From Oscillospiraceae bacterium (GTDB lineage: Bacteria; Bacillota; Clostridia; Oscillospirales; Ruminococcaceae), in the NCBI GenBank assembly GCA_009778065.1, contig WRKM01000011.1, positions 1 through 64,000 on the forward strand: DNA of 64,000 bases, read 5' to 3'. Every line of letters starts with the position of its first letter. Positions within the stretch are counted from its first letter, which is position 1. Shown one piece after another: positions 1 through 64,000 of this stretch. The position numbers were made by a program, and so were the translations under genes. The notes below the pieces were generated by a model that was not told where the DNA came from, searched no databases, and saw nothing but the letters and a program-made list of their open reading frames with translations.

Positions 1-425
1 AAAGACTATTGTCTCATTGAAGCCCAAAAAGCGAATTGAAATAAAAAAATTCATTAAGATCGCTGTTTGGGTTATAATCGCAATAAATGTATTTCAATTT
101 GTGAGACCATTTTTTGTAACAATTGAAAAAATTGAAAATGATGTTTTAAAGATAATTCCTATTGGTACAAGTTGGGATGAGGCTGTCGAAATAATTGAAA
201 GTAAAAAAAAAATGGTATGCCAAAACAGGAGAGGGTTTAATTCATTGGGCATCGCTTTCCGAATTTTACATACAAGATTTTACTGAAAGAAAGCGAATAG
301 ACCTTTCCCTTAAAGATTATGGAAACTTTCTATTCTATACATTTTTTGCGTTTGATGTAATATTGAAATTCGATGAAGAACTTAAATTGACATCAGTTGA
401 AGGAACTCAATATTTAAGTATATAA
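1..425 (+). pseudogene. Small membrane protein, copy 1, frameshifted and 5'-truncated by the window edge
   Basis: This is a near-identical copy of the intact gene at 594-1043. The true start lies about 19 bases before the window, because base 1 aligns with base 614 of copy 2. An N-terminal basic patch is followed by one membrane helix (AVWVIIAINVFQFV) and the motif PIGTSWDEAVEIIESK. At 192-201 the A-run has 10 A, while copy 2 has 9, so the reading frame shifts here. The rest of the protein (WYAKTG to LTSVEGTQYLSI) is intact in the next frame, from about 195 to 425. No function is recognised. Its position after a tiny conserved ORF suggests an immunity-type role, which is inference. The frameshift could be phase variation, decay or a base-call error. 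Confidence 0.75.
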
Positions 426-449
426 TATTTAAATCACAGGAGAAATTAA

Positions 450-578
450 ATGATTATAGGCTTTAACAGCAACTCATACACACGAGGGATTTTAAACGCT
501 AATGGGTTTTTCCCCAATCCAATAGGCTCTCTTCCGGGTTGGAATATAATTATTGAAAGAAATTATTTCGGGCATTGA
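450..578 (+). CDS. 42-residue conserved small protein, possible orphan toxin-tip fragment
   Basis: An AGGAG ribosome-binding site lies 7 bases before the ATG. The product is 42 residues. Its first 20 residues (FNSNSYTRGILNANG core) are repeated almost exactly in the ORF at 1068-1217, and the end is different. The NSNSY...LNANGF...LPGW pattern resembles C-terminal segments of large secreted polymorphic toxins as I recall them; no search was run. The stop codon overlaps the ribosome-binding site of the membrane protein at 594, so the two are probably co-translated. Alternatively it could be a leader peptide. Confidence 0.55.
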   Translation: MIIGFNSNSYTRGILNANGFFPNPIGSLPGWNIIIERNYFGH

Positions 579-593
579 GGAGGATATGTTGAT

Positions 594-1043
594 ATGAAAA
601 TAAAAAACGATTCAAAGACTATTGTCTCATTGAAGCCCAAAAAGCGAATTGAAATAAAAAAATTAATTAAGATTGCTGTTTGGGTTATAATCGCAATAAA
701 TGTATTTCAATTTGTGAGACCATTTTTTGTAACAATTGAAAAAATTGAAAATGATGTTTTAAAGATAATTCCTATTGGTACAAGTTGGGACGAGGCTGTT
801 GAGATAATTGAAAGTAAAAAAAAATGGTACGTTCCAACAGCCATAGGGTTAGTTCATTTTTCATCGCTCTCTGAACATGATATACGTATATCAAGCATCA
901 TTGAGAAGAAAAGAATACCCCTTTCTCTTCGTAATTACGGACATCCTTTGTTTTATACATTTTTTGCCTTCAATGTAACTTTGGTGTTTGATGAAGAACT
1001 TAAATTGACATCAGTTGAAGGAACTCAATATTTAAGTATATAA
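594..1043 (+). CDS. Small single-pass membrane protein, copy 2 (intact)
   Basis: 149 residues, start ATG at 594 with GAGGAGG 8 bases upstream. The layout is a basic N-terminus, one membrane helix at about residues 25-45, then a soluble extracytoplasmic domain with the shared motif PIGTSWDEAVEIIESKKKWY and the C-terminal end LTSVEGTQYLSI. The N-terminal and C-terminal thirds are nearly identical to copy 1. The middle (about residues 83-115) is diverged, the pattern expected if this part has a variable partner. It follows the small ORF 450-578 by 15 bases. The family is not recognised. An immunity role against the product of the upstream small ORF or a related toxin is inference. Confidence 0.7.
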   Translation: MKIKNDSKTIVSLKPKKRIEIKKLIKIAVWVIIAINVFQFVRPFFVTIEKIENDVLKIIPIGTSWDEAVEIIESKKKWYVPTAIGLVHFSSLSEHDIRISSIIEKKRIPLSLRNYGHPLFYTFFAFNVTLVFDEELKLTSVEGTQYLSI

Positions 1044-1067
1044 TATTTAAACCTTAGGAGAAATTAA

Positions 1068-1217
1068 ATGATTGTAGGCTTTAACAGCAACTCATACACG
1101 CGAGGGATTTTAAACGCTAATGGGTTTTATCCTACGCCTTTAGGTATCTTGCCAGGATGGAATGGTTTTATTATCAATGCTCATTATTTCAATCGTATTG
1201 AGAGGTGGTACTCATGA
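1068..1217 (+). CDS. 49-residue conserved small protein, second copy
   Basis: ATG preceded by TTAGGAG. The first 20 residues match the ORF at 450 with one change (I to V at residue 3), then a related PxPxGxLPGWN stretch, then an unrelated end (residues 33-49). The stop codon TGA overlaps the ATG of the next membrane protein (ATGA at 1214-1217), the arrangement typical of translational coupling. Conservation of the head and coupling order across two copies argues that it is a real gene and not chance. Confidence 0.6.
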   Translation: MIVGFNSNSYTRGILNANGFYPTPLGILPGWNGFIINAHYFNRIERWYS

Positions 1218-1669
1218 AAAAAAATAAGGAAGAACGAATCATAACATCGGCAGAGATTATGAAAAGAGAAGACCGGAAAAGAATAATTATTGTTTCAATT
1301 TCTTTAATGATAGCCGCTACACTCGCAATCCATATATTTTCTGTGATATTTATTAATGTTTTTCCTTTTCTAAGAGTCTGGTTTAGACCAACCGAAAGAA
1401 TAAAAAGTGATGTTTTAGAGTTAATGCCTATTGGTACGAGTTGGGAAGAAGTTATTAAGATTATTGAAAGTAAGGAAGAGTGGTATGGTGATGATAAACA
1501 TTGGTCATCGCTTAGAGAATACCTTATACAAGGTATTACCGAAAGAAGGGTAGTACGGTTTTCTCTACTTAATTATGAACACCCACTCATCCAGGTTACC
1601 ATGACACTGAGATTTGATGAAGATTTAGAGTTGAGTGAAGTTGAAGTAACGCAGTTATTACGTATATAG
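1214..1669 (+). CDS. Small membrane protein, copy 3 (diverged paralogue)
   Basis: 151 residues from the ATG at 1214; an upstream in-frame GTG at 1205 would give three more residues but the ATGA overlap favours 1214. One membrane helix lies near residues 26-52. The soluble part shares MPIGTSWEEVIKIIESKEEWY, WSSLREY and the DE.LEL..VE.TQ end with copies 1 and 2, but overall identity is clearly lower, so the tandem copies are of different age. Same probable role as copy 2; function unknown. Confidence 0.7.
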   Translation: MKKNKEERIITSAEIMKREDRKRIIIVSISLMIAATLAIHIFSVIFINVFPFLRVWFRPTERIKSDVLELMPIGTSWEEVIKIIESKEEWYGDDKHWSSLREYLIQGITERRVVRFSLLNYEHPLIQVTMTLRFDEDLELSEVEVTQLLRI

Positions 1670-1758
1670 TAATAAAACACAGCGAGGCATGTATATAATC
1701 GCTATGTAATTTTTGAAAAATATAATGAATTAAATTTTTAGATAGTTTCAAATTCAAC

Positions 1759-1793
1759 TATAAGGCACAGTATATAATTTATTGTGCCTTATA
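1759..1793 (+). terminator. Hairpin after the repeat array
   Basis: A perfect 11-base inverted repeat (1759-1769 with 1783-1793, TATAAGGCACA and its complement) encloses a 13-base loop. No long T-run follows, so it may be a weak terminator or the leader hairpin of the lipoprotein gene 20 bases downstream. Confidence 0.5.
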
Positions 1794-1813
1794 GAAATAT
1801 TTTAGGAGGAGTT

Positions 1814-2356
1814 ATGTACAAAAATATAACTATAATAATCCTTGTAATTATTCTTTTGGTTATAACAGGATGTACAGACGAAAAATCGCATATCGACGAT
1901 TTGAGCAAGCAGAAACATGAGTTGAATGAAAGTAATAATGGATTATTTTATGAAACGATTATAAGCCGAAATAGTATTGTCGAATCTCCAAATAAAGGGG
2001 AGGTGACATATGAAATTAGCGAAAAAATGATTGGAAGATACGAGGTTGTAGACAGTGTTGTGGATTATTACCAAGGTATGATGTTTTTTGAAATAAAAAA
2101 TGACGGTACAATCGAACTATCACTTCATACTTTTTCCGGTGCTGCAATATATAAAGAAGAATTAGAGTTAGTTGCTTTTTATACCGACACAAGAGTTATA
2201 ATAAGTTTTCGACTTGCAGAAAATTGCATTTACACTTTTCCGGGGAATTATCTTTCTCTCGACTTCGAGGGCGACCCGGATTGCAACTATTTTAAATCAT
2301 TAACGTATAAATCACATGCTCCCAATGAAGAATTAATATTTGTTAAACAAGTGTAG
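1814..2356 (+). CDS. Predicted lipoprotein of unknown function
   Basis: 180 residues from ATG 1814, with AGGAGGAG directly upstream. The N-terminus is a type II signal peptide: short basic start, hydrophobic stretch IIILVIILLVI and lipobox ITGC (Cys at about residue 20). The mature part has no motif I recognise. It is AT-rich like the repeat genes before it and probably anchored to the outer face of the membrane. It could be a further immunity or surface factor of the same locus; this is only positional inference. Confidence 0.7.
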   Translation: MYKNITIIILVIILLVITGCTDEKSHIDDLSKQKHELNESNNGLFYETIISRNSIVESPNKGEVTYEISEKMIGRYEVVDSVVDYYQGMMFFEIKNDGTIELSLHTFSGAAIYKEELELVAFYTDTRVIISFRLAENCIYTFPGNYLSLDFEGDPDCNYFKSLTYKSHAPNEELIFVKQV

Positions 2357-2552
2357 ATAACCAGTTTTTAAGCAAGAGTGATTAAGACAGGGTAATTGTG
2401 CAATGATGTAAAGAAGAGTAAAAAGCATGGGCGGCGTTACAGGGGAAAATCCACAGATATGCGGATAGTCAAAACGAGACGAGCGAGTGAAGATTTTTAT
2501 ACTTTGAGATTTAACTGCTTGTCGTCAATTACATGACGTACATAGTAAGTCG

Positions 2553-2582
2553 CTGACAGCAAACGGGTATACAGCATATAAT
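2553..2582 (+). promoter_or_regulatory. Probable sigma-A promoter of the chitinase gene
   Basis: CTGACA (2553-2558), an 18-base spacer and TATAAT (2577-2582), 33 bases before the start codon of the GH18 gene. The remainder of the 2357-2614 gap shows no convincing ORF. Confidence 0.55.
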
Positions 2583-2614
2583 ATAAAATCAAACCTACAA
2601 GGAGATGATTTTAT

Positions 2615-3514
2615 ATGAGACCCGTTCTTTCGGGCTATTGGCAAACATGGAATCTGCCCGGCTACGGCAGGGTACCTATTACCTCCGTACCGACTATGTA
2701 TAACGAAGTAATAATCGCTTTTGTCGCACCGGACAATCAGGGAATCGCACGGTGGGCAGGTCCCGACATTCCCACAAGAGCAAATGTACAATTTTTGCAG
2801 AGCAGAGGGCAAAAGGTTCTCGTTTCGGTTGGCGGCGGCGGTGTAAAAGTAACTCTTGATACCCCCGACAAGGTTAGGCGGTTCGCTGACAGCCTGTATT
2901 CTATTTGTTACAATTTGGGCTTAGACGGCGTTGACATTGACGTTGAAGACGGAATGGACGTGTCCGGTAACCCGTGGAATCCTACAGGCACGGTTAAAGG
3001 CGTAATCGACAGTATTGACGCGGTTATACATTCCTTCCCGAACGGATTTCTGTTGACTATGGCTCCCGAAACATTAAACTTAGTGGGCGGAATCGCCCGT
3101 TACGGCGGTCACTGGGGGAATTATCTGCCCATAATCCTCCATTTCAGAAACCGAATAACAAGAGTACATATGCAGTATTATAACAGCGGTTCTATGTACG
3201 GACTCGGCTTTAGGGCTTTTGAATCGGGGACGGTGGATTTTATTGTTTACCTGACCGAGGCAATTATCAGAGGCTTCAGAATCGCCGATACGGGCATTTA
3301 CTACCCCGGACTGCCCGCAAACAAAGTAAGCGTAGGACTGCCCGCAACGCCACGCGCCGCATATAACGGCTACTTAACAAACGCACAGATAAACGAAGCA
3401 TTCCGCAGATTGACTACGGGATTCCGCGGCGATGATGCGATTTGCCAAACACCCTATAATTGCTTGGGCGGACTTATGACATGGTCTGTTCATACGGATT
3501 CTATTATGGGATAA
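2615..3514 (+). CDS. Glycoside hydrolase family 18 (chitinase-like) enzyme without signal peptide
   Basis: 299 residues; ATG preceded by AAGGAGATG. The GH18 TIM-barrel landmarks appear in order: SVGGGG (about residue 71), the catalytic signature DGVDIDVE ending in the proton donor Glu111, MAPET, the substrate-binding MQYYN and the terminal MTWSV. The family hydrolyses beta-1,4-linked N-acetylglucosamine polymers such as chitin, and some members act on peptidoglycan or N-glycans. The protein begins directly with the first barrel strand (VLSGYWQTW), so no secretion signal or carbohydrate-binding module is present, which is unusual for a chitinase. GC content is higher than in the genes at 1-2.4 kb. 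A role in cell-wall lysis or export by another route is inference. Confidence 0.85.
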   Translation: MRPVLSGYWQTWNLPGYGRVPITSVPTMYNEVIIAFVAPDNQGIARWAGPDIPTRANVQFLQSRGQKVLVSVGGGGVKVTLDTPDKVRRFADSLYSICYNLGLDGVDIDVEDGMDVSGNPWNPTGTVKGVIDSIDAVIHSFPNGFLLTMAPETLNLVGGIARYGGHWGNYLPIILHFRNRITRVHMQYYNSGSMYGLGFRAFESGTVDFIVYLTEAIIRGFRIADTGIYYPGLPANKVSVGLPATPRAAYNGYLTNAQINEAFRRLTTGFRGDDAICQTPYNCLGGLMTWSVHTDSIMG

Positions 3515-3521
3515 TTAAAAA

Positions 3522-3770
3522 CTATTCCCATTTTTCAGAAATTGTGCAGAGCCGTATATACGCATCGGAGTTTTGGGCATAGTACAATGACATTTCTTCA
3601 CTTAGTCTTTTACAGGTTTGATTAAGCCAATCTTTCCTATTTTGTTTCGACAATTTGGAAACGGGGGTAAAGCTTCCGTCAGGTAAGGCGATGTATCTTT
3701 TTGATGCAAGCTTATACCGTGCGGACTTAGCCGTAGGCGGCGGATAGTTGTTCTCTCTTTGATTCTGCCG
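3522..3770 (-). pseudogene. Start-less small ORF, possible gene remnant
   Basis: On the minus strand, codons from about 3770 to the TAG at 3522-3524 read a protein-like sequence (YKLASKRYIALPDG, then NQTCKRLSEEMSLYYAQ). It has no ATG/GTG/TTG near its beginning; an in-frame stop sits just upstream. A ribosome-binding-site-like AAGGAG lies at 3788-3793 in front of another frame, so a frameshift between start and body is possible. Family unknown. Confidence 0.3.
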
Positions 3771-3835
3771 TGATATGTAAAATCAACTCCTTTCAAAGGT
3801 ATTTTTAAATATATGCGTTAACGCCGAAATTTAAA

Positions 3836-3861
3836 CGTCAACACTGCTTTGAGTGTTGACG
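3836..3861. terminator. Bidirectional hairpin terminator
   Basis: A perfect 10-bp stem (CGTCAACACT / AGTGTTGACG) with a 6-base loop lies between the small ORF and the end of the metalloprotease gene. Short T-runs lie downstream on the plus strand (CATTTTGCTTTTC). Confidence 0.6.
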
Positions 3862-3915
3862 CATTTTGCTTTTCGGGAGTATCAGACATATATGAAAAGC
3901 CGTATTATTTTCTGT

Positions 3916-5004
3916 TTATTTATTGCGTGCCAAATAATCCGCAATCAACAAATCGACCACTCTTCCGTAGCTTTTTACACCGTCCTCTTGTCCCTGCGTT
4001 TTGAGGTAAGCATCGTTAACTGCGCTTGATACTGCGGCGATTGCCGCCCCACCCGGCGCATTTAAAAACGACTGCCAATATTCGGTATCAAGGGCATATT
4101 GCAACCGAACCTGTTCCGGAATTGTCCGATATATTTGTATGTAATCATCTCCGTCGTAGGCACGAAGGAGATACGAAAGAGCATGTATGTAACCGCTGTA
4201 CATAAAATCTAAATCCATGCTCTCCCTACATGCTAAAAAAGCTATAAAATTCGCCTCGTCCTCACGCATGAACCCGTTTAGGTGACTAAGCTCGTGCAAG
4301 GCAGTGAAAGGTTTGTCGGAGTCGGGCATGTCGGTGTTATAAAGCGATTCAATAGTAAAAGGTGAAAAAATTCCGCAAATCATCAGCGGAGACATAATAA
4401 ATCTTGAAGAAAACACAGGTTTGGGGTTCGGATAGTATGTATAAAGAACAGGGTAAATCCCGCCAAGCCTTTGCATGGACTCGCGAGCCGTTTTATTGAA
4501 AGTAGTTTTATCGAGGACAAAGCCGCCGTCTGCTCCCGTGGTTATTTGCGGTACAAGCAAATCTAATTCACCGATTACCTCTGTAATTGCACCCCGCAAA
4601 TCATCTCTGCTGTACATTGTAAGCTCAAGTCCGCTGTAGTAGGAAAAAGGGTTTCTTTGATAATTAATCTCACATCCGAACAAGAACATAACAAGTAATG
4701 TTGAAACCGCACACGAAAATGCAAGCCCGGCACGAAGCAAATATCTTACGCGCCGTCTCTTGCCTTTGATTAGTTTTATGATAAGAAAAACTATACTTAC
4801 GATTGCCGTTGAGATTAATATGTAAAACAGTATTTCTACTACAGCAAAGGGAAAAATTCCCGTCACCCTCCCCCAAAAGCCTACGATAAGCGGATAAACC
4901 CTCATCGCGTACCATTCTGAAAAAGGAAGCGAAATTCTGCATATAACTCGTATAACTATGTTAATAAATGACGTCACCGCAAGAAAAATTAAGGCTTTTT
5001 TCAT
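3916..5004 (-). CDS. DUF3810 family membrane metalloprotease
   Basis: 362 residues. Membrane helices at about residues 5-22, 55-78 and 92-110 are followed by an extracytoplasmic zincin domain. The domain has HELSHLNGF (about residue 240, HExxH zinc/catalytic motif) followed by REDEANFIAFLAC, where the Glu is the likely third ligand. This is the DUF3810 layout. Substrate is unknown. It is driven by a perfect minus-strand promoter at 5037-5065, part of an 80-bp direct repeat. In the probable ancestral order it would have been divergent from the amidase-like gene now at 11287. Confidence 0.8.
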   Translation of the reverse strand: MKKALIFLAVTSFINIVIRVICRISLPFSEWYAMRVYPLIVGFWGRVTGIFPFAVVEILFYILISTAIVSIVFLIIKLIKGKRRRVRYLLRAGLAFSCAVSTLLVMFLFGCEINYQRNPFSYYSGLELTMYSRDDLRGAITEVIGELDLLVPQITTGADGGFVLDKTTFNKTARESMQRLGGIYPVLYTYYPNPKPVFSSRFIMSPLMICGIFSPFTIESLYNTDMPDSDKPFTALHELSHLNGFMREDEANFIAFLACRESMDLDFMYSGYIHALSYLLRAYDGDDYIQIYRTIPEQVRLQYALDTEYWQSFLNAPGGAAIAAVSSAVNDAYLKTQGQEDGVKSYGRVVDLLIADYLARNK

Positions 5005-5015
5005 GACTTTTATCC

Positions 5016-5095
5016 TAAAAACTCTAAGTTATTTTAATTATACCTTTCTTTTTACGGAATGTCAATAAAAACCGTCTTTTCGTATAATACAATAT
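5016..5095. repeat. 80-bp direct repeat, left copy, flanking the defence module
   Basis: Bases 5016-5095 match 11186-11265 at a constant offset of 6170 with about four mismatches and no gaps. The repeat carries promoter sequences on both strands. The two copies bound the YhcG/HNH/restriction-modification segment. Confidence 0.85.
5037..5065 (-). promoter_or_regulatory. Consensus sigma-A promoter for the DUF3810 gene
   Basis: Minus strand TTGACA (5060-5065), 17-base spacer, TATAAT (5037-5042), 33 bases before the start codon at 5004. Both hexamers are perfect consensus. Confidence 0.8.
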
Positions 5096-5163
5096 ATGGG
5101 AAGGGTTTATGGCGTACTCCTACGCTACATACTCAACTGCTGACTGTGAGGTTGGTGGTTTTG

Positions 5164-6315
5164 TTATTCTTCGACTGCCGCATTATTTTCAATTTCAAGA
5201 ATTACTTTCGTGTCTTCAAACTCTTGCACCCACTCTGCGAGTTTTGCTTGCAGGAGTTTTTTGTCGGGTAGATACAAGCTGTACGCAGTAGCGTATATAT
5301 TTGAATCGGTGGGTAAAGTAAGCTCAACAATGCTGTCGCTTTTCTCGCGGCACAGCAGAATTCCGATGGTGGGTTTTTCGTGTTCCGTCTTAACGTAACG
5401 GTCAAAATAATTAACGTACATCTGCATTTGCCCTAAATCTTGGTGCTTTAACGCCGTTATCTTAAAATCGACAATAACATAGCATTGCAACAGCCGATTA
5501 TATAAGATAAGGTCTACAAAAAATGACTGCTCATCGAAAGTAAAACGCTTTTGTCGTGCTTCAAAAAGAAAGCCTTTTCCCATTTCTAACATAAATTTCT
5601 GCAACTTGTTAATGACCGCTATTTCCAAATCGTTCTCGGAATAATCGGAATTGTCATCCAATCCCAAAAACTCAAGCGAGAGCGGGTTTTTTATTATATC
5701 TTGCGGTTTTTCAACGGTCAAGCCTTCGTTTGCAAGCCGCATTATTTCATCTTTGTTACGCGACATTGCAAGCCGCTCGTATAAACTGCTTGCGTGTTGG
5801 CGTTTCAAGTATTCGACATTCCACTGCTGTTTTAGAGTCTCAATCTCGTAAAACTGCCGCGCCTGCTCGTCCTCAATCCTCATCAAAACGCAGTAATGCG
5901 TCCAACTCACCTTGAAAATATTGCGCCAGTAAGCGAATTTATTAGATTCGGCAGTCGATAACTGCCGAATTTGATTTTCGGGAATTATACCCTTTTTATT
6001 GTCATTTTTTGGAAGTTTCAATTCGTCAGTTATTAACTGCCGAATTGCCGGAGAATATACTTGGTAAAATTTTCTTGCATTTTTAAGGTTTGTTTGAGAA
6101 AACCCTTTTCTAAAGCGACTGTTCAGATACTTTGATAACTCCGCAAGTAGTTTCTTGCCGTACTTTGCCCGTGCTTCGCCGTCTTGCTCCTGCTCGACAA
6201 TCATGCGTCCGACCTCAAAATAGGTCACGCACATAGTCAAATCTGCGGTTCGCCCAACATGCGTCCGCGCCTGTTCTATAAGACTTGCTACATTCTCGAA
6301 AAATTTGTCGGTCAT
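5164..6315 (-). CDS. YhcG/DUF1016-type PD-(D/E)XK nuclease
   Basis: 383 residues. The N-terminal DUF1016 helical domain (about residues 1-170) contains MCVTYFEVGRMIVEQEQ and FSQTNLKNARKFYQVY. The C-terminal nuclease-fold domain (about 190-360) has FFVDLILYNRLLQCYVIVDFK, where the Asp and the D-x-K are the PD-(D/E)XK metal and catalytic positions. Proteins of this family are found with restriction-modification and mobile DNA and are assumed to be DNA nucleases. It is the last gene of the leftward defence module inside the 80-bp direct repeats and stops 68 bases from the left repeat. Confidence 0.85.
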   Translation of the reverse strand: MTDKFFENVASLIEQARTHVGRTADLTMCVTYFEVGRMIVEQEQDGEARAKYGKKLLAELSKYLNSRFRKGFSQTNLKNARKFYQVYSPAIRQLITDELKLPKNDNKKGIIPENQIRQLSTAESNKFAYWRNIFKVSWTHYCVLMRIEDEQARQFYEIETLKQQWNVEYLKRQHASSLYERLAMSRNKDEIMRLANEGLTVEKPQDIIKNPLSLEFLGLDDNSDYSENDLEIAVINKLQKFMLEMGKGFLFEARQKRFTFDEQSFFVDLILYNRLLQCYVIVDFKITALKHQDLGQMQMYVNYFDRYVKTEHEKPTIGILLCREKSDSIVELTLPTDSNIYATAYSLYLPDKKLLQAKLAEWVQEFEDTKVILEIENNAAVEE

Positions 6316-6354
6316 GGGGATTCCTCCATTTAGTTTTAATTGCTTGAAGCTGTC

Positions 6355-7365
6355 TTATTTCATATTCTTATTATAAAGAATACCGATGCAATCTTTAAAA
6401 CTCCCGTCTTCGTTTCTTAAATATGTCATAATTAAATTATCGCCTTTGTATATATCTTGAAATTCAATCCCACAATAATCATACAAAAAGAATTTTAATA
6501 TATGTGCATATTCTTCTTGGCTCCACTTGTCAAATACTTCGCCCGAAACGGAGTGAGAAACAATTGTGTTTAATTTTTCTTCAAACCACGAAACCGTGTA
6601 AAATGGATTCTTGTTAAAAAGTATTGATTTATAAAATATTTTAGCACATAATTCAAAATATTGTATAGGGTGAAGTTCTCTATACAAAAATTCTTTCATT
6701 TCTTCATGTTCCATGAACAAACCTTTTTGGCATCCATTATCCATTAAATGAGCAATAATACCTATATCATTCATTTTTATAAAAAACGTTTTGTAAAAAG
6801 GATTATCATATGCCCAATATTGGGGAGTGAAAGAAGATTCAATTTTAAATATTAGAATACTCCAAGGTTCTTCTATATAATTAACATCATGGATAATGCT
6901 TTGAAGAAAGGTGAATTGTATTTCGTGCTTTTTTAACGATTCTTTTGAGTAAATCGAATCGCTTTGCGGTTCACTTATTTTATTTTTTAAAGATAATTCT
7001 TTATATAATATCCCATATGATAATTTGTTTAGCCATTTGAAAATTATCTTTTCGTCAAGTTTAATAAAACTATCATATCCAATTGAAACAGCACGTTCTA
7101 TTGGTTTTTCTAAAGTTTCGCCCATTATTTTATTACATCGAACACAGCAAGGTATCGTTAATTTTCTATACGGAATTAATGAACCATTTAATAGTGTTAA
7201 TTTTTTGTCTCTCAAATCAAACTTATTTTGTAACCATCTTGGATACACATGTTCATCTGTGCGTATTTCATCGTTTAATAATTCCCCACATAAGAAACAC
7301 ATGGTGTAGTCAAAAGTCATTTGCTCAAAGGGTTTAAAATGATTTTTAGTTAATTCATTATCCAT
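6355..7365 (-). CDS. HNH-like zinc-finger protein, probable endonuclease
   Basis: 336 residues, AT-rich. The N-terminal 60 residues carry a CFLC knuckle, then DEHVYPRWL (His of an HNH-type beta-beta-alpha-metal core) and CCVRCN as the second zinc pair. The remaining 270 residues are not recognised. The C-x2-C...DEH-x-P-x-W-L...C-x2-CN pattern is frequent in defence-island proteins. The gene lies 39 bases upstream of the YhcG nuclease and the two may be co-transcribed. Nuclease activity is inferred from the motif only. Confidence 0.65.
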   Translation of the reverse strand: MDNELTKNHFKPFEQMTFDYTMCFLCGELLNDEIRTDEHVYPRWLQNKFDLRDKKLTLLNGSLIPYRKLTIPCCVRCNKIMGETLEKPIERAVSIGYDSFIKLDEKIIFKWLNKLSYGILYKELSLKNKISEPQSDSIYSKESLKKHEIQFTFLQSIIHDVNYIEEPWSILIFKIESSFTPQYWAYDNPFYKTFFIKMNDIGIIAHLMDNGCQKGLFMEHEEMKEFLYRELHPIQYFELCAKIFYKSILFNKNPFYTVSWFEEKLNTIVSHSVSGEVFDKWSQEEYAHILKFFLYDYCGIEFQDIYKGDNLIMTYLRNEDGSFKDCIGILYNKNMK

Positions 7366-7561
7366 TTAAATGTACCTCTTATCGTCATTATTATTAAAAT
7401 AGGTCTAACAACTTATTACTTATATAAACTCAAGTTAAATAATACGCTCGTATATATCGTAGGTATTTTATTAATAAAACAAATGCTATAAATGAGATTA
7501 TCTTTGATTTCTTGGAACGTATTCTTCTGGATAATATTCATTTTTTTGTTTATAATGCTCT

Positions 7562-7681
7562 CTATGTAGCCCTTTGTTTTTCTGCCGAGAGTTCTTTAAG
7601 CGACCCTGATAGTTTTTTAGTTTCAGAATCCAATTTTGTTGTAGCTACAATTGTACTTTTTATATTTTTAGGATAATCCAT
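7562..7681 (-). CDS. 39-residue lysine-rich ORF (uncertain)
   Basis: ATG at 7681 lies 8 bases past the first of three special hairpins, but there is no clear ribosome-binding site. The product begins MDYPKNIKSTIVATTKLD and is lysine/serine-rich. The next frame over about 7515-7655 is also open and reads a protein-like sequence ending HYKQKNEYYPEEYVPRNQR, without a start. Either may be a remnant of one frameshifted gene. In the rest of 7366-7560 I see no other gene. Confidence 0.3.
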   Translation of the reverse strand: MDYPKNIKSTIVATTKLDSETKKLSGSLKELSAEKQRAT

Positions 7682-7689
7682 TGTTGATT

Positions 7690-7760
7690 GAGACTATTTG
7701 TGTTCGTCTCTATATGGAACTATTTGTGGTCGTTCCGTAGCGATATTTGTGGTCTCGCTA
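7690..7760. repeat. Three short hairpins with identical 11-base loops and different matched stems
   Basis: Plus strand: unit 1 at 7690-7710 (stem GAGAC/GTCTC), unit 2 at 7716-7736 (GGAAC/GTTCC), unit 3 at 7738-7760 (TAGCGA/TCGCTA). The loop is TATTTGTGGTC in units 2 and 3 and TATTTGTGTTC in unit 1. Stems differ in sequence but each pairs perfectly. This is the pattern expected of an RNA with covarying stems and a conserved protein- or RNA-binding loop. A multi-site end of an insertion sequence is the main alternative. Confidence 0.7.
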
Positions 7761-7800
7761 AATTACAATTGTTATACTATAAAAACAGAATTTAATCCAA

Positions 7801-8289
7801 CTAATTATACGGTATTTCAAGCTCTGAAAGAGAGCCCCGTCGCCATTCTCTGTCAGCGTCATCAAGTAAATATATTCTTTCTCCGCCATATACTCTTTCA
7901 CTTTTAATTATAAAAGTTCTGTCTTCAGACGAAAATGAAATAACACCTCCGTTCTGAGAAGTTCTGTCTGTACGTCTTGTTTTTATATATCCCCTCGATG
8001 GATAAAAAGAAATATCGCTCTCAATAGGATTAAGCTCACCGCTGGTACGATAATGCCAAATCGCCTTATCGCCTTCAATTTCAATGACTGCCATAGCTAC
8101 TTTAAGCAAATCATCCCTATTAACATATACTCCTTCTAAAGTGTCTCTCATCTCGTCCACGCTATTAAAAGTAACACGAGAAGATAGAACAGAATGGTTT
8201 ACGGCAAGAGATGTAATAACAACAGCAACGACCAAAACTATAGACACTATAGCGATAATATGTGATTTTCTTAGTTTTTTTAAAGCCAT
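7801..8289 (-). CDS. Membrane-anchored protein of unknown function
   Basis: 162 residues from ATG 8289, preceded by AAGGAG at 8295-8300; an upstream in-frame start at 8307 is less well placed. A basic start (MALKKLRKSH) and one hydrophobic helix (IIAIVSIVLVVAVVITSLAV) suggest an N-terminal anchor with an exported domain of about 125 residues. No motif is recognised. It lies leftward within the defence module but has its own spacing of 90 bases from the next gene. Confidence 0.65.
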   Translation of the reverse strand: MALKKLRKSHIIAIVSIVLVVAVVITSLAVNHSVLSSRVTFNSVDEMRDTLEGVYVNRDDLLKVAMAVIEIEGDKAIWHYRTSGELNPIESDISFYPSRGYIKTRRTDRTSQNGGVISFSSEDRTFIIKSERVYGGERIYLLDDADREWRRGSLSELEIPYN

Positions 8290-8380
8290 AATATTCTCCT
8301 TAAACAAAAATTATAAACAGAATTAATTTAAACAGCAGTTGTGATGCTGTAATAATAGACACTACGGAATCAAAGGATTA

Positions 8381-8854
8381 TTAAAATAAATTATACAGAA
8401 TTATAGAATATATAACAGTTGCAAATATAGAAAAATATATTAGAGATTTACCTAAATCTTCATCATTTTTCCCAATATAAACAATCCCTAAAATTATGCC
8501 AATAATAGGCAATAATAAAGAAATTACGAAAAGAGATATATTGGAAGATTTATCGAATTCAATATTTTCATCGTCTTCATCAGAGTGGTCAAATTTAATT
8601 TTTGTTATATCAAGCTTATATTCACAATATTTACATTTGCTTTCAGATGTCGGGGTTGGCGCATCGCATTTTGGGCATTTAATTATATCGGGTATTATTT
8701 TTTCGTTGTCAATTTTTTTCTGCTCTAATTTACGTGGTAATTCATTAACTAACATTTGAATTTCATCATCAGTAAATAATTCTTTTTGGTCAGATAATAT
8801 TAGTTCAATATCATCTGCACTCATTTTTTTCATTTCTTTAGTAAAATCAGACAT
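8381..8854 (-). CDS. Zinc-ribbon membrane protein
   Basis: 157 residues from ATG 8854, ribosome-binding site GGAGGT eight bases away (an adjacent GTG at 8857 is possible). A helical N-terminus of about 55 residues is followed by a zinc ribbon (CPKCDAPTPTSESKCKYCEY, four Cys), an acidic linker and two membrane helices at the C-terminus (ISLFVISLLLPIIGIILGIV and a second one). It is the gene directly after the broken restriction enzyme and may belong to the same transcript. Function unknown. Confidence 0.65.
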   Translation of the reverse strand: MSDFTKEMKKMSADDIELILSDQKELFTDDEIQMLVNELPRKLEQKKIDNEKIIPDIIKCPKCDAPTPTSESKCKYCEYKLDITKIKFDHSDEDDENIEFDKSSNISLFVISLLLPIIGIILGIVYIGKNDEDLGKSLIYFSIFATVIYSIILYNLF

Positions 8855-8860
8855 CACAAT

Positions 8861-9470
8861 CTACCTCCGTATAATGGTATAGTCCTTTGCAAGTTTATAA
8901 AACGTATCAAAGCGCGAAGCCCACCCCTTGGTGAATCCCGCTTCTTTGTGGTTTTGAGGGCTGTTGTCGATAATTTCCTGCGTGTCTTCATCGGAAAACC
9001 GCATATCCGGATAAAGAAGCTGTTCCTTTAAACGTGCCGTCCTTCGTCCGTGCATGGGGACGTATATCTTCCGCGCCACCAACTCAAACATTATTTTGTC
9101 GATGATTTGGTTGGTGAGGATTTGCCCGTCAAAAGACAGGATTACCTCAAGAAGCGACTTGAATCGCTCCGGGCTTCTGACCGTAGTCGTGAATAATAAC
9201 GGCTTGAACTCCGATTTTCTCATAAAGCCTTTCACCAAGCTCGGTTAAGCTCTCTTTCGTGATTTTCGTTTTAGCTTTGGCTTCGGTATAAGCGTTTGAA
9301 AAATACCAGTCTTCCCATTCTTTTATGGTCTGCGGTTGACACTCCCGAATGAGAGCCATGACCGCGCCGACCTTATTCGGGCGAGAAAGTTGATATGTCT
9401 GACAGGCATAATTCAAAACTTTCTCTTTCTTGCCGAAGTCCACCCCGCATTTCTGAGTTTTATCGCTCAT
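8861..9470 (-). pseudogene. MjaI-type restriction endonuclease, broken by a one-base frameshift
   Basis: The N-terminal part (start 9470, MSDKTQKCGVDFGKK, then SRPNKVGAVMALIREC and IKEWEDWYF) and the C-terminal part (EFKPLLFTTTVRSPERFKSL to the stop at 8861) lie in adjacent frames. Removing one A from the AAAA run (plus-strand T at 9215-9218) joins them into about 200 residues. The head resembles the MjaI restriction endonuclease family as I recall it, and the position right after a controller-like gene and a DNA methyltransferase fits a type II system. As read, the enzyme would be truncated, leaving an orphan methylase. A sequencing error is the alternative. Confidence 0.6.
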
Positions 9471-9477
9471 ATAATAT

Positions 9478-9789
9478 TTATCCTTTTCTTTTTTTGTTTT
9501 CCCTGTCCCAATTCTCCCAATTTTTTCTGACTAATTTTGCAGTACCTTTTTTATCATAGTTCCAATTCTCCATATAAGATTCATAATCATTAATTTCTTG
9601 TTCATCATCTGCGATAAAATATCCCTCCTTGTCGCCGATAATAGGATACCCCTCTCTTCTCAACTGATCGATTTGTCTTCTTTGATAACTATGCGTGTCT
9701 TCGGTCGCATCAAAGTTTGCCGAACTAATAACGTTTTCACGTCCGACACCTTTTTCAAGTAAATGCTTGAGTATTTCTTCTTTTTTCAT
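9478..9789 (-). CDS. Small winged-helix protein, possible restriction-modification controller
   Basis: 103 residues. The centre (RRQIDQLRREGYPIIGDKEG, then YFIADDEQEI) is the recognition helix and wing of a compact winged-helix domain like those in small phage and restriction-modification regulators. The start codon overlaps the stop of the methyltransferase (ATGA at 9786-9789), and the endonuclease gene follows after 7 bases. Gene order methylase-regulator-endonuclease supports a control role, which is inference. Confidence 0.6.
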   Translation of the reverse strand: MKKEEILKHLLEKGVGRENVISSANFDATEDTHSYQRRQIDQLRREGYPIIGDKEGYFIADDEQEINDYESYMENWNYDKKGTAKLVRKNWENWDRENKKRKG

Positions 9790-11081
9790 GAACAGAATCC
9801 CTCCTGAAGTTTAATAAATTTTTCCATATACATAAATGGAATTGAAATATCAACATGAGCATACCCATATTTCAACAAATGTGCATTAATAAAGGTTTTG
9901 TTATCAAGGTACAAGTACGCAGGTGTGTGACAATCGCCGTATTGCACCGTGTCGCTTTTTAAAAACACCTTTCGCCCTTTGAATTTTTTGTACATAAAAT
10001 CGACAGCTTTATCCGCTTTTTCAACATCTCGTTTTATGCCTATGAGCCGCACGGTTGTTCCGGTATTAAGCTCCACCACTTCGGGGGAAATAACTTCACG
10101 GACACTGTAAAGCTCCTCGCGCTTTTTTGAACCGTCAATATCAATCTTAGAGCCATATTGCAAAGATTTTATGTTCGCAGTTTTATCCAATTTATGGACA
10201 TCTTCAAATTGATATGGCAGTGATAAAACTTTTCGTTTTATTTCAAGCTTTGAAATAGCGGTTTTGTCTGTTTCAAAGGAAATACTCGAAAAGAAGTCAT
10301 CTTGCCCGAGTTTAGTTTCAATCAGCGGCATAAAATCACTGTTTATTTCATAATTAACGGAGTTTCGCCCCAACTCACGCGCTACTTTGGCAGTCGTACC
10401 GCTTCCTGCAAACGGATCAAGGACGGTTTCGCCCACAAATGAGAACATCTTAATCAAACGCCGCGGCAGTTCATCGGGGAACATGGCTAAATGCTTGTCC
10501 TGCTTGCTTCCTGCAAAATGCCAATGCCCGGCAAAATAAGTATTCCATTCCTCATTTGTCATTTTTGAAAGCTCTTTTTGCTCTGCTGTCGGCTTTTTTG
10601 ACTTACCCTGCTTTTTGAAAAGCAGAATATATTCAAAGTCTAACTTTACAATGCCGTTTCGAGGGAACGGAAAACTCCCCATGACCGCACCGCCGCCGGT
10701 GGTGTTCATGGTAGTGCTTTTTTGCCATATAATCTGCCCCATGAAGTCGAAACCTATCGTTTCACAAAATCGAATAATCTCGCTGTGAATCGGAATCACC
10801 TTATATCGCCCGTAATAAACCGAGCGTGCAAACTGGTCGCCTACGTTAATGCACAGGCGGCAACCATCATCAAGCACTCGAAAGCACTCTTTCCATACGA
10901 CATTGAGATTGTTTATGTAGGCTTCATAATCATCGTCAAAACCAATCTGATTAGAAACGCCATAATCCTTTAACTGCCAGTATGGGGGTGATGTTATTAT
11001 TAGTTGGACGGATTTGTCTGTAACACTACGCATGTTTCGACAATCGCCGTTTATGATTCTATGGGTGGTTTGTTCGCTCAT
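9786..11081 (-). CDS. Site-specific DNA methyltransferase with C-terminal SNase-like domain
   Basis: 431 residues from ATG 11081 (MSEQTTHR). The catalytic motif TSPPYW (N4-cytosine/N6-adenine amino-methyltransferase type) is near residue 30 and the S-adenosylmethionine-binding motif DPFAGSGTT near 225, the order of the beta class. After about residue 320 a region with TVRLIGI, FKGRKVFLKSD, AYLYLDNKTFINAHLLKYGYA matches the strands of a staphylococcal-nuclease fold. The YGRGLAY-type segment is replaced by YGDCHTPAYLY, so an expected catalytic Arg is absent. It heads the restriction-modification operon, driven by the perfect promoter at 11207-11235. Confidence 0.85.
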   Translation of the reverse strand: MSEQTTHRIINGDCRNMRSVTDKSVQLIITSPPYWQLKDYGVSNQIGFDDDYEAYINNLNVVWKECFRVLDDGCRLCINVGDQFARSVYYGRYKVIPIHSEIIRFCETIGFDFMGQIIWQKSTTMNTTGGGAVMGSFPFPRNGIVKLDFEYILLFKKQGKSKKPTAEQKELSKMTNEEWNTYFAGHWHFAGSKQDKHLAMFPDELPRRLIKMFSFVGETVLDPFAGSGTTAKVARELGRNSVNYEINSDFMPLIETKLGQDDFFSSISFETDKTAISKLEIKRKVLSLPYQFEDVHKLDKTANIKSLQYGSKIDIDGSKKREELYSVREVISPEVVELNTGTTVRLIGIKRDVEKADKAVDFMYKKFKGRKVFLKSDTVQYGDCHTPAYLYLDNKTFINAHLLKYGYAHVDISIPFMYMEKFIKLQEGFCS

Positions 11082-11185
11082 ATATCGAAATTTACCTTTC
11101 AAGATATAGTTGTACAAATATCATTGTACCACAAATTATATAGAAAATCAATCCTTTTACAAAAATTTTTAATAAAATCGAAATT

Positions 11186-11265
11186 TAAAAACTCTAAGTT
11201 ATTTTAATTATACCTTCCTTTTTACGGAATGTCAATAAAAACCGTCCTTTCATATAATACAGTAT
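11186..11265. repeat. 80-bp direct repeat, right copy
   Basis: This partner of 5016-5095 lies between the methyltransferase and the amidase-like gene. It supplies a leftward consensus promoter for the restriction-modification operon and a rightward -10 box (TATAAT, 11253-11258) for the amidase-like gene. Confidence 0.85.
11207..11235 (-). promoter_or_regulatory. Consensus sigma-A promoter of the restriction-modification operon
   Basis: Minus strand TTGACA (11230-11235), 17-base spacer, TATAAT (11207-11212), about 125 bases before the methyltransferase start. It is identical to the promoter in the left repeat copy except one spacer base. Confidence 0.8.
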
Positions 11266-11271
11266 TATATG
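11251..11271. promoter_or_regulatory. Near-perfect palindrome over the rightward -10 box, possible operator
   Basis: CATATAATAC-A-GTATTATATG is a 10-base inverted repeat around one base. It covers the -10 region of the amidase-like gene. The corresponding part of the left repeat copy is degenerate. Confidence 0.45.
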
Positions 11272-11286
11272 AAAGGACGATTAATT

Positions 11287-11808
11287 ATGGAATATAACAG
11301 AGAGGCGGCAGTAGCCTATGCGCGGGAGTGGGCATTGCTCAGAAACCCCGCTTATTATGATTTTGAAGATATAGGGGGAGATTGTACCAACTTCGCTTCG
11401 CAGGTTCTCTATGCCGGTGCGGGAGTGATGAATTTTACGCAATACTATGGTTGGTATTACATTTCGCCGGACGACCGCGCCCCCGCATGGACGAGTGTGG
11501 AATATTTTGCAAGATTTCTCACCACGAACGAAGGCGTAGGACCTTACGGAAGCATCAGACCGCTTTATGAGGCGTTACCGGGTGATTTTATTCAACTTAG
11601 CTTTGACGGGGTTCGCTTCGGGCATACGTTGGTCGTCCTCGAAACAGGCGAATTTCCGACGCCCGACAACATCCTCACGGCAAGTCATACCTATGATTCG
11701 CTCGACAGGGCTGTTGACACTTATAATTATATGGAATTGAGGTTAATTCATATTGAAGGAGTCAGAGAAGAAACAAGCCATACAAATCATATGCAGTATA
11801 GCGAGTGA
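11287..11808 (+). CDS. Amidase_6-type putative amidase domain protein without signal peptide
   Basis: 173 residues from ATG 11287 (ribosome-binding site GAAAGGA 11271-11277; an ATG at 11269 overlaps that site). The whole protein is one Amidase_6 domain: AVAYAREWAL, GGDCTNFASQVLYAGAG with the presumed nucleophile Cys, PGDFIQL, and FGHTLVV with the presumed His. Exported relatives carry signal peptides; none is seen here, as with the chitinase at 2615. It likely acts on amide bonds in cell-wall peptides, but the substrate is not known. It was probably divergent from the DUF3810 gene before the defence module was inserted. Confidence 0.75.
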   Translation: MEYNREAAVAYAREWALLRNPAYYDFEDIGGDCTNFASQVLYAGAGVMNFTQYYGWYYISPDDRAPAWTSVEYFARFLTTNEGVGPYGSIRPLYEALPGDFIQLSFDGVRFGHTLVVLETGEFPTPDNILTASHTYDSLDRAVDTYNYMELRLIHIEGVREETSHTNHMQYSE

Positions 11809-11836
11809 AAATCTATTTTACTGATTTACTTGCGAT

Positions 11837-13360
11837 TTACCTCGCATCTACATCAACAATGTGAAGTATTTCGCCGGTCAAGGCGCAGACTATTACCGAG
11901 CATATATTAAGCTCTTTTGAGAAGGCGCAAGTACTCCACGCAAGCATAGGTATACGCTCATTATTGACATGGATAAACAATTCATTGGGGCAACCATTAC
12001 CGCAACTATCCCCGAGATTACGCCCTCTGAAAGCTATTTGCTCCGAAACACTCTGAGCAATTTCAAGTGCCTGCTCAAGAGTAATAACCGGCGTGATTTC
12101 CATATCTATCCCCGATAAATAGCTGTTTGAAGTAAATGTCACTATCCCGTTTAAATCTGTATGAAATGTTACATTACTATTTATATTAACTTTCAAACCC
12201 TTGTAATACTGTTTAAAGTAAAAATAACCGCTGTATTTGTTGAATAAATAAACACTTTCGAGTATTAATTTTGAATCGGCCTCATTTAAGTTTAATCCGA
12301 GAACTCCGGCATAGCTTTTAAGCATTGTTTCTGCATCCTCCGCACAAAAAACAGGGTAATCGGATAACACACCTTTGATATAACGTAAACTACCGTCTTT
12401 ATAAGTATCGAATTCAACCTCTAAATTATCAAGTGTCAGCACTTCTTCGGGAATATTGTTAAAAGGTGCAACGATAAAAGTTCCATCGTCTCTTATTATG
12501 AACTTGTCGTTTTTATAGAATATCGTGTAATGTACTGTTACGGGAATACTTTCGGGTCTTGTAACCTCGCCCGTGGCACTGATTATTTCCTCGTTATAAC
12601 TGATAAAAGTTATTTCGCTGTTCGTTTCTTCTCCTTCAAACCGCAATTCTAAGTTACCGCTTAGATAATTTGATTTATCATACTTATTCGCATAATTAAA
12701 AGCTAAATGTCTTTGATAATTGAGATAATCTGCCCAAAGCTCATTTATTTTATCGGAAACAAAATTATCGCCTATACTTTCGGTAATTGTTTTTATTTCG
12801 ATTATGTCACTTTTTCTGTCATAAATTTCATTGACCGCCCTCCGAGATTCTTGAATCATGTAATAAGAATAGGTCTCGCCCGGCTCTACGTCTTCGTCAA
12901 TAAAAAAATTAGAATATTTTGTTTGAAATATATGTTCAAAACTATCATTTGCACCTTTTTTATAAATTTTAATAGTATCATCGGCTCCGATAAAACTAAT
13001 ATCCCACATTAAGAGTATATATGGATTATCACCCTCATATTTTATCCAATTAAAAGTATGTCCTTCATCAGCGTTATCGTAATCTCTGCGCCAATTCGCA
13101 ATACGTTCATACGAGCGAACCATGGTTTCATCGGCTCCTGCTCCAAATTCACTGAAGGCGGTGAGAATAAAAGCAGTGGGTTCAGATTCAAATTCCGGCT
13201 CATATTCGGATTCAAGTACCGTAACCGACTGTATAATATCCTGTTCGTGCGATATTTCCGAAACTCCTGAAATTTCAGGAGTTTCAATTCTACCGGAATT
13301 GCCACCGTTACATGCGCTGAGTAAAACTACCGCCGGAACTAAAATTAATATGCGTTTCAT
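11837..13360 (-). CDS. Large lipoprotein with PepSY/FTP-like C-terminal region
   Basis: 507 residues. Signal peptide with lipobox LLSAC (Cys at about residue 17), then a Ser/Glu-rich linker. A middle region of about residues 90-190 looks like a fibronectin-type beta sandwich. The C-terminal 150 residues have YFKQYYKGLKVNINSNVTF, then DLNGIVTFTSNSYL and LEQALEIAQS, the pattern of FTP/PepSY pro-domains of secreted proteases. No protease domain follows, so it may be an inhibitor or a structural surface protein. Its start overlaps the stop of the methyltransferase gene (13357-13360), so the two are co-translated. Confidence 0.65.
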   Translation of the reverse strand: MKRILILVPAVVLLSACNGGNSGRIETPEISGVSEISHEQDIIQSVTVLESEYEPEFESEPTAFILTAFSEFGAGADETMVRSYERIANWRRDYDNADEGHTFNWIKYEGDNPYILLMWDISFIGADDTIKIYKKGANDSFEHIFQTKYSNFFIDEDVEPGETYSYYMIQESRRAVNEIYDRKSDIIEIKTITESIGDNFVSDKINELWADYLNYQRHLAFNYANKYDKSNYLSGNLELRFEGEETNSEITFISYNEEIISATGEVTRPESIPVTVHYTIFYKNDKFIIRDDGTFIVAPFNNIPEEVLTLDNLEVEFDTYKDGSLRYIKGVLSDYPVFCAEDAETMLKSYAGVLGLNLNEADSKLILESVYLFNKYSGYFYFKQYYKGLKVNINSNVTFHTDLNGIVTFTSNSYLSGIDMEITPVITLEQALEIAQSVSEQIAFRGRNLGDSCGNGCPNELFIHVNNERIPMLAWSTCAFSKELNICSVIVCALTGEILHIVDVDAR

Positions 13361-14193
13361 AGCTTTCTCCCCATATATAATTGAAAAATTGAATTTATTT
13401 CTATTTCTCCACCGTGCTTTATTATGACTTCCTTTATTCCTTGATATAAAGCTGTTCTGTTTTTTTCAGGTAAAGCCCTGTGGTCAGACATGGTGTCGAG
13501 AAGCTGTATACGTTCATCTGCGCTGTATGTTCGTGAATCTTTGTATAGTTTCATTACTATGTCTGAAAACCCATATTGCTCTAAACATTCAAACCTAAAT
13601 CCTCTGTAAATTTCGGCAGGACTTAAAAAATCTTCGTATTGCATTTGCGATATTTTAATCGGTCTGTTGTCCTTTTTATAATGATTGTAATAATATTTAT
13701 CGTAAACTGCTTGTATTTCCTCGTAAGTTTTATTACTGTCATTTTCAACGGCATTATTACGGAATAAAGCGAATACGCCGCCATTCTTTAATAGCTGATA
13801 AACTTTTGGACACCCGATTTTCGCATTTACCCAATGAAAAGCGGAAGCGGCGTATATCAAATCATAACTGTCGTCTTCTAAAACGACATCCTCAAAAGTG
13901 GCGGTGATTGCGTTGAAATTCGCTTCTCCTTTAAACTTATCAAGTATAAATTTTGTCATGTTCGCACCCATTTCAACAGCGGTTACATTATAACCTGCAT
14001 TTAGAAAAGATGTAGTTGCTTTCCCTGTTCCTGCGCCTATTTCAAGAGCATTTTTATGCCCTGCTCCCATATATTCAAATATGTCCGAAAACAATTCAAC
14101 GGGGTAATCCCACCGCGCTTTATCATAGTTTGCGACAATTTCATCAAAATGCACTTTGTTTTCTCGTTCCCACCCCGTTTTTACATTTTTCAT
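13357..14193 (-). CDS. Class I SAM-dependent methyltransferase
   Basis: 278 residues from ATG 14193 (GGCGGT upstream; the frame is open to 14235). Motif I ALEIGAGTGKAT at about residue 50, acidic motif VTAVEMG, and YDLIYAASAFHWV are the Methyltransf_11/25 signature. HWV is common in small-molecule methyltransferases. The C-terminal half (residues 180-278) resembles the trans-aconitate-methyltransferase-like group. Substrate unknown. It is co-translated with the lipoprotein. Confidence 0.8.
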   Translation of the reverse strand: MKNVKTGWERENKVHFDEIVANYDKARWDYPVELFSDIFEYMGAGHKNALEIGAGTGKATTSFLNAGYNVTAVEMGANMTKFILDKFKGEANFNAITATFEDVVLEDDSYDLIYAASAFHWVNAKIGCPKVYQLLKNGGVFALFRNNAVENDSNKTYEEIQAVYDKYYYNHYKKDNRPIKISQMQYEDFLSPAEIYRGFRFECLEQYGFSDIVMKLYKDSRTYSADERIQLLDTMSDHRALPEKNRTALYQGIKEVIIKHGGEIEINSIFQLYMGRKL

Positions 14194-14268
14194 TTTATAC
14201 CGCCTAATATAAATTTTCTTACCCACGTCCCACATCGCTACCGAACGCAGATAATATTCCTACTAATA

Positions 14269-14571
14269 CTATTCGGAAACTCTGATATTTACACCGTCTT
14301 CATGGATATACTTTCTTTTTTCGTTCTTATCCATCTTTTTAAGAAGTTCGCTTTCTAAATCGATTCCGAGAATTTCCGAAAGTCCGAGAATATACAATGT
14401 GACATCAGCTAACTCCTCACCTAAATCGTCTTTTTTATCTTTATAAGCCTCAAATACTTCTGTCAATTCACCTTGAATATAACAAAACTCTTTATATATA
14501 TCTGTTATATTGAATCCTTTATCTACTTTATTTTGATAAACTCTTTTTTGAAAAGCAGTTAAATCAATCAT
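14269..14571 (-). CDS. MazG-like nucleotide pyrophosphohydrolase
   Basis: 100 residues, one MazG fold. Metal-binding acidic residues are in GELTEVFEAYKDKKDDLGEE (ExxE) and LADVTLYILGL (the second helix ExxD). Such proteins hydrolyse (d)NTPs to monophosphates and clean the nucleotide pool. The gene stands alone between intergenic elements and has a weak AGGTGG ribosome-binding site. Specific substrate unknown. Confidence 0.8.
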   Translation of the reverse strand: MIDLTAFQKRVYQNKVDKGFNITDIYKEFCYIQGELTEVFEAYKDKKDDLGEELADVTLYILGLSEILGIDLESELLKKMDKNEKRKYIHEDGVNIRVSE

Positions 14572-14585
14572 TTTTTACTACCACC

Positions 14586-14622
14586 TATAATATAAATTTT
14601 GTTCGCAACCCTACGGAAGTCT
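14586..14622 (-). repeat. Recurring intergenic element, copy before the MazG gene
   Basis: Minus strand GACTTCCGTAGGGTTGCGAA followed by AAAATTTATATTATA and the ribosome-binding site. It shares GGGTTGCG and AAATTTATAT with the elements before the GNAT genes, the ASCH gene and the YdeI-like gene. Confidence 0.5.
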
Positions 14623-15115
14623 ATTTGGCGCATACCGTCATGCAATAATATACATCACATCTTTTTTCAACCTGCCACGGCTCTAACTCCGAGCTGTCTA
14701 ATTTTATAAAACCGGCTCGTTCGTACATTCTTTGAGCCGCAATTAAATCAAAGTTTGTGGAAACAAAAATTTTACGCACATCATTCAATTCTATTCTGTT
14801 TATCAACTCATGTAACTGCAAGATGCCGTAGCCTTTTCCTTTATGCTCCGGAACAATACAATTGTCGCCGATGATTGCATATTCGGGCATATTTCTTGGG
14901 TCGTATACGGCAAATCCTATTGCCTCACCATTTAATGTTGTTATAAAACTGTATTTGTCGGCGATTTGCAGATTGTCAAAGAAAAAATCATCATCTTCTC
15001 TCCATTTTTCTTTACCCCACTGCACCCACTTTTCATCAAATGAGTAAGCCTTGTATAGCAAGTTGAAAATTGTTCCTCTTTCAAAATCGCTTGTTTTATT
15101 GAATTTTACTCCCAT
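14621..15115 (-). CDS. GNAT family N-acetyltransferase
   Basis: 164 residues. The acetyl-CoA-binding motif A is NCIVPEHKGKGYG (residues about 90-102), followed by LQLHELINRIE and the C-terminal AAQRMYERAGF motif B. A conserved GFAVYDPRNMPEYA strand precedes it. Acceptor unknown. It is a single gene with AGGTTCG ribosome-binding site, set between two copies of the recurring intergenic element. Confidence 0.85.
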   Translation of the reverse strand: MGVKFNKTSDFERGTIFNLLYKAYSFDEKWVQWGKEKWREDDDFFFDNLQIADKYSFITTLNGEAIGFAVYDPRNMPEYAIIGDNCIVPEHKGKGYGILQLHELINRIELNDVRKIFVSTNFDLIAAQRMYERAGFIKLDSSELEPWQVEKRCDVYYCMTVCAK

Positions 15116-15144
15116 GTACGAACCTCCGAAAATATGGATATTAT

Positions 15145-15184
15145 CCGCAACCCCGCGAAAGTCGGTTAACGTGTCTAATACTTA
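15145..15184 (-). repeat. Recurring intergenic element, copy before the first GNAT
   Basis: Plus strand CCGCAACCCCGCGAAAGTCGG then TTAACGTGTCTAATACTTA, touching the stop of the upstream gene. A 16-base core (15152-15167) is identical to 17119-17134. Confidence 0.6.
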
Positions 15185-16090
15185 AACTGTGCGATACTTT
15201 TTTGCAAGTACAGCGTAAAAAGTTACCCACTTATTTTCTTGTCCGACTTTCCCGAAATTACAAGGTTGTTTAGTCAGTGTCCCCTCTAATTTCAACATTC
15301 CGTTTTCGTTCTCTTTTTCTTTTAATAGTTTCCACGATTCTGTCAACGAAGGATTATTTCCTACACCTAATATTGATAAAGCCGATATAATTAACGGCAA
15401 TCCCATACGCATAGGTTCAACGGGGTAGAAATTGTCAATAAACCGCCACCCGATTTTTTGTTTTTCATAAAACGATTTTGATTTATCAGAGGAATAAAAA
15501 ACATCACGTTTCATAAAATATTGAATTAGATTTTCCGCATTATTTGGCAATATATTATTGCGTTTACATTCCGCATATAACAAAAGACTTGCGACTGCCG
15601 CCTTATAACAACTTTTATGTTGCGGGTTCTTATCAAGCTTCATTTTACACATAAAACCGCCGTCATTTAGCTGTGTGTTTGCAAATTTAATAATCAACTT
15701 TTTCACATCATCACGTTTACAATATCCAAGCATAACTAATGCTCGAAGTATCAAAGGGGTAGAACACCCTGATAAATCGCCAACATTTTCATAAGCTTGC
15801 AACTGACTAACTGTATAATTAACATAGTTGTCTAAGCGTTTATCGCATTGTAATCCGTGTTCTGCAAAAGCTGTAAGATACCGCAATGAAGTATGAACAC
15901 CATAATCTTTATCGCTCCATAAGCCGCTTTCACCTTGATTTTCCAACATTTTTATAATCGACTTTTGTTCCCAAATTAAACTATAAATGTCTTGACATTC
16001 TGAGAACGGCTTTCCGCAAATTTCGGTAAGCGTTCGATACTTTATAGCAGGGTTTTCATCTTCTGTGAGCCGGTCAATTATATTATTCAT
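15182..16090 (-). CDS. Terpenoid-cyclase/prenyltransferase-like alpha-alpha toroid protein
   Basis: 302 residues. The repeated helix pairs with SGLWSDKDYGVHTSLRYLTA, LNDGGFMCKM and TFYAVLAKK are typical of alpha/alpha-toroid proteins (squalene-cyclase and prenyltransferase fold). No cyclase DxDD motif is visible, so catalysis is doubtful. Relatives in Clostridia are annotated only as hypothetical. It stands alone between elements of the cassette-like array. Function not known. Confidence 0.6.
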   Translation of the reverse strand: MNNIIDRLTEDENPAIKYRTLTEICGKPFSECQDIYSLIWEQKSIIKMLENQGESGLWSDKDYGVHTSLRYLTAFAEHGLQCDKRLDNYVNYTVSQLQAYENVGDLSGCSTPLILRALVMLGYCKRDDVKKLIIKFANTQLNDGGFMCKMKLDKNPQHKSCYKAAVASLLLYAECKRNNILPNNAENLIQYFMKRDVFYSSDKSKSFYEKQKIGWRFIDNFYPVEPMRMGLPLIISALSILGVGNNPSLTESWKLLKEKENENGMLKLEGTLTKQPCNFGKVGQENKWVTFYAVLAKKYRTV

Positions 16091-16147
16091 TTGAACCTCA
16101 TGTTATATAAATTTCATTCGCAATTCTGCATAAATTACTTGATGTTT

Positions 16148-16684
16148 TTAAGTATTATAAAGCAAATAATAATGGCTTCTTCCGTTATAATCCTCTGCCT
16201 GAAAACCTAATTTCTTTAACGCGCTAACACGCTCAACGGCATTATTTACGGCTTTGGTAGCGATTCCTTCTACTTCAAATAAAGTGTAGAAATTCTCAAC
16301 GCACACACGGAACAATTCGCTAAGAAACACATCTTTTTCATAAATCGAAGCAATGTCAATCCGCAAAATACCTACTTCTGTCTTGTATTTACCAACCATA
16401 CCAAACATTTCAATTGTTCCCACGGCTCTATTTGTTGACTTGTCTATAATCGCAAATCGTATATATGCTTCTTGCTCATATTCCATCAACCAATATTTAA
16501 TACATTTCAACATCTCATCTGTGGTGTTGAATTTACAGTCTATTGGAAAGTTATCAATGTTAAAAAACTCCTGCGCTTTTGGGTCTGAGTAACAAGTAAG
16601 TAAATCATCTGCATCATTCTCGGACACAAGTCTTAAAACAAAGTTTTGTGTTTCATACGCGGGACAATTTTTATATGGATTCAT
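16148..16684 (-). CDS. GNAT family acetyltransferase (RimJ/RimL type)
   Basis: 178 residues. The RimL-like layout is seen: TQNFVLRLVSENDADDLLTC at the N-terminus, AIIDKSTNRAVGTIEMFG in the middle and ERVSALKKLGFQAEDY at the end. The acetyl-CoA loop is degenerate (DIASIYEKDVFLSEL in place of Q/R-x2-G-x-G/A), so activity is uncertain. Ribosome-binding site GAGGAG lies 8 bases before ATG 16684; the ASCH-like gene ends 40 bases upstream. Confidence 0.75.
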   Translation of the reverse strand: MNPYKNCPAYETQNFVLRLVSENDADDLLTCYSDPKAQEFFNIDNFPIDCKFNTTDEMLKCIKYWLMEYEQEAYIRFAIIDKSTNRAVGTIEMFGMVGKYKTEVGILRIDIASIYEKDVFLSELFRVCVENFYTLFEVEGIATKAVNNAVERVSALKKLGFQAEDYNGRSHYYLLYNT

Positions 16685-16723
16685 TCATATTTTCTCCTCT
16701 TTGGAAATTAACGCACGGCGGCT

Positions 16724-17074
16724 TTACGCAGTCTGTATACGGTGGGTTGCCCCATGTATCGCTTGTTCTAAATCCTCAAAAAGTTTAAACGCAATAAGCT
16801 CATAAGGCTCGCCAATCTTCTCAGAATACTGATAGATTTCTTCACGCTCTGCCGGAGTTAATTCGTTGTAAAAACAGTGTTCCGCAATTTTATTAAACCG
16901 CTGTACTTGAGTGACAATTATAGTTTGATTCCAAGGGGTGTTATATTTCACATTTTCTTTATATTTGCCGAGTTCTTTGAAAACTCTTGTCGTATAACAA
17001 AGTTTTCCTTGGTTCAAACGCTCAATAATCGAAGAATGTTCATTTTCCGGAAAAGTCATTATGCTTTGTTGCAT
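16724..17074 (-). CDS. ASCH/PUA-like RNA-binding domain protein
   Basis: 116 residues from ATG 17074 with GCGAGGA upstream (an earlier in-frame start at 17119 lacks such a site). NQGKLCYTTRVFKELGKY, NTPWNQTIIVTQVQRF and the basic/acidic C-terminus follow the pattern of small ASCH-like beta-barrel proteins. These are presumed to bind RNA or modified nucleosides. The assignment rests on pattern only. Confidence 0.5.
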   Translation of the reverse strand: MQQSIMTFPENEHSSIIERLNQGKLCYTTRVFKELGKYKENVKYNTPWNQTIIVTQVQRFNKIAEHCFYNELTPAEREEIYQYSEKIGEPYELIAFKLFEDLEQAIHGATHRIQTA

Positions 17075-17107
17075 TTTTGTTCCTCGCTTTTTATGTATAA
17101 AATAAAT

Positions 17108-17151
17108 TTTACCTACCACCCGCGAAAGTCGGTTGATGTGTCTGATGCTTA
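17108..17151 (-). repeat. Recurring intergenic element, copy before the ASCH-like gene
   Basis: The plus strand core CCCGCGAAAGTCGGTT (17119-17134), followed by GATGTGTCTGATGCTTA, matches 15152-15184 at nearly every position. On the reading side AAATTTATTTTATA and the ribosome-binding site follow. Confidence 0.6.
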
Positions 17152-17163
17152 TTTTGCAATATT

Positions 17164-17748
17164 TTACCCCTTGCTGTTTATTGTAGGTTTCAAATTTTGA
17201 TTAAGCATATCAACTATTTTTTCAAAATCTTTTTGCCGAGTATCTTCCTTTTTAAATGACAAATGTCTTCTCACATATGCAACCTTAGCGGAACGTGGCA
17301 TTTTTATGAAATTTTCATATGCAAGCGGTAAGACGGATAGCTTGTCCGAGAAAGACGCTATTTGCTCATCGGTAATTGTGCCGGAGGGCGAAGCGTCCCA
17401 CATACCGTTTCTCTTGGCGATTAGGACAGCTTTTCCACCCAATTCGGTCATCATATTTTTCTCTCGAAGCGTTTCTACTATCTTTTTATTCTTATCAGAC
17501 CACGGGCTTTTTTCTCGGCGGCAAGCAAAATATTTGCGATATTTGGTATCGTCAATACTTTTCATTTGTCCGTCTACCCACCCGAAGCACAACGCTTCTT
17601 CCAAAGCATCGTTTGCGGATAAAGTAACAACCTTTTTCGTTTTCCCGAATATAAGCCATACGCCATCGCTTTTTGTTGCATTTTCTTGAAGCCATATGCG
17701 AAAGTCATCACGCGACGAAAACAATAATTCAGGTATATCTGTCCTCAT
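17164..17748 (-). CDS. YdeI/OmpD-associated family protein
   Basis: 194 residues from ATG 17748 (GAGAGG eight bases upstream). The family signature is clear: FRIWLQENATKSDGVWLIF, DALEEALCFGWVDGQMKS, YFACRREKSPWSDKN and the C-terminal helices MPRSAKVAYVRRHLSF. Members are linked to bacteriocin tolerance or stress in some species, but no biochemical activity is established. It is preceded by the recurring element GGGTTGAG-AAATTTATATAA. Confidence 0.8.
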   Translation of the reverse strand: MRTDIPELLFSSRDDFRIWLQENATKSDGVWLIFGKTKKVVTLSANDALEEALCFGWVDGQMKSIDDTKYRKYFACRREKSPWSDKNKKIVETLREKNMMTELGGKAVLIAKRNGMWDASPSGTITDEQIASFSDKLSVLPLAYENFIKMPRSAKVAYVRRHLSFKKEDTRQKDFEKIVDMLNQNLKPTINSKG

Positions 17749-17881
17749 ACTAAAAATCCTCTCATTATATAAATTTCTCAACCCAAACCCCGAATAACCG
17801 CTTGAGCGTTGTGCAATGCACGATAATGTCACTACCCAATTATAACCCATAATCCGCAAAAAGTCAAGCACAAAATTCATA

Positions 17882-17911
17882 AAAAAGCTCCCTACCAAAA
17901 GGGAGCTTTTT
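17882..17911. terminator. Rho-independent terminator after the HxlR regulator
   Basis: An 11-bp stem (AAAAAGCTCCC / GGGAGCTTTTT) has an 8-base loop and works in both directions. It ends the leftward HxlR gene and separates it from the YdeI-like gene. Confidence 0.75.
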
Positions 17912-17944
17912 AATACACAAAACCCAAAATTCAAGATTAGGAAA

Positions 17945-18379
17945 TTACAGCAACACTATTTCCTCACCCGCTTCAATGATTAACCTGTTAGGTGCTTCAA
18001 AACTTTCTGCAACATCCCTGTCGAACGGCGTGTTTAAGTCTTTCGTATGATATGGTATATTGTGTTTAGCCATATACTCAATACCGACTTCCTGCATGAT
18101 GTTTACCGCCCTGCTTACCTTTTTTCCGCGTTCCGTCAAAAAATATTCCACGCGAAGCGGATATCCGGGAAAATTGACTCTATCGACCATCCCGATGCTT
18201 TGAAGCTCGTTAAGATGTTGAACCAGCATTTTTTCGGAAACACCCACAATATCGCGCCGTAATTTAGATAGGGATGTATTACCGAATTGCAGTTGATATA
18301 CGATAATTGTTTTCCATTTACCTCTAATCATATCATGGACAAGCTCTAAAGGGCAGATATATGTGTCCCGAATTTTCAT
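17945..18379 (-). CDS. HxlR-family transcriptional regulator
   Basis: 144 residues from ATG 18379 (AAGGTGG seven bases upstream; an ATG at 18394 is also in frame). The winged-helix HxlR signature is present: CPLELVHDMIRGKWKTIIVY with the N-terminal Cys, LSKLRRDIVGVSEKMLVQHL as recognition helix, and YPLRVEYFLTERGKKV as wing. Target unknown. The inverted repeat AGAGTTA...TAACTCT just upstream (18398-18430) may be its own operator. Confidence 0.85.
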   Translation of the reverse strand: MKIRDTYICPLELVHDMIRGKWKTIIVYQLQFGNTSLSKLRRDIVGVSEKMLVQHLNELQSIGMVDRVNFPGYPLRVEYFLTERGKKVSRAVNIMQEVGIEYMAKHNIPYHTKDLNTPFDRDVAESFEAPNRLIIEAGEEIVLL

Positions 18380-18397
18380 TTTACCACCTTGCATAAT

Positions 18398-18430
18398 AGA
18401 GTTATCACATTTTTTTGGGGGGGTAACTCT
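18398..18430. promoter_or_regulatory. Inverted repeat upstream of the HxlR gene, possible autoregulatory operator
   Basis: AGAGTTA (18398-18404) and TAACTCT (18424-18430) enclose a T7-G7 tract. It lies 19 bases before the HxlR start codon. The T7G7 tract would be prone to slippage. Confidence 0.4.
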
Positions 18431-18584
18431 ATTTTTTTCCTTTCATAAAATTTTAGTTAGAACAGCGAGATTAACTACCCGTCTGTTATAATAGAAGCGG
18501 CGTTGCAGATTTGGATATTCACCATACGGCTCGGCTATTCTGTGGAAACGGAGACTCAAACCGCAAAAGCACCTTCTGTTAAAA

Positions 18585-18613
18585 AGTATAGCATGTTCGT
18601 AAACGACTGTCAA
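18585..18613 (-). promoter_or_regulatory. Leftward promoter in the 18.4-18.9 kb gap
   Basis: Minus strand TTGACA (18608-18613), 17-base spacer, TATACT (18585-18590). It would give HxlR a leader of about 200 bases. The leader (18400-18580) has no ORF longer than about 16 codons and no riboswitch class I recognise. Confidence 0.55.
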
Positions 18614-18695
18614 TTACTTACTTTTTTGTAAGTATAATCACTTATATCGCTCATAAACAATATTTATTAAAAAGCATAATGTACTCATAGATTCA

Positions 18696-18836
18696 TCAGC
18701 GATTTCTAAAAATCCCGATATTCCCCGGTACACGCAAATATTGCGTTTCAGAATTTTCGGTCACCACAATGTCCTGTTTTAAATTTTTGCCGTCTGTTTT
18801 AAATTTTACTTTCGTTTGAATTTTAGTTTTGCAATA
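18696..18836 (-). pseudogene. C-terminal gene remnant
   Basis: Minus strand codons from about 18836 to the TGA at 18696-18698 read a coherent protein end (KIQTKVKFKTDG, DIVVTENSETQYLRVPGN) with no start codon and a stop immediately upstream. It looks like the tail of a lost gene. The family is not recognised. Confidence 0.3.
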
Positions 18837-18841
18837 TTAAA

Positions 18842-18868
18842 AACAGCCCCTTTAAAAAGGCTGTCTTT
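18842..18868. terminator. Terminator after the 18.9-19.6 kb gene pair
   Basis: Stem ACAGCC (18843-18848) / GGCTGT (18859-18864) has T-rich flanks on both sides. It ends the leftward two-gene unit. Confidence 0.65.
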
Positions 18869-18894
18869 ATTTAATTTTATTGTTTTAAATACGA

Positions 18895-19131
18895 TTAGTA
18901 CCAAGCTTGAATCGCATTAATAGGCAAAACATCGCGACTTATATATTCCTTAATTTTTTTCCCCGCGTTATGCCCATATCGCCCGAATTCGTCTCCGGAA
19001 GCTCGAAAAACCACTGTTGCCGCTTGTTTTTCAATGTTATATTCTACCTCTCCGGGTTCACCTTTTCCTTCCGGAAGATACAGATATATAACACGCTTGT
19101 TTCCAAATTCCTTTAGAGTAAGCTCGTTCAA
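18895..19131 (-). CDS. Small protein, possible immunity/antitoxin partner
   Basis: 78 residues. An all-beta N-terminal half (KRVIYLYLPEGKGEPGEVEY, KQAATVVFRAS) is followed by a helix (HNAGKKIKEYISR) and ends IQAWY. The start codon overlaps the stop of the preceding gene (19128-19131), so the pair is translationally coupled. No function is recognised; partner role is inference from pairing. Confidence 0.6.
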   Translation of the reverse strand: MNELTLKEFGNKRVIYLYLPEGKGEPGEVEYNIEKQAATVVFRASGDEFGRYGHNAGKKIKEYISRDVLPINAIQAWY

Positions 19132-19559
19132 TTTAAACCCTCCTTCCTATCCAATTCATTGCAATATTCTTGATAATTATATTTTTCGTTAACTATTGTA
19201 TGCGCCTCTTTATATGACAAATTTTGTTCTGTCATAAGTTTGTTCTCCATAAGTTCATGGCGAAGCATGATTAAATCCATTTCCCTGATGTCTTTACCGT
19301 CAATTAATCGTTGCCATGATACCGCCATATCATAGTTTGGGTCAAACGTCTGGGGTATATCACCATCAAGCTCGTATGTGTTTAAAAACACATGCCTTTT
19401 AATTTTATGGATGTCTTCCACCGAAAGCCCTGTGTTTTTAGCAATAGCCTCAATATCTGATGTCCTTTTACGTATCGCCTCATAAAACCGCTCTGCGTGT
19501 TCATCCATTCGCGCAATATCTTTCCGCGGTATCGCCCCGCTCGCTCCTGTTATCTTCAT
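19128..19559 (-). CDS. Phage-head/polymorphic-toxin C-terminal-like protein
   Basis: 143 residues from ATG 19559 (AGGCGG upstream). The sequence AERFYEAIRKRTSDIEAIAK, GLSVEDIHKIKRHVF, FDPNYDMAVSWQRLIDG and MLRHELMENKLM resembles a module I recall at the C-terminus of phage head-morphogenesis and polymorphic-toxin proteins. Conserved His and Glu residues (LRHELME) may be catalytic. It exists here as a free-standing protein followed by a small coupled gene, a toxin/immunity-like arrangement. No experimental role is known to me. Confidence 0.5.
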   Translation of the reverse strand: MKITGASGAIPRKDIARMDEHAERFYEAIRKRTSDIEAIAKNTGLSVEDIHKIKRHVFLNTYELDGDIPQTFDPNYDMAVSWQRLIDGKDIREMDLIMLRHELMENKLMTEQNLSYKEAHTIVNEKYNYQEYCNELDRKEGLN

Positions 19560-19750
19560 TTTGTCACCGCCTGCTTTTATTATAGCACTATTTTTCACTT
19601 TTGTCAATGCCTTTTTCCAAGTTTTAAACCCGCGGGTTGACATTGCTGTGATTATGTGGTACAATGGTCGGTAGCAATCCTCTTCGTGCTTGATGTGAGG
19701 GTAAGTGTGAGGAAAGAAATTTATTCTATGGAGGCTAAAAAAGGTCGAAC

Positions 19751-19804
19751 AGCTTTTAAAGCTGATGACTTCTGCAATTTATATGCGGAAGTGTCGGCTT
19801 TTTT
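19751..19804 (+). promoter_or_regulatory. Attenuator-like hairpins in the leader of the sigma-factor operon
   Basis: GCTGATGACTTCTGCA (19761-19776) pairs with TGCGGAAGTGTCGGC (19784-19798), and TTTTTT follows at 19799-19804: a strong terminator 100 bases before the sigma gene. The palindrome AGCTTTTAAAGCT (19751-19763) overlaps its 5' arm and could act as an antiterminator. Confidence 0.55.
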
Positions 19805-19905
19805 ACTTCCGTACAAAAGGATGTCTATGTTACTAACGAGAATTATTTTTTCAAAGTCACCAACGTTTAAGTCTTGTCGATTGTATTATTAGTGAAAGGG
19901 GGTTG

Positions 19906-20409
19906 ATGATGTTGGCAGACTCTTTGTTGCGTACGGACAAAGAGATTGCGGAAATATATGAGCGTCACAAAGACATGATTTACCGAATATGCTTCGCATA
20001 CATGAAAAATGTCATGGATACAGAAGATGTCATTCAAGATACTTTTGTCAGTTTGATAAAGACAGGGACAGCTTTTGAGAACGCGGAGCATGAAAAGGCG
20101 TGGATAATCCGAACAGCAACGAATCTATGTAAAAACGCATTGCGCCACTGGTGGCGCAAGCGGGAGAATTTGGACGACTACGAAGCCTTGCAAGTAAGTA
20201 AAGTCTTTGAGATTGATGATACATTCAATGCAGTAATGGAATTACCTGATAAGTATAAAACCGTGGTATATCTTTACTACTACGAGGGCTATGACAGCGT
20301 TGAAATATCTCAATTCCTTCAAAAGCCGCAATCAACAATTCGCTATTATCTTTCACAGGCACGTAAAATACTCCGCGATATAATTGGAGGTGATTTTAGT
20401 GGAGAATAG
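19906..20409 (+). CDS. ECF-type RNA polymerase sigma factor
   Basis: 167 residues from ATG 19906 (an ATG at 19909 is equally possible) after AAAGGGGG. The sigma-2 region is IYERHKDMIYRICFAYMKN with DTEDVIQDTFVSLIK, and the sigma-4 region is LPDKYKTVVYLYYYEGYDSV with STIRYYLSQARKILR. It directs RNA polymerase to alternative promoters in response to envelope or environmental signals. Its stop overlaps the start of the membrane-anchored partner at 20399, the usual sigma/anti-sigma layout. Confidence 0.9.
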   Translation: MMLADSLLRTDKEIAEIYERHKDMIYRICFAYMKNVMDTEDVIQDTFVSLIKTGTAFENAEHEKAWIIRTATNLCKNALRHWWRKRENLDDYEALQVSKVFEIDDTFNAVMELPDKYKTVVYLYYYEGYDSVEISQFLQKPQSTIRYYLSQARKILRDIIGGDFSGE

Positions 20410-21574
20410 GAAAATAAAAGACTCGTGGAGCAAGATTAAACCTGACAATACCGCACATGAACGAATACTGAATAATATTCTCGAACGGAATTATTCCGGC
20501 AAAACCAAGAAAGGAAAGGTATACAATATGGCTATCATACCAATGAGGATTCTCGCACCTATCGCAGCTTGTTTTATCATCGCACTTGCGATATACATCC
20601 CAACGCTTCTAAACAATGGCGAAGGTTCCTCTTTGCACAATCCAATTAGTAATGGCGAAGGTTCAATAGCAACTATTGAACCCCCATCTACAGTAAACAA
20701 TCCCTCTGACACAGATGACGCAGATACCATAATCCCCGGATTACCATGCGAAGATATTCCGGAGCCATTAACCGTAATCAATATAAACGAGTTGTCGGAG
20801 ATAACTTCCGCGAGGCTTGCTATAGACCTTAGACCGGAAGATTTCGTGCCTATGAACAAAAATGAGATTATCGACTTCTACGGCTTCGATTTTTTCCCGT
20901 CAACAATACCGGCAGATATGAAGATTGTTGAAGAAGGCACATATGGAATTTACAAGAGAGATGAAGGAACCGGAGAGGTTTATTACAGCGTGAATATGGC
21001 ATGGTATGTCGATGATAACATCGACAGACAATTACAGGTTAATATTGACAAGGGAAATTTGCCGCACTCTTGCTTTGCGTACCTTGGCATAGAGTATGAA
21101 AACTCCGTGATTAACGGCACGGAGTTACTGATAGGGCGTAGTGTTAACCATTCCGGTACGGAGATATTTGTCGCTGAAATGATGTATGCGGGCAATGGAA
21201 TTCGGATTGAATCCGGTTATCTCACACAAGCGGAATTTGTTGATGCTGTAACCTCGCTCATCCAAGGCTTGGACGAGACCGCGCAAACTACCGGAAACAA
21301 AAAAGATGACAAAAACGCCGAGGTAATAAATCCCGTATATCAGGATGAACAGATTTCAAAAGTAACGTCTGAACAAGTCAGGAGAGTTACTGACGACATG
21401 AAATTCGGCGATATTATAGCTTTTCTTGGTGAGACTGCTAACATCGGTTTCGGTAGCCCTATTCTGCAATACGAGGTTGACGGGGATTATCTGTTGAACA
21501 TCGCGTTTGTCTCACTCGAAACACCGTGCGGATATTCCGGCGAAGAACTATTGGCACAGTTAATTCAAAAATAG
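20399..21574 (+). CDS. Probable membrane-anchored anti-sigma factor
   Basis: 391 residues from GTG 20399 (GGAGGTG seven bases upstream). A cytoplasmic N-terminus of about 45 residues (ENRKIKDSWSKIKPD) is followed by one membrane helix (ILAPIAACFIIALAIYIPTL). A Ser/Thr/Pro-rich linker then leads to a large external domain of about 280 residues. In the family the N-terminus sequesters the sigma factor and the outer domain senses the signal. No zinc (HxxxCxxC) motif is visible. The gene ends 21 bases before a hairpin terminator. Confidence 0.75.
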   Translation: MENRKIKDSWSKIKPDNTAHERILNNILERNYSGKTKKGKVYNMAIIPMRILAPIAACFIIALAIYIPTLLNNGEGSSLHNPISNGEGSIATIEPPSTVNNPSDTDDADTIIPGLPCEDIPEPLTVININELSEITSARLAIDLRPEDFVPMNKNEIIDFYGFDFFPSTIPADMKIVEEGTYGIYKRDEGTGEVYYSVNMAWYVDDNIDRQLQVNIDKGNLPHSCFAYLGIEYENSVINGTELLIGRSVNHSGTEIFVAEMMYAGNGIRIESGYLTQAEFVDAVTSLIQGLDETAQTTGNKKDDKNAEVINPVYQDEQISKVTSEQVRRVTDDMKFGDIIAFLGETANIGFGSPILQYEVDGDYLLNIAFVSLETPCGYSGEELLAQLIQK

Positions 21575-21595
21575 TTGCAAAAACCAAAATGGCTT

Positions 21596-21630
21596 AAACG
21601 TGGATACTTCATTAAGAGGTACCCACGTTT
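21596..21630 (+). terminator. Terminator of the sigma/anti-sigma operon
   Basis: AAACGTGG (21596-21603) pairs with CCACGTTT (21623-21630); a partly paired loop lies between. The T-tail is short. Confidence 0.6.
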
Positions 21631-21661
21631 CGCTGTCATTGGTTCACCGCCATCAGCAAGT

Positions 21662-21691
21662 TAAATCCACGCCTCACGCACAGGGGGCGAC
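21662..21691. CRISPR. Isolated CRISPR-type repeat (type I-C-like)
   Basis: AAATCCACGCCTCACGCACA plus GGGGGCGAC matches the repeats at 23862 and 23932 over about 28 bases in the same orientation. No second repeat follows within 100 bases, so there is no array here. It lies just past the end of the AbiE operon. Confidence 0.7.
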
Positions 21692-21780
21692 GCCCCTATG
21701 TACTGCTGTGTGTTAATGTAAAGGTGTTATCTAAGCCTATATCGGACAGCATTTTCAAGTATACATCTACGTTTCCGTCT

Positions 21781-22044
21781 TTAGCTGAACATCGAGATTA
21801 AAATCTCAATCAACACAGCCGCCTCGTTCTCGAAAAAATAAATCGCGGCGTATTCGCGGTTGTCTTTCGCGTAGGTGCGGGTGTACTTCATAATTTTCAG
21901 CCGCAATTTCTCGGCGTTTTGGCTGAAGTGGTTTTCGCCGATGTGCTTACCCGTGCCGGCGAATTGCGACAACGTCCATATGAGAGTGTTGAAGAGTCGG
22001 CGGTTTAGGGTTATGGCAACGGGCGGGGTTTGTCTTTTGGGCAT
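21781..22044 (-). CDS. Small protein of the AbiE operon, unknown
   Basis: 87 residues: basic N-terminus (MPKRQTPPVAITLNRR), then a helical body. It begins 12 bases after the AbiEii-like gene and is probably the third gene of that operon. No family is recognised. Confidence 0.45.
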   Translation of the reverse strand: MPKRQTPPVAITLNRRLFNTLIWTLSQFAGTGKHIGENHFSQNAEKLRLKIMKYTRTYAKDNREYAAIYFFENEAAVLIEILISMFS

Positions 22045-22056
22045 GATGAACTATCA

Positions 22057-23019
22057 TTAATTTTTCAAAGCTTCATGAATACTCGCAAGTGTCTCGTTCA
22101 AAACTTTTACCGATATTTCGTACTTGTCCTGCAAAACATATTTCGCCTGCATGGAATCAAATGCGCTATATGCTTCCTTTGGAAGCGGCAATTTGAAAAT
22201 ATCAAAGTCAGCGATTTGTACATCGGGCGAAACGCCGCCGACTCTAACCTGCTCTTCTCGCCGACGAATTATTTCCATTCGTGCGAGTTCGGATTTGTCC
22301 GTCAAGAAATTATGTATGCGCGCTTCCTTGAACAACACCGCGATGTCATACAAGTGCTTCGCAAGTTCGACGGGGCGAGACAGCGCGGGAGTGTTTAAGT
22401 CGCCCAAATACTTTTGAGCCGCGAACAGCTTGTCAATAAACGCCCGCTCAAGAGTTATAGTCGCCACATTGAACGGCGCGACATCATAACGACTTTCCAA
22501 AATTGCTCGTTGATCGGCAGTCGCCAACTTATAAATGAGTGGTTGAATTTCGCAGTCTTCAATCGGCTCGCTCTCGGTGAACGAAGTCGCCTCGACTTGA
22601 ATTTCACCGGCTCTGCGGAGCGGATTGACATCATAGCTTACCGCCGATTCGTATTTGTAGAACGCAGTCACCGAGCCTTTGCGCTTATCGGTCATGTCGC
22701 ACGCCAATTGCAAGCCTTCCGTAGAGTAACCCTCGGCGGATTCTTCAAGTTTGTGCTTGTTCTTTTTATTGGACAGAGTTTCATCATCTCGAACGGTCAA
22801 GTCAATGTCCTCCGAAAACCGCCGCATATCTGCGAGCTTCTTATATATCGCTGTCCCGCCTTTGAAGTAGGCTTTCAACTCGTCCTGCCTTTGTGAAAGT
22901 TGTTCAAGAACAACGCAGACAAAATAATCTTTTTCAAGAATGTCGGCATCAATGTTTGAAGTTTCCCTAATGTTACTTAAAAGCCCCGCAAAGTTTTCCT
23001 TATCTAAATGTAGTTTCAT
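22057..23019 (-). CDS. AbiEii-type nucleotidyltransferase toxin
   Basis: 320 residues from ATG 23019 (a TTG at 23025 is an alternative). The DNA-polymerase-beta-type nucleotidyltransferase core is visible: YFKGGTAIYKKL (residues about 50-61), RRFSEDIDLTV (DxD metal pair), and a later KLFAAQKY helix. AbiEii proteins are toxins of type IV/abortive-infection pairs that block growth, by nucleotidyl transfer to tRNA in studied relatives. It follows the AbiEi-like gene by two bases, so the two are co-translated. Confidence 0.8.
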   Translation of the reverse strand: MKLHLDKENFAGLLSNIRETSNIDADILEKDYFVCVVLEQLSQRQDELKAYFKGGTAIYKKLADMRRFSEDIDLTVRDDETLSNKKNKHKLEESAEGYSTEGLQLACDMTDKRKGSVTAFYKYESAVSYDVNPLRRAGEIQVEATSFTESEPIEDCEIQPLIYKLATADQRAILESRYDVAPFNVATITLERAFIDKLFAAQKYLGDLNTPALSRPVELAKHLYDIAVLFKEARIHNFLTDKSELARMEIIRRREEQVRVGGVSPDVQIADFDIFKLPLPKEAYSAFDSMQAKYVLQDKYEISVKVLNETLASIHEALKN

Positions 23020-23021
23020 AA

Positions 23022-23654
23022 TCAATTCCCCAAGACACAGCGCGCCATCTTCTTCAGATTCCGCTGTCCCATTTTCCTTTCCAATCCTGTTTTATACAAA
23101 GTAGCGAAGTCTAGCTGATTGTCATTGAAGAAAGCCTTCATTCTTTTGCCGAGCAGTTCACTCTCGACTTCAATGTTTTCTTTGTTTTCGATGACGTCGA
23201 TAATCTGCTGATACAAATAATTTTCATTATTCACGGGCAATTTCGCTCGTTGTATTACCGCGCCGTATTTGACGGTTTTGTTTTTGCTTAAGTGTTCGTT
23301 CGTCACGATTTCGGTTCTGCGCGGCACCAAAGTAGTCAGTCCTATGTGGTTAAACAAGCGCGCGCCGGTGACGTAGCCCTTTATTCTGCCGTCGCCATCT
23401 TGGAGGTACTTGTGCCGCAGAACAACATCGCTCCCGAGCGTAGATGTCCCCCAAATTGTCTTTTCGGGCTTGTAATAAATCCCGCGCTCATAGCGGGCGA
23501 TAAGTCCATCGCTCTCCAACCGCGACAATATCAGCTTTGCATTGTTGCCGACAAAACCCTTGGAGGCGACTTTCGCCTTGACCTCATCTACGAAGATGGG
23601 CGTGTTGGCGTTTATTGAGTTTATATAATTTCTGACGGCTTGGGTTCCGGTCAT
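23022..23654 (-). CDS. AbiEi-type antitoxin/regulator
   Basis: 210 residues; ribosome-binding site GGAGGTGG. The N-terminal winged helix (FVDEVKAKVASKGFVGNNAK, LILSRLESDGLIARYERGIY) is followed by the AbiEi core (YVTGARLFNHIGLTTLVPRR, TVKYGAVIQRAKLPV). In this family the protein represses the operon and counters the AbiEii toxin. It is the first gene of the leftward abi operon. Confidence 0.8.
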   Translation of the reverse strand: MTGTQAVRNYINSINANTPIFVDEVKAKVASKGFVGNNAKLILSRLESDGLIARYERGIYYKPEKTIWGTSTLGSDVVLRHKYLQDGDGRIKGYVTGARLFNHIGLTTLVPRRTEIVTNEHLSKNKTVKYGAVIQRAKLPVNNENYLYQQIIDVIENKENIEVESELLGKRMKAFFNDNQLDFATLYKTGLERKMGQRNLKKMARCVLGN

Positions 23655-23751
23655 GCGACCACCTCCTTGATACTATTATTACAAATTATATGTCGAAAAT
23701 TCCTTTTATAGTATCATTATAGCATATGATTTTTTGCTTGTCAATAACAAA

Positions 23752-23781
23752 AAGCCTCGAAAAATAAAATTTTCGAGGCTT
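23752..23781 (-). terminator. Terminator facing left, between CRISPR repeats and the abi operon
   Basis: A 12-bp stem (AAGCCTCGAAAA / TTTTCGAGGCTT) has a 6-base loop. On the minus strand it is followed by TTTTT, so it stops transcription entering from the CRISPR-repeat side. Confidence 0.65.
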
Positions 23782-23861
23782 ATACAGGATTATTTCACCC
23801 TCAAAACCAACCTTTCTATCAATCCTCCCCCATATGTACGGTGCTATCGGATATTTCAATA

Positions 23862-23960
23862 ATTTCAACCCACACGCCCCACGCACAGGGGGCGACGAGG
23901 GATATTTATGCGAGCATTGCCTTGAGGATATATTTCAATCCACGCCCCCCGCACAGGGGG
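23862..23960. CRISPR. CRISPR remnant: two degenerate repeats and one 35-base spacer
   Basis: Repeat 1 (23862-23896) and repeat 2 (23932-23960, missing its last bases) share ATTTCAAYCCACxCGCCCC with CGCACAGGGGG. The spacer is 23897-23931. The motif matches type I-C repeats (GYCGC...GTGGATTGAAAT in the other orientation). No cas gene exists in the window. Repeat 1 has a 2-base insertion, so the element is probably dead. Confidence 0.75.
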
Positions 23961-24014
23961 AATATTTTTTAAAAAAACACTTGAACATTCACACTACATT
24001 ATGTTATAATATGA
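23961..24014 (+). repeat. 54-bp promoter repeat, left copy
   Basis: It matches 28869-28921 with one indel and about two mismatches. It contains TTGAAC, an 18-base spacer and TATAAT (24005-24010), reading right. It starts directly after the broken CRISPR repeat. In the right copy the same promoter drives the second AbiE operon. Confidence 0.75.
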
Positions 24015-24161
24015 ATCAAGCGCGGTATATCTTTTCTTTAACGCCGCGAGTTCTCTTTTTACAGAGTTAATCCGCGTTTCATAGGGGTGGTTTGTGTGCC
24101 GTTCGGCTCGCGGGCGTACCCCTTTAGTGCTGTAGCCGCTTTGAATCCCTGTAACTGTCAT
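23994..24161 (-). CDS. 55-residue basic coiled-coil small ORF (uncertain)
   Basis: ATG 24161 with GAAGG 12 bases upstream. The product has GYSTKGVRPRAERHTNH, then INSVKRELAALKKRY, a strongly amphipathic helix. It ends inside the 54-bp promoter repeat. The sequence looks protein-like but no family is recognised. The rest of 24162-24263 shows no gene. Confidence 0.4.
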   Translation of the reverse strand: MTVTGIQSGYSTKGVRPRAERHTNHPYETRINSVKRELAALKKRYTALDSYYNIM

Positions 24162-24263
24162 TTTTTATTGCCTTCATATTATAATTTTACGTATATGTAT
24201 TATCGGTTGAAAAAATAAAAAAACTTAAATTGTAAATTAAAAATTTGAAAATATTGAAACCAT

Positions 24264-24300
24264 TTGCCCCTCAATTACGATTAAGTAAGTAGAGGGGCAA
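24264..24300 (+). promoter_or_regulatory. Hairpin in the leader of the sigma/ABC operon
   Basis: A 9-bp stem TTGCCCCTC / GAGGGGCAA (24264-24272 with 24292-24300) lies 32 bases before the start of the sigma gene. A short TTT follows, so partial termination or mRNA stabilisation is possible. Confidence 0.45.
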
Positions 24301-24331
24301 TTTGAAGGTGGCGCGATTGGAGGTGGTGTCG

Positions 24332-24901
24332 GTGGATGAGCTTCGGCTTATAAAGAAAATACAGCGAACAGGCGACCGCCATGCCGCCGATGAGCTGATT
24401 CGGCAGTACTACGATGCGGTTTACTTTTTCGTGAAGAAGCAGATTAGAGATGCCGACTTCGCCTTTGATTTAACGCAGGAAATTTTTATTTCCTGTCTGC
24501 GTACTATTGCCCATTATACCCCGAAAAAAGATGCAAGTTTCAAGACTTGGCTCTATAAAATCGCATCAAACAAAGTAGCAGATTATTACCGCTCCCGTGC
24601 TTACCGCGAGACCGCAAAAGTTCTGCCGCTTGAATCTGCCGAAGCAGAAATCCCGCCGATTGCCGAGTCGGAGTTCACCACAAAACTTGAAAACAGTGAA
24701 TTTGCCGAGAAAGTTTGCGCCTTTGTCGGGCGGCTTCCGCCGGACACCCAAAAAATATTTCAACTGCATATCTTCGGGCAGTATACTTTTTCCGAGATTG
24801 CGATTATGTTGAGTCTGCCCGAAAGCAGTGTGAAATCAAAGTATTACCGCCTAATTAACTTATTGCGAAAGGAGTTTTGTGATTATGAATATTATGAATG
24901 A
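24332..24901 (+). CDS. Sigma-70 family (ECF) factor of the ABC operon
   Basis: 189 residues from GTG 24332 (GGAGGTGG seven bases upstream; TTG 24302 is an earlier in-frame start). Sigma-2 motifs are FDLTQEIFISCLRTIAHY and WLYKIASNKVADYYRS. Sigma-4 motifs are LPPDTQKIFQLHIFGQYTFS and LPESSVKSKYYRLINLLRKE. It overlaps the start of a polytopic membrane protein that likely acts as its anti-sigma/sensor, with an ABC exporter downstream: the layout of antimicrobial-response exporter operons. Confidence 0.85.
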   Translation: MDELRLIKKIQRTGDRHAADELIRQYYDAVYFFVKKQIRDADFAFDLTQEIFISCLRTIAHYTPKKDASFKTWLYKIASNKVADYYRSRAYRETAKVLPLESAEAEIPPIAESEFTTKLENSEFAEKVCAFVGRLPPDTQKIFQLHIFGQYTFSEIAIMLSLPESSVKSKYYRLINLLRKEFCDYEYYE

Positions 24902-25604
24902 AAGTAAAAAAACCGCAAGCATCGAGTATATTCTTGAGCAAGGTTTGCAGAAGCCGCAAAAAATGCAGACGCGTATTGCCGAGATGGCGCGGGCTTTAAG
25001 TTTCCGGTACATTTTTTGGGACATCGGTTACAGCATATTTTTTACAGCCGTGACGGTACTTACGGTGCTTCTGATGTTTGTGTTTTCGTCTGCGGATTAC
25101 CGCTATTCTGCGACTGTCGCGGTCGCACCGTTGCTGTATTTGCTGATTACTGCGTTTGTGGAAACGTCGGAACGGGCGTGCGGGTTGTACGAAATTAAGC
25201 AGACCTGCCGCTATACAATTCGGCAAATTACTGCAATCAGAGTCGTCTGCTATTCGCTTGTCGGAGCAGGATTCACGGCGGTTATCGCGGTAATGGGTGC
25301 AGAAAACGCGTATGAATTTGCGGCGATGTTTCCGCTGTGCCTATCGGCTTTATTCGCCTGTGCTGCGCTGTCGTTGATTGCGATTCGCTTCATAAAAAGT
25401 AAGTGGGCTGTCGCCGTATTTTCGATAGTATGGCTACTTGCGAGTGTCGCCCTGCCGCTTTCGCACAATGAGGTGTGGGAGAATTTTCTCGGTCATGTGC
25501 CGATTACCGTGTCGATTATAACTGCGATTGTCAGCATTGCACTGTTCTTTTTTCAAGTATCAAAAATGTTGTCGGAGGTAAAGACTTATGCTTTTGCTCA
25601 ATAA
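24885..25604 (+). CDS. Polytopic membrane protein, probable anti-sigma/sensor
   Basis: 239 residues from ATG 24885 (GTG 24879 possible). A cytoplasmic N-terminal segment (IEYILEQGLQKPQKMQTRIA) precedes six membrane helices (residues about 45-235). It overlaps the sigma gene upstream and the ABC ATPase gene downstream. Proteins in this slot hold the sigma factor inactive at the membrane; this is inferred from context. Confidence 0.6.
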   Translation: MNIMNESKKTASIEYILEQGLQKPQKMQTRIAEMARALSFRYIFWDIGYSIFFTAVTVLTVLLMFVFSSADYRYSATVAVAPLLYLLITAFVETSERACGLYEIKQTCRYTIRQITAIRVVCYSLVGAGFTAVIAVMGAENAYEFAAMFPLCLSALFACAALSLIAIRFIKSKWAVAVFSIVWLLASVALPLSHNEVWENFLGHVPITVSIITAIVSIALFFFQVSKMLSEVKTYAFAQ

Positions 25605-26436
25605 TGTAACAAAAAAATACGGGAACTTCACCGCTTTGGAGGGCATCAACCTTGAGTTTATGGGCGGAGTTTACGCACTGCTCGCCCCGAACGGCGCGGG
25701 TAAAACAACACTCATAAAAATGCTGACCACGCTTATTTTCCCGACCAAAGGCGAAATACTTTGGAATGGCGATGAAATTGTCAAGCTCGATGCTTCATAT
25801 CGTGATATAATCGGCTACCTGCCGCAAGATTTCGGGTATTACAAGAACCATTCACCGCGTGAGTTTCTGCTGTATTTGTCTGCCGTGAAGTGTATTGAGC
25901 GTAAGAAGGCAAAGCAGAGAACCGATGAATTGATTGAACTCGTTGGGCTGTCTGATGTGCGTGACAAAAAGATGAAGAAATTTTCGGGAGGCATGATTCA
26001 GCGTGTCGGAATCGCGCAGGCTATGCTAAATGAGCCGAAAATCCTTATACTTGACGAGCCGACCGCGGGGCTTGACCCGAAAGAGCGGGTGCGTTTCCGC
26101 AATCTTATTTCGTCACTGTCAAAAGAGCGGATTGTTATACTCTCAACGCATATAGTCAGCGATATTGAAACAATCGCCAACCGCGTAATCATGTTCAAAG
26201 ACCACAAACTTCTCGCTAACGACACACCTGCCGCATTGTGTGCCACGCTTGACGGGAAGGTTTACGAAACCGACGGTGTTACCGCTATGCCCAAAGGCAG
26301 TCTTGCACTCACCGAGCGGCAAGACGGCGGCAAGACAATTGTACGCTTTGCAAGTGAGGAAGTTGTCAATTCTGCACAGCCTGTTTCGCCGAATTTGGAA
26401 GATGTGTTTTTGTATATTTATCGCGAGGTGTCATAA
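25588..26436 (+). CDS. ABC transporter ATP-binding protein
   Basis: 282 residues. Walker A APNGAGKTT (the usual first residue G is replaced by A), Q-loop YLPQDFG, signature FSGGMIQRVGIAQAM, Walker B LILDEPTAGLDP and H-loop STH are all present. The C-terminal 70 residues form the export-type extension. It is the nucleotide-binding subunit for the two permeases at 26436 and 27458, overlapping the first by one base. Confidence 0.9.
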   Translation: MLLLNNVTKKYGNFTALEGINLEFMGGVYALLAPNGAGKTTLIKMLTTLIFPTKGEILWNGDEIVKLDASYRDIIGYLPQDFGYYKNHSPREFLLYLSAVKCIERKKAKQRTDELIELVGLSDVRDKKMKKFSGGMIQRVGIAQAMLNEPKILILDEPTAGLDPKERVRFRNLISSLSKERIVILSTHIVSDIETIANRVIMFKDHKLLANDTPAALCATLDGKVYETDGVTAMPKGSLALTERQDGGKTIVRFASEEVVNSAQPVSPNLEDVFLYIYREVS

Positions 26437-27461
26437 TGGAAATTCTGCGCTTTGAAGTAAAAAAATTAATATGCTCACCTGCGATATGGATTTTTTTTGT
26501 GCTGTGTTTGGGGTTGAATTTATTTAGTATTATTAGCGATGTAAACTATGAAAATGACAAGAGCTTAGAACCTGAAAATGTTTTCGCCGACTACGACACA
26601 AGCGCACTTGCGGAGTCTTATGTTAATGCACGCGGATTAAACGAATCGCGAGCCGAGGATATGCGCGAAAAATATGCGGCAATGCAGATTGAGGTTGACA
26701 AAAAAGCCGAACGCGGCGACGCGCTTTCGCCCTATTTCACCGATGAAACCTACTTTAATCACGGGAACCTTTTCAATTCTGTGATGACCTCTTTGGCTAC
26801 GCAGGGGATTTTGCTGACGGTTATCATCACGCTTTATATACTCGGTTTTGAAAACTTGAACCGCACAGAACAAGTAGTCTATTCCGCAAAATTCGGTCGC
26901 CGAATAACCTTACTGAAATTCGCCGCCGCTGTCTTTGGTGCTGTGTGTATGTACTTATTTTTGAGCGGTCTTACTCTTGCGGTATTTTTTACGCTGAATG
27001 ATTTCAGCGGAGTTTTCGGCGATAATGTTTCAAGCGGATTTAATTACGTTCGGGAAGCACTCGGGGTGAAGCCGTTTATGACTTGGCGGAGTTTTACGGT
27101 CTTGTCGTACTTGCTTGCAGTAATTTGCATGACTGTGGGGTTAATTCTGTGTTTTGCGCTGGCCTGTTTCGCAGTCGGGACGGCGATACGTAACAGCTAT
27201 ATTGCGTTTTTGACGGTTTTTGCGGCGGCGTGTGCTTTAATAACTACGCCGATGGTTCTACCTGCAAATTCACTGCTCTCGTTCGGGTTTATACTGAGTC
27301 CGGTGTGGTTGTGGCTGAAGCAATCGGCGTGGTTCACCGACGGCGACTTCGATGTTTTGTGGCGCGATTTTGAAACGCGGGGTGTTGCTTTTTCGCTTGT
27401 GATATTGTCACTTTTGTCAATTTTCGCGGCAGTAAAATTTAGAAAGAAGGAAATAGTATGA
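26436..27461 (+). CDS. ABC exporter permease 1
   Basis: 341 residues with about six membrane helices: one N-terminal helix, a long external loop (residues about 35-115), then five helices to the end. The ABC-2 pattern LKFAAAVFGAVCMYLFLSGL is seen. The stop codon overlaps the next permease gene by four bases. Substrate unknown; lantibiotic or envelope-stress export is a family-level guess. Confidence 0.75.
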   Translation: MEILRFEVKKLICSPAIWIFFVLCLGLNLFSIISDVNYENDKSLEPENVFADYDTSALAESYVNARGLNESRAEDMREKYAAMQIEVDKKAERGDALSPYFTDETYFNHGNLFNSVMTSLATQGILLTVIITLYILGFENLNRTEQVVYSAKFGRRITLLKFAAAVFGAVCMYLFLSGLTLAVFFTLNDFSGVFGDNVSSGFNYVREALGVKPFMTWRSFTVLSYLLAVICMTVGLILCFALACFAVGTAIRNSYIAFLTVFAAACALITTPMVLPANSLLSFGFILSPVWLWLKQSAWFTDGDFDVLWRDFETRGVAFSLVILSLLSIFAAVKFRKKEIV

Positions 27462-28720
27462 GAATTATTTTTCACGAAATGAAAAAGATTTGGAACCTGA
27501 AAATTATAGGAATTATCGTGATTTTCAGTTTGATGTTTTATGTTGCGTTTTTGAGTTTTTTTGTCGAACACCACCCGAATAATCATCACAGCGCGGCAAA
27601 CCTTGCCTACTGCGTTATGCTTGTGGAAAAGTACGGCAACACACTGCAACCCGAACAACTTGAGGAGTTCAGGCAGGTCTATGATGAGCTTTTACGAGAG
27701 GCAGATATTTTTATCGCCGCAAACCCGCGCTTTGCCGAAATTGAGGTGTATAATTACGCCGATTATTTACAAAAAACCGAAGAGCTTTATGCAGACGGCG
27801 GTGAAGAAGAATTAACTGACGAAGCAAACGAAATTCTAATTATGATGTCACGGGAATTTCACGATTTGCCCTATATAAATCTGCCTGACGACACAAAAAT
27901 CACGGCAAGCAGTCCTGAAAATAATTCGATTGCCAATAACATAATGGCGGCAGACGGTATTTTAAGTCGTTACGAAACCGTGCTTGACCCGAGCGTGTTG
28001 CTCGAACATGGTGGAGTGCCGAATTTGCCCGGAACGAACGCCGTTCGCAAGCGACATACCGAGATGGTAAGTACTGACGAATACAAAAGCGTAATACCAA
28101 ACGAAACAATTTGGTACACAGTTGAGTACGCGAAATATGTCGCCTTGCTTGTCGTAATCGCAACGCTAATCCTGTTGTCGCCGCTACTCACAACCGACCG
28201 CATCAGAAAAGTGCATCAACTGCAATACACCGCACACGAAGGTCGCAGAATTATCCGAAAACAATTGGCGGCGGTTTTAATGTCATCGCTAATTCTGACA
28301 AGCGCAATGATATTGGGCTTCGGCGCGGTTTTCGCAACTAACAACACGCAATTTTTCTGGAACAGTTATGTTTCGTCTTTTAACTCGTTTTGGTATTTGA
28401 GCGTGAAACTTACCTTCGGACAATATGTCCTTGTCATGGTTGGGTTGCTCTATTTGGCAGGGTTACTCGCGGCTTTGCTTGCGTTCATTTTGTCACGCTT
28501 TTGCAGTAATTACATCGCTTTAGTGGCAGGGTTAATTCCGTCTGCGTTCGCATTAGGCTTTCTCGGCAACGAGGTCATTTTTCAGCATCCATTGGGGTGG
28601 TTCTTCAATGAAACAGGAATCGCGTTGTTTGAGCCGTTTGTCTACCTTGTTTTGGTTGCTATCGCTTTGGTTGCTGTTGGTTGTATTTTGCGGCGGGAAA
28701 GACGGGTTGATGTGGGGTGA
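27458..28720 (+). CDS. ABC exporter permease 2
   Basis: 420 residues. An N-terminal helix, a large external domain (residues about 40-225) and five or six C-terminal helices, with GRRIIRKQLAAVLMSSLILT as the coupling-helix region. It shares organisation with permease 1, so the exporter is a heterodimer. It is the last gene of the operon, ending 34 bases before a terminator hairpin. Confidence 0.75.
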   Translation: MRIIFHEMKKIWNLKIIGIIVIFSLMFYVAFLSFFVEHHPNNHHSAANLAYCVMLVEKYGNTLQPEQLEEFRQVYDELLREADIFIAANPRFAEIEVYNYADYLQKTEELYADGGEEELTDEANEILIMMSREFHDLPYINLPDDTKITASSPENNSIANNIMAADGILSRYETVLDPSVLLEHGGVPNLPGTNAVRKRHTEMVSTDEYKSVIPNETIWYTVEYAKYVALLVVIATLILLSPLLTTDRIRKVHQLQYTAHEGRRIIRKQLAAVLMSSLILTSAMILGFGAVFATNNTQFFWNSYVSSFNSFWYLSVKLTFGQYVLVMVGLLYLAGLLAALLAFILSRFCSNYIALVAGLIPSAFALGFLGNEVIFQHPLGWFFNETGIALFEPFVYLVLVAIALVAVGCILRRERRVDVG

Positions 28721-28753
28721 AGTGAACAGCGGGAAACAACCGAACAAACAAAA

Positions 28754-28780
28754 CAGGCACTTCGATTTTTGAAGTGCCTG
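28754..28780 (+). terminator. Terminator of the sigma/ABC operon
   Basis: CAGGCACTTC (28754-28763) / GAAGTGCCTG (28771-28780) with loop GATTTTT. The T-tail is weak. Confidence 0.65.
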
Positions 28781-28868
28781 TCACGCTCTTGCAGGGTAAC
28801 CTGTGCTTAAATTTCAAAGAATTATACAAATAAGCCCATTCGGTGTTGGTGGTGGGGTGAACTCGGAA

Positions 28869-28921
28869 AATATTTTTGAAAAAACACTTGAACCTTCACA
28901 CTACATTATGTTATAATATGA
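28869..28921 (+). repeat. 54-bp promoter repeat, right copy
   Basis: Partner of 23961-24014. TTGAAC (28888-28893), 18 bases, TATAAT lies just upstream of the second AbiE operon, which starts 31 bases after the repeat. Confidence 0.75.
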
Positions 28922-28951
28922 AGTGTAAATGTTCAAAAGTTTTTAAGGGCG

Positions 28952-29554
28952 GTGATTAAAATTAATAAATACGAAAGCATAGACGAATTATTAAGCCAAA
29001 ACAACGGCTTTATTACCTCTATGCAAGTTACACAGGCGGGATTACAACGCCGATTATTAAGTGAACTTGTTGCGCAAAATCGCTTATATCGGGTTGAACG
29101 AGGAATATACGCATTGCCGGAAGTGTGGGAAGACGAGATGTATTTCCTGCAATATCGCTTTTCAAAAGGTGTTTTTTCTAATGAAACAGCTTTATATCTG
29201 CACGGATTGTCCGACCGAACACCCCATGCCTACTCTCTGACATTCCCTCATGGATATAACTCATCGGGGTTTAAGAAATACAACGCCAAAGCGAAATACG
29301 TCACTGCCGAAATTTATGACTTGGGTATTTCAGAAAAGCTCTCGCCTTTCGGAAACAAGCTCCGTGTTTACGATGTCGAGCGAACGCTGTGTGATATTGT
29401 CAAAGGGAACAACACCTGCGATATTCAGCTTGTTAATCAGGCAATGAAGGAGTATGCTTCTTCAAAAGAATTAAATATGTCGAAACTCATAAACTACTCC
29501 GAAAAACTGCGTGTTAAGCCTAAAATCCTTAAATATATGGAGGTGTTGCTATGA
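28952..29554 (+). CDS. AbiEi-type antitoxin of the second AbiE system
   Basis: 200 residues from GTG 28952. The N-terminal winged helix (NGFITSMQVTQAGLQRRLLS, YRVERGIYAL) and the AbiEi_4-type body (FSNETALYLHGLSDRTPH, VYDVERTLCDIVKG) are clear. It is a transcriptional repressor and antitoxin in the family. It overlaps the toxin gene by four bases. It is a different subfamily from the AbiEi-like protein at 23022. Confidence 0.85.
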   Translation: MIKINKYESIDELLSQNNGFITSMQVTQAGLQRRLLSELVAQNRLYRVERGIYALPEVWEDEMYFLQYRFSKGVFSNETALYLHGLSDRTPHAYSLTFPHGYNSSGFKKYNAKAKYVTAEIYDLGISEKLSPFGNKLRVYDVERTLCDIVKGNNTCDIQLVNQAMKEYASSKELNMSKLINYSEKLRVKPKILKYMEVLL

Positions 29555-30393
29555 TTTCAAAAAATCCTATGCAGTTAAAGGCGTTAATCAAGAATAAAGC
29601 TAAAGAAAATAATATTTCGGCACAACTCGTCATGCAGAACTACATGATGGAGCGGTTGCTTGAACGCATTTCATTATCGGAATATAAACACAACTTTATT
29701 TTAAAAGGCGGATTCCTAATCGCCGCGATTGTCGGGCTTGACACAAGAGCGACAATGGATTTGGACACCACTCTTAAAAACTATCCGCTGACCCATGAAT
29801 CAATTAGCATGATTTTCAAGAATATCTGCACAATAGACGTGGAAGACGATGTTATGTTCAAAGTAGAGCGAATAACCGATATTCGTGAGGTTAATGATTA
29901 TCAAGGATTGCGAGTTCATCTAACGGCGAATTACCCACCGCTTGCTGTACCTTTGACCGTTGATGTAACAACAGGCGACCGCATAACTCCACGAGAGGTC
30001 GAATATTCGTTCAAACTCATGTTTGATGAACGTGATTTATCTGTCATGGCATACAACCTCGAAACAACGCTTGCCGAGAAATTAGAAACGGTGTTATCCC
30101 GCAACATAGCCAACACAAGACCGAGAGACTTCTACGATATTCATGTTCTCTATGCTTTACGCAGTTTTGAATGTGATACTGACATATTGCGAAAAGCTCT
30201 CAACGAAACTACTCAAGGTCGGGGGAGCGGGAATGTTCTAACAGAATACAAGAGTATTATCGAAAACATACGGAACAATCCGCAGTTGCTCGGATTTTGG
30301 GAGAAGTACCGCAAGGAATTCGATTATGCGAAGGATATTGAATTCAGCGATACTTGCGATACGATATTGCTGATTATGAATATAATCAGATAA
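29551..30393 (+). CDS. AbiEii-type nucleotidyltransferase toxin of the second system
   Basis: 280 residues. Nucleotidyltransferase core FILKGGFLIAAIVGLDTRAT followed by MDLDTTLKN (DxD), and the later ETTLAEKLETVLSR with RPRDFYDIHVL, both typical of AbiEii. Expected growth-inhibiting toxin neutralised through the AbiEi partner. It is convergent with spoIVA, with a bidirectional terminator between them. Confidence 0.87.
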   Translation: MISKNPMQLKALIKNKAKENNISAQLVMQNYMMERLLERISLSEYKHNFILKGGFLIAAIVGLDTRATMDLDTTLKNYPLTHESISMIFKNICTIDVEDDVMFKVERITDIREVNDYQGLRVHLTANYPPLAVPLTVDVTTGDRITPREVEYSFKLMFDERDLSVMAYNLETTLAEKLETVLSRNIANTRPRDFYDIHVLYALRSFECDTDILRKALNETTQGRGSGNVLTEYKSIIENIRNNPQLLGFWEKYRKEFDYAKDIEFSDTCDTILLIMNIIR

Positions 30394-30422
30394 ACAGTAT
30401 TTGTCAATACCCTAAATAACGC

Positions 30423-30451
30423 AAAAGCCCGTTCTCATCGAACGGGCTTTT
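30423..30451. terminator. Bidirectional terminator between abiEii and spoIVA
   Basis: A 12-bp stem AAAAGCCCGTTC / GAACGGGCTTTT has loop TCATC and T-runs on both strands. Confidence 0.85.
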
Positions 30452-30465
30452 TACCTTTATAAAAG

Positions 30466-31944
30466 CTATAAAATTATGCAAATCAGCCCATTGCAACCGT
30501 CGTTGATAATACGCTGAACTGTTTCTTGTAACTTCATCCTCGCATCCTGCGGCATACGGTAGAGCTTATTGTGGAGTCCCTCGTTCACAAGTGAGTGCAG
30601 TGATTTTCCGAAAATGTTGCTCTCCCAGATTTTCGAGGGGTTTTCCTCAAACTCTTTGAGTAAATAAAGGATTAGCTCTTCACTTTGCCGTTCGGAGCCG
30701 ACTATCGGAGAAACCTCGGTCGTGATATTTGCCGCCATCATATGTATTGACGGCGCCGCCGCTCTTAACCTTACCCCATATTTCCCCCCCTGCTTGACTA
30801 TTTCCGGCTCATCAAGGGACAACTCTTCTATACTCGGCATGACGATTCCGTAGCCTGTCGCTTGAACTTCTTCAAGCGCGCTTTTGACTTTTTCAAACTT
30901 CTTTTTAATAACGGCAAGTTCAATCATACATGGCATAAGGTCGCTTTCGTCTTTCAACTCTAATCCCGTAGTTTCGCCGAGAACGCGGTAAAACAATTCA
31001 GGCTTGAGGGCTATTGATATGAATCCCGCACCCCTGCCCATATCAATTGTTTCTACTTCGCAGATGCTGATATACTCACAATCGGGTAAACTGCATATGA
31101 CTTTATTTATTTCGTTTATGCTTTTTATGTTTTGCGCCGCTTCCTTCAGAGCCGCAAAAATATCGTTTTTGAGCCAGTGACCCTTTTCGAGTGCGGTTAG
31201 CCATTTAGGAATTTTAATATTTATTTCTTTCACGGGGAACTGCATAAGTATCTCAGCCAAAACCTCGGTGATTCTATGCTCGTCGATTTCGAGACAGTTA
31301 AGTGCGACAACGGGTTTTTTGTATTTTTCGCTCAACTCTTCCGCCATGAGTATTGCACCTTCGCTTTTGGGTTCTTGACAGTTTAGAATAATAACGAACG
31401 GCTTTTTAATGGCTTCAAGTTCGGTGATTACCCGTTCTTCCGCTTCTTCGTACTCGCTTCGGGGAATGTCGGTAATGCTTCCGTCTGTCGTTATGACGAG
31501 TCCTATTGTAGAATGTTCTTTAATAACCTTTTGCGTGCCGACCTCAGCCGCCATATTAAAAGGCACTTCTCCGTCGAACCACGGCGTCACAACCATGCGC
31601 GGCGTTTCGTTTTCGATATAACCTATTGAACTCGGGACTATATAGCCCACGCAGTCAATCAACCTCACGTTCATAACCGCGCCGCCGTCAAGCTCGACGG
31701 AAATAGCCTCTTCCGGTACAAACTTAGGTTCCGTAGTCATTATTGTTTTTCCCGCCGCCGCTTGCGGAAGCTCGTCAATTGCCCGTTCACGGCGGTATTC
31801 GCTTTCTATATTAGGTATGACAAGCGAGTGCATAAACTTAGCGATAAATGTAGATTTTCCGGAACGCACAGGTCCGACAACGCCGATATAGATATTACCA
31901 TCCGTCCTTTGTGATATATCTTGATAAATAGATGTATTTGTCAT
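30466..31944 (-). CDS. spoIVA: Stage IV sporulation protein A (coat-assembly ATPase)
   Basis: 492 residues from ATG 31944 (AGGAGG seven bases upstream; ATG 31950 is too close to it), the standard SpoIVA length. Head MTNTSIYQDISQRTDGNIYI, Walker A GPVRSGKST at residues 24-32, and conserved LIDCVGY and LNCQEP. SpoIVA hydrolyses ATP to polymerise on the forespore surface as the base of the spore coat; it is made in the mother cell. The C-terminal end (GCNGLICIIL) is the membrane-targeting tail that binds SpoVM in Bacillus. The gene lies next to a SPOCS/LysM coat-type protein. Confidence 0.95.
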   Translation of the reverse strand: MTNTSIYQDISQRTDGNIYIGVVGPVRSGKSTFIAKFMHSLVIPNIESEYRRERAIDELPQAAAGKTIMTTEPKFVPEEAISVELDGGAVMNVRLIDCVGYIVPSSIGYIENETPRMVVTPWFDGEVPFNMAAEVGTQKVIKEHSTIGLVITTDGSITDIPRSEYEEAEERVITELEAIKKPFVIILNCQEPKSEGAILMAEELSEKYKKPVVALNCLEIDEHRITEVLAEILMQFPVKEINIKIPKWLTALEKGHWLKNDIFAALKEAAQNIKSINEINKVICSLPDCEYISICEVETIDMGRGAGFISIALKPELFYRVLGETTGLELKDESDLMPCMIELAVIKKKFEKVKSALEEVQATGYGIVMPSIEELSLDEPEIVKQGGKYGVRLRAAAPSIHMMAANITTEVSPIVGSERQSEELILYLLKEFEENPSKIWESNIFGKSLHSLVNEGLHNKLYRMPQDARMKLQETVQRIINDGCNGLICIIL

Positions 31945-31956
31945 TTTCATCTCCTC

Positions 31957-33525
31957 CTAAACTATCGGAATCAAAAGCATACAGGGAATATTTATTCCTT
32001 CGCCTTCGAGGTCATTTTCTGTAATTATTGCATCTGCACTTGTATTATACCGCTTTGCGATACTCCATATATCCTCGCCTTCTTCCGCATAATAGAGTTT
32101 AAGAGCGTATTCGGTATTTCTCTCTTTGGGCTTATCTTGATTTACCGCTATATCCTTGATTACATTGATTGAATTGATAAAATAAAGGCAGGCGTTCAGT
32201 GATAGATTAATCCTTATATCTACTTTATTATCGCCGCTGAGGCTGAATGAAACATGTGTTATTTGCAGATTCGGCTCCACTCCGTATTCTGTGTTGATTA
32301 ACGGCGTCTCCACCGCAAGTTCAAAAGGCTCGGATTTTTCGATAAATACAGGCGTCCCGCCTTCGAGTGTGCCTATTGCCTGTATGCTCATTTGCCCCGT
32401 TAACGCAAGTTCTGACGCACCCCTTGCGCGGCAAGCCGAATTGCTGACATCTACACGTACATCGAACACTTCCGTAAGATTTCCTTCGGGACACTCGAGC
32501 GAGTTTTTTAAGCTGAACTGCTGTGTGATAATATGCGGCAGGGATTCAGCTTTTATCGTTGCTACTGTGAACGAGGTTTCAAATTCCGTCGAGTAAATAT
32601 CAGATACAGGCGAAACACTGTTCTCAAGATGCGCCGTAACTGAGCAATCCAATGTAAGGTCGCAGGCAAAAATTCTCGTTTCTCCCGCTTCGTTCGGTCG
32701 CACCTCAAGCTCACAGTCCATTACCGTTATATTTGCGAAACAAATATGATTTTCGGATACACCCTCTAAGTCTAAAATCTGGCTGACCGGAATAGTCGCT
32801 TCCATGACCTCGGCTGTACTCGTTTCGCCGTTTTCAGCATCGGCATCTACGATAATATATAATGCTTTAATATGCGTCTCACCTTTAACTATAACTTTAT
32901 TGGCTATAATTTTGCAGTCGGTGACGGCTACATTTGCGTCGTGATGTATTATATTTATTGTACCCGAGGGTGATGTTCCTGTTTCAATATCCTCACGCGA
33001 AACAAAACGGCGCGAGGTCATAAGCTTCTCGCCGCAGTAGGAAAGTGCGGTTTTTTTAGTTTCGATACCAAAACCTTCCGCACCCGTAATCATCTCTGTT
33101 TTACGTGTGCAATTAACCTTTATTTTACAGCTCACCGCCCCGCGCACATCAATTCTGCGACCGCTCGCGGCTCGGCAGTTACAATAATCGGTTTTCGGTA
33201 TTATGCTTATTACAGCAATATCCGAGGGGACATTCTTGACCAAATCTATTGTCTTTGAATAAGTATAGCGTTGTTCGATGCTGTAGATACGATTGCTTCC
33301 GACCGTCAGATACAGCACCTTAATATAAACCACACCATCGCAAAAAAGCTGCGAACCGGAAACACTATGAGATACTATTGCCGGCGTAAGCGTGCATTTA
33401 AGCACCTTAAAAATATCGGGATAATAATCCGGCAAAATATAATCGAATTCCACCCCCTGCTCGGTCTGTCCGTCATAAACGACCTCGTTAAGAAAAACAG
33501 GCTCTTTGTTAAGTTTTAGCTCCAT
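31957..33525 (-). CDS. SPOCS (DUF3794) and LysM domain protein, probable spore-coat/cortex protein
   Basis: 522 residues. N-terminal DUF3794/SPOCS units (GQTEQGVEFDYILPDYYPDI and later repeats near residues 180 and 330), and one C-terminal LysM domain (YYAEEGEDIWSIAKRYNTSA, then LLIPIV). SPOCS is linked to spore coat proteins, and LysM binds peptidoglycan/cortex, as in SafA. It lies 12 bases upstream of spoIVA on the same strand and is likely co-expressed in the mother cell. Confidence 0.85.
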   Translation of the reverse strand: MELKLNKEPVFLNEVVYDGQTEQGVEFDYILPDYYPDIFKVLKCTLTPAIVSHSVSGSQLFCDGVVYIKVLYLTVGSNRIYSIEQRYTYSKTIDLVKNVPSDIAVISIIPKTDYCNCRAASGRRIDVRGAVSCKIKVNCTRKTEMITGAEGFGIETKKTALSYCGEKLMTSRRFVSREDIETGTSPSGTINIIHHDANVAVTDCKIIANKVIVKGETHIKALYIIVDADAENGETSTAEVMEATIPVSQILDLEGVSENHICFANITVMDCELEVRPNEAGETRIFACDLTLDCSVTAHLENSVSPVSDIYSTEFETSFTVATIKAESLPHIITQQFSLKNSLECPEGNLTEVFDVRVDVSNSACRARGASELALTGQMSIQAIGTLEGGTPVFIEKSEPFELAVETPLINTEYGVEPNLQITHVSFSLSGDNKVDIRINLSLNACLYFINSINVIKDIAVNQDKPKERNTEYALKLYYAEEGEDIWSIAKRYNTSADAIITENDLEGEGINIPCMLLIPIV

Positions 33526-33624
33526 AACGTACCTCCGCTTTTGAATATAGTCTTGTCTACATCAATATATGTCGGCACGCACTGCAATATGACAAGCAGG
33601 ATAAAAAATACACAGAATAAAACC

Positions 33625-34455
33625 TTAAACCATATCAAAAATCATAACACCGTCTATCGAAACATACAGGAATGTCATACGCCCTATATATTTTATTTTG
33701 TCTCTTAAAGCTTCGTTGTCGGGATTATTTACTGTTCTTCTTATATGAGAAGGGTATGCAATAAGAAAACCGAATATTTCAGCTATATCCTCATGATAAT
33801 CGCTCATCGCATAAGCGGTGACAAATGTCGTGCTGTGTTTGCTTCTGTTCCACTTTTCCGCATATTGTTCACCTACATAATCAAAGTCGCCGTTAAAAGC
33901 TCTCATTTCTGCCTCAAGAGTTCCTCTACCTATATCATCTTGTATTAGAAATGTTATTGCATGACCTATTTCGTGAGCTAAAACATCGACGCTGATTCCG
34001 AATGAGTCGTAAGCTTTTACGTTGTAGAATAATCGTATGGTCAACGCTTTATCAGTCCTTCTTACATTTCCCGCAACATCGTCTTTGTTATTATAATCCT
34101 CAAGGCGTATGATAAATCTTCTTCCGCTTTCATTATACACCGAAACTAATTTTCTGATAAATTCCGGTGTAAATCGCCCAAGACATGTCTCTATAATACC
34201 CATATGCTTTTTCCCTTCGGAACTTGCCAAATGACCATGCACATCCAAGATTACTATACCGTATACATCTCTTACATCTTCTGCAAAGGCTTCAGGCGAG
34301 GTTTTATTTAACTTCACTATGTATATATCATTAGGGTTTCGCGTGATTTCCCCCATTATTACCGTGAAAAGAAAACAGAGCGAGCCTAAAATCATAAGGT
34401 AAAACCCTAAACCCGTAAGCAATTCTCTCTTGCTCTTTTGTTTTATATTAGTCAT
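33625..34455 (-). CDS. Membrane-anchored zincin-like protein (HExxH)
   Basis: 276 residues from ATG 34455, with GAGGAG eight bases upstream. An N-terminal membrane helix (LGFYLMILGSLCFLFTVIMG) is followed by an exported domain with DVLAHEIGHAITFLI, a zinc-protease HExxH motif, and EDIAEIFGFLIAYPSHIR, the likely third-ligand region. Substrate not known. The ATGA overlap with the dehydrogenase gene (34452-34455) places it in the clpC-SDR operon. Confidence 0.7.
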   Translation of the reverse strand: MTNIKQKSKRELLTGLGFYLMILGSLCFLFTVIMGEITRNPNDIYIVKLNKTSPEAFAEDVRDVYGIVILDVHGHLASSEGKKHMGIIETCLGRFTPEFIRKLVSVYNESGRRFIIRLEDYNNKDDVAGNVRRTDKALTIRLFYNVKAYDSFGISVDVLAHEIGHAITFLIQDDIGRGTLEAEMRAFNGDFDYVGEQYAEKWNRSKHSTTFVTAYAMSDYHEDIAEIFGFLIAYPSHIRRTVNNPDNEALRDKIKYIGRMTFLYVSIDGVMIFDMV

Positions 34456-35081
34456 ATAAAGCTCCTCACCCAAGCCGCAATGTCTGTAGGGGTTAAAATC
34501 TTTCCGTCGGGGCATGCGTCTTGTAATTCATCTTTTGAAAAATCGGCGTTCATAGAACCCTCTATCGCGCCGGGGGAAATATGAAAAACCCGAACCCCCG
34601 ATGGCTCAACTTCCTTTGCAAGAGCCTTTGAAAACCCTATTAACCCCGCTTTAGCCGCGCTGTAATGCACCTCGCACGATGCGCCGACCTCCCCCCAGAG
34701 CGATGAAATGTTGACTATGGTACCCTTTTTTCTTCGGAGCATGGCGGGTAATACCGCCTGTGTAAAATTAAATGCACCGCTTAGATTAACTGCGAGCATT
34801 TTCTCCCATTCATACGTTGTGATGTCGGAAAAGAGCTTAAACTGCCAAATACCCGCATTATTGATTAAAAAATCAAAATACGGGTATTCAGATGTTATTT
34901 TAAATATAGTATCCCTGTCGGTTACATCGCACTTTACAGCGCGTGCACCGACTTCTTTCTCGAGGCGGGACGCCCTTTCGGAGTTATTTAAGTAGGTAAA
35001 GATTACTTCATGGTCACGAGCGAATTCACGCACCAAAGCCGCGCCGACCGTGCCTGAGCCACCGGTAATTAATGCTCTCAT
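34452..35081 (-). CDS. Short-chain dehydrogenase/reductase (FabG-like)
   Basis: 209 residues, about 35 shorter than FabG, with the C-terminal substrate loop truncated. Cofactor motif TGGSGTVGAALV at the N-terminus, NNAG at about residue 72, catalytic Ser in VNISSLWGEVG and YSAAKAG (YxxxK). The enzyme should be an NAD(P)H-dependent oxidoreductase of unknown substrate. Its ATG overlaps the clpC stop codon (35078-35081). Confidence 0.85.
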   Translation of the reverse strand: MRALITGGSGTVGAALVREFARDHEVIFTYLNNSERASRLEKEVGARAVKCDVTDRDTIFKITSEYPYFDFLINNAGIWQFKLFSDITTYEWEKMLAVNLSGAFNFTQAVLPAMLRRKKGTIVNISSLWGEVGASCEVHYSAAKAGLIGFSKALAKEVEPSGVRVFHISPGAIEGSMNADFSKDELQDACPDGKILTPTDIAAWVRSFI

Positions 35082-37429
35082 TTCGTATGCGCGGGTGCTT
35101 TTATGACAACCTGAACCTGTGTCACATAAAGCCGTTCTCCGTCAGAGGATATATTTATACCGCCGAGGTCGGCTTCACCGTTATCAATAATAAGCATGGC
35201 GATTTCATCTTCAAGCTCTTTTCTAATCACGCGGCGAATATCACGTCCGCCGAATTTTCCGCCATACGCCTTTTTTGCTATATACTCATACGCAGAAATA
35301 TCAATACTAAGCTCAATACCCTTTTCGCGAAGCGGCTCGCGCATTTCTTCGACCATAAGCGCGGCGATTTTTTTGTAGCTTTCTTCGTCTAATGGCTTAA
35401 ATACAACAATTTCATCAACTCTGCTGAGAAATTCAGGACGTAAAATGTCCTTTAGTGCTTTGAGAGCTTTTTCTTTGGAAATATCACCGCTCGTCTTAGC
35501 GAAGCCTACCCCCGTTGATTGGTCGGTAGAACCTGCGTTTGAGGTCATAGCTATAATTGTGTTCTCAAAATTTACAGCACGACCATGAGCATCGTTGACC
35601 TTACCTTCATCAAGAATTTGCAGCAGGATATTTAAAACATCCGGGTGTGCTTTTTCAATTTCGTCAAACAATACCACAGAGTAAGGTTTTCTGCGAACTT
35701 TTTCGGTAAGCTGTCCCGCTTCGTCATACCCGATATAGCCCGGAGGCGCGCCTATAATTCGCGAAATACTGTGTTTTTCCATGAACTCTGACATATCTAA
35801 TCTGATTAAGGGTTCAACCGAGTTAAACACTTCGTTCGCCAGAGATTTAACAAGTTCGGTCTTACCCACGCCTGTCGGTCCTACAAATATGAATGAAGCA
35901 GGTCTACGGCGGCTGTTCAACTGTACCCTTGAACGGCGGATTGCCGCCGCTATGAGGGCGCATGCCTCTTCCTGCCCGATTACCTTAGAGTTAAGTGCGG
36001 ACTCGAGCCTGCCTATTTTTCCATATTCGGTTTCCATTATTTTTGCCGCCGGTATACCCGTCCATAATTCTATAACCCTCGAAACATCTTCATCGGTTAC
36101 ATTTATCTCCTTTACTAACGGCTCAAGCTCTTTTAACCGTGCCTGGTTACGCGCAAGACGGGTTTTTATTTCGGCTATACGCTCATAGCTTATTTCTTCA
36201 CCTGAGTTTAATATTTCGTTTTCTTCTTTTTCGAGTATTATATTCTCCGCGTTTAGTTTTTCATGTTCATCGAGGTCTGCGCTTTTTATACTGGCACATG
36301 CCGCCGCCTCGTCAAGCAGGTCTATAGCCTTGTCGGGAAGAAAACGGTCGCTTATATACCTTTCTGACAATACTGCACAAGAGCTTAAAATTTTGTCTGA
36401 AACATAGATTTTATGATGCTCTTCGTAATACTTTTTAATACCGCGCAAAAGCTCTATGGTTTCTTCAATCGTAGGTTCGTTTATAGTCACAGGTTGGAAG
36501 CGGCGTTCGAGTGCGCTGTCTTTTTCGATATGTTTACGATACTCGTTAAAGGTCGTTGCGCCGATTACCTGCATGTCTCCCCTCGAAAGTGCGGGTTTAA
36601 ACATATTAGCGGCATTCATTGTTCCTTCGCTGTCTCCGGTACCTACCAAATTATGAACCTCGTCAATGAACAGAAGTATGTTTCCTGCGTTTTTTATCTC
36701 CTCTATCAGCGATTTTACGCGGCTCTCAAACTGTCCTCTGAACTGCGTACCTGCGACTAAGGAGGTTAAATCCAAAAGATATAGCTCTTTTCCTCTCAGT
36801 CTGAAAGGCACATCGTTTTTTACAAGTTTTTGCGCGATTGCTTCCGCTATGGCTGTTTTTCCCACGCCGGGTTCTCCTATCAGACAGGGGTTATTTTTAG
36901 TCCTGCGCGACAGTATCTGGGTTACGCGGTCTATTTCTTTTTCGCGTCCGATAACCCTGTCCAACTCGTTGTTTTTAGCCCGCGCAGTCAGATTCGTGCA
37001 AAAGGTATCAAGGAATTTGTGCTTCTTTTCGGGTTTATCCTTTTTTGCTTTAAGCCGCTCCCTTTTAGCGTTTGTATCATTTTCGCCATACGCCTTAGGC
37101 GGGGGCTTTCTGTCGCTTTTAAAGTCGCTGTTAAAAAGATTCTGCAAAAACTGGGGCATCGTCCCGGCTCCGCCGACCTTGAAACCGCCTACATCGTCAT
37201 CGTCGTCTAAATCGTCTACCTCGTCTAACTCATCGTCGCCGAAGATAGCCTTATAGCTCTCCTCAAAGTCCTCCTCGGAAAGTCCCATCTGCCTGATGTA
37301 TTCACCGACCTGCGGGACACCGAGTTCTTTAGCGCAGACAAGACAGAGTCCCTCATTACGCTTTTCGTTTCCCTGCATGGTTGTAATAAAAACTACAGCC
37401 ATGCGCTTTCTGCATTTTGTACATACCAT
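35078..37429 (-). CDS. Clp ATPase, ClpC/ClpE-like with N-terminal zinc finger
   Basis: 783 residues from ATG 37429 (GGGGGA seven bases upstream). An N-terminal four-Cys zinc finger (VCTKCRK...LCLVCAKEL) is followed by a very acidic linker. No double Clp_N repeat is seen. AAA D1 has GEPGVGKTAIAEAIA, a short middle domain (RIAEIKTRLARNQARLKEL) follows, and D2 has VGPTGVGKTELVKSLA. It unfolds substrates for ClpP. The zinc finger is like ClpE. It is followed by the SDR and zincin genes in overlapping order. Confidence 0.85.
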   Translation of the reverse strand: MVCTKCRKRMAVVFITTMQGNEKRNEGLCLVCAKELGVPQVGEYIRQMGLSEEDFEESYKAIFGDDELDEVDDLDDDDDVGGFKVGGAGTMPQFLQNLFNSDFKSDRKPPPKAYGENDTNAKRERLKAKKDKPEKKHKFLDTFCTNLTARAKNNELDRVIGREKEIDRVTQILSRRTKNNPCLIGEPGVGKTAIAEAIAQKLVKNDVPFRLRGKELYLLDLTSLVAGTQFRGQFESRVKSLIEEIKNAGNILLFIDEVHNLVGTGDSEGTMNAANMFKPALSRGDMQVIGATTFNEYRKHIEKDSALERRFQPVTINEPTIEETIELLRGIKKYYEEHHKIYVSDKILSSCAVLSERYISDRFLPDKAIDLLDEAAACASIKSADLDEHEKLNAENIILEKEENEILNSGEEISYERIAEIKTRLARNQARLKELEPLVKEINVTDEDVSRVIELWTGIPAAKIMETEYGKIGRLESALNSKVIGQEEACALIAAAIRRSRVQLNSRRRPASFIFVGPTGVGKTELVKSLANEVFNSVEPLIRLDMSEFMEKHSISRIIGAPPGYIGYDEAGQLTEKVRRKPYSVVLFDEIEKAHPDVLNILLQILDEGKVNDAHGRAVNFENTIIAMTSNAGSTDQSTGVGFAKTSGDISKEKALKALKDILRPEFLSRVDEIVVFKPLDEESYKKIAALMVEEMREPLREKGIELSIDISAYEYIAKKAYGGKFGGRDIRRVIRKELEDEIAMLIIDNGEADLGGINISSDGERLYVTQVQVVIKAPAHTK

Positions 37430-37468
37430 AATATGTTCCCCCATGTTTAACTTTTTGTTTGTTGTCGA

Positions 37469-38524
37469 TTAAAATTTTAAAGGCTCGAAATAGAATATGT
37501 GTTTAAAGATTAGTGTTTCGTCAACGGTCATGGTGTTTATGAAAATAATATTATTTCCCGTTACGGTGATTAATATGTTCAGTCCTATACATACCAACAC
37601 TATAATGACAATCGATTTGAGTAGCCCGACCGCGCCGCCGAGTGCGGAATTAACAGGACCAATCAGCGGTATACGGTTTATAATCGAGAGTTTTTTGGCA
37701 AATATCGCCGCCACTATACATATTATAGCAAATAATATGAAAAAAATCAAGGTGCGAAGAGGAATTGTTACTAAAGGCTTTACTAAGCCGTCTAAGAGCG
37801 AATCTATCAAGTTTGAACCTTCGGAGGTTATAGCCACGGCAACGACCTGCGAGATTGCATCGCTTGTCCCGTTATTAAAACTGCCTGAAATTTGCGGTAA
37901 AAAGTCCCCAACAGCCGCCGCGGCTTTCGCCACAGTGTCGAAGTCCGCATTTTCTCTGATAGTGCCCGTCAGTATTTTTGCTAACACCAATGCTTCAAAA
38001 TCGCAGTTTGTAAGTTCGGCGGAGGAGATAACAACTCTTCCCGCGTTTATATCGGAAAGATTTTCGGGATTAATCCCCAAAAACTCTAATTTATCCGAAC
38101 CCAACTTGTCTATACCGATTTGAGATAGATCCACATTGCTTAGATTAATTTCGATTTTTCCGGCTGTGTCGGGTGTTCTGTCAATGTCGGGAAGCGGGGT
38201 ACTCCTTGTTATTTCTCCGGCGGTATTGACTTCGTTTATTATTATTTTCGATAAATCAACCTCCGACAGCTTTTCAAAAGCATCGATGTCGGCTATACTA
38301 CCAAAGTTTTTTTCTATGTAATTTACAGCGTGTTTTTTTATGACATTATCATAAACCGCCGATGTTATAAGCCCGCTCAAAATCATACCGATGAGAAATG
38401 CCGCAATTAATGCACCAAGACTCACCAAAGACGCCACAAAACCCCTCTTTATGCCTTTAAATGTTATTCCCAATATAATCGCTGCGACCAATAAATCATA
38501 AAACCAAAAAAACTGTGTTCCCAT
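37469..38524 (-). CDS. CvpA family membrane protein
   Basis: 351 residues. CvpA-type N-terminus (FYDLLVAAIILGITFKGIKR, GFVASLVSLGALIAAFLIGM) with two helices, a long external insert (residues about 70-230) and two more helices near the end (FFILFAIICIVAAIFAKKL, GLLKSIVIIVLVCIGL). CvpA proteins support envelope integrity and colicin V export in E. coli; the role in Clostridia is unclear. The insert makes it longer than typical CvpA. Confidence 0.8.
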   Translation of the reverse strand: MGTQFFWFYDLLVAAIILGITFKGIKRGFVASLVSLGALIAAFLIGMILSGLITSAVYDNVIKKHAVNYIEKNFGSIADIDAFEKLSEVDLSKIIINEVNTAGEITRSTPLPDIDRTPDTAGKIEINLSNVDLSQIGIDKLGSDKLEFLGINPENLSDINAGRVVISSAELTNCDFEALVLAKILTGTIRENADFDTVAKAAAAVGDFLPQISGSFNNGTSDAISQVVAVAITSEGSNLIDSLLDGLVKPLVTIPLRTLIFFILFAIICIVAAIFAKKLSIINRIPLIGPVNSALGGAVGLLKSIVIIVLVCIGLNILITVTGNNIIFINTMTVDETLIFKHIFYFEPLKF

Positions 38525-38548
38525 ATGTACCTCATATACCTCAAGTAA

Positions 38549-39709
38549 TTAATCTGTTGCAATACGTTCAACACTCTCGTATCCGAGAAGAAGCGCGTAT
38601 TTGCCGAGTATTATAAAATCGCGGTATTCGTCCTCAAGCTCCGTCATATCGGTCTGCTCTAAGAACATATTATGCTTTAAAATTAAGTCCCCTGTTAAAG
38701 TATACACTATTTCTTCGTAAATTTCAACTTTTTTTACCTCAAAGGGCATAATTTCCTCTTTTATTAACCCACTTTTAGTATCAAGGGTTACAAAAAGCGT
38801 ACTATCTGAGATATAATCGCTCAAAAATACTAAGCTGAAGTCGTCGCCGTTAACATATTTTACGAGTTTTCCTGAGCTAAATTCGTAACCGCCCACCACC
38901 GAGCCGTTGTCCGAGTCAAGTGCTGTAACCATACTGTCCGTAAGTACTGAGATGCAGTCTCCGTTTTCATAGACTCCGAGAGCCAACGCTCCGGCAGGAA
39001 GTTCACTCTTCCATATTAAATCGTCATCGGTGTCGGTGCGTAGTTTGTAAATTTTGCTTATAATCTCACCGCCCCTTACCATTGAAGTTGCGACAATAAT
39101 CTCGTTATTTCCGGACGTGAATGTTACTGCGTTTACCTCCTCGTCTATGAATCTTCTGGTATATTGCCACCTTCCGTTTCTGTCATATATATACAGAACA
39201 TTCGAGAATGCCGCAGAGGTCGTGACCACCGCCGCCATATCGTTGTTTCCGAGTTCCGCGAGTACGATTCTGTCGTCAAGCTTAATCTCGTAGACTCTGC
39301 CTGTCCTGCTAAACAGTGAAAACTCCTGCCCGTTAAAATTAAAGACTAAAATTCTACGGTCAGTGGCTCTTTGAAACGGGCGGGCGTAGTTGTGTCTGTA
39401 CGAGATTACCGGACTGCCTGTGTTTGTATACGTATACAGATATGTATCGCTGAGAAGCAGAAAGTTTGTATCAACACGGTTCATATCATAGCTCGCACTT
39501 CCCGAAAGTACTATCGGGAACCCCCCGCTTGTCCCCGGCGAATCAATCCGAGCGGCTATTCCGCGAAGAGGTTCAAATATAGTAGCCCTGAATGTCCAGA
39601 TAATTAATACGCCAAGTGCCATAAGAATCGTTAAGACAAGCTTGGTTATGTTAGCTTTTCGCCTTTTTTCCTTGCGATAAGCCGCGATATCGTTCGGGTT
39701 ACGCGCCAT
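38549..39709 (-). CDS. DUF5711-type membrane-anchored beta-propeller protein
   Basis: 386 residues. N-terminal cytoplasmic tail (MARNPNDIAAYRKEKRRKAN), one membrane helix (ITKLVLTILMALGVLIIWTF), then an external repeat domain of short beta blades (VLYIYDRNGRWQYTRRF, IYKLRTDTDDDLIWKSEL) as in DUF5711/PQQ-like propellers. It is one of a leftward string with cvpA and truA. Function unknown. Confidence 0.7.
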   Translation of the reverse strand: MARNPNDIAAYRKEKRRKANITKLVLTILMALGVLIIWTFRATIFEPLRGIAARIDSPGTSGGFPIVLSGSASYDMNRVDTNFLLLSDTYLYTYTNTGSPVISYRHNYARPFQRATDRRILVFNFNGQEFSLFSRTGRVYEIKLDDRIVLAELGNNDMAAVVTTSAAFSNVLYIYDRNGRWQYTRRFIDEEVNAVTFTSGNNEIIVATSMVRGGEIISKIYKLRTDTDDDLIWKSELPAGALALGVYENGDCISVLTDSMVTALDSDNGSVVGGYEFSSGKLVKYVNGDDFSLVFLSDYISDSTLFVTLDTKSGLIKEEIMPFEVKKVEIYEEIVYTLTGDLILKHNMFLEQTDMTELEDEYRDFIILGKYALLLGYESVERIATD

Positions 39710-39737
39710 TATTTAACCCCCTTCCCGCTATAAAATA

Positions 39738-40487
39738 TTAATAAAAAACCTTGTTTAAATACAAACCGCACGGCGGTAATGTCTTTCCCGCTCTATTTCT
39801 GTCGCCTGTTTTAAAGGCGTCTGTTATATCTTCCTGCGTTCTTTTGCCCTCGCTTACATAAATTAACGTCCCCGCCAAAATGCGTACCATGTTATATAAA
39901 AAGCCGTTTCCACGCACAATAAGCTCAACAAAGCCGTCTTTTTCTTCAACCTCAAACGAAAAAATCTCTCTCATTGTTCCGTGTTTCCCGAGTTCATGTT
40001 TTTTATTTTCACTTTTACAAAAGGCGGCGAAATCATGCTCTCCTATGAACAGTTTCGCGGCTTCCTTCATTTTTTCGAGATTAATTTCGTGAGGATAATG
40101 AAGGCACAAACCTTGTAAAAACACATCGCGGTTGTTTTTATTATTTATAAGATAAACATATTCTTTGCCTTTAGCTGAGAAACGTGCGTTAAAGCTTTGC
40201 TCCGCTTGTTCGCAGGATAAAACCGCTATATCGGACGGGAGCATGGAATTTAACGCTCTGACAAGGTTCTCTTCGGGAATCCTGCTTTTCGTAAATGTAT
40301 TAAAGCAGAAATTTCTTGCATGAACCCCTGCGTCCGTTCTTGAGCAGCCTGTTATTTTCACGTTTTCATCTACAATCTTTTTAAATGCGGTTTCAAGCTG
40401 CCCTTGAATTGTACGCTCTTTCGGCTGTCGCTGAAATCCGTGGTATTTCATGCCGTTAAAGGCTATGATGAATTTAAGATTTTTCAT
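39738..40487 (-). CDS. truA: tRNA pseudouridine(38-40) synthase
   Basis: 249 residues, normal TruA length. Motif GCSRTDAGVHAR carries the catalytic Asp; GNGFLYNMVRILAGTLIYV and the N-terminal FNGMKYHGFQRQP are also typical. It modifies uridines 38-40 of the tRNA anticodon arm. It lies 3 bases after ecfT, in the standard Clostridia ECF-truA operon. Confidence 0.95.
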   Translation of the reverse strand: MKNLKFIIAFNGMKYHGFQRQPKERTIQGQLETAFKKIVDENVKITGCSRTDAGVHARNFCFNTFTKSRIPEENLVRALNSMLPSDIAVLSCEQAEQSFNARFSAKGKEYVYLINNKNNRDVFLQGLCLHYPHEINLEKMKEAAKLFIGEHDFAAFCKSENKKHELGKHGTMREIFSFEVEEKDGFVELIVRGNGFLYNMVRILAGTLIYVSEGKRTQEDITDAFKTGDRNRAGKTLPPCGLYLNKVFY

Positions 40488-40490
40488 AAA

Positions 40491-41297
40491 TTATCCAAAC
40501 GCAATATTATTAGCAATAATCATGCCGTAAACACATAGAATTAACCCGAGTGCAAGAAAATCAATCGCAGAGCATTTAAGTTTTCTCAGACGTGTACGCC
40601 CCTCGCCGCCTTTATAGCAACGGCACTCCATAGCCATCGCAAGTTCGTTTGCGCGTTTAAAAGCCGAGATAAAAAGCGGTATAAGTATCGGAATCAGGGC
40701 TTTTGCTTTTTTAATCAAGCCCTTTGCGTCTAAATTCGCGCCGCGTGCTTTTTGCGCCATCATTATTTTATCGGTCTCTTCAATAAGAAGCGGTATAAAT
40801 CTCAGTGCAATCATCATCATCATGGCAAGCTCATGTACAGGGAAGCGTATTTTTTTGAGCGGCGAAAGCAGGCTTTCTATGGCATCTGTAAGCATAATCG
40901 GCGAAGAAGTATAAGTAAGCAATGACATACCTGTAATCAGTGTCATAATCCTGACAATCATAAAAGCCGATGTTTTCGCGCCGTCTGTATAAATGGTTAT
41001 GAACCACCACTCGAAAAGAACTTCCTCACCTTTTATGAAAAAGAGATTTAAAACACCCGTGAATATAATCAGCGGTACAATGGGTTTTAGGCTTTTTAAA
41101 ATCATCTTGAATTTAATTCCGCTTGCGGCATAACACATTATTATGAAAACTGCCGCGATTCCGAGACCCATAAAGTTTTGGGCAGTGAAAAGCATAACCG
41201 CCGCTAAAACACTGAAAATGATTTTAAACCGCGCGTCAAGGCGGTGGATTATGGATTCCCCGGGGAAGTATTGACCTATTGTGATGTCTTTAAGCAT
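40491..41297 (-). CDS. ecfT: ECF transporter transmembrane subunit EcfT
   Basis: 268 residues with about five or six membrane helices. The EcfT coupling motifs KARGANLDAKG and AMAMECRCYKGGEGRT are present. It joins EcfA1/EcfA2 and exchangeable S-components for vitamin uptake. The two ATPase genes lie upstream, separated from it by two small membrane-protein genes. Confidence 0.92.
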   Translation of the reverse strand: MLKDITIGQYFPGESIIHRLDARFKIIFSVLAAVMLFTAQNFMGLGIAAVFIIMCYAASGIKFKMILKSLKPIVPLIIFTGVLNLFFIKGEEVLFEWWFITIYTDGAKTSAFMIVRIMTLITGMSLLTYTSSPIMLTDAIESLLSPLKKIRFPVHELAMMMMIALRFIPLLIEETDKIMMAQKARGANLDAKGLIKKAKALIPILIPLFISAFKRANELAMAMECRCYKGGEGRTRLRKLKCSAIDFLALGLILCVYGMIIANNIAFG

Positions 41298-41309
41298 GAT
41301 AATTAAAAA

Positions 41310-41690
41310 CTATCCTTTTTTAAATTCTTCTTTTTTATGTAAAAATATTTCTGTAATTATTGAAAAAGGTAAAGTATAAATTATTGACCACCCTGCTACG
41401 AAAATCGGAGTATATGCAATCACTGCAAAGGGTTCAAATCCCCTCCGAACACTCCACAAAATTCCCGCCGGAATCCAAGAAAGAGCCGATAATATAAATC
41501 CAAAAAACAAAAAAATCACATTACAAAAATTGTTTTTATAAAAAGCCTTTAGTCCTTTAATTGTAAAAGGATAAATCATTAGTACTATAATGCATGCCGC
41601 ACCCAAAGTACTATCATTAGCAAATATTAAGGGAGAGATAAAAAAACTCGGTACAAGTAAATATAAAACAGAAAATAAAGCTTTTTTCAT
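41310..41690 (-). CDS. Small membrane protein inserted in the ECF operon (1)
   Basis: 126 residues, about four membrane helices, AT-rich compared with its neighbours. ALFSVLYLLVPSFFISPLIF at the N-terminus and FLFFGFILSALSWIPAGIL in the middle. No family recognised. It sits between the 76-bp repeats and ecfT, where most Clostridia have no gene. Confidence 0.6.
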   Translation of the reverse strand: MKKALFSVLYLLVPSFFISPLIFANDSTLGAACIIVLMIYPFTIKGLKAFYKNNFCNVIFLFFGFILSALSWIPAGILWSVRRGFEPFAVIAYTPIFVAGWSIIYTLPFSIITEIFLHKKEEFKKG

Positions 41691-41710
41691 TTTTTACTTT
41701 TCACCCCTTA

Positions 41711-41938
41711 TCAGCTCGGTGTGATGTCGTTTTGCGGTGCGATGGCGTACTACGCATGACATACGCACCCTACATTATAGAAATCATCGGCTCGGCGTGG
41801 TGTCGTTTTGCGGTGTGATGGCGTACTGCGCATGACATACGCACCCTACATTATAGAAATCATCAGCTCGGCGTGGTGTCGTTTTGCGGTGTGATGGCGT
41901 ACTGCACAAGACATACTCGTCCTACAACGATTTCGCCT
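41711..41938. repeat. Three tandem 76-bp repeats
   Basis: Units begin at 41711, 41787 and 41863. Each contains CTCGG(T/C)GTG(A/G)TGTCGTTTTG and GATGGCGTACT, then GACATACGCACCCTACATTA in the first two. Units 1 and 2 are about 93% alike; the end of unit 3 is diverged. GCGTA...TACGC inside each unit can pair. They separate two small membrane-protein genes. Confidence 0.9.
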
Positions 41939-41950
41939 AAAAGTTCATGC

Positions 41951-42367
41951 TTACCTTTTTAATTTTTTATTTTTAATTATTTTGGTGACAGCAAAAGTTA
42001 TAATAGAAATTGTCATATAGGGCAAAGCATATTTGTAAAAATACATAATTGTAACCAATAACATTCCGCTCATGCCAATAACCCCGCCATCTATCATAGG
42101 TATATTCGGAAAAAACGCTAACACAAACGTAATAAGAATTGGCATTGCTATTCCACTTAGCAGTATTATAAAATTACACGGTTTAAATATAAAAAAGAGA
42201 ATAACCTCTATAATTAATATAACATGAATTATTACATGAGCCGTATAGTACAAGTTTTGCAAATCATAAATCCACATAGTGGGAGACCACACAAACAACA
42301 CTAAGACAGTGGGAACTGACAGGTATGCAAGCGATAATATTAGCCTTTTTTTATTCATATTTCCCAT
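41951..42367 (-). CDS. Small membrane protein inserted in the ECF operon (2)
   Basis: 138 residues with four predicted helices (LILSLAYLSVPTVLVLFVWS, HVIIHVILIIEVILFFIF and two more) and a basic end KIIKNKKLKR. AT-rich. It overlaps the end of ecfA2 by 17 bases. The N-terminal LAYLSVPTVL resembles VLYLLVPSFF of the neighbouring gene, so the two may be distant paralogues. Confidence 0.6.
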   Translation of the reverse strand: MGNMNKKRLILSLAYLSVPTVLVLFVWSPTMWIYDLQNLYYTAHVIIHVILIIEVILFFIFKPCNFIILLSGIAMPILITFVLAFFPNIPMIDGGVIGMSGMLLVTIMYFYKYALPYMTISIITFAVTKIIKNKKLKR

Positions 42368-43220
42368 TTTTCAAAACCTCAAGGACCCTCGCCTTTGCCC
42401 TTTCAACAGTATAAACATCATCTCCTATATTAAAACCTTTTTGCCTTAAAAGTCTTGCGAAACGTGTAATCTGCGGTACGTCAAGCCCGATTTGCACTAT
42501 CTCGTCTGCGTGAGAAAAAACCTTGTCGGTTTCCTCATAAAGAAACACACCGCCTTTATTCATGACTATAACCTTATCGGCATATTTCACAATATCCTCC
42601 ATTGAGTGTGAAACAAGCAGAATCGTAATGCCCGAGCTCTCGTGATATTCTTTAATCTTAGATAAAACCTTGTCCCGTCCATAAGGGTCAAGCCCTGCCG
42701 CAGGCTCGTCTAAAACGAGAATTTTCGGCTCCATTGCGATAACGCCCGCGAGTGCGACCCTGCGTTTCTGTCCGCCCGAAAGGTCAAACGGTGAACGGCT
42801 GAGCCAGTTTTCATGTACGCCCATAGCCTCGGCGGCACGATATACACGCGCTTTTACTTCTTCCTCGGACAGACCTATATTCCTCGGTCCGAAGGCTATG
42901 TCTTTAAACACTGTTTCTTCAAAAAGCTGATGCTCCGAATACTGGAAAACAAGCCCTACCTCAAACCTTATGCTTCTTATGTCAACTTCCTTTGACCAAA
43001 TGTTACGCTCGTTTATAAATATTTCTCCGTCCGTAGGCTTTAAAAGACCGTTCAAATGTTGAATGAACGTGGATTTACCGCTCCCGGTATGTCCGATTAT
43101 TCCTATAAAATTGCCTTTTTTAATATCTAAGCTTACGCTGTCGACCGCCTTTATTTCAAAAGGCGTTCCCACGCCGTATCTGTATGTTAAACCTTTGGTT
43201 TTAACTGCCGTCATCGTCAT
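42351..43220 (-). CDS. ecfA2: ECF transporter ATPase EcfA2
   Basis: 289 residues from ATG 43220, overlapping the stop of ecfA1. Walker [10 protein letters not shown], signature [14 protein letters not shown], Walker [13 protein letters not shown] and H-loop LVSHSMED. It hydrolyses ATP with EcfA1 to drive vitamin import through EcfT. Confidence 0.93.
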
Positions 43221-44074
43221 TTCCCCGTTATTAATTCTGCTATGAGTTCTGCACATTCCTCTTCGTACAGTATATCGGCAGAAAGTGCAAGCCCTGCCTT
43301 ACGAAGCTCGTATACCAATTCTGTCACCTGCGGAACATCTAAGCCCACTTTTTTTAATTTCTCAACCTCTGAAAAAATCTCGCGTGGTGTGCCGTCCATT
43401 ATAATACTGCCTTTGTCCATAACAATCACACGTTTTGCCTCTGCGGCTTCTTCCATATAGTGAGTTATTAAGACAATAGTTATACCTTTTTCGTTTAGCA
43501 TTTTTATGGTTTTCATGACCTCTTTGCGTCCTTTCGGGTCAAGCATAGCTGTAGGTTCGTCTAAAACTATACACTGCGGACGCATGGCGATTACTCCCGC
43601 GATTGCCACCCGTTGCTTTTGACCGCCCGAAAGTCTGTGCGGTGCGTGTTTATGATATTTATAAATATCGACAAGCTTCATAGCCTCGTCTATACGCTCT
43701 CTGATTTCATCGGGCGGGACGCCTAAATTTTCAAGCGCGAATGCCACGTCCTCTTCCACAATTGCCGCGACAATTTGGTTATCCGGATTTTGAAAAACCA
43801 TGCCGACGGTTTGTCTGATTTCATAAATTCTGCTGTCGTCAGAAACGTCAATACCGTTTACAAAAACCTTACCGTCAGTAGGTAGAAGAATACCGTTAAA
43901 ATGCTTGGCGAGCGTGGATTTTCCGCTCCCGTTATGTCCGAGAACAGCTAAAAACTCACCCTTTTGCACTGTCAAATTCACCCCGCAAAGAGCGGAGCTT
44001 TTATCGGTAACTTGACCGTTGTCGTCATATATTTCATATTCGTAATCAAGGTTAATAGTTTTTATTATTTCCAT
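43217..44074 (-). CDS. ecfA1: ECF transporter ATPase EcfA1
   Basis: 285 residues. Walker [11 protein letters not shown]-loop [11 protein letters not shown], signature [14 protein letters not shown], Walker [13 protein letters not shown] and ITHYMEEA. The [10 protein letters not shown] sequence is typical of EcfA1. It is the first ECF gene of the leftward operon and follows the HEPN/MNT pair. Confidence 0.93.
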
Positions 44075-44101
44075 AACTTAAGAACACTTTACCTTCCTTC
44101 T

Positions 44102-44497
44102 TTAAATTTTCTGTTCAATATATTTCTTTATTTCATCGTAAAACTCTCTCGCTTCGATAAGATTATAAATTACCGTTTTCTTTGATACCACATATAAATC
44201 GTCATAATCGGATTTAATCCTGATATGCTCCGTGCTGAAAATTAACTCCGAATATTTTTTATCGAATTCGCCTGTTTTGATGTAGTTTTTATTAAAATAT
44301 GCTATAACGCCGGAGTGCTTTTTAAAATCAACTCCTTCGATTGCGAGAACACTGCGCAAAGCGTAATAAATCGCGTAATAAAGCCTGTTCGCCGCTGTCA
44401 AAATATCTCTTTCTATTAATTCTTCCGCCAATTCTAAACACTCTTTAGCACGGTTTAATCTATAGGCTATAAGCTCTCTTTTCATTTCATCGAGCAA
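44102..44497 (-). CDS. HEPN domain protein (UPF0332 type)
   Basis: 131 residues, a four-helix HEPN bundle: RLNRAKECLELAEELIERDI, AANRLYYAIYYALRSVLA, KKHSGVIAYFNKNY and RIKSDYDDLYVV. The RxxxDY segment occupies the usual motif position; the toxic RNase form Rx4-6H is not seen. It is paired with the nucleotidyltransferase upstream (11-base overlap), a HEPN/MNT toxin-antitoxin arrangement. Confidence 0.85.
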   Translation of the reverse strand: MLDEMKRELIAYRLNRAKECLELAEELIERDILTAANRLYYAIYYALRSVLAIEGVDFKKHSGVIAYFNKNYIKTGEFDKKYSELIFSTEHIRIKSDYDDLYVVSKKTVIYNLIEAREFYDEIKKYIEQKI

Positions 44498-44828
44498 TTA
44501 AACGCACCCCCTCATTTATTACATTTTTATAAAAAGGTAACGCTTCTTTATATTTTTCAAAATGTGCGTAGCTTGTAACATTGGATGAAATATATGAGTC
44601 GGAATTCCAACCGGCTTCGTTAGCGATTCTGACCACGGGACGGATATAATCGTCGGTTTCTTCGCTGGGTATATCCATAAGAAGCATGACGTCAATATCT
44701 GATTCTTTGTCATAATCTCCCCTTGCATAAGAACCGTATAGAATTATATCAACTAATTTATCGCCGAATGTTTTCTTTGCGTTTTGCAAAAAATTGTTTA
44801 GCATTAAATCAAGTTCGCTTTTACACAT
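44487..44828 (-). CDS. MNT-type minimal nucleotidyltransferase
   Basis: 113 residues. GSYARGDYDKESDIDVMLLM gives the GSxARG...SDxDxxV pattern of minimal nucleotidyltransferases, with both metal-binding Asp present. In studied HEPN/MNT pairs the MNT adenylylates the HEPN toxin and neutralises it. It overlaps the HEPN gene. Confidence 0.87.
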   Translation of the reverse strand: MCKSELDLMLNNFLQNAKKTFGDKLVDIILYGSYARGDYDKESDIDVMLLMDIPSEETDDYIRPVVRIANEAGWNSDSYISSNVTSYAHFEKYKEALPFYKNVINEGVRLIAR

Positions 44829-44837
44829 GTTTTTCTC

Positions 44838-45710
44838 CTAATCAAAAACTACCATCGCACTGCTTCCGCACGGTAGCGCAAGTCCCGTGGTTGTAACAGG
44901 CAGTCCTATTTCATCGGCTGTTATTTCTGTTTTATATTTTTTCCCGACAGTCATTTTAAGCAGATACGCCATAACCGATGGCGACAATCCCGTTGTATAG
45001 CTGTTCAATAGTATAAACAGAGGCGTGTCCGATAAAATTTCCGTGCAGTCGGACATTAGAGCATGAATTGAATCCTCTAATTTCCACATCTCGCCGCCTG
45101 TCCCTCTACCGTAACTCGGAGGGTCCAAAATAATAGCGTCGTATTTAACATTTCGCCGTTTCTCCCGCGCTATAAATTTCATAGCATCGTCAATTAGCCA
45201 GCGGATTTTTCTGTCTTTAAGTCCCGACAAGGCGGCGTTTTCACCCGCCCACTCAACCATGTTTTTAACTGCGTCAAGATGACATATCTCAACATCACTG
45301 CACGCCGCCGCACACGCTAAAGTCGCGCCGCCCGTATATGCAAAAAGATTTAAAATTTTAAGGGTTCTGTCCGCTTTTTTTATAAAATCGACGCATAAAT
45401 CCCAGTTCACAGCCTGTTCGGGGAAAAGCCCCGTATGCTTAAAGCCCGTGGGTTTAACTTTAAAGCTCAAGTTTTTATAAGTCACTACCCAACTTTCGGG
45501 TAATCGCTTGTTAAAAAGCCATTCTCCGCCGCCTGATGACGAGCGGATATAACGCGCATCTGCATTGCTCCAGAGGGGAGAGGGTTTCGGATTCCGCCAG
45601 ATAATTTGAGGGTCGGGGCGAATTAATATCACATCACCCCATCGTTCAAGCCGTTCTCCGCCCGTCGCATCTATTAACTCATACTCGCGCCAACCGCTTG
45701 CTATACGCAT
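44838..45710 (-). CDS. RlmI/RlmK-like class I SAM-dependent methyltransferase
   Basis: 290 residues. An N-terminal beta region (residues about 1-95) is followed by a Rossmann methyltransferase: LNLFAYTGGATLACA (motif I), CHLDAVKNMVEWAGENA, IRWLIDDAMKF, and catalytic LDPPSYGRG. The DPPSYGRG form is shared with rRNA cytosine methyltransferase relatives (PF10672). It overlaps the end of glmM by ten bases. Confidence 0.8.
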   Translation of the reverse strand: MRIASGWREYELIDATGGERLERWGDVILIRPDPQIIWRNPKPSPLWSNADARYIRSSSGGGEWLFNKRLPESWVVTYKNLSFKVKPTGFKHTGLFPEQAVNWDLCVDFIKKADRTLKILNLFAYTGGATLACAAACSDVEICHLDAVKNMVEWAGENAALSGLKDRKIRWLIDDAMKFIAREKRRNVKYDAIILDPPSYGRGTGGEMWKLEDSIHALMSDCTEILSDTPLFILLNSYTTGLSPSVMAYLLKMTVGKKYKTEITADEIGLPVTTTGLALPCGSSAMVVFD

Positions 45711-47062
45711 AGCTCATTCTCAACTACTTCCTTGATTTTTTTAACCCAAAGTTCAACATCACTTTGGTCTTTTCCCTCAATCATTATCCGTAAAAGCGGC
45801 TCTGTTCCGCTTGCTCTTACATTAACCCGTCCCTGTCTTGAACCGCCGAAGTATGCCTCGGCTTCTTCTATAACCTCTGTAATTCTTTTATTCTCAGACC
45901 AAGTTGCACGCATTTCGGGGCTGATTTTTACGCCGATTAAGATTTGGGGGTAATCCTTTATATACGCCGCCAATTCCGAGAGCGGTTTTCCGCTTTCTTT
46001 TAATAACCGTAAAAACCGTGCCGCTGTAAGCAGTCCGTCTCCGGTCGTGGCATAGTCTGAAAGTATAATATGCCCCGAATTTTCTCCGCCTATATTATGA
46101 GCGTTCTTCTTCATCTCTTCATAAACATAGCGGTCTCCGACCTTTGTACTGACAGTGTTTATCCCGTTTTCCCGCATAAATTCGTGAAAACCGAGGTTCG
46201 ACATGATAGTAACAACAGCAGTGTTGTTTTTTAATTCACCCTTCTCTTTCATAGACTTAGCAAGCAGTGCAATAATTTTATCGCCGCTTACTTCCGCACC
46301 CTTTTCATCGATGAAAAGGCATCTGTCCGCATCACCGTCAAAGGCGATACCTGCATGATAATTACCTGCTTTTACTTTCTCTGACAGTGCGTTTAAATGC
46401 GTGGAGCCGCAGTTTTTATTTATGTTTAAACCATTCGGTTCGTTGCCCGTAAAATCGCAGACCGCACCCATCTCAGAAAATACCTCGGCACATGAACATG
46501 CGCTACCGTTAGCGCAGTCAAAGATAAGCCGTAAACCGCTTAAATCACCGCCTGTGCTTTCCTTCAGGTAGTTTATATACGTGTCCTTACCACTGTACAG
46601 AGAGCGAATTATACCAACCTCCGCACCGCTTTTTATAAGAATTTTCTCCGGCTCGTCAAGTATATACTCTTCTATTTCTTCCTCAACCTCGTCGGGGAGT
46701 TTTTCACCGCTTCCCGAAAATAATTTTATACCGTTATCCTCAAAGGGGTTATGCGAAGCGGAAATCATTATCCCGCCATCCGCGTCGAATTCCTTGATAA
46801 GATAAGCGAGAGCGGGAGTAGGTACAACACCGAGCAGTTCCGCACACGCACCTACGGATGCAATCCCTGCGATTAACGCGGCTTCAAGCGTATCGGAAGA
46901 AATGCGGGTATCCTTCCCTATGAGTATGGTAGCTTTTTTTTCATTATTTTTATACTTGGCTAAAACTAACGCCGCCGCGCGTCCGATGTTCATTGCAAGC
47001 TCACAGGTAAGCTCTGTAATTGCCACTCCGCGAACGCCGTCTGTCCCGAATAATCTGCCCAT
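45701..47062 (-). CDS. glmM: Phosphoglucosamine mutase
   Basis: 453 residues from ATG 47062 (MGRLFGTDGVRG; ribosome-binding site GAGG). Active-site phospho-serine loop MISASHNPFEDNGIK, metal loop DGDADRC, sugar loop GGENSGHI, and RASGTEPLLRI for phosphate binding. It converts glucosamine-6-P to glucosamine-1-P for UDP-GlcNAc; the next step is GlmU, encoded at 54895. Confidence 0.95.
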   Translation of the reverse strand: MGRLFGTDGVRGVAITELTCELAMNIGRAAALVLAKYKNNEKKATILIGKDTRISSDTLEAALIAGIASVGACAELLGVVPTPALAYLIKEFDADGGIMISASHNPFEDNGIKLFSGSGEKLPDEVEEEIEEYILDEPEKILIKSGAEVGIIRSLYSGKDTYINYLKESTGGDLSGLRLIFDCANGSACSCAEVFSEMGAVCDFTGNEPNGLNINKNCGSTHLNALSEKVKAGNYHAGIAFDGDADRCLFIDEKGAEVSGDKIIALLAKSMKEKGELKNNTAVVTIMSNLGFHEFMRENGINTVSTKVGDRYVYEEMKKNAHNIGGENSGHIILSDYATTGDGLLTAARFLRLLKESGKPLSELAAYIKDYPQILIGVKISPEMRATWSENKRITEVIEEAEAYFGGSRQGRVNVRASGTEPLLRIMIEGKDQSDVELWVKKIKEVVENELCV

Positions 47063-47086
47063 AAATTGCCTCATTTCTGTTATATT

Positions 47087-48139
47087 TTAATTTATTCTCT
47101 GTTGTCCCGTTTGTTCTATTCCGAGGTGGTTGTATGCGAGTGCGGTCGCTGTTCTGCCGCGCGGCGTTCTCGCTATGAAACCTAACTGCATCAGGAACGG
47201 TTCGCAGACGTCTTCAAGTGTCACCGCCTCTTCCCCAAGTGCGGAGGCAAGCGTATCAAGCCCTACGGGACCGCCGCCGTAACCTTTTATAATCATGCCG
47301 AGTAATCGTTTATCAAGACTATCAAGTCCCAAATCATCAATTTCAAGCTTATTAAGTGCAATTTTCGCTAAATCCTTAGTGATTTTACCGTCTCCCAAAA
47401 TCTCCGCAAAATCCCGAGCACGTTTCAATAACCTGTTGGCGATACGCGGAGTACCTCTCGAACGGCGGGCTATTTCTCTCGCCCCGTCATGTGCGGTAGG
47501 AATCGCCAAAATTACAGACGAGCGGCTGATTATATCGCAGAGCTGTTCTTCGGTATAGAGTTCGAGCCGCATTATAACACCGAATCTGTCGCGTAAAGGT
47601 CCTGTCAACTGCCCTGCGCGGGTGGTCGCGCCGATTAATGTAAAGCGTTTTAAATCTATTTTTATTGACTGTGCGGCAGGTCCTTTACCTATTATTATAT
47701 CGAGAAAATAATCCTCCATGGCAGGGTACAAAATCTCTTCAACCTGTCTTGAAAGTCTGTGAATCTCGTCAATAAAAAGCACGTCGCCGTCCTGAAGATT
47801 TGTGAGCAGTGCCGCCAAATCCCCGGGTTTTTCAATCGCGGGACCCGAAGTTGATTTTATATTTACGCCCATTTCGTTTGCGATTATTGATGCGAGAGAG
47901 GTTTTTCCGAGTCCGGGCGGTCCGTAGAGCAAAACGTGGTCGAGATTTTCGCCGCGTATTCTTGCCGCATCAATGAAAACTTTTAGGTTTTCCTTGAGCT
48001 TTTCCTGCCCTATAAATTCGCTGAGCCGCTTAGGACGAAGCGAATACTCCAAATCCACGTCCTCAACGGCAAATTCGGGTTCGACTATTCTTTCGTCCGG
48101 CGGGGACATATTTACGCTTACATTCGATTTTTCTATCAA
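47087..48139 (-). CDS. ruvB: Holliday junction branch migration helicase RuvB
   Basis: 350 residues. Walker [10 protein letters not shown], Walker [10 protein letters not shown], sensor [15 protein letters not shown] Arg finger and the winged-helix C-terminus ([17 protein letters not shown]). RuvAB drives Holliday-junction migration. It is separated from ruvA by a reductase gene, so the usual ruvCAB block is interrupted. Confidence 0.95.
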
Positions 48140-48153
48140 TTTTATATCCGTCC

Positions 48154-48708
48154 TTATGAATTATTAAAATACAATGCTATTTTTCGGCTCATTTCGATTG
48201 CCTGTTCATCGGCACTCGCGGGAATATCGTCTGTTTTGAGCGAAAGAGCGGTATGTTCTTCAAATCCTTTTGCATTAAGATACTTGAAAATAATTTTAGA
48301 CATATTTTCAGCAGGTTTCGGTCCTCCGTCACCCCCGCCAACGAGTATTAGCCCCGCTTTTTTTTCCGAGATTTTAATCTTGTCTCTCAGAAATCTTGCG
48401 GCACAATAATAAGCCTGAAATCTGCTCGCTAAACTGATAAGGGGGGGCGTCAGATTTGACATATACAGCGGGGATGCAATCAAAACATTGTTAAAATCAT
48501 CATTATAAATTAATTCCATATCATCTTTAATTACACAGCCTTTTTGTTCTTTGCACATTCTGCAATCGTTACAAGACCGGATTTTTATTTTTTTGTCAAA
48601 AACCCGTATTTCAATTATTTCGTGGTTAATATGTTTTTTAAACTCCGAAAGTAAAAAAGCCGTATCTCCGTTTATCCTCGGAGAACCATTGATGATTAAT
48701 GTTTTCAT
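48154..48708 (-). CDS. Flavodoxin-fold NAD(P)H-dependent oxidoreductase
   Basis: 184 residues. FMN-binding [11 protein letters not shown] at the N-terminus, [20 protein letters not shown] (Cys-rich loop seen in iron-sulfur flavoprotein-like reductases) and [13 protein letters not shown], the second flavin loop. It probably reduces quinones, azo or nitro compounds with FMN. It sits between ruvA and ruvB, which is unusual. Confidence 0.85.
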
Positions 48709-48736
48709 GCTTTATAGATTATATACCCTTCTGCGC

Positions 48737-49336
48737 TTAACTACCCAACTTTTTAAGCGCGATTTTCACAATTTCCGATGTTGTCAGGCTTCTGTCTACG
48801 CCTTCGAGGGCTTTTGCTGCCTGCCCTGACGTAAATCCAAGCGCGGTAAGTGCGGCGATAGCCTCTGCGGGAGCAGACCTCGTGTCTGTTCGCACACCCG
48901 GCAATACATCCGTACCCGAATCTAAACCAAAATCCGATGAGCCGATTTTGTCCTTTAATTCAAGTACTATCCTTTGTGCTATTTTCGCTCCGATTCCCTG
49001 TGAGCGGGTCAATAGCTTGCTGTCTCCGCTTGCCACGCAAAGCATAAATCCCTGCGGCGACAAATCGGATAAAACCGACAGAGCGGCTTTAGGACCGACC
49101 CCCGAAACCGTTATCAGCAGCTTAAAAGCGTGCAGCTCGTCATGCCCGTTGAATCCGAAAAGCTCCATTGCATCCTCACGAACATGTAAATAGGTGTAAA
49201 GCTTCGTTTCAACCCCTGTTTGAAGCCCCGATAATGTGTTTGCCGTTGTGCGGCAGGCATAGCCCACGCCGCCGCTTTCAACTACCGCTAAATTCGGCTC
49301 TATATGCGTTATAATGCCTTTTACGCTGTAAATCAT
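48737..49336 (-). CDS. ruvA: Holliday junction DNA-binding protein RuvA
   Basis: 199 residues from ATG 49336 (MIYSVKGIITHIEPN), the usual RuvA length. OB-fold N-terminus, two HhH motifs (LLITVSGVGPKAALSVL and LTRSQGIGAKIAQRIVLELK) and the C-terminal three-helix domain that binds RuvB. The start region overlaps the end of ruvC slightly if a longer reading is used; 49336 is the conserved start. Confidence 0.93.
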   Translation of the reverse strand: MIYSVKGIITHIEPNLAVVESGGVGYACRTTANTLSGLQTGVETKLYTYLHVREDAMELFGFNGHDELHAFKLLITVSGVGPKAALSVLSDLSPQGFMLCVASGDSKLLTRSQGIGAKIAQRIVLELKDKIGSSDFGLDSGTDVLPGVRTDTRSAPAEAIAALTALGFTSGQAAKALEGVDRSLTTSEIVKIALKKLGS

Positions 49337-49368
49337 ATTAACCAACCCTGAAAGTATAAAATATTTTA

Positions 49369-49854
49369 TTATTTTGTTAGCCTTGATATATTCGTATGTG
49401 CACAACAGATTGCGACTGCGAGTGCATCTGCCGCATCATCGGGCTGTGGTATTGCGCTGAGTCCGAGGATTCGAGCTGTCATCTCCTGAACCTGCTTTTT
49501 AGTCGCCTTTCCGTATCCTGTGACTGCTGATTTCACCTGTAGAGGGGTGTATTCAATTATCTCTATCCCGCGTGTTTTTGCGGCAAGGATTATAACTCCC
49601 CTCGCCTGAGCTACGTCTATTGCGGTTTTCTGATTCGTTGTGAAAAAAATCTTTTCGAGCGCCATAAATTCGGGACGGTATTCGCTCAGAATCAAGCCCA
49701 AATCAACGTAAATCTCCTCAAGCCTGTTGTCGAACTTCATGTCCGATTTTGTTCTTATTACACCATAATCCTGTGTTTTAAACCGCATTCCGTTATAATC
49801 AACCGCACCATATCCCACTATTGCATATCCGGGGTCAATCCCGATAATTTTCAT
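49369..49854 (-). CDS. ruvC: Holliday junction resolvase RuvC
   Basis: 161 residues. Catalytic acids are in IIGIDPGYAIVGYG (Asp7), ALEKIFFTTN (Glu) and PDDAADALAVAIC (Asp pair). It cuts Holliday junctions after RuvAB migration. First gene of the ruvC-ruvA-(reductase)-ruvB run. Confidence 0.94.
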   Translation of the reverse strand: MKIIGIDPGYAIVGYGAVDYNGMRFKTQDYGVIRTKSDMKFDNRLEEIYVDLGLILSEYRPEFMALEKIFFTTNQKTAIDVAQARGVIILAAKTRGIEIIEYTPLQVKSAVTGYGKATKKQVQEMTARILGLSAIPQPDDAADALAVAICCAHTNISRLTK

Positions 49855-49991
49855 TTTTCCCCCTGATTTTTTTCTTTAACCTAAGTAAATTATAACATAA
49901 AATCGTTTTCGCGTCAAGTACGGCGTTTAAATATGAGAATCGCGAATATTATTTAGTTTAAAAAATTTTTTTATTTTTTTAAGAAAAACTA

Positions 49992-50040
49992 TTGACAACA
50001 TTAAAATGACCTGTTATAATGTATATAATGTATATATACA
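49992..50040 (+). promoter_or_regulatory. Perfect sigma-A promoter with overlapping YtrA-type operator
   Basis: TTGACA (49992-49997), 17 bases, TATAAT (50015-50020), then the inverted repeat TGTATATA (50020-50027) / TATATACA (50033-50040) over the transcription start. This is the expected binding site for the GntR/YtrA-type regulator encoded next. Confidence 0.85.
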
Positions 50041-50054
50041 AAGAGAGGATTTTT

Positions 50055-50420
50055 ATGGACATAATAATCAGTAATTCAAGCGGTGTGCCTATCTATGAGC
50101 AAATAACCGCACAAATCAAGGCGAAAATCATAGGAGGCGAATTGTCGGAGGGGGACGCTCTTCCGTCGATGAGGTTTCTCGCAAAAGAACTGCGAATCAG
50201 CGTAATCACAACAAAACGCGCGTATGAGGAGCTTGAAAAGCAGGGCTTTATCGAGAGTTATACCGGAAAAGGAAGTTTTGTAAAAGCGAAAAACACTGAA
50301 CTTATAAAAGAAGAGATTCACAAGCAAATCGAAGATTTGCTGGCTCAGTGTGTCGAAAAAGCGCGGCTTTGCGGAATTTCGGAAGATGAACTTTGCGAAA
50401 TTATAAAAGTATTATTTTAA
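50055..50420 (+). CDS. GntR-family regulator, YtrA subfamily
   Basis: 121 residues from ATG 50055 (AGAGAGG upstream). N-terminal winged helix: SSGVPIYEQITAQIKAKII, LPSMRFLAKELRISVITTKR, YEELEKQGFIESYTGKGSFV. The short C-terminal helix pair is typical of YtrA, which lacks a ligand domain. It likely represses its own promoter and the ABC genes downstream until a cell-wall-active agent is sensed. Confidence 0.9.
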   Translation: MDIIISNSSGVPIYEQITAQIKAKIIGGELSEGDALPSMRFLAKELRISVITTKRAYEELEKQGFIESYTGKGSFVKAKNTELIKEEIHKQIEDLLAQCVEKARLCGISEDELCEIIKVLF

Positions 50421-50450
50421 ACAATTTTTTGAAAGGATGGTTTTTAAAAA

Positions 50451-51326
50451 ATGGAACACGCAATAGAGGTTAAAAACCTTGTAAAAAACTATGACGGCTT
50501 TAGCTTGAAAGACGTCAGCTTTAATTTACCGTGCGGTACGGTTATGGGCTTTATAGGACAAAACGGGGCAGGGAAGACCACGACGATAAAGGCTATATTA
50601 AACCTTTTTAAAAGAAACGGCGGCGATATAAAAATCTTCGGACTCGACAATATAAAGGACGAGGAAAAAATAAAAGAAGATATTTCAGTCGTTTTTGATG
50701 AAATATGCTTCCATGATACGCTGAACGCCTATCAGCTTAATAAAGTTTTCTCGTACATCTACAAAAACTGGAGCGAGAAGACGTATCTTGATTTTATCGA
50801 AAAATTCGAGCTTCCGCTCAAAAAGAAAATCAAGACCTTCTCACGCGGCATGAAAATGAAGCTGCAAATAGCTGTCGCATTGTCTCATGAGGCAAAGCTG
50901 TTAATTTTAGATGAGCCGACTTCGGGTTTAGACCCCGTGGTGCGTATTGAGGTTCTTGATGTTTTTAGGGAATACATGCAGGACGAAAGCCGTTCAATTT
51001 TGATTTCGTCGCATTTAACAGCAGACCTTGAAAAAATTGCGGACTATATTACTTTTATTGACAAGGGAAAGATTCTGCTGTCCGAAAGCAAGGACAAAAT
51101 ACTCGAAAGCCACCGTATTATAAAATGCGGCAAAGACAAGGTTTCTGAAATAAAAGCCGAAATAATAGGCTCACGCATTACCGAATTCGGTGCGGAAGTT
51201 TTGGTGAAAGATTTTGCAAATAATCCGGGGGCGACACTCGCCTTGGGAGATTCGTTTATATGCGAGGGGGCGGCTTTGGACGATATTATGCGATTTTACT
51301 GTAAAGGGGGCGAGACCGGGTTATGA
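50451..51326 (+). CDS. ABC transporter ATPase of the YtrA-type operon
   Basis: 291 residues. Walker A GQNGAGKTT, signature FSRGMKMKLQIAVALSHEAK (LSGGQ replaced by FSRGM), Walker B LILDEPTSGLDP and H-loop SSHLTAD, the set seen in YtrB/BcrA-type exporters. It works with the two permeases downstream and overlaps the first by four bases. Confidence 0.9.
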   Translation: MEHAIEVKNLVKNYDGFSLKDVSFNLPCGTVMGFIGQNGAGKTTTIKAILNLFKRNGGDIKIFGLDNIKDEEKIKEDISVVFDEICFHDTLNAYQLNKVFSYIYKNWSEKTYLDFIEKFELPLKKKIKTFSRGMKMKLQIAVALSHEAKLLILDEPTSGLDPVVRIEVLDVFREYMQDESRSILISSHLTADLEKIADYITFIDKGKILLSESKDKILESHRIIKCGKDKVSEIKAEIIGSRITEFGAEVLVKDFANNPGATLALGDSFICEGAALDDIMRFYCKGGETGL

Positions 51327-52084
51327 ACAAATCAGCGTTAAAAGGTTTATTACTATATGATTTTTACTGTGTTAAAAAAGTAATTGTCATTTTTGTTCGT
51401 ATATTTCTGATTACGTTTGTTGTCGGCGGCTTGCTCCTTTTAAGCACAGACTACGGAAACTTGAAGGTAATCAACGAAGACAAAGCCCTGACAAAAGCAT
51501 TAGCGGGCATAATGGTCTTGTTTGCGCCGATGATTTGCGGAACCGGCATTTATACTTTTACCAACGAAAAATTTTTAAGCAACCAAAAAACAGGGTGGAA
51601 TAAATACCTGTTTTCGCTCCCTGTATCTGACAAATTACGTGTCGCGACCACGTATGCTTACGCACTTTTTTTGACATTTTTTACATTTTTCGGGACAATT
51701 GTGTTTACCGGTTCTTTTTATTTCATAGCAGGGGATTTGAGTCTGGGGGCGACTTTCGCCTTTGCGGTCATGAAGCTGCCGATTGCGATTTCCTGTATTG
51801 TCGCTGTTTTTTCATACATCAATATAGCAATCAGTTTTATATTCAAAAACGCCATGAGAACATTGCTCTTTACATCAGGGTGGGGTGTATTAATATTGTA
51901 TAGTGCCATTTACGCACAAATAAACGAAAAATCTTTGGAGAACATGGAACTCGTAGACAAGTTAAACGAAATGCTCAGCTTTGTCCTTGAACGAATGTGG
52001 CTTATGCCTATTCTGTTAATAACCTCGTTTGTACTGTCGTATATAGTTTCTTTAATCGCAATTAAATGGAGGGATAAACTTTGA
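51323..52084 (+). CDS. ABC-2 type permease 1 of the YtrA-type operon
   Basis: 253 residues, six membrane helices. ABC2_membrane_2-like: N-terminal KGLLLYDFYCVKKVIVIF, NQKTGWNKYLFSLPVSDKLR as the cytoplasmic coupling loop, then five helices. It shares the LLLYDF/LILKDY head and LP..d..R loop with the permease at 52155, so the two form a heterodimer. Confidence 0.8.
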   Translation: MNKSALKGLLLYDFYCVKKVIVIFVRIFLITFVVGGLLLLSTDYGNLKVINEDKALTKALAGIMVLFAPMICGTGIYTFTNEKFLSNQKTGWNKYLFSLPVSDKLRVATTYAYALFLTFFTFFGTIVFTGSFYFIAGDLSLGATFAFAVMKLPIAISCIVAVFSYINIAISFIFKNAMRTLLFTSGWGVLILYSAIYAQINEKSLENMELVDKLNEMLSFVLERMWLMPILLITSFVLSYIVSLIAIKWRDKL

Positions 52085-52161
52085 AAAATATCTACAAAAT
52101 CCGGGAAAACGAAAATTTTAAAGTACTTTTGTGCGGAAAGGACGTGAGGAAAGTATGTTGA
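52081..52161 (+). CDS. 26-residue bridging ORF between the two permease genes (uncertain)
   Basis: TTG 52081 overlaps the stop of permease 1 and has GGAGGG seven bases upstream; the stop TGA overlaps the start of permease 2 (52155-52161). Product reads LKNIYKIRENENFKVLLCGK and so on. It could be a coupling peptide carrying ribosomes from one permease to the next. There is no family evidence. Confidence 0.35.
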   Translation: MKNIYKIRENENFKVLLCGKDVRKVC

Positions 52162-52853
52162 GAAAAGTAAAGGGTCTAATCCTAAAAGATTATTTTTGTG
52201 CAAAGCATTTCTATAGTTGTTGTATTTTAATGCTTGTTTCAGTCGGAAGTTTACTTCTCTCCGCTGAGGACGAGGGCGGCGCTCTAATCACTTTTATGCC
52301 CTTCGTCTTTACGGCACTTATGCCGAATATGTGCTTCTCCTTAGACAAAGCTTATCGCTTTAACAGTTATGCCGCTACACTGCCTGTCACAAGGCGCGGC
52401 ATAGTTCAGTCAAAGTATCTGCTGATGGTTATAAATTACAGCGTTTGTTTTATTGTCATGAGCCTTATGTTTTTTATAAGCACGCTGATTCATGGAACGG
52501 TGTTTAATATCGCGCCTATTGCGACGTATTTTGCGGTTGCTGTACTGATTGATTCGGTTTTTTACGCTTGCCTGTTTCGGTTCGGGATTGACAAAGGCAG
52601 TTGGTTTCTCATGTTTTTATTTATCGGGGGAATCGCCGTGGTGTTCTTGTATTTGCTTTTCGGCGATTTGTCAATCGTTTTCGGGTCGAGCGGATTTGAT
52701 GATTTTATTAAAAATTTAGAGTCATTCGGTTTTATGCATATTTTTAATAAACTATGGTTACCGGTATTAATAGCGGCAGGCGTGTTCTTTGTAATAGGGT
52801 ATAAGGTTTCATGCGTCTCGTATCACCGCGGACTTGAAATCGACATGAAATAG
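52155..52853 (+). CDS. ABC-2 type permease 2 of the YtrA-type operon
   Basis: 232 residues from ATG 52155 (GTGAGGAAAGT upstream). Six helices; head KVKGLILKDYFCAKHFYSC, coupling loop FNSYAATLPVTRRGIVQSKY. Last gene of the rightward operon; the CPBP protease gene is convergent, three bases away, with no terminator visible between. Confidence 0.8.
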   Translation: MLRKVKGLILKDYFCAKHFYSCCILMLVSVGSLLLSAEDEGGALITFMPFVFTALMPNMCFSLDKAYRFNSYAATLPVTRRGIVQSKYLLMVINYSVCFIVMSLMFFISTLIHGTVFNIAPIATYFAVAVLIDSVFYACLFRFGIDKGSWFLMFLFIGGIAVVFLYLLFGDLSIVFGSSGFDDFIKNLESFGFMHIFNKLWLPVLIAAGVFFVIGYKVSCVSYHRGLEIDMK

Positions 52854-52856
52854 GCG

Positions 52857-53891
52857 TTACTTGATAAGTTTTATCAATTCTGCAAGTAATATATTGTTTG
52901 CATGGGTATCGAAAGCGAAAACTAACATAATAAGCACAGGTACCGAAAAGAAAAATAAAGCGATTTTTCTTTTTCCGCTCACTTCATTCCATGTGTTTTC
53001 TATTTTATATTTTCTGATTACGGGGATTTTCTTTAAAAATGCGGCAACTCCTACAAAAATTAAAACCAAAGCCGCGAAATAAAAAATGTTATAGGTCGTA
53101 TTAATTAACTTGTTCTCCCAGTTGGTCGCTTCTCTTAAAGACTCAGCGGCGAAAAGGATTGCCGTTACGCCATTGACTAAAGCGTGGAGTATAGTTACTA
53201 TAAAAAGCGAATTTGTTGCATAACGTATATAGCCGAGTGCTAAACCGAGTGCGGTTGTATATAAGAGCATTGAAACCCTTCCGTGCATTAAACCGAATAA
53301 AACAGCAGTTACAACAATAGCGACACCGTTACCGTAGGGTTTCAGCGCATCGTACATTATTCCCCTACAGAGCAATTCTTCAAAAACCGGGGCGAATACC
53401 ACAAGCGACAGGACCATAAAAACCACGTAAACAGCATTTGCCGATGCTTCGATTTCCGGAGATTTAAAAACATCCTCGAGCTGTGCCGATACATTTGTGA
53501 ATTTCGATATAAAAAGCATTGTCAGCACGGTAAAAAGAGAAACGCCGTAACCCAAGCCATACACAGCAGGAAATGTTCCGAGCTTTTTAGCGAGTCGGTC
53601 GGGCTTTTTATAAAGTCCGCCGATTTTCCCGTTATAATATCCGAAACTCTTAAATAAAATTGCGGCTACAAGAAGCGGAACCATGTAAATCAGCATTACA
53701 CCTACGATTCCCGCTGATAGAAAATATGCGGTTGTTCCTATTTCGTCCGCTAATTGACTTATTAAATAAGTAATAAAATCTCTTATAAGCACACAAACGT
53801 AAAAAACGCACATAATAAAGCCGAGCTTTGCGCATACGATTTTATAGGAGCTGAGTTTAGATTTTTCTGTTATCGTATTTGTTTCGTTCAT
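52857..53891 (-). CDS. CPBP family intramembrane metalloprotease
   Basis: 344 residues with about eight helices. CPBP motifs: FEELLCRGIMYD (EExxxR), VVTAVLFGLMHGRVSMLL (FxxxH), and LHALVNGVTAIL (HxxxN). Eukaryotic homologues cut prenyl-CAAX tails; bacterial ones relate to bacteriocin immunity or membrane-protein processing. It is transcribed away from prs. Confidence 0.88.
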   Translation of the reverse strand: MNETNTITEKSKLSSYKIVCAKLGFIMCVFYVCVLIRDFITYLISQLADEIGTTAYFLSAGIVGVMLIYMVPLLVAAILFKSFGYYNGKIGGLYKKPDRLAKKLGTFPAVYGLGYGVSLFTVLTMLFISKFTNVSAQLEDVFKSPEIEASANAVYVVFMVLSLVVFAPVFEELLCRGIMYDALKPYGNGVAIVVTAVLFGLMHGRVSMLLYTTALGLALGYIRYATNSLFIVTILHALVNGVTAILFAAESLREATNWENKLINTTYNIFYFAALVLIFVGVAAFLKKIPVIRKYKIENTWNEVSGKRKIALFFFSVPVLIMLVFAFDTHANNILLAELIKLIK

Positions 53892-53911
53892 GTTCGCTTT
53901 ATCCTTTTCGT

Positions 53912-54871
53912 TTAATTAAATAACGGTGAAATCGGTTTATCGGTATAGATTCGCTCTACCGCCTGTGCGAAAACTCCCGAAACGGGTAAAAAACGAAGCT
54001 TTGAAATTTTCTTCTCGGCGGGTATGTTTATTGTGTCAAGTATTACCACCTCTTTTAAATGTGATTTTTCAATTTTTTCAATCGCACTACCCGAAAGTAC
54101 GCCGTGGGTTGCGGCGGCGTAAACCTCTTTTGCCCCGCCCTTTTCAATTACGGCGGCGGCGGCGTTACAGAGCGTACCTGCTGTGTCTATCATGTCGTCC
54201 ACTATAATAACAATCTTTCCGCTTACATCGCCTATTATATTCATTATCTCGCTGACATTGGCTTTTTGTCTGCGCTTGTCTATTATCGCAAGCCCCACCC
54301 CGACGCGGTGAGAGAAGCTACGGGCTCTTGCCACCGAACCGAGGTCGGGAGAAACACAGATTATCTCCTCCGGACTATCTTCAAACCTCTCTTTAAAATA
54401 GGGAGCTAAAATCGACATTCCCTGTAAATCGTCCACGGGAATACTGAAAAAACCCTGAATCTGCGGTGAATGTAAATCCATCGTGAGAATCCTGTCTGCA
54501 CCCGCGACCGAAATCATATCCGCTACGAGCCGTGCCGAAATAGGGTCACGGGCTTTTGACTTTCTGTCCTGTCTCGAATATCCGAAATACGGCACAACCG
54601 CAGTTATTCTACCCGCGCTTGCCCTCTTAAATGCGTCTATCATAATTAAGAGTTCCATAATATTATCGTTCACGGGAGCAGAGGTTGATTGTACCACGAA
54701 AACATCAAAACCGCGAACGCTTTCGTTTATATTTACCGCAATTTCACCGTCGCTGAATGTTGTCACCTCGGAATCTCCGAGCGGTAAACCGAGTATACCC
54801 GCTATATCCTTAGCCAATGACGGGTTAGAGTTTGCGGTGAAAACTTTCATGTCCCTGCTGTGAATGTTCAT
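53912..54871 (-). CDS. prs: Ribose-phosphate pyrophosphokinase
   Basis: 319 residues. ATP-binding FGYSRQDRKSKARDPISARL, ribose-5-P/PRPP loop VIIVDDMIDTAGTLCNAA, and the catalytic KRRQKANVSE segment. Makes PRPP for nucleotides, His, Trp and NAD. It follows glmU by 23 bases, an order found across Firmicutes. Confidence 0.96.
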   Translation of the reverse strand: MNIHSRDMKVFTANSNPSLAKDIAGILGLPLGDSEVTTFSDGEIAVNINESVRGFDVFVVQSTSAPVNDNIMELLIMIDAFKRASAGRITAVVPYFGYSRQDRKSKARDPISARLVADMISVAGADRILTMDLHSPQIQGFFSIPVDDLQGMSILAPYFKERFEDSPEEIICVSPDLGSVARARSFSHRVGVGLAIIDKRRQKANVSEIMNIIGDVSGKIVIIVDDMIDTAGTLCNAAAAVIEKGGAKEVYAAATHGVLSGSAIEKIEKSHLKEVVILDTINIPAEKKISKLRFLPVSGVFAQAVERIYTDKPISPLFN

Positions 54872-54894
54872 GTCTTTTTACCTCCCCTACGCAT

Positions 54895-56292
54895 TTATTT
54901 TGACTTTTTATCTTTTTTTATCCTTAGTTCGTTTTTATACCAGTTTTCTTTTATATTGACCTGTCCCCGTTCAATGGCAAGCGCGGCGGGCGGGACATTG
55001 TTCGTTATGGTGGAGCCTGCGGCTGTTGCGGCGTTTTCCCCTACCTCAACAGGCGCGATTAAGTTAGTGTTACACCCGATGAAGGCGTTATCGCCTATTT
55101 TTGTTCGGTATTTTTCTATACCGTCATAATTCGCCGTGACCGTTCCGCACCCGAAGTTAACATTTTTCCCTACATCGCTGTCGCCTATATAGGTTAAATG
55201 AGCGAGAGCGGTTCCTTCGCCTATTTCGGAGTTTTTCACTTCAACAAAATCGCCTATTTTTACATTCTTGTTTAAGGTGGTACCTGCGCGGATATGTACG
55301 AACGGTCCCGCCTTTACATTGTCACAGATTTTTGCGTCAAACGCCTGAACACAGTTAAGCGTAACATTCTCGCCTATTTCGCAGTTATCTATTTGGGTAT
55401 TCGGACCTATTACACAGCCGCTTCCTATTTCGGTTTTTCCTCTTATAATCGTGTTAGGCATGAGCAGTGTATCACGTGCTATTTTAACGTCCTTGCCTAT
55501 GATTACGTTATGTCCTATTATGTCGACGCCCGCGGCATAATGACGGCTGTTTATGAGTTCGGTCATCATGTCGTTAAGCTCTCGGAGTTGTTTCCTGTCG
55601 TTCGCACCGAGAACTATAATACTGTCGTCCGCCATATAGGTAGAGGTGTTTTTTCCGAGCAGTTTCACCGTATCGGTAAGATAAAACTCACCGCTCTTAT
55701 TATTATCGCGAAGCTGCGGTAAAGCCCACAAAAGACGCTCCGCCTTAAACCAGTACGCACCGCTGTTTACTTCGGTTATTTTAAGCTCATCAGGACTACA
55801 ATCCTTCATTTCTACGATTGAACTCAACAAATTCGTATTCCTGTCGCGTTTTATTCTGCCGTAGTTACCCGCAGGGGCTACGTTTGCGGTGATTACCGTA
55901 ACATCGCTGTTTTGCTCTTTATGGAGCTTATAGGCGGCGTTAATTGTTGCGGCATCCATGAAAGGCGCGTCCCCGCAAAGTATTAATACATCTTTAGAAA
56001 TATCCTCCACGAGCATACTTTCCGCCTGCATGACGGCGTGACCCGTACCTTTCCTTTCAGCCTGCAAAAAAGTATGATACTTGCCTCTTTTTTTTAGATA
56101 CTCTGCCACCTTATCCGCACTGCTGCCCGTGATTACGCCTACGTTTTCATCGCTAATCCCCGCTTCTTTTACCGAGTCTAAAACCCAGCCGAGCATCGGC
56201 TCGAACAGCACGGGCATTAAAACCTTAGGGTTTGCGGAGTTCATGCGTTTGCCGTCTCCCGCGGCAAGAATGATACAACATCTGTCTTCCAT
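54895..56292 (-). CDS. glmU: Bifunctional GlmU (UDP-GlcNAc pyrophosphorylase / GlcN-1-P acetyltransferase)
   Basis: 465 residues. N-terminal uridylyltransferase (ILAAGDGKRMNSANPKVLMP, QAERKGTGHAVMQA), and a C-terminal left-handed beta helix of hexapeptide repeats from residue about 250 with ADNDGIEKYRTKIG-like region and AAGSTITNNVPPAALAI. It makes UDP-GlcNAc for peptidoglycan from the GlmM product. Confidence 0.95.
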   Translation of the reverse strand: MEDRCCIILAAGDGKRMNSANPKVLMPVLFEPMLGWVLDSVKEAGISDENVGVITGSSADKVAEYLKKRGKYHTFLQAERKGTGHAVMQAESMLVEDISKDVLILCGDAPFMDAATINAAYKLHKEQNSDVTVITANVAPAGNYGRIKRDRNTNLLSSIVEMKDCSPDELKITEVNSGAYWFKAERLLWALPQLRDNNKSGEFYLTDTVKLLGKNTSTYMADDSIIVLGANDRKQLRELNDMMTELINSRHYAAGVDIIGHNVIIGKDVKIARDTLLMPNTIIRGKTEIGSGCVIGPNTQIDNCEIGENVTLNCVQAFDAKICDNVKAGPFVHIRAGTTLNKNVKIGDFVEVKNSEIGEGTALAHLTYIGDSDVGKNVNFGCGTVTANYDGIEKYRTKIGDNAFIGCNTNLIAPVEVGENAATAAGSTITNNVPPAALAIERGQVNIKENWYKNELRIKKDKKSK

Positions 56293-56316
56293 AAAATACC
56301 TCTGTTTAAATTAATT

Positions 56317-57180
56317 TCATATTATTTTTATTTCATTCGGCTCAAAATAATACTTTTTATCACAAAAATGACAGCAGACTTCGATTTTTTCATTAGTTTC
56401 AGCGAGTTTTCGGAGTTCCTCTTTGCCGAGACTGACTAAGAGTTCTTCTGTACGCGAACGTGAGCAGTCGCACTTATAAAAAACTTCCCACTCGTCCAAA
56501 ACATTACCGCCGAATCCCCGAAGACCGCGTAAAGCTATTTCTTCTGCCCCCATACCGCTTTCGAGCATCTCGGTAACAGCGGGTATGTCTTTTATGCTTT
56601 GTTCAACCAAACGGATTGTCTCTTCGCTGACAGGCGGCAAAAGCTGAATCAAATAGCCCCCTGCCGCTTTTATGCTCCAATCAACGTCTACAAGCACTCC
56701 GAGGGCGCAAACCGTCGGAATCTGCTCACTGACCGCATAGTAACTCGTTATATCCTCGGCTATTTCACCGGAAACGAGCGGAACCTGCGCCGCATAAGGC
56801 TCTTTTAACCCTGTATCTCGTATAACACCGAGAAGCCCGTCTTTACCGACATACCCGGCTACGTCAAGCTTTCCCTTTTCGTTAAGAGGTAAATCAACAT
56901 TACAATTTCCGGCGCAACAGCGTACATTACCCCTGTAGTCGGCGCTAACGGTTATTATTCCTGCGGCTCCTTTACCGTCAACCCGCAGAGTCAGCAGGTC
57001 TTTCTCGTTTTTCATCATAGAACCCATAATTACTGCCGCCGTAGAGAGCCGCCCCAAAGCCGCACTCGCCACGGGGGTGGTCTTATGAATTTTGTATATT
57101 TCGTTTACTATATCTTTGGTGTCTGCGGCGGCGCAGAGTACACTGCCGTCTGCCGATAAGGCTCTGACTATTTTTGACAT
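56317..57180 (-). CDS. hslO: Redox-regulated chaperone Hsp33
   Basis: 287 residues. Zinc/redox switch CDCSRSR and CCHFCDKKYYF near the C-terminus (CxC...CxxC), and the DSDGKG-like start region RVDGKGAAGIITVSADYRGN. Under oxidation the Cys pairs form disulfides and the protein holds unfolding proteins. Confidence 0.94.
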   Translation of the reverse strand: MSKIVRALSADGSVLCAAADTKDIVNEIYKIHKTTPVASAALGRLSTAAVIMGSMMKNEKDLLTLRVDGKGAAGIITVSADYRGNVRCCAGNCNVDLPLNEKGKLDVAGYVGKDGLLGVIRDTGLKEPYAAQVPLVSGEIAEDITSYYAVSEQIPTVCALGVLVDVDWSIKAAGGYLIQLLPPVSEETIRLVEQSIKDIPAVTEMLESGMGAEEIALRGLRGFGGNVLDEWEVFYKCDCSRSRTEELLVSLGKEELRKLAETNEKIEVCCHFCDKKYYFEPNEIKII

Positions 57181-57225
57181 TTAAGTTCCTTTTCTGTGCG
57201 ATATATTCGGCGGGGAATCCCGCCG

Positions 57226-57978
57226 TTACAATTTTATCGCGACAAATACCGCTTTTTCGCTTAATTCGTTCGCAGGAGCGTTTTCGAGCCAGTCATACAC
57301 CCGCACTTCTCCGAACCCCGCATCTTTCAATAAGAGCGAAATTTTTTCAAGCGGGTACGCCGTTTCCGAAAGGGTTTCGGTATATCTGTTCCATGAATCT
57401 CCCTCACGTGCGAAAACATCGAGCGTCATCCCGACCCTTCCGTCTTCGCAATACGAGTTTTGCCAAACGCAAAAAATATTATCAGGCTCCGGCAGGTCGA
57501 AAACGTAGTTATTGCCCGAAAGCGACTCTTCATGCTTATACAGCGTGTTTACATCGAACGCCAACACCCCGCCCTTATTCATAAATAATGACAAACGAGC
57601 GAAAGTCTTTCTGATATATTCAATGTCGGAAAGATGATTCAGCGCATCTAAAACGCATATACAACAATCTATAGCCACAGGAAGCTCAAGCTCCGTCATG
57701 TCCCGACAGATATACTTTATGGCGGGCTTATCGGCGGACTGTTTCTTTTCAGCTTCCGCCAACATCTCAGATGATATGTCCGCTCCGATTACATCATAAC
57801 CTAAATCGGCAAAATACCGCGAGAGCGTCCCCGTTCCGCAGGCTAAATCAAGCAAAACCCCACCGCTTTTACCGTTTTCTTTCAACAGCTTATGATAATA
57901 ACCGCCGATTTCGTCATAATCGGCTTCCTGAAGCCTGTCATAAAAGGACGCCCACTTATAAAGACTGCTTCCGCTCAT
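57226..57978 (-). CDS. Class I SAM-dependent methyltransferase
   Basis: 250 residues. LLDLACGTGTLSRYFADLGY is motif I, VIGADISSEMLAEAE motif II, and DCCICVLDALNHL the DxxN segment. Similar proteins lie beside yerC in many Clostridia. It overlaps the yerC stop by four bases, so the two are co-translated. Substrate unknown. Confidence 0.85.
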   Translation of the reverse strand: MSGSSLYKWASFYDRLQEADYDEIGGYYHKLLKENGKSGGVLLDLACGTGTLSRYFADLGYDVIGADISSEMLAEAEKKQSADKPAIKYICRDMTELELPVAIDCCICVLDALNHLSDIEYIRKTFARLSLFMNKGGVLAFDVNTLYKHEESLSGNNYVFDLPEPDNIFCVWQNSYCEDGRVGMTLDVFAREGDSWNRYTETLSETAYPLEKISLLLKDAGFGEVRVYDWLENAPANELSEKAVFVAIKL

Positions 57979-58292
57979 TCGTCCGAGTCGGGTAAACCGA
58001 CGCCTTTTTCGGCGAGCCGCTCGAATATCACCTTATACCCGTCGTTTCCGTAGTTCAATGTGCGGTTAACGCGGCTGATAGTAGCCGTGCTTGCACCTGT
58101 TTTCTCAACGATATAATTGTATACGCGCTTCTCGGTCAACAGCTTTGCCACCTTTAGTCGCTGGGCGATGGATTTAAGCTCCAGGATAGTACATACATCC
58201 TCAAAAAAATCATAGCACTCCTCAAGACTTTTTAGCTCTAAAACCGCGTTAAATAAAAAATCTATGTTTTTGTCCTGTAACTTCTTGTTCAT
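57975..58292 (-). CDS. yerC: TrpR-like regulator YerC/YecD
   Basis: 105 residues. TrpR-type helix-turn-helix: CTILELKSIAQRLKVAKLL, then TGASTATISRVNRTLNYGND. The tryptophan-repressor fold without a known co-repressor. Preceded by the methyltransferase in transcription order only by overlap downstream. Confidence 0.88.
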   Translation of the reverse strand: MNKKLQDKNIDFLFNAVLELKSLEECYDFFEDVCTILELKSIAQRLKVAKLLTEKRVYNYIVEKTGASTATISRVNRTLNYGNDGYKVIFERLAEKGVGLPDSDE

Positions 58293-58389
58293 AACGTCCT
58301 CCGTTGTTGTGTCGTTCGCTTTATATATTAATTATACCTGTTTTTAGCGATTTTGTCAAGGTGCTTTTATTTAAACCCCTCTTAAAGAG

Positions 58390-58418
58390 AAAAACCGAAC
58401 GGTCTGCGTTCGGTTTTT
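58390..58418. terminator. Strong terminator of the sigma/partner operon
   Basis: A 12-bp stem AAAAACCGAACG / CGTTCGGTTTTT with loop GTCTG, usable from both sides. Confidence 0.85.
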
Positions 58419-58460
58419 CTGTTATAACTTTATAAATTTAAAGTGCGTAGCATACAGGTT

Positions 58461-59024
58461 CTAAGAGATGATTAAATCTAATTCTGTACTTACACTGTTT
58501 CTGCTTTTAAAATCGGAGCCTTCTTTTTCATATACATGAACTGTTAAAACTGCCTTATACTCGCCTTCGAGCGGGGTACTAAGTAACATAAACTTTCCGA
58601 CATTCTCGGTCGGCGCGATAAAATCCGATACATACAGCTCTTCATCTGTATCCTTTAAGCGAAGCTCAAATCGGACATAAAAGCCGCTGTTTTTCGGGTT
58701 TTGTAACGGGACGTTGAACCACGCTTCGGGTTCGTCCGCATAGACTGTTACGCTTTTGTAACATTCGAGCGGGAAATTAAAGTCTTCGTTTTCCTGCATA
58801 AAGACGATAGCCGAGAGCGGAACCTGCGCGTCTTCTATAGATATGTAGTCCGTATCATCATTTTTATTCACTATACCTTGAAATACAATGATAGCGGAAA
58901 GCGACATAACCGTAACAAGCGATGCAGACAGACTCTGATAGAGAACAAGCCGTTTTCTGCGCTGAAGCTTAATTTCCTCGGAACGACAAATTGCGCGTCT
59001 CGCGATTTCTTTATTGTCGAACAT
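58461..59024 (-). CDS. Membrane-anchored partner of the sigma factor, probable anti-sigma
   Basis: 187 residues. A cytoplasmic N-terminus rich in Arg/Lys and Glu (FDNKEIARRAICRSEEIKLQ, RRKR), one membrane helix (LSASLVTVMSLSAIIVF), then an exported beta-rich domain (FYVRFELRLKDTDEELYV, AVLTVHVYEKEG). It follows the sigma factor gene by 108 bases on the same strand. The role is inferred from layout; no zinc motif is seen. Confidence 0.6.
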   Translation of the reverse strand: MFDNKEIARRAICRSEEIKLQRRKRLVLYQSLSASLVTVMSLSAIIVFQGIVNKNDDTDYISIEDAQVPLSAIVFMQENEDFNFPLECYKSVTVYADEPEAWFNVPLQNPKNSGFYVRFELRLKDTDEELYVSDFIAPTENVGKFMLLSTPLEGEYKAVLTVHVYEKEGSDFKSRNSVSTELDLIIS

Positions 59025-59132
59025 AATAAGTTGTACCCACCTCCATTCGATATTTATGCCTTATAAATACTTAGAGTGTGAAAACCGAAAAAAGTTGCGG
59101 TTTTTTTCAAAATATTTTTACAAAGGTTTTTC

Positions 59133-59717
59133 TCAGTAGTTAAAGCCGTCTTTTTCGAGGATTCTTTTCAGCGCGGCTTTAGCTCTGAAGGCTAAGTGTT
59201 TTATTTGCTTTTCGCTCTTGTTCATTGCCTTACCCGCCTGTAAATAGCTCATATCTTTAAAGTATAGTAGCTTCAGGACGGTATAATGGTCGTCTTTAAG
59301 TATCTGCATGGCTTCGCGGAGCTGCTGCTTGTTTTCTGTCCGCTCTAAAAAAAATTCGGGTGTATGCTCGTCGTCCGCTTGTGTGTCTGCGATGTCCTCA
59401 TATGTGATATGTTGTCCCTGACCTCGCTCTTTCAGACTTCGGGTCGCTAAGTTTCTCGCTATTGTGAACAGGTATGTCTTGAGCGACGATTTCCCCGCGA
59501 ATTTACCGCCGCCGACCGCGAGCTGTGCGAAGGCTTCTATAGTTAAGTGTTTTGTCTCGTGATAATCACGAACAATGCCGTAAATAAAGCAAGACAGCTC
59601 GTTTTGATATAATTCGACAAGCTCCTCAAAGGCGTTTTCGTCTCCCGAGCGAAAACGGCGATACAGTTCTTCGCCCGATACGGCAGTTTTGTTTTCAGAC
59701 TTTATATCCGGCTTTAT
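59133..59717 (-). CDS. ECF-type sigma factor without ATG/GTG/TTG start (best start AUA)
   Basis: 194 codons from ATA 59717 to TGA 59133-59135. The translation is a normal sigma factor. Region 2: ENAFEELVELYQNELSCFIY, IEAFAQLA, KTYLFTIARNLATRSLK. Region 4: LREAMQILKDDHYTVLKLLY, FKDMSYLQAGKAMNKSEKQI. No ATG, GTG or TTG is in frame between the upstream stop and Met codons deep in region 4. AAAGGGGG lies eight bases before ATA, so AUA start is well placed. Alternatives are a mutated ATG, or an ATT start at 59738. The -10-like TATAAT in AAGTATAATGT lies about 50 bases upstream. Confidence 0.75.
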   Translation of the reverse strand: MKPDIKSENKTAVSGEELYRRFRSGDENAFEELVELYQNELSCFIYGIVRDYHETKHLTIEAFAQLAVGGGKFAGKSSLKTYLFTIARNLATRSLKERGQGQHITYEDIADTQADDEHTPEFFLERTENKQQLREAMQILKDDHYTVLKLLYFKDMSYLQAGKAMNKSEKQIKHLAFRAKAALKRILEKDGFNY

Positions 59718-59867
59718 ATCCTCCGCCCCCTTTACGAAAATATCATACCTTTATACATTATACTTCATTTTAGAACGAAAAGGGGAAAAGGTTTTCAAAA
59801 AATTACCTTTCGTCCTTGCTTTTATGCACATACTTACATATTGTTTACAAATTCTCGCATTTATTTA

Positions 59868-60398
59868 TTACACTTGCACAAAACGGTAGCCCACACCGTA
59901 TTCGGCAACGAGCGTGTACCCGGAGCCGTTTATTTTTTTACGAAGGTTTGACACCGCGACCTTAATGGTGCTTATATTCACGTTCGCTTGACTATTCCAT
60001 ACCTTTTCATATATATATTTCGCGCTTATGGCTTTTCCCTCGTTTTGGGCGAATAACAAAAGCAGAAAAAACTCTTTTTTAGTCAATAATAAGTCGTTAC
60101 CGTCCGAAAATGCCTGTCCGCTGAACAGGTCTATACATAGCTTTCCGCGTATAATTCGTTCCGGGACACGTTCTGCTTTTTCGAGCATTTTTCCGATTCG
60201 CGTAATAAAAACATCATGAAGTACAATACCTTCAATACGTAAATCGCGAGACAGCCGCTCCCGAGCCGCCGTCAAGGTTCCGGCGGTAATCACGTTGTAA
60301 CCGTTTTCGGTAAGGATTCTGCGGTTATTTTCTGAAATATCAGATTCGCCTTCGATGCTCAAAAGAGCTTTTCGGTTTCGGGAAAAGCTACTATCCAT
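59868..60398 (-). CDS. OmpR-type winged-helix regulator with degenerate, shortened receiver
   Basis: 176 residues. The N-terminal 65 residues keep only part of a receiver fold (LLSIEGESDISENNRRILTE, NGYNVITAGTLTAARE), with no acidic pocket; at the phospho-acceptor place the sequence is IVLHDV. The C-terminal half (residues about 80-176) is a complete OmpR/PhoB winged helix: LTKKEFFLLLLFAQNEGKAI, ISTIKVAVSNLRKKI, YGVGYRF. It should bind DNA but not be switched by Asp phosphorylation. It is divergent in function from the kinase genes but on the same strand. Confidence 0.85.
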   Translation of the reverse strand: MDSSFSRNRKALLSIEGESDISENNRRILTENGYNVITAGTLTAARERLSRDLRIEGIVLHDVFITRIGKMLEKAERVPERIIRGKLCIDLFSGQAFSDGNDLLLTKKEFFLLLLFAQNEGKAISAKYIYEKVWNSQANVNISTIKVAVSNLRKKINGSGYTLVAEYGVGYRFVQV

Positions 60399-60450
60399 TA
60401 TTTTTCTCCGTTCACTTTTTCGCGGGTTATTTTATAAAGGATTTTTGTGA

Positions 60451-60792
60451 TTAAATCTCTCTTTTAAGAACGATAGTTAACTCGTCTCCTTCAATTTGCG
60501 CCTCCGCATGGTCGCACATCATACCAATCAGCATCATCTCGCTGTATTCTTCCGAGTTACCCATAAGCTCCCAAAAATCCTGTTCCATCTCCCTTTGGCG
60601 CGGTGCGCTGAGGTATTTTCTCAGCTTTTCTAAGGATTCATCCGAAATCGTTACGGGACTTGCCTTAACCTCGAAGACGTTAGCACTGTCTATCCGTTTT
60701 ATATCGAGATGATAATCCGTCGCACCATACAAGTGGCAAAACGACAAAAGATCGCTCGCCATTTTCATTTTTTTCTCAAATTCAAGCTTCAT
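60451..60792 (-). CDS. Small cytoplasmic protein of unknown function
   Basis: 113 residues; no membrane segment. EFEKKMKMASDLLSFCHLYG, then a beta strand pair (NVFEVKASPVTIS) and an acidic helix (EMEQDFWELMGNSEEYSEMM), and a C-terminal strand DELTIVLKREI. It may be an anti-sigma-like or ATPase-lid-like protein (the end resembles a GHKL-type fold edge), but this is weak. It lies between the DUF1576 protein and the winged-helix regulator. Confidence 0.5.
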   Translation of the reverse strand: MKLEFEKKMKMASDLLSFCHLYGATDYHLDIKRIDSANVFEVKASPVTISDESLEKLRKYLSAPRQREMEQDFWELMGNSEEYSEMMLIGMMCDHAEAQIEGDELTIVLKREI

Positions 60793-60860
60793 TATTATCC
60801 GAAATGTCCTTTCTGTAAAAAAGATAAGTGAAAAAAATTCATTTTCCCCGATTTTGCAGA

Positions 60861-62135
60861 TTAACTTTCAAGCTTATCCTTATCCTTTTTAAAAGTAGAT
60901 AAAAGCGGTAACATGAACATAGCGACAAACCCCGCGGCGAACCCGTTGTTGTATAGGTTTAATCCGCTGTTCATTTCACTTACAAACATAGCTACATTTA
61001 CATGTAAAAATCCCGCAACAGCACCCCAAATCCAGCCGTAATGACCCGAAATAGGCGCGAGTGCCGCCGAAAAGAGGATTGCCGCCACCTTCGAGGGAGA
61101 TGTGAACTCCCATTCGTTTAAATATGCCGAAATAATTGCACCCGCTATAACGGGGACTACATTTCTTAAATGTTTTCCGAAACAGGCGAATCCCGTCATA
61201 GTGAATATTCCCGCGATAGCCACTCCGTTTAGCTGTGCGCCCATTAACAGTACGACCGTAGTCGCGAACGCGCAAAGCACCCCCATATTTATGAATACGC
61301 TGTTTTCATACAGGAAATAATAATCGGTAACCAACCGACCCGAGTGAGTGAGAATCTTCCTGAATCCGCTGATACTCTTTTTAAATCCCCCTGCGAAAAA
61401 TCCGACGCAAACTAAAATAACGGAAACGCTGTATAATATAACAGCTAAAACAAGGTTATTGCCGCTGCTCCAAATATCGGCCGGCTCGATGCTTATTCTG
61501 AAGCTCCGCAGAACCGTCGAAAAAATCACCGCAATCAGTCCGCCCGCGAAACCCATATTATATAGGTTATAACCGCCGTGGATTCTTACCGTATGGGCAG
61601 AAATAGAGGGAAAAATAAAACCGATAACGAACCCGAACAGAATCCCCACCGATATTTCGATTATGCGGGGAAATGTTCCGAGAAAGCCGATTTCACTGAC
61701 TACCGGTGTAAGCGTCGCCACTAAAAGCGCGGCGAGCGAGTAATTAACGAAGGGTTCTCGCTTATATTTGGAAAAAAGCCAAACACCTATCGTAAGCGGG
61801 AGCATATTAAACAAGTTCTTACCGAAAAAGGAGAACCCCGCAGTCAGCCACAGTGCCATTATCGTCGCACCGTTTGGCTTTACCCCCGAAAGCATGAGGA
61901 TTAATATACTGACGAAACCCACGAGCGACACGTTAAGCAATGCCGAACCGACCCCGCCGACCGCTATATAATCGGTAACTAATATTGAACTCGAGGTGAC
62001 GATTTTTAATAAGCCATCCAACAACTCCGATGGCTTTTCTAAAAAGAATGCACACAGAAAAAAACCGAAATTTATCGAAAATAAAACAACGTAAGGTAAG
62101 TAAAACCGTCTGCGAAGGCGGATTTTATTTTCCAC
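60861..62135 (-). CDS. DUF1576 polytopic membrane protein with internal duplication
   Basis: 424 residues, about twelve membrane helices, built of two similar halves. NGATIMALWLTAGFSFFGKN in half 1 matches NGVAIAGIFTMTGFACFGKH in half 2; YNLYNMGFAGGLIAVI matches LNLYNNGFAAGFVAMF. The glycine-rich GFAGG/GFAAG and FGKN/FGKH segments may line a substrate path, as in inverted-repeat transporters. Start overlaps the kinase stop by 11 bases, so the two are coupled. Transport substrate unknown. Confidence 0.75.
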   Translation of the reverse strand: MENKIRLRRRFYLPYVVLFSINFGFFLCAFFLEKPSELLDGLLKIVTSSSILVTDYIAVGGVGSALLNVSLVGFVSILILMLSGVKPNGATIMALWLTAGFSFFGKNLFNMLPLTIGVWLFSKYKREPFVNYSLAALLVATLTPVVSEIGFLGTFPRIIEISVGILFGFVIGFIFPSISAHTVRIHGGYNLYNMGFAGGLIAVIFSTVLRSFRISIEPADIWSSGNNLVLAVILYSVSVILVCVGFFAGGFKKSISGFRKILTHSGRLVTDYYFLYENSVFINMGVLCAFATTVVLLMGAQLNGVAIAGIFTMTGFACFGKHLRNVVPVIAGAIISAYLNEWEFTSPSKVAAILFSAALAPISGHYGWIWGAVAGFLHVNVAMFVSEMNSGLNLYNNGFAAGFVAMFMLPLLSTFKKDKDKLES

Positions 62136-64000
62136 AGAATTCCCCCTTTATGACCTCCTTACATAGCCGTGCGCCGTCTTCGTACTCCATAATCTCCGCC
62201 GCTTTAATAATGTCACAGATTAATTTGCCGTATTTGTCGTATTCGTCATACTCGTCGCAGGAAGAGTTTTCTCTGAGTATGGCGACTTTTTCATCGATTG
62301 CGTCACAATCGCCGATTGAGAAATCACGCGCTAAGACTCGTATTATATCCTCTAATTCTACTAATTCGAGCGGCGATTCGTGTATCGAACCCTCATGGTC
62401 ATCGTCCTCGCGCGGGAGTGCGAGCGAGACCCTCTGTGACAGCCACCTCAGACGGTCGCAGAATCTGCCGTTGTTCTCGTTGCAGAATATTTGATTTTTT
62501 TTGCTTGCCTCTGTTTCGAGTTGTTCGGCAATATCTCCTATTGACTTTGCGCCGATATTATACAAAAGGCTCTTTATGCCGTTTATTACTATAGTGTAGT
62601 TCAAAAAGTCGCCGATTTCCAAATACTCCGTAAGACTATCGGTATAGTCATCCGTTTCATAGGCAAGCCGCCTAAGCAAATTCATGTAAATCTCAATGTT
62701 TGAACCCATATTATTAAGAGCTTCGTTAAAATTAATCTCGGTAATAGCAACAAGCTCTATGGGGAGGGCGGAAAGAATATCGACGTCTTTTTCTTCCGCA
62801 AATCTGCCGAGTGCGGACGTGATTTTATTATGCGGTAACCACTTACTTAAAGCGTTATTTAATTCGTTCGGGTCTATAGGCTTTGCCAAATAGTCGCTCA
62901 TACCCTTGAAAATTAACATATCCCTGACCCCGTGGACTACGTTTGACGTAACCGCAATAATGGGCAGAGACGTATACTTGCCGCCCATCTCTCTGATTCT
63001 TTGGGTGATTTCCACGCCATCCATACCGGGCAAAAACTGGTCCATAAAGACGAGGTCGTATTCCTTTTCCCGAATCATAGTGAGAGCTTTGTATCCGTCT
63101 TTTGCGACATCGGGGCGAATATCGTGGGTCGACAGAATACCTAAGGTGACGGTTACATTTATCGTATTATCCTCGACTAATAAAATTTTAGCGTTTTTAG
63201 CATAAATCTTTTCGCTGACGCCTGTTTCTTTAATCAGGCTTTTATCGCCGACAACCAACGGGAAATAGAGCTTGAAAACGCTTCCGCGTCCTTCTTTACT
63301 GTCGAATTCTATTCTGCCTTTTTGCATTTCCATGAGCCTTTTGCATATGGCGAGTCCGAGTCCCGTGCCTTTTAGTCCGCGGTCTTTGGTAGAATCGGGG
63401 TTCATAAATGCGTCAAACATACGCGGAATATTTTCTTTGCGTATACCTACGCCTGTGTCGCTGACAGTGAATAACAGCGAGCAGCCGCCATCGGGATTTG
63501 CTGTTGTTTCAACCTCTAACGTAACGCCGCCCTCGCGGGTATATTTAACAGCGTTGCTGACGATATTGACTATCACCTGCTTCATTCGGGTTTCATCACC
63601 GTATATGACCTCCGGCAGTTCACGGGATGTAACGCTTTTAAACTCTATACCCTTATGCCGTGCGGAGATTCTTGCCGCTGAGCATATATTTTCCGTAAAA
63701 GTGCTGAGGTTGAAATGCGTGGGTATAAGCTCAAGTCTGCCGGTTTCTATCCGTGAAAAGTCCATCACATCGTTGATGAAATTAATCAGCATGTGGGTGG
63801 TTTCTTTTATATCACGGAAATACCGTGCCTGTGTTTCGCTGAGGTTTTCGGTGTCGAACAGCTCGCTGATGCTGATAATAGCGTTCATGGGTAACAGCAT
63901 TTCGCGAGTCATACGGGTGAGAAATTCGCTCTTTAAGCTGACCGCCGCTTCTACTCTCCTGTTTGTTTCAGCAAGGTCGGCGGCGCGTTCGATTGCACGG
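62125..64000 (-). CDS. Hybrid histidine kinase (partial), with both phospho-histidines replaced
   Basis: The gene is open to the window edge, so the N-terminus is missing. In order: a HisKA helix SEFLTRMTREMLLPMNAIIS (where the conserved His of SHEIRTP is Arg), HATPase with NIVSNAVKYT (N box), DTGVGIRKENI (G1) and GTGLGLAICKRL (G2), a receiver with VEDN, FMDQFLPGMDG (Asp kept) and LAKPID (Lys kept), and a C-terminal HPt-like helix bundle. There INGIKSLLYNIGA has Asn at the usual His. It likely binds ATP and has a receiver that can be phosphorylated from elsewhere, but cannot itself relay phosphate by the usual His residues. It overlaps the DUF1576 gene. Confidence 0.85.
   Translation of the reverse strand, partial: RAIERAADLAETNRRVEAAVSLKSEFLTRMTREMLLPMNAIISISELFDTENLSETQARYFRDIKETTHMLINFINDVMDFSRIETGRLELIPTHFNLSTFTENICSAARISARHKGIEFKSVTSRELPEVIYGDETRMKQVIVNIVSNAVKYTREGGVTLEVETTANPDGGCSLLFTVSDTGVGIRKENIPRMFDAFMNPDSTKDRGLKGTGLGLAICKRLMEMQKGRIEFDSKEGRGSVFKLYFPLVVGDKSLIKETGVSEKIYAKNAKILLVEDNTINVTVTLGILSTHDIRPDVAKDGYKALTMIREKEYDLVFMDQFLPGMDGVEITQRIREMGGKYTSLPIIAVTSNVVHGVRDMLIFKGMSDYLAKPIDPNELNNALSKWLPHNKITSALGRFAEEKDVDILSALPIELVAITEINFNEALNNMGSNIEIYMNLLRRLAYETDDYTDSLTEYLEIGDFLNYTIVINGIKSLLYNIGAKSIGDIAEQLETEASKKNQIFCNENNGRFCDRLRWLSQRVSLALPREDDDHEGSIHESPLELVELEDIIRVLARDFSIGDCDAIDEKVAILRENSSCDEYDEYDKYGKLICDIIKAAEIMEYEDGARLCKEVIKGEFCGK

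Follow-up and report, generated by a model that had tools for sequence, protein, structure and literature searches.

RetS of Pseudomonas aeruginosa, a hybrid kinase that modulates GacS, has a 7TM-DISM sensor, and AHP6, a stand-alone pseudo-HPt protein of Arabidopsis, has Asn at the phospho-His position. DivL of Caulobacter possesses, to our knowledge, neither a receiver nor an HPt domain. Pseudo-histidine kinases are described as lacking one or more histidine kinase (HK) functions and as able to stay in the signalling network, and in a 2025 survey the His was reported missing from HisKA and from Hpt domains at the same frequency, 0.9% each (PMC12632262). RetS is described as unable to autophosphorylate, with a second receiver that accepts phosphate from GacS (PMC5992135). 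DivL is reported to keep its boxes without the His, with a substitution conserved across orthologues, and to bind DivK~P (PMC4211667). RcsD of the Rcs phosphorelay joins a pseudo-kinase part to an HPt domain that has its His and carries phosphate (PMC3762810). The pseudokinase ChrS, in which the ATPase domain is given as the broken part, heterodimerises with HrrS (PMC9491836), AHP6 is described as acting through competition (PMC6963811), and Osp of Rhodobacter sphaeroides is described as a single-domain receiver-like inhibitor of the hybrid kinase CckA (PMC9430884).

The window (the whole 64,000-nucleotide stretch of DNA that was analysed) contains most of a gene for a hybrid kinase with a 7TM-DISM sensor, intact ATPase motifs and receiver site, and no phospho-accepting His in either its HisKA or its HPt domain (Table 1). 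Pfam calls in this protein were HATPase_c, Response_reg, HisKA and 7TMR-DISM_7TM. The H-box reads EFLTRMTREMLLPMNAI, with Arg at residue 471 (codon CGC), and in the window species it carries additional changes besides the His site. The HPt stretch reads YTIVINGIKSLLYNIGA, with Asn at residue 912 (codon AAC). The receiver active site is complete (E715, D716, D759, T790, K812). Of the parts of an orthodox H1-D1-H2 relay, the HisKA His and the HPt His are thus absent and the receiver site is present. The first-pass annotation had reported the Arg, the Asn, the kept N, G1 and G2 boxes and the full receiver, and all four observations were borne out.

Table 1. Positions of the kinase, its domains and the adjacent genes (window numbering unless given as contig).
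Feature	Position (strand)	Length or residues	Remarks
Pseudo-histidine hybrid kinase	62125..64000 (-), continuing past the window to contig 65316	1063 aa	C-terminal 624 residues inside the window, residues 1-439 outside; gene start at contig 65316
HisKA (DHp) domain	63739..63933 (-)	residues 462-526	Arg471 (codon 63904-63906) in place of the phospho-His
HATPase_c domain	63256..63600 (-)	residues 573-687	N, G1 and G2 motifs all retained
Receiver domain	62848..63186 (-)	residues 711-823	D759 codon 63040-63042
Pseudo-HPt domain	62407..62781 (-)	residues 846-970	Asn912 (codon 62581-62583) in place of the phospho-His
P0005, pseudo-receiver	contig 65316-65747	143 aa	upstream of kinase, 1-base overlap with it
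DUF1576 membrane protein	60861..62135 (-)	424 aa	contains two repeats; 11-base overlap of its start with the end of the kinase
P0003, unknown family	60451..60792 (-)	113 aa	next after DUF1576 in operon
OmpR/PhoB-type winged-helix protein	59868..60398 (-)		receiver internally truncated; adjacent here only

In the window kinase itself there was no Pfam call for an Hpt domain, and weak Pfam Hpt matches were obtained in 2/7 of the orthologous domains. A profile of the seven orthologous pseudo-HPt domains was aligned to ten Pfam-recognised HPt domains (PF01627) by hhalign at 99.7% probability (E 2e-25), and this profile-profile alignment places the Asn over the phospho-His of the recognised domains.

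Both substitutions stand out from their surroundings. The HisKA His is present in 24 of the 25 HisKA domains of the same genome, the window kinase alone being the exception, and His was found in all 31 HPt stretches read at 29 non-target loci, a subset of the matches listed. Since each His is missing from 0.9% of domains in the published survey figures, both would be expected to be missing in about 0.008% of cases if the losses were independent (product computed here). The literature searched yielded no description of a hybrid kinase in which both His are missing.

In order to determine whether homologues share these changes, a check suggested in the first-pass annotation, orthologues from seven species at a single syntenic locus were aligned, one of which lacked the HisKA region and is left out of HisKA counts. 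Asn is fixed at the HPt site (7/7), the HisKA His is gone from five of six, and none of the orthologues has His at both positions, the outcome that the first-pass annotation had named as refuting its proposal. At the HisKA site four orthologues carry Arg, a fifth Asn and the sixth His, with the codons CGC/CGT, AGG, AAT and CAC. The His-bearing orthologue (G053) has a canonical MSHEMRTP H-box, so the HisKA loss is not universal and this protein could autophosphorylate, and the Thr of its G2 box is replaced by Ile. The acid pair, Asp, Thr and Lys of the receiver are kept in 7/7. The Thr at +4 of HisKA has a role in phosphatase activity; it is present in 4/6 orthologues, which may therefore in some cases retain that activity, and is missing from the window kinase, where it is Leu, and from one other orthologue (G017). 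The only invariant His residues in the C-terminal part of the kinase are H534, in the HisKA-ATPase linker, and H731, in the receiver; because these are invariant an unusual phospho-site may lie at one of them, neither being a known phosphorylation position.

On these comparisons, our preferred reading, to which we assign a probability of about one half, is that the protein is a conserved pseudo-histidine hybrid kinase which associates with active kinases and uses its receiver to pick up or read phosphate that others have produced. The first-pass annotation had proposed signalling by ATP binding or protein contact in place of phosphorelay. Its premise stands, in that both His are lost, but a complete absence of phosphorelay goes too far because the receiver is strictly conserved and G053 keeps its HisKA His. 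With the receiver active site intact in all seven orthologues, phosphorylation of the kinase would still matter, presumably from outside. No partner kinase was found, which counts against the preferred reading, as do the HisKA His of G053, the +4 Thr kept in some orthologues and the two invariant His residues.

The same lack bears on a second explanation, in which the protein is one half of a working enzyme and no pseudo-enzyme: a heterodimer with a His-bearing kinase, whose His would be phosphorylated in trans by the ATPase domain of the window protein. Nine residues of the N, G1 and G2 boxes were compared and are kept in 7/7 orthologues, except for one N-box Asn in G017, whereas the boxes of RetS are described as gone. 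However, intact boxes fit ATP binding as well as phosphotransfer and no partner was found, so we regard this explanation as unlikely.

The kinase lies in a conserved operon, in which a pseudo-receiver (P0005, just outside the window and so out of view in the first-pass annotation) is followed by the kinase, a DUF1576 membrane protein and a small protein, and the same hydrolase neighbour is found at 7/7 orthologue loci. P0005 has a Pfam Response_reg match (E 1e-9) and is upstream of the kinase at 5/7 loci. In all five its acid pair is replaced by HN or HS, with Asp and Thr kept in 5/5 and Lys lost in 3/5, and as a receiver domain without key residues it is classed as a pseudo-receiver. The coupling of DUF1576 to the kinase, also pointed out in the first-pass annotation, is kept at 5/7 loci. 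The DUF1576 assignment (PF07613) scored 339.9 bits against a cut-off of 25; the family was not mentioned by name in the literature searched, and no credible relatives by sequence of DUF1576 or of the HPt domain were found among solved structures. The family of the 113-aa protein adjoins DUF1576-like genes in other genera. P0005, DUF1576 and P0003 are all missing beside the two early-branching kinases, so they would be dispensable for the first role of the pseudo-kinase, and this too weighs against the preferred reading.

A single-domain receiver-like protein encoded directly upstream in 5/7 would suit a reversal of signal flow of the DivL type, in which the pseudo-HisKA region senses a phosphorylated response regulator or receiver; DivL itself, with boxes and no His, is described as binding DivK~P. 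Against this, P0005 lacks the acid pair in 5/5, which makes its phosphorylation unlikely, and DivL, as far as we know, has no receiver or HPt domain of its own. We consider this reversal rather improbable.

The OmpR-type gene probably lies outside the module. No homologue was found among the ORFs read at the other kinase loci, and the gene was therefore rejected as a conserved module partner; elsewhere its best relatives, encoded by frames of 223-248 aa, sit on different contigs. No Pfam receiver match was obtained in the protein. The first-pass annotation had described its receiver as shortened and lacking an acid pocket: about 50 aa are indeed missing inside it, as judged by alignment with four full-length relatives out of the seven nearest, but the second point is slightly overstated, the acid pair reading E-G. 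The gene is real and looks like a separate truncation event. It had been taken for a further loss in the same system, and because it was not found at the other kinase loci and seems to have been truncated separately it is not to be counted as a third; judged by its residues, the proper third degenerate part is P0005.

Pairwise identity among the kinase orthologues is 48-82%. Of the 21 pairs, 10 had a finite dS, and in these dN/dS was 0.06-0.16. The best-conserved of eight kinase segments compared were the receiver (73%) and HisKA (70%). The orthologues form a clade with support of 100/100 and a long stem. To polarise the losses, 297 genomes of the family were searched for a sister kinase that combines this sensor with an intact His. 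None was found, matches in 10 other genomes having 24-34% identity. The HisKA site changed at least three times on the tree, and two histories are equally short at three changes: three losses with His retained in G053, or a loss, an R-to-N change and a reversion. Reading frames are open in six orthologue copies, all those uncut by a contig end. A fragment that lies at the end of a contig in another genome (L146) looks frame-broken. A set of HK domains that is conserved and under selection thus lacks its phospho-His, a feature by which the protein would count among the pseudo-histidine kinases.

The repeated HisKA changes with differing codons, the extra H-box changes of the window species and the L146 fragment are what would be expected of a phosphorelay in decay, in which HPt function was lost first, the HisKA His drifted repeatedly, and the protein either is being lost or persists because of its sensor, its receiver or its part in dimers. 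Purifying selection, the HisKA and receiver as best-kept segments and the open frames of the six uncut copies argue against it, and we judge decay improbable. A recent mutation or assembly error in one genome, for which one substituted base would suffice (His CAC to Arg CGC), is rejected as very improbable because orthologues in other genomes are non-His at the same sites; by this alignment the double His loss is no recent accident.

The preferred reading, a pseudo-kinase that binds active kinases, can be set out as follows. Presumably unable to run a His-Asp-His relay within itself, the kinase would convert a signal at its 7TM sensor into an altered shape of the HisKA-ATPase dimer, and would pair with or dock to the active hybrid kinases of the cell. 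Its intact receiver would take phosphate from these partners, or read the phosphate on them, for which the RetS 'siphon' is a precedent; DivL, AHP6 and the ChrS-HrrS heterodimer are further precedents for the reading as a whole. Binding surfaces would be offered by the pseudo-HPt and by P0005, perhaps as competitors like AHP6, and output would pass by contact or through the network to DUF1576, the partner with the overlapping gene, and to the small companion protein. A more specific version is held only tentatively: with both His removed and the receiver Asp kept, the 'kinase' would be a receptor subunit that reads phosphate, is driven by other kinases and, together with P0005, controls DUF1576 by contact and without a DNA-binding output of its own.

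Among the described systems, RetS is likewise a 7TM-DISM hybrid kinase with a receiver; its lack of autophosphorylation and the feeding of its receiver by another kinase would have counterparts here, the former inferred from the missing His and the latter proposed. RetS is described as keeping its HisKA site and losing its ATPase G-boxes; the window kinase does the opposite, a point against the preferred reading, with one receiver in place of two and with a pseudo-HPt. It is therefore loosely a mirror image of RetS: with G-boxes kept and His lost, it may work like RetS, yet is not a RetS. DivL resembles it in having HK motifs minus the His, but has Tyr (Ala in one) at that site and PAS sensors. 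RcsD shares the combination of pseudo-kinase part and HPt in a single protein, and differs in that the HPt here is His-less. The HPt without phospho-His is shared with AHP6, here as a domain within a hybrid kinase. Osp resembles P0005 by description, homology aside, as a single-domain receiver-like protein, although its target CckA is active. To the known kinds (DivL, RcsD, RetS) the window kinase adds a variant.

A missing phospho-His is rare and few such proteins are understood. In the present sensor both His are gone but selection has preserved the remainder in several related gut bacteria, and it probably signals by influencing other proteins and not by handing on phosphate. Its orthologues form a small natural series (HPt His gone in 7/7, HisKA Arg/Asn/His in 4/1/1 of 6, receiver kept in 7/7) that allows one to ask which part of a phosphorelay is given up first, and how a receiver is used if its own kinase cannot supply it with phosphate. 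The locus also ties DUF1576, a membrane family of unknown function, to a signalling protein.

In the hybrid kinase of this genome, the HisKA histidine is replaced by Arg (residue 471) and the HPt histidine by Asn (residue 912), as the first-pass annotation had claimed. The gene extends beyond the 64-kb window, which is the start of an 89-kb contig in a genome of 2.55 Mb, and the complete frame is listed below together with its neighbors.

Positions of the kinase, its neighbors and two features of other loci; the first five lines follow the order of these genes along the minus strand.
Feature	Position	Strand	Length (aa)	Remarks
P0005, pseudo-receiver	outside the window	-	143	overlaps kinase by 1 base
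Hybrid kinase	62125-64000; start at contig position 65316	-	1063	overlaps DUF1576 gene by 11 bases
DUF1576 protein		-
P0003, protein of unknown family		-	113
P0002, OmpR-type protein	59868-60398	-
ECF-type sigma factor frame	59133-59750	-	205, stop to stop	Pfam Sigma70_r2/r4
Protein directly after sigma gene	58461-59024	-	187	one likely membrane helix (by eye)
HPt fragment at contig end	L146:5828-5984			Clostridiales MAG Ehx436_bin4
Short repeats before P0005 orthologue of G053	L051:7220-7430			in frame

The HPt domain received no Pfam call in the kinase, and a weak match to the Hpt model was obtained in only two of the seven orthologous domains. When a profile of these seven was aligned to ten Pfam-recognised HPt domains, 115 columns were aligned (probability 99.7%, E 2e-25) and the Asn column fell on the phospho-histidine. 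Judged by this alignment, the domain is HPt-derived and without its histidine. The histidine is kept in 24 of 25 HisKA domains of the genome, the target kinase being the sole exception, and in all 31 HPt stretches read among the matches listed (29 non-target loci). In a survey published in 2025, it is missing from 722 of 76,471 HisKA domains and 90 of 10,312 Hpt domains (PMC12632262).

Kinase orthologues were found in seven of 71 genomes of the genus, this one included, using a search that scored at most 11 kinase candidates per genome and may therefore have missed some; the four other genomes of the 11 passing the E-value held only more distant kinases (35-36% identity). A pattern scan across a collection of 84,980 genomes recovered these six relatives on the same contigs and one more, the L146 fragment with an HPt of the kinase's family (NGVKSLLYSIGAK), which also carries Asn and whose upstream frame looks broken. 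The six relatives are Oscillospiraceae MAGs, and isolate names suggest a termite-gut origin. An alpha/beta-hydrolase gene adjoins the kinase at all seven loci; it has a match in 63 of the 71 genomes, and among 30 hydrolase loci fetched the kinase lies beside it in exactly those seven (flanks of up to 1.5 kb, some ending at contig ends).

Alignment of the homologues, which had been proposed as a check, gave Asn at the HPt site in 7/7, including the two (G017 and G020) branching outside the other five, and His at the HisKA site in G053 only. The latter site reads R, H, R, R, N and R in the own genome, G053, G027, G023, G017 and G020, respectively; the G012 kinase is split over two contig ends, neither of which includes the H-box. 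In the same six, the +1 acid is always E and the +4 Thr position reads L, T, T, T, M and T. Within the ATPase, N584 is missing in G017 only, N588 and the G1 and G2 glycines are kept in all, and the G2-box Thr is Ile in G053. The receiver retains its acid pair (ED; DD in G017), D, T and K in 7/7.

The frames are open in all six copies without a contig-end cut, and dN/dS was 0.06-0.16 in the 10 of 21 pairs with finite dS, rough values given that many dS estimates are near saturation; dS was incomputable in the other 11. Across eight segments (15 pairs without G012), the receiver (73%) and HisKA (70%) are best conserved and the 7TM part (42%) least. The orthologues form one clade (support 100/100) on a long stem; the drawn root lies 1.29 changes per column away. 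The HisKA site, with codons CGC, CGT, AGG, AAT and CAC, changed at least three times on the tree: either His was lost on three separate occasions and G053 kept it, or one early loss was later reversed.

The order P0005-kinase-DUF1576-P0003 is kept in five species (own, G053, G027, G023 and G012), which bears out the proposed coupling of DUF1576 to the kinase. None of the three partners was found beside the outer kinases of G017 and G020, which are roughly 80-90 aa shorter at the C-end and already lack His at both sites, so the losses preceded the partner genes or arose independently of them. P0005 is a receiver with His-Asn or His-Ser at the acidic pair in 5/5, Asp and Thr in 5/5, and Lys in 2/5. 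Before its G053 orthologue lie repeated short stretches (VKKGLYEN, twice then KFKTKY...), and similar stretches precede other genes of the same contig and of locus L053; at a guess, in-frame reading of repeated ribosome-binding-site leaders may account for them.

Of 149 genomes searched, 24 carry a DUF1576 relative, a count that includes this genome and two weak cases with stops inside; no relative of the kinase was present at the 14 other DUF1576 loci read. Among 295 genomes of the order, 10 have a P0003-like gene (this genome counted, two weak), and it adjoins a DUF1576-like gene, recognised by eye, in all seven other strong loci read; such neighbors were seen at L131-L137, L059 and L062, which belong to other genera and other families within the order. 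This suggests a two-gene membrane system. Given the DUF1576 loci without the kinase and the pairing with P0003 elsewhere, it is probably an older pair that became attached to the pseudo-kinase in this lineage.

No homologue of P0002 is present at the kinase loci of the related species, and its best-matching relatives occupy longer frames on other contigs. Relative to four full-length relatives, about 50 residues are absent from the middle of its receiver, consistent with the shortened receiver described earlier. The nearby sigma frame contains no in-frame ATG, GTG or TTG yielding at least 60 aa, and its homologues align mostly from about residue 22-28; a rare start codon, an assembly error or a dead gene are the alternatives. 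The protein after it has no Pfam match and is perhaps its anti-sigma partner.

By sequence, the kinase keeps its sensor, ATP-binding motifs and receiver and has lost both histidines, from which we infer that no relay would run in cis. The annotated absence of phosphorelay holds for the kinase in isolation and probably fails for the receiver. Perfect conservation of the receiver in seven species, with the donor sites of its own protein gone, suggests a phosphate donor acting in trans. Pseudo-histidine kinases as a kind are already known; in the part of the literature covered, no hybrid kinase was found that retains ATPase and receiver but has neither the HisKA nor the HPt histidine, and the supplement of the 2025 survey may include such proteins. 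Published work supplies precedents. RetS, which cannot autophosphorylate, has one receiver that accepts phosphate from its partner kinase GacS (PMC5992135), a direct precedent for a receiver charged by a partner; RetS and GacS form a mixed dimer, and LadS acts in trans to phosphorylate the HPt of GacS (reviewed in PMC12189002). A His-less HisKA core can be retained as a binding module, as in DivL (PMC4211667), and AHP6 is a case in which an HPt lacking its histidine can work through competition (PMC6963811). Because of these precedents and the conserved receiver without donor sites, the favoured reading is that of a modulatory pseudo-kinase, which would bind other kinases and whose receiver would be charged by them.
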